Shown here one piece after another: positions 1-6,826 of a stretch of DNA of 6,826 nt. Each line of letters begins with the position of its first letter. Position 1 is the first letter of the stretch. The notes beneath the pieces are model-generated. The model ran no database searches. It was not told where the DNA came from and was given only the letters and a program-made list of their open reading frames with translations. The stretch is from Atopobiaceae bacterium (GTDB taxonomy: Bacteria; Actinomycetota; Coriobacteriia; Coriobacteriales; Atopobiaceae): NCBI GenBank assembly GCA_015258485.1, contig JABZIF010000054.1:1-6826 (forward strand), given 5' to 3'. Position numbers and translations under genes: made by a program.

Positions 1-743
1 TTAGCAACAGCGTTAATCTTTGCCTCAATGACAGCTGGATCGCCAATATAATGCTTGTCAACAATGTTCCAGTCCTTGTCAAAGGTATATGCGCAAGGAA
101 TGCCGGTTGGGATGTTGACCTCAAGGATCTCTTCTGGAGTAAGGTGCTCAAACTGCATAACAAGAGCACGTAGGCTGTTGCCATGTGCAGCAATGAGAAC
201 ACGCTTGCCAGACTCAAGCTGAGGCTTAATCTCCTGCTCAAAGTATGGCCAAGCACGTGCTATGGTGTCCTTCAGGCACTCAGTGTAAGGAAGGTCTTCT
301 GCTGGAACATTGCGGAACATCTCCTGAACGTGAGGATCGCGCTCGTCACCTGGCTCAAGAGCTGGTGGCTGTACATCAAAGGAACGACGCCAAATCTTTA
401 CCTGATCCTCACCATGCTCCTTAGCAGCATCAGCCTTGTTAAGACCCTGAAGAGCGCCGTAGTGACGCTCATTGAGACGCCAAGTTTTATGGACTGGAAG
501 CCAGTTACGATCAAGTTCATCAAGAACATGATTAAGGGTATGAATAGCACGCTTTAACAGGGAAGTGTAGCAAACATCAAAGTCATATCCTGCTTCTTTA
601 AGGGCACGACCACCTGCGATTGCCTCTTCGTGACCAGTTTCAGTAAGGTCAACGTCAGTCCAACCTGTGAATAAGTTAAGCTTATTCCACTCGGACTCAC
701 CGTGGCGAACAATAACTAGGTGCATGTACTCGTCTTCTGCCAT
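1..743 (-). CDS. gpmA: 2,3-bisphosphoglycerate-dependent phosphoglycerate mutase (3' end cut by window edge)
   Basis: Cytoplasmic glycolytic and gluconeogenic enzyme that interconverts 3-phosphoglycerate and 2-phosphoglycerate through a phosphohistidine and a 2,3-bisphosphoglycerate cofactor. The visible 247 residues show the family signatures in order: RHGESEWN with the phosphorylated His at residue 14, LFTGW at 24-28, LLKRA with Arg65, NERHYG with Glu92, and AAHGNS with the second catalytic His187. All four catalytic residues sit exactly three positions later than in E. coli GpmA (His11, Arg62, Glu89, His184), so the protein is colinear with the family. The family is usually about 250 residues, so only a few C-terminal residues and the stop lie outside the window. 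The ATG at 743 is preceded by AAAGGAAG at a 6-base spacing. The internal Met7 has no comparable site. It is transcribed away from all other genes here, behind its own long leader. Confidence 0.96.
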   Translation of the reverse strand, partial: MAEDEYMHLVIVRHGESEWNKLNLFTGWTDVDLTETGHEEAIAGGRALKEAGYDFDVCYTSLLKRAIHTLNHVLDELDRNWLPVHKTWRLNERHYGALQGLNKADAAKEHGEDQVKIWRRSFDVQPPALEPGDERDPHVQEMFRNVPAEDLPYTECLKDTIARAWPYFEQEIKPQLESGKRVLIAAHGNSLRALVMQFEHLTPEEILEVNIPTGIPCAYTFDKDWNIVDKHYIGDPAVIEAKINAVA

Positions 744-762
744 GAGGCTTCCTTTCTTTGCG

Positions 763-798
763 ATAAGTTTTGATGTGAATTGATTCCATCAAACTTAT
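763..798 (-). repeat. Inverted repeat in the gpmA leader
   Basis: ATAAGTTTTGATG (763-775) and CATCAAACTTAT (787-798) form a 12-bp inverted repeat interrupted by one extra T, around an 11-base spacer. It ends about 20 bases before the gpmA start codon and just outside its ribosome binding site. It is not followed by a T-run in either direction, so it does not look like a terminator. It could be an operator for a dimeric regulator or a stem-loop in the gpmA mRNA leader. Confidence 0.6.
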
Positions 799-840
799 GA
801 GCAATAACTTCAAATATAGGCGCAAGTGTGAAAATCTCTA

Positions 841-860
841 TAAAGACGTTTTGGTCTTCA
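841..860 (-). repeat. Short hairpin in the gpmA leader
   Basis: TAAAGAC (841-847) and GTCTTCA (854-860) pair over 7 bp, one of them G-U on the RNA, around a 6-base loop. It lies within the predicted gpmA leader, upstream of the larger inverted repeat. There is no convincing T-run, so attenuation by an intrinsic terminator is not supported. Confidence 0.3.
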
Positions 861-885
861 GTAAAGAGTTTCGTCTGCACTCTAT

Positions 886-915
886 ATTCTACCGCACACC
901 GAAAATTACGTGCAA
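886..915 (-). promoter_or_regulatory. Putative sigma-70-type promoter of gpmA
   Basis: On the minus strand, TTGCAC (910-915) and TAGAAT (886-891) are separated by 18 bases. The -10 matches the consensus at five of six positions. Transcription would start near position 879, giving a leader of about 135 bases before the gpmA ATG. This is inferred from sequence match only. Confidence 0.5.
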
Positions 916-973
916 AATAATGTTTGAATAATGCTAGTTTTTTGTGTTACCGAATTTAATATTTTCAATACAT

Positions 974-1003
974 TTGATTTTAGGTTGATAGGTTGGGTAT
1001 AGT
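974..1003 (+). promoter_or_regulatory. Putative promoter of the small Cys-rich membrane protein gene
   Basis: TTGATT (974-979) and TATAGT (998-1003) are separated by 18 bases. Initiation near 1010 would fall after the ATG at 1004, which supports the downstream ATG at 1034 as the true start. The spacer carries the tandem TAGGTTG repeat listed separately. Confidence 0.5.
981..995 (+). promoter_or_regulatory. Tandem TAGGTTG repeat in the promoter spacer, candidate operator
   Basis: TAGGTTG occurs at 981-987 and again at 989-995, one base apart, inside the -35/-10 spacer. With the preceding T, the first copy reads TTAGGTT, the left half of the DtxR/IdeR iron-box consensus. The right inverted half is absent and the second copy is in direct orientation, so the assignment to an iron regulator is only suggestive. 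Confidence 0.3.
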
Positions 1004-1033
1004 ATGCCATGGCTAACAAATAAGGAGATTCTT

Positions 1034-1237
1034 ATGAGCCCTATTGATATTGTAATTGTACTTGCTGTTATTTTGCTTGTTGCTCTTTGTGTTCGTTCAC
1101 AATTCAAGAGTGCAAAAGAGGGCTCTTGTTCTAGTTGTGCATCGTCAAGTAGTTGTGGCGCTCACAATGGTGATGGTCATTGCGGCGTTGCACAAAAAAT
1201 GATTGCTGATGCAGATAAAGCGTTTGATGCCCAATAA
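1034..1237 (+). CDS. Small FeoB-associated-type Cys-rich membrane protein
   Basis: A 67-residue protein with one hydrophobic segment at residues 4-20 starting almost at the N-terminus. A short basic stretch follows (R21 to K28), then a Ser/Cys-rich tail with Cys32, Cys35, Cys41 and Cys50 and two His (44, 49) that could bind metal. This architecture is that of the FeoB-associated Cys-rich membrane proteins, which usually lie directly downstream of the ferrous iron transporter gene feoB and whose function is poorly defined. No feo gene is visible here, so it is a solitary copy. The start at 1034 is chosen because AAGGAG (1022-1027) sits six bases upstream. The in-frame ATG at 1004 lacks a ribosome binding site and lies at the predicted transcription start. 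A role in iron handling is inferred from family resemblance and the promoter repeat. It could instead be an unrelated small Cys-rich anchor protein. Confidence 0.75.
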   Translation: MSPIDIVIVLAVILLVALCVRSQFKSAKEGSCSSCASSSSCGAHNGDGHCGVAQKMIADADKAFDAQ

Positions 1238-1269
1238 TTATTTGTCGCTCATCCGGTTTTCTTAAAGTG

Positions 1270-1285
1270 GAAACATCTTTGTAAC
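1270..1285 (+). promoter_or_regulatory. Candidate GlnR-type box upstream of the glutamine synthetase-like gene
   Basis: GAAAC (1270-1274), six bases, then GTAAC (1281-1285): an 11-bp direct periodicity typical of OmpR-family sites. It matches the central b-n6-a part of the actinobacterial GlnR box (gTnAc-n6-GaAAc repeated with n6 spacing). The outer elements are not recognisable at the expected positions (1259-1263 and 1292-1296). It overlaps the putative -35 of the downstream gene. Confidence 0.35.
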
Positions 1286-1308
1286 AAGAATATGTAATCG
1301 TATATATG
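1279..1308 (+). promoter_or_regulatory. Putative promoter of the glutamine synthetase-like gene
   Basis: TTGTAA (1279-1284) and TATATG (1303-1308) are 18 bases apart. TATATA at 1301-1306, at 16 bases, is an alternative -10. The predicted transcript would start about 20 bases before the ATG at 1337. The intergenic gap after the upstream gene (99 bases) shows no clear terminator, so some read-through from it is possible. Confidence 0.4.
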
Positions 1309-1336
1309 ATTGCAATTTTCTGACCCGGAGGGCCAA

Positions 1337-2650
1337 ATGAGTGGCGATAAAAAAATTGATTACATTCTTCGCACAGTAGAAGAAAGAGATGTTCGCTACC
1401 TGCGACTTTGTTTTACTGATGTGCTTGGTGGTCTTAAGGCACTTTCTATTTCTCCAGAAGAACTTGAAGAAGCTTTTGTAGAAGGCATTGGCTTTGATGG
1501 TTCAACGGTTGATGGTTTTGCATCTCACGAGCAGTCAGACCTTCTCGCCTTTCCTGATGCAGATACATTTCAGGTATTGCCCTGGCGTACCGATGATGGT
1601 CTTGTGGCAAATGTGTATTGTGATATTCAAACACCACGTCGTGAGCCCTTTGCAGGAGATCCTCGCCGTGTATTAGAGAATGCCTTTATTAAGGCAGAAG
1701 ATTTGGGCTATGTTGCAAATATCGGTCCAAAACTTGAGTACTTTTATTTTGTTGATGGCGTGCATCCAAATCCAATTGATAGGGCTGGATATTTGGATTT
1801 AAATTCTTCCGATTTGAGCCATGATTTGCGCTATTCAACTTCTCGTGCTCTAGAGAATTTATCTATTCCTGTTCAGTATTCGTTCCATGCATCTGGTCCA
1901 GCACAAAATGGGGTTGAGCTTAGGTACGCAGAAGCTGTTACGTGCGCAGATAATATTGTTACAGCCCGTTTGGTTATTAGGCATATTGCAACACTTCATG
2001 GAGTATTTGCATCCTTTATGCCCAAGCCTCTTCAGGGTGTTCCGGGCTCTGCGATGCTTTTAAATCAGTCGCTGCTTAATCATGATGGTGAGACACTCTT
2101 TTGGGCACCAAAGACAGAAAATTCAGCTCATCTTTCTGAGCTTGCACAGCATTATGTTGCAGGTCTGCTTAAGTATGCACCTGAATATATGCTTGTTACC
2201 AATCCAACTGTTAACTCATATAAGCGATTTGACCGCGAGTCTATTCCAAGTTATGCAACATGGGGACAAAAGAATCGTTCAGCGCTTGTTCGTATTCCTA
2301 CACATAAGCCTGGTAAGCATATTGCAACTCGTGCTGAGCTGAGAATTGCCGATCCTACAGCTAATCCATACCTTGCTAATGCAGTTACCCTTTTGGCCGG
2401 TCTTAAAGGTATTGAAGATAATCTTGAACTTCCTAAAGAGTTTATTGGTGGAAACCCTGCAGAATACGGAGAAAAGCTTCCTTCAACTTTAGGAGAAGCT
2501 CTTGAGCGCTTTAAACAATCTGAGCTTCTTAAAGAGGCTCTTGGCGAGCACATCTTTACCTATTTATGCGAACGAAAAGAACAAGAATGGAAAGAGTTCT
2601 GCATGGCAGTTACTGATTGGGATACGCAAAAGTATTACGCTGGCTGCTAA
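1337..2650 (+). CDS. Glutamine synthetase type I-like protein with a degraded active site
   Basis: A 437-residue protein spanning the whole type I glutamine synthetase family (usually about 440-470 residues). These enzymes ligate ammonia to glutamate using ATP as a dodecamer. Recognisable motifs in order: beta-grasp N-domain with FTDVLGG (26-32), FDGSTVDGF (53-61), GPKLEYFYF (130-138), FMPKP (227-231), NPTVNSYKR (289-297), NRSALVRIP (313-321) and TRAELR...DPTANPYL (331-346). Hand alignment to Bacillus and Salmonella GlnA shows metal-ligand positions replaced: K132 for E129, A185 for E212, G192 for E220 and L241 for H269. Only E134 (E131) and E334 (E357) remain. The glutamate-binding Asn of GVNGSGMH is Pro236, the flap motif GYEAP is lost, and the feedback Arg62 of the Bacillus enzyme is Ser63. 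I infer a non-catalytic homologue. The ATG at 1337 has GGAGG five bases upstream; a TTG at 1310 is less likely. It lies upstream of a GlnR-like gene and has its own terminator. An automatic annotation would call it glnA. Confidence 0.93.
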   Translation: MSGDKKIDYILRTVEERDVRYLRLCFTDVLGGLKALSISPEELEEAFVEGIGFDGSTVDGFASHEQSDLLAFPDADTFQVLPWRTDDGLVANVYCDIQTPRREPFAGDPRRVLENAFIKAEDLGYVANIGPKLEYFYFVDGVHPNPIDRAGYLDLNSSDLSHDLRYSTSRALENLSIPVQYSFHASGPAQNGVELRYAEAVTCADNIVTARLVIRHIATLHGVFASFMPKPLQGVPGSAMLLNQSLLNHDGETLFWAPKTENSAHLSELAQHYVAGLLKYAPEYMLVTNPTVNSYKRFDRESIPSYATWGQKNRSALVRIPTHKPGKHIATRAELRIADPTANPYLANAVTLLAGLKGIEDNLELPKEFIGGNPAEYGEKLPSTLGEALERFKQSELLKEALGEHIFTYLCERKEQEWKEFCMAVTDWDTQKYYAGC

Positions 2651-2670
2651 GGTTTTTATATATGCGAAAT

Positions 2671-2703
2671 AAGAGGATCCATGTTTACGTGGATCCTCTT
2701 TTT
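2671..2703 (+). terminator. Rho-independent terminator after the glutamine synthetase-like gene
   Basis: AAGAGGATCCA (2671-2681) pairs perfectly with TGGATCCTCTT (2690-2700). The loop can tighten further by a U-G and a G-C pair, and a run of five T (2699-2703) follows. It lies 20 bases after the stop codon and should separate this transcript from the regulator gene downstream. Confidence 0.93.
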
Positions 2704-2731
2704 GCTTGTGGTATGCTTGTTAAGGTTTAGT
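2702..2731 (+). promoter_or_regulatory. Weak candidate promoter of the GlnR-like gene
   Basis: TTGCTT (2702-2707) and TTTAGT (2726-2731) are 18 bases apart, starting right after the terminator hairpin. Both are imperfect, but the terminator makes a separate promoter in this 47-base space likely. Confidence 0.28.
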
Positions 2732-2750
2732 TTCATCCGAGGGGGAATCG

Positions 2751-3425
2751 ATGCATCACAAGAATATTCTTCTTGTTTCTGCAACGACACGCTTACATGA
2801 ACGTATGCGTGAACTTTCCCATGTCATTGATGTTTCTATTGCTTTAGTTAATGCATCTTCTTTTTCTCAAGCAGCAACATCTGGGCATACGTTTGATCTT
2901 ATTATTCTTGATCAAAAAGATTTATCTCAGGATGTTATAAGTTCCGTTGAGAATTATTCTGCAAAAAATGGTGGGATTTCTCGTCTTTTTGTCGCTGATT
3001 TGGATAGGTTGTCAAAGTTTGTGTTACCTGTTCAAGGAAAAAGTGACTTTATTCTTTCTACTGCAACAATTCAGGAATTTAGCTTGAGGTGTTCTTTACT
3101 TCTTTGGCCAGGTACAGAAAGTACTTCAAGAGATTTAGTTATTGTTGATAATATAAAAATAAATTTAGCAACATATCAGGTTTATATTGATGAAACTCCT
3201 GTTGATTTAACGTATATGGAGTATTTGTTACTGTCATTTTTAGCAACTCATCCTTCTCGTGCTTATTCGCGAGAAACACTTTTGCAGCGTGTGTGGGGTT
3301 TTGAGTATTGCGGCGGTACCAGAACTGTCGATGTCCACGTAAGACGAGTTCGTTCAAAAATTGGACCACAAGCAGCAGCGCATCTTGAGACTGTTCGTGG
3401 CGTTGGTTATCTATTTAGAGCGTAA
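2751..3425 (+). CDS. GlnR-like OmpR/PhoB-family transcriptional regulator with degenerate receiver domain
   Basis: A 224-residue cytoplasmic DNA-binding protein of two domains. Residues 4-120 have the strand pattern of a response-regulator receiver (NILLVS, FDLIILD), with Asp54 at the usual phosphorylation position. The acidic pair near the N-terminus is replaced by Val9-Ser10, and no TKP-type conserved Lys is found, so classical phosphorylation is unlikely. Residues 129-223 form a winged helix of the OmpR/PhoB type, with VWGFEYCGGTRTVDVHVRR (181-199) and TVRGVGYLF (214-222). These resemble the same region of Streptomyces and Mycobacterium GlnR, an orphan nitrogen regulator that also has an atypical receiver. 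No histidine kinase is adjacent. The neighbouring glutamine synthetase-like gene supports a nitrogen role. The ATG at 2751 follows GAGGGGG (2739-2745) at five bases. It could be another orphan OmpR-type regulator, since RegX3 and related proteins share much of the wing sequence. Confidence 0.8.
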   Translation: MHHKNILLVSATTRLHERMRELSHVIDVSIALVNASSFSQAATSGHTFDLIILDQKDLSQDVISSVENYSAKNGGISRLFVADLDRLSKFVLPVQGKSDFILSTATIQEFSLRCSLLLWPGTESTSRDLVIVDNIKINLATYQVYIDETPVDLTYMEYLLLSFLATHPSRAYSRETLLQRVWGFEYCGGTRTVDVHVRRVRSKIGPQAAAHLETVRGVGYLFRA

Positions 3426-3510
3426 AAGCAGTTTCACCTGTTCATACAATTATTTATGGAACAATAGACATAGAAATTACTTTGTCGTAGATGACTGTGA
3501 TTCCTTTTTA

Positions 3511-3540
3511 TGTCCGACATCTTGTTCGGTATAACGGTTA
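3511..3540 (+). repeat. Cluster of short palindromes upstream of the HtrA-family gene
   Basis: TGTCCGACA (3511-3519) and TAACGGTTA (3532-3540) are each perfect 4+1+4 palindromes. Between them, TGTTCGG (3523-3529) pairs imperfectly with CCGACA (3514-3519). This lies about 70-95 bases before the htrA start, in the 181-base gap after the regulator gene. That gap holds no other gene and no terminator or promoter I would defend. The cluster may be an operator, but short palindromes are common by chance. Confidence 0.3.
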
Positions 3541-3606
3541 AACTAGATTTACTAAAATTTTTACTTATCATTTTGCTGTAATTGCTTGTATTTAAGGAGG
3601 ATATCT

Positions 3607-5010
3607 ATGGAGAACCACAAGGGCAAGGTGACCACAGATTCCACGTGCAATAGAAATTTGGTTACCTCGAATTCCGTAAAAACACCCGTGTCACGTAGGG
3701 TGGTCATACGAAGTCTCATTTGTATGGTAGCGTTTATAGCATTGATTACTCCTACTGTTGCATTGGGACAAGGTGATAACGCTGCAATTACTTCTCAGAC
3801 AGCTGCTTCTACAGCAACTGCCACAAAACCTGCTGCTGAACCAACTGATACTAAGACTGCAGAAAACGTGGCGGCAAAGGCATTGCCTTCTGTAGTTTCA
3901 GTTATGGCAACAAAGTCAAAGGGGAGTGATGGAGCAACAGGCTCGGGCGTCATCCTCAATGCTAATGGAGATATTCTTACCAATTATCATGTTATCGAAG
4001 GTATGGATACCTTTAAAATTTCTATTGGTGATACTGACTATGATTGTACGGTAGTAGGTTCAGACCCTTCATCTGACCTTGCAGTTCTTCATGCAGATCT
4101 TAAGGGAGCTTCTGTTACTCCCATTGAGGTTGGAAATTCAGATGAGTTGACTCCTGGTAGTTGGGTAATGAGTGTAGGCAGCCCATTTGGTCTTGATCAT
4201 TCTGTTTCTGCTGGTATTGTATCTGCACTTTCACGTGGGGACTTATTGCAAACTGAAGGTGGAGAAACAACTATTTATGCAAATCTCATTCAGGTCGATG
4301 CTGCTATTAATCCAGGTAATTCTGGTGGGGCATTAGTTGATTCCAACGGAAAATTAGTTGGCATATGCACGCTTTTCTCGTCTGATACAAAATCATTTGC
4401 CGGAATTGGTTTTGCAATTCCAGGCAATTATGCAATTGATATTGCCAACCAGATTCTTTCTGGAAACGGAGTGAAGCATGCGTATATTGGCCTGTCAATG
4501 CAAACGGTTAATACAAGAAATGCTCGCCGTAATAATCTTTCTGTAGATTATGGCGCCTATGTTGTTGACCTTCTTGACGATAGTCCTGCAAAAGCTGCTG
4601 GTATTAAAGAGGGTGACGTAATTGTTTCTATTGGTGGAGAGCGTGTAACTTCTGCTGATGCTGCAATTATTGCAGTGCGTTCGCATAAAGTTGGTGAAAC
4701 TGTTTCTGTTGAGGTCGTCCGCGGTGAAGAGCATCTTACATTTGATGTGACTCTTTCTTCAGATGAAGTATTGTCTTCAATAAAAGAAAAGAATAAAGAC
4801 CGTAATAATTCAGATAATACACATGATCGTCAGGATCAAACAGATGAGACTGACGATGACCAGAAAAATTATCGTCAGAAAGAAGATATGAATACCTTTT
4901 GGGATTATTTTATGACGTCTCCTGATGATGATTCAAACAATCCGTTTAGTTCATTTATCGATGGCTTTACTAATACTATTGCACAGGTGATTTATAACCT
5001 TTTTAACTAA
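3607..5010 (+). CDS. htrA: HtrA/DegP-family membrane-anchored serine protease with one PDZ domain
   Basis: A 467-residue trypsin-fold protease or chaperone that degrades damaged proteins outside the membrane under stress. There is a 31-residue cytoplasmic stretch with basic residues before the membrane (RR at 30-31), one hydrophobic segment at about 32-53, then an Ala/Thr-rich linker (54-85). The protease domain carries the full triad: His128 in LTNYHV, Asp157 in SSDLAV and Ser239 in GNSGGAL. One PDZ domain covers about 291-383. After it comes an unusual tail: residues 392-428 are Asp/Asn/Gln/Lys-rich and probably disordered, and 446-467 form a hydrophobic or amphipathic stretch ending in Phe-Asn. 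The anchor lacks a clear signal-peptidase site, so a tethered protein is more likely than a secreted one. The ATG at 3607 has AAGGAGG six bases upstream; the in-frame TTG at 3586 does not. RmuC follows after 54 bases with no terminator, so the two may be co-transcribed. Confidence 0.94.
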   Translation: MENHKGKVTTDSTCNRNLVTSNSVKTPVSRRVVIRSLICMVAFIALITPTVALGQGDNAAITSQTAASTATATKPAAEPTDTKTAENVAAKALPSVVSVMATKSKGSDGATGSGVILNANGDILTNYHVIEGMDTFKISIGDTDYDCTVVGSDPSSDLAVLHADLKGASVTPIEVGNSDELTPGSWVMSVGSPFGLDHSVSAGIVSALSRGDLLQTEGGETTIYANLIQVDAAINPGNSGGALVDSNGKLVGICTLFSSDTKSFAGIGFAIPGNYAIDIANQILSGNGVKHAYIGLSMQTVNTRNARRNNLSVDYGAYVVDLLDDSPAKAAGIKEGDVIVSIGGERVTSADAAIIAVRSHKVGETVSVEVVRGEEHLTFDVTLSSDEVLSSIKEKNKDRNNSDNTHDRQDQTDETDDDQKNYRQKEDMNTFWDYFMTSPDDDSNNPFSSFIDGFTNTIAQVIYNLFN

Positions 5011-5064
5011 GGTTAAAAGAAGCTAGAGCTTGTTGAGCGGAAGTTTGAGGATTTGGAGAGTTCA

Positions 5065-6426
5065 GTGGATATGTTGGTAGTAGGAATACTCGTTGTAGTA
5101 CTAGTTGTTTTATTCGCAGGATTTGCTTATCTAGCCTCTGTATTTTCGCAGTCTAAAGCCCTTCAAGAGCAAGCTCAAGTATCCGCTACCGAGCTCAATA
5201 GAACTTCTCAAGAGTTCGAGCGTCGCGTCGCAGAAAATATGACATCTATGCACCAACTTATGGATACGAAGCTTGAGCAGGTAAGAGAGGTAGTTGATCA
5301 AAAACTTACTACGACGTTGCAAGCTCAAACTAAACAGACTGATGAGCGTATTGCTCAGCTTGACGTGCGTTTTGATGCGTTTCAGCGTCGCGTAGATGAA
5401 AATATGAAAGCAACTTCTCAAGCTTCAACAGAACAGCTTGGCAAAGTTAGAGAGACCGTCGATAAACAACTTGGAGACATGCGTAAAGAGAATGAAGTAA
5501 AACTTGAACAGATGCGCCTAACTGTTGACGAGAAACTTCAGAAAACGCTTGATGAGCGTATGACCCAGTCATTTCAGCGTGTATCAACCCAGCTTGAACA
5601 GGTTCATCAAGGTTTGGGCGAAATGCGTGGCCTTGCTGAGGGCGTTGGTGATTTAAAGAAGGTCCTTTCGGGTGTTAAGACGCGTGGTATTGTAGGAGAG
5701 ATTCAGTTAGGTGCAATCCTAAGAGACATTCTTTCTCCCGAACAGTATGAAGAGAATGTTATAACTGTTGCTGGTTCTTCTAAGCGTGTTGAGTTTGCTG
5801 TTAAGCTTCCGGGTGAATCTGGAGAGACCGTTTGGCTTCCCATTGATTCTAAGTTTCCAGGTGACACATATGAGCATTTGGTAGATGCGATTAATTCAGG
5901 AAATGAAGAAGTAATTGCAGTGGCGAGAAAAGCGCTTGAGGCTCGTATTGAAGAAGAAGCAAAAGACATTTCTACCAAATATATTGCTCCGCCAGAAACA
6001 ACTAACTTTGCTATTTTGTTTCTCCCCTTTGAAGGGCTCTATGCAGAGGTGGTAAGTCGCGCGGGTCTACTTGAACGGCTACAAAGAAAGTATCGTGTTA
6101 ACGTTTGTGGACCTTCAACTATGGCATCTCTTCTTAACAGTCTTCAAATGGGATTTCAATCTGTTGCGATTCAAAAACACGCTGATGAGATTCAGCGGGT
6201 TTTATCGGCAGTTAAGACTGAGTTTGAGACGTATAAAGGTCAGTTAGAGAAAGCTCGATCACAAGTGCAAAAGGCAGAAAAAGCACTGGATACTATCTTG
6301 ACTACAAGAACAAATGTTATGAGTAGAAAATTGAGAACCGTTACTGCATTAGAAAATCTCGATGAAGCTCATAAAACGTTGGGGATTAGTGGCATGGTAG
6401 ATGATGGAGACGAGGATGAGAAGTAA
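5065..6426 (+). CDS. rmuC: RmuC family DNA recombination protein
   Basis: A 453-residue protein of the RmuC family, which limits inversions at short inverted repeats in E. coli and carries a nuclease-like fold; its exact activity is unsettled. A hydrophobic anchor (residues 3-27) is followed by a long coiled coil (about 32-200) built from repeats. The conserved RmuC domain then shows GVKTRGIVGEIQLGAIL (203-219), LPIDSKFPG (258-266), FLPFEGLYAEV (319-329) and CGPSTMASLLNSLQMGF (348-364). A second short helical stretch and an acidic tail end the protein. The start is uncertain: GTG at 5065 has GGAG six bases upstream and is preferred. The in-frame TTG at 5053 has its GAGG only two bases away, and ATG at 5071 has the GGAG twelve bases away. 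The choice changes the length by at most six residues and not the anchor. It follows the HtrA-family gene closely on the same strand. Confidence 0.92.
   Translation: MDMLVVGILVVVLVVLFAGFAYLASVFSQSKALQEQAQVSATELNRTSQEFERRVAENMTSMHQLMDTKLEQVREVVDQKLTTTLQAQTKQTDERIAQLDVRFDAFQRRVDENMKATSQASTEQLGKVRETVDKQLGDMRKENEVKLEQMRLTVDEKLQKTLDERMTQSFQRVSTQLEQVHQGLGEMRGLAEGVGDLKKVLSGVKTRGIVGEIQLGAILRDILSPEQYEENVITVAGSSKRVEFAVKLPGESGETVWLPIDSKFPGDTYEHLVDAINSGNEEVIAVARKALEARIEEEAKDISTKYIAPPETTNFAILFLPFEGLYAEVVSRAGLLERLQRKYRVNVCGPSTMASLLNSLQMGFQSVAIQKHADEIQRVLSAVKTEFETYKGQLEKARSQVQKAEKALDTILTTRTNVMSRKLRTVTALENLDEAHKTLGISGMVDDGDEDEK
5215..5544 (+). repeat. Tandem 55-residue repeat within the RmuC coiled coil
   Basis: Two adjacent 165-base units, 5215-5379 and 5380-5544, encode related sequence. 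FERRVAENM is followed by FQRRVDENM, and LEQVREVVDQKL by LGKVRETVDKQL, both offset by exactly 55 residues. A further LEQMRLTVDEKL lies 22 residues after the second. Offsets of 55 and 22 are multiples of 11, pointing to a hendecad coiled coil. The DNA is only partly conserved, so this is an old duplication or constraint on the coil, not a recent repeat. Confidence 0.7.
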
Positions 6427-6454
6427 GTAAATCTCTCTTTTTCGTTAACTGATA

Positions 6455-6472
6455 AGTTGTTCATGACAAACT
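6455..6472 (+). promoter_or_regulatory. Imperfect palindrome, candidate operator of the ABC transporter gene
   Basis: AGTT-GT-TCATGA-CA-AACT is an 18-bp palindrome with 14 matching positions. It overlaps the putative -35 of the ABC transporter gene. Size, symmetry and placement would suit a MarR- or TetR-type repressor, but no such gene is in the window. Confidence 0.35.
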
Positions 6473-6487
6473 AAAGAAGAATATAAA
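6457..6487 (+). promoter_or_regulatory. Candidate promoter of the ABC transporter gene
   Basis: TTGTTC (6457-6462) and TATAAA (6482-6487) are 19 bases apart, longer than ideal. The 89-base gap after rmuC has a CT-rich stretch at 6431-6443 but no hairpin before it, so no terminator is called and read-through from rmuC remains possible. Confidence 0.33.
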
Positions 6488-6515
6488 TTTAGTACGGTCC
6501 GAGAGGAGATGAAAA

Positions 6516-6826
6516 ATGACCCAGCAGGAATCAAATCTTGACCATGATATTTTACTTCCTCTGAATGTAAAAAAAGTAAGTAGATCATACAGGACAAAAG
6601 AAGGGAAACGTATAGTTTTAGATAATGTATCGTTTTCCGTTCATTTAGGGGAAATAGTTTGTGTGCTCGGGCCAAATGGTGCTGGAAAGACTACTTTAGT
6701 AAAAATTGCTTCATCGCTTTTGCTCCCGGATTGTGGAGAAGTAGAAGTATGTGGTATAGACGTCCCTAAAAGTCCTCGCAAAGCTTGTAAGAATATTTCT
6801 TTAGTTCTTGGTGGAGAAAATGGGTT
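6516..6826 (+). CDS. ABC transporter ATP-binding protein (N-terminal part, cut by window edge)
   Basis: The first 103 residues of an ATPase subunit that would power a membrane transporter from the cytoplasmic face. After a 16-residue non-conserved N-terminus, the nucleotide-binding domain begins with [28 protein letters not shown] leads into the Walker A motif GPNGAGKTT (52-60), with Lys58 binding ATP. The Q-loop region reads [10 protein letters not shown] (94-103), where many ABC proteins have Gln. This resembles ABC-2-type drug or polysaccharide exporter ATPases that carry a GGERG/GGDRG variant there. Signature motif, Walker B and H-loop lie beyond the edge, and so do any permease genes, so substrate and direction cannot be told. 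The ATG at 6516 follows GAGAGGAG (6501-6508) at seven bases. An overlapping ATG at 6509 in another frame stops after ten codons. Confidence 0.92.

Follow-up and report, generated by a model that had tools for sequence, protein, structure and literature searches.

A glutamine synthetase homologue with an eroded metal site, probable partner of a GlnR-type regulator in Coriobacteriia

Introduction

In the glnRA circuit of Firmicutes, glutamine-inhibited glutamine synthetase (GS) binds MerR-type GlnR or TnrA (PMC9249791; all articles are cited here from the parts of their text that were available), and Firmicutes GlnR has been assigned to the MerR family (PMC10704036). The GlnR of actinobacteria is OmpR-type. 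It is described in the available part of the same article as an orphan with no co-localised sensor gene, with Ser/Thr phosphorylation and acetylation as reported inputs, and its published boxes include GAAAC-n6-GTATC and gTnAc-n6-GaAAc (PMC10704036). In the 2-oxoglutarate-activated GlnA enzymes of archaea, the effector is contacted by F24, R26, S38, R87, R172, R173 and S189 of M. mazei GlnA1 (PMC11957540, whose residue numbering we follow); contacts are also given for the M. thermolithotrophicus enzyme, and a Tyr at the first contact is the state of bacterial homologues that are insensitive to 2-oxoglutarate (PMC10799026). A sensing role of GS has furthermore been described from a fungus (PMC3829961). 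Our literature search, with most subscription journals outside its coverage, found nothing on the GS homologue described below or on GlnR in Coriobacteriia.

Here we describe a stretch of 6,826 nucleotides from an Atopobiaceae bacterium (contig JABZIF010000054.1 of assembly GCA_015258485.1), referred to as the window, which encodes a GS homologue next to a GlnR-type regulator. In a group of gut and mouth bacteria a GS with an erased metal site is kept beside the gene of a nitrogen-control switch, and our analysis suggests that this protein is now a nitrogen sensor for the switch.

Materials and Methods

Out of 197 genomes searched, 185 had a match to the GS protein of the window. Eighty loci were hand-picked down the ranked list and fetched, and 84 loci were classified, namely these 80, the window, L001, L002 and L004; L003 (a fragment) and L005 and L006 (other GS genes) were left out of the counts. 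In ten of the 12 genomes that gave no GS match, a close relative of the regulator was missing too (best match 79 bits, ordinary OmpR types). The other two have the regulator where a contig stops, and their GS gene may therefore have dropped out in assembly.

The tree was computed by maximum likelihood with a quick search, with SH-aLRT as its only support measure and with the ligand-trait columns left in, and dN/dS was estimated according to Nei-Gojobori. Type III glutamine synthetase (GSIII, GlnN) and PII were counted in 50 genomes. GlnR-box-like sites were sought as the direct repeat GWAAC-n6-GWAAC with up to one mismatch unless called exact, and the scan before glnN covered 40 of 44 GSIII_N matches. 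The 2-oxoglutarate motif was defined as F24, R26, R87, R172, R173, S/T189 and a small residue at position 40, with S38 not required. An earlier reading of the window, made from the sequence only, had listed the metal ligands by Salmonella residue numbers. The names of bacterial families given for the grades below rest on few named records.

Results

Gene content of the window

The window begins with gpmA (3-743, minus strand) and a gene for a small FeoB-associated Cys-rich membrane protein (1034-1237), both assigned from the list of open reading frames and Pfam; the latter type of gene also occurs 5′ of the GS homologue in several loci of grade C (see below). A GlnR-box-like direct repeat GAAAC-n6-GTAAC, GAAACATCTTTGTAAC, was found by sequence match at 1270-1285 on the plus strand, 51 nt 5′ of the ATG of the gene for the GS homologue (1337-2650, plus strand, 437 aa). 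A strong hairpin of 13 pairs with a T-rich tail, resembling an intrinsic terminator (2671-2700, plus strand), separates this gene from that of an OmpR-type regulator of the GlnR family (2751-3425, plus strand, 224 aa). The window further encodes an HtrA-type protease and a protein of the RmuC family, and it includes the beginning of a gene for an ABC ATPase (open reading frames and Pfam). An Rfam scan of the window gave no match at gathering scores. The nearest genomes are small Coriobacteriia genomes, one of which (G085) encodes a GS protein with 89% identity to that of the window, and the named relatives are mostly Olsenella, i.e. Atopobiaceae.

A glutamine synthetase fold with an erased metal site

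The gene of the GS homologue starts with an ATG after the ribosome-binding site GGAGGG and its frame is open without a frameshift, which bears out the sequence-only reading of an end-to-end type I GS. Pfam places both GS domains on the protein (PF03951 at residues 18-100, 81.4 bits; PF00120 at residues 107-433, 298.9 bits). The AlphaFold2 model (mean pLDDT 88.2) has 8s59, the active M. mazei dodecamer, as its top structural match (TM 0.91 by query length), and M. mazei GlnA1 chains are likewise the closest PDB relatives of the protein by sequence. By its two domains and its match to 8s59 the protein is thus a member of the type I GS (GlnA) fold family. Its score against the NCBIfam GlnA equivalog TIGR00653, 345.8 bits, lies below the cut-off of 429.15, and of the six metal ligands that mark GlnA as an enzyme (E, E, E, E, H, E) it has two.

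In the alignment to M. mazei GlnA1 the lost ligands are E135, replaced by Lys (K132, codon at 1730-1732), E192, replaced by Ala (A185, 1889-1891), E199, replaced by Gly (G192, 1910-1912), and H248, replaced by Leu (L241, 2057-2059, all plus strand), while E134 (E137) and E334 (E336) are kept. These are the same four replacements that had been read from the sequence; the residue numbers given then fit the start at 1337, and the interval 1730-2059 spans exactly codon 132 to codon 241. It had been considered that E194 might stand in for a lost ligand. We rejected this substitute: its counterpart in M. mazei GlnA1 is an Asp (D201) that is not a ligand, and 30 of the 57 members of the clade described below have Ser at this position, so that no site is restored. 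Among the best 120 database proteins listed, taken together with the query, Glu is absent from the second and third lost sites and His from the fourth; at the first site Lys (80) outnumbers Glu (30).

Two further marks of the sequence-only reading were true of the window but carry less weight than had been given to them. The catalytic flap Glu (M. mazei E307) is indeed replaced by Ser (codon 302, 2240-2242, plus strand) in a flap that is one residue short, but the flap Glu is kept in 28 of the 57 clade members. Similarly, Pro236 does occupy the Asn site, but taken by itself it is no proof of a dead enzyme, as otherwise intact GS enzymes unlinked to the regulator have Ala at this site (10/10) and as Pro is also found in 14 of 16 copies of an intermediate grade. 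Since 15 of these 16 copies have all ligands, we refrain from calling the intermediate grade inactive.

Three grades and loss of the ligands in one clade

The 84 loci were sorted into three grades. In grade A (n = 11) all six ligands are present in every copy and the flap reads GYEAP or GFEAP. In grade B (n = 16), which by database names includes relatives of Gordonibacter and Arabiibacter, i.e. Eggerthellaceae, the six ligands are present in all copies except L121, which has five; the Asn site is changed in 16/16 and the flap is mostly GGEAP. Grade C (n = 57 including the window), with Olsenella and Collinsella aerofaciens among its database names, has one ligand left in three sequences, two in 29 and three in 25. 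At the first lost site Lys occurs in 26/57 and Glu in 25/57; none of the 57 has Glu at the second or third site (window A185 and G192) or His at the fourth (window L241), where Phe occurs in 45.

The tree recovers grade C as one clade (SH-aLRT 99) and grade A as one group (91); grade B needs two changes, L121 being the cause. A single loss of the metal site, placed at the base of grade C, is therefore the simplest account, and because the 57 sequences have this common origin, counts within the clade are not independent. L121 itself (7004-8308, genome G075) is an intermediate copy in which one of six ligands is lost (Ala for the first Glu) and the flap reads DLDAP; it branches between grades B and C, and its genome has two GSIII matches. 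Ten type I enzymes of grade A genomes that are not linked to the regulator (L125-L134) fall outside all grades; they are second GS copies that have Ala in place of the Asn and lack the 2-oxoglutarate motif. In Olsenella phocaeensis (L004) the full GS homologue (6001-7347) is directly preceded by a shortened copy (5105-6004) that is almost identical to it, with an unresolved residue between the two, which looks like an assembly repeat.

The calculation of dN/dS, which had been proposed as a check, indicated strong purifying selection in grade C, with values of 0.024-0.137 in 15 close pairs (a 16th pair was saturated, and two pairs had dS >1.7). Four grade A pairs gave 0.043-0.115 and five grade B pairs 0.031-0.187. 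Among 142 columns that show no variation across 22 intact enzymes, grade C retains 94 at 90% or above. We rejected a decaying pseudogene or a sequencing artefact on these grounds: such an origin would account for the lost active-site residues, but the open frame, the loss common to 57/57 clade sequences, dN/dS far below 1 and the retained columns make it hardly credible.

Erosion has been selective, since the pocket arginines and Asp stay invariant across the clade. Asp54, His184, Ser245, Arg297, Arg314, Arg319, Arg332 and Glu334 are found in 57/57 grade C members, Arg336 in 56 and E134 in 54. What has been erased lies mainly around the metals, in the flap and at the feedback Arg, a position that reads Ser63 in the window and is still Arg in 2/57. 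The kept arginines together with Asp54, His184, E134 and E334 could in principle serve a new catalytic activity on one metal or none. We regard this as very unlikely, because three of the lost ligand positions are now variable (Ala/Ser/Gly and Phe/Leu/Tyr) and neither Pfam nor NCBIfam points to another reaction.

Co-occurrence with type III glutamine synthetase

The GSIII_N domain (PF12437) was found in every one of the 39 genomes of grades B and C that were checked and in none of the 11 grade A genomes, ten of which have two type I GS genes. This contrast has no exception, yet few phylogenetic events underlie it. It suggests that GlnN was gained first, which may then have left the type I protein free to lose catalysis. 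The window's own genome presumably has a GSIII as well, to judge by its relatives.

The same co-occurrence (39/39 derived-grade genomes) would fit a regulatory or structural subunit that binds GSIII and controls its activity rather than its transcription. This is unlikely, however, as the gene stands beside the regulator and not beside glnN, the closest spacing seen on one contig being about 19 kb (G129), and as the ligands of grade B are intact although GSIII is present. With a separate GSIII, clade-wide loss on one branch and purifying selection, our comparison supports what the sequence-only reading had said about ligand loss and about a pseudoenzyme retained for another role rather than decaying.

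The adjoining regulator

Of the 84 loci, 80 have a GlnR-type regulator gene downstream of the GS homologue and on its strand, at a distance of up to 400 nt in 51 cases, so that among the roles put forward earlier the neighbourhood favours that of a regulator partner. In grade B the regulator is downstream in 16/16, with gaps of 2-42 nt in 15 and one overlap. Among the exceptions, L062 has the regulator 3.4 kb away on the other side of the GS homologue, and of three loci with no regulator in the stretch two end at most 132 nt from the gene and one (L061, genome G107) has the regulator on another contig. The two genes are 0.4-7 kb apart in 28 of the 57 grade C loci. Both spaced loci that were scanned have amino-acid-type ABC transporter genes between GS homologue and regulator (SBP_bac_3, permease and ATPase in L045; SBP_bac_3 in L069). 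L045 is the window's nearest relative, and its intervening genes for binding protein, permease and ATPase (8617-11923) are absent from the window. The two grade A loci that were scanned have genes for glutamate synthase no more than about 2 kb upstream. Terminator-like hairpins occur between GS homologue and regulator in 8 of 50 close pairs, and the predicted hairpin of the window argues against simple co-transcription of its two genes.

The winged helix of the regulator is closest to GlnR, the best PDB sequence matches being the GlnR chains 8hig, 8hih and 8hml, and the regulator family was assigned to GlnR by profile. This profile scored 150 bits against 8hig and 148 against 8hih, the next non-GlnR chain reaching 106. 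With a limit of E 0.01, the GlnR N-terminal domain (Pfam PF21695, GlnR_1st) was recognised in 18 of 26 members of the family, and the window's own regulator falls short of this model. The structural model predicts a receiver-like domain followed by the winged helix. Over the whole length, Foldseek ranked PrrA, MtrA and PhoP ahead of GlnR, with a TM near 0.4 for all, and the DNA-binding domain alone matched GlnR at TMt 0.89, a value that other OmpR-type domains also reach (0.86-0.89). The supposed phosphoacceptor Asp is Glu in seven of eight grade B proteins aligned, and no kinase gene adjoins the regulator in the window.

Co-evolution is weak evidence for a partnership, since the correlation of protein distances between GS and regulator (0.89) is the same as that between GS and HtrA (0.89). 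The partial GS-regulator correlation was 0.61 given HtrA and 0.78 given GpmA, in 47 and 23 of the 57 clade loci, respectively. The neighbourhood may reflect co-regulation only. Nevertheless, we consider it rather probable that the protein is a GS pseudoenzyme acting as regulatory partner of the adjoining GlnR-type transcription factor.

GlnR-box-like repeats before the pair and before glnN

A repeat with at most one mismatch lies 5′ of the GS gene in 77 of 84 loci (10/11 in grade A, 13/16 in B and 54/57 in C), against 0.3, 0.7 and 2.1, i.e. about 3 of 84, expected from base shuffles; the repeat is exact in 53/84. Control regions of the same loci had it less often (gpmA 5/27, htrA 2/47, regulator gene 11/81). 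The repeat agrees with published GlnR boxes (PMC10704036, as far as its available text gives them), and as a sequence match the site at 1270-1285 of the window, like those of the 77 loci, is a putative GlnR box at a target promoter.

Repeats of this kind were also found in regions 5′ of glnN (L149-L178 and L135-L144). With up to one mismatch they occur in 21 of 40 regions (10/13 in grade B, 11/27 in grade C) vs 2.2 expected, mostly as GAAAA-n6-GAAAC and exact in one region; the other 19, including those of the three genomes nearest the window, have no such box before glnN. From these matches glnN is likely a second target of the regulator. An attempt to outline a genome-wide GlnR regulon with the exact pattern led nowhere, as in four genomes it was not enriched (27 matches vs 47 for the reversed control), and the regulon may therefore be small.

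The 2-oxoglutarate pocket

The full 2-oxoglutarate motif is present in 75 of the 84 linked copies (11/11 in grade A, 16/16 in B, 48/57 in C) vs none of the ten unlinked enzymes. PII is the usual sensor of 2-oxoglutarate. It was found in 10/11 grade A, 11/12 grade B and 12/27 grade C genomes, and was not found in the other 15 of grade C, which include the three nearest the window. Because the motif is kept in linked copies and not in unlinked ones, and because of the PII distribution, 2-oxoglutarate is the leading candidate ligand for the family. Retention of the motif alone is weak evidence, though, since 143 of 286 columns that are invariant in intact linked enzymes are kept at 90% or more in grade C anyway.

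In the window the full motif is not preserved, its positions reading Y, R, R, R, Y, S, S. Four contacts are kept, namely R23 (M. mazei R26; codon at 1403-1405, plus strand), R84, R165 and S182, and three are changed, with Y21, A35 and Y166 for F24, S38 and R173; the three nearest relatives have a fourth contact changed too. For the protein of the window, a different ligand is just as possible, for example glutamine, glutamate or a nucleotide held by the retained arginines.

One special form of the regulatory partnership would make the pseudoenzyme a 2-oxoglutarate receptor, in which the archaeal-type allosteric pocket was kept while catalysis was lost, and which signals nitrogen shortage to GlnR. 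We offer this as a tentative reading that is less likely than not. The distribution of the motif, the 15 grade C genomes in which PII was not found and the best match of the window's predicted structure, the active M. mazei dodecamer, speak for it. Against it stand the altered contacts of the window and its relatives and of five further clade members that miss at least one, the general retention of half of the invariant columns, PII in 12 of the 27 grade C genomes, and Tyr21 of the window, the residue of insensitive bacterial homologues (PMC10799026, available text). About as tentative is the view that in Coriobacteriia a GS has become a receptor devoted to 2-oxoglutarate, which signals directly to an OmpR-type GlnR and is the missing sensor of a response regulator without a kinase, the living lineages showing the steps from intact linked enzyme to linked enzyme with GSIII to pseudoenzyme with GSIII.

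Discussion

A model for the regulatory partnership

Returning to the GS pseudoenzyme as regulatory partner of GlnR, we observed ligand loss of single origin, purifying selection, a conserved position beside the regulator gene, upstream repeats that resemble GlnR boxes, and GSIII in the derived genomes checked; from these we infer the step from neighbour to sensor, and any identity of the ligand, as follows. Coriobacteriia would have had an ancestral glnA-glnR pair, whose catalysis became dispensable once GlnN had taken over glutamine synthesis. The GlnR-linked glnA, freed from catalysis, would have been kept as a ligand-sensing partner of GlnR. The former enzyme presumably still folds and probably still forms a ring; it would read a nitrogen-status ligand in the retained pocket and, by touching the receiver-like domain of GlnR, convey the ligand state to it. 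This regulator has neither an adjoining kinase gene in the window nor a fixed phosphoacceptor across the family. GlnR would then act on the box that precedes the pair and also on glnN in many of the genomes.

With a conserved, sensor-like neighbour of GlnR whose signals would not be blurred by enzyme activity, the question lends itself to a direct test. The grades, which run from an intact enzyme to a pseudoenzyme and in which GSIII probably allowed catalysis to be given up, moreover clearly illustrate in nature how an enzyme can turn into a candidate receptor. There is also a practical side, as the degenerate form is labelled glutamine synthetase in databases for Collinsella and Olsenella, and metabolic models of these bacteria may therefore include a GS enzyme that is not there.

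Comparison with known systems

PDB 2j9i (Glutamate-ammonia ligase domain-containing protein 1) is a further GS fold that is kept without catalysis, but its similarity to the window GS protein is distant (E 7.6e-5). This protein, known as lengsin, is an inactive eye-lens homologue of vertebrates and is not known to have a regulator partner.

The closest fold and sequence relatives in the PDB are the archaeal 2-oxoglutarate-activated GlnA enzymes of M. mazei and M. thermolithotrophicus (PMC11957540 and PMC10799026, available parts), whose effector contacts are kept in most of the linked family. Unlike in these enzymes, the catalytic metal ligands are erased, and the window has lost three of seven contacts.

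With actinobacterial GlnR (8hig, 8hih, 8hml; PMC10704036, available part) the regulator shares the winged helix, an unconventional receiver domain and a direct-repeat box of the GAAAC/GTNAC-n6 type. It differs in that a GS homologue is its conserved neighbour and in that the regulator of the window is without the C-terminal extension of the 8hig and 8hih chains.

The circuit that we propose would resemble the GS-GlnR circuit of Firmicutes, with an unrelated regulator and no enzyme activity. The regulator is OmpR-type and unrelated to the MerR-type GlnR, and it ends just after the winged helix and so has no C-terminal tail that binds GS; on the side of GS, the metal site is missing and Arg62, which is required for glutamine inhibition, corresponds to Ser63 in the window and is Arg in 2 of the 57 clade members. 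Common to both is a type I GS gene that stands beside the gene of a nitrogen regulator or in one operon with it, and, if our preferred explanation is right, a GS that itself senses the nitrogen status.
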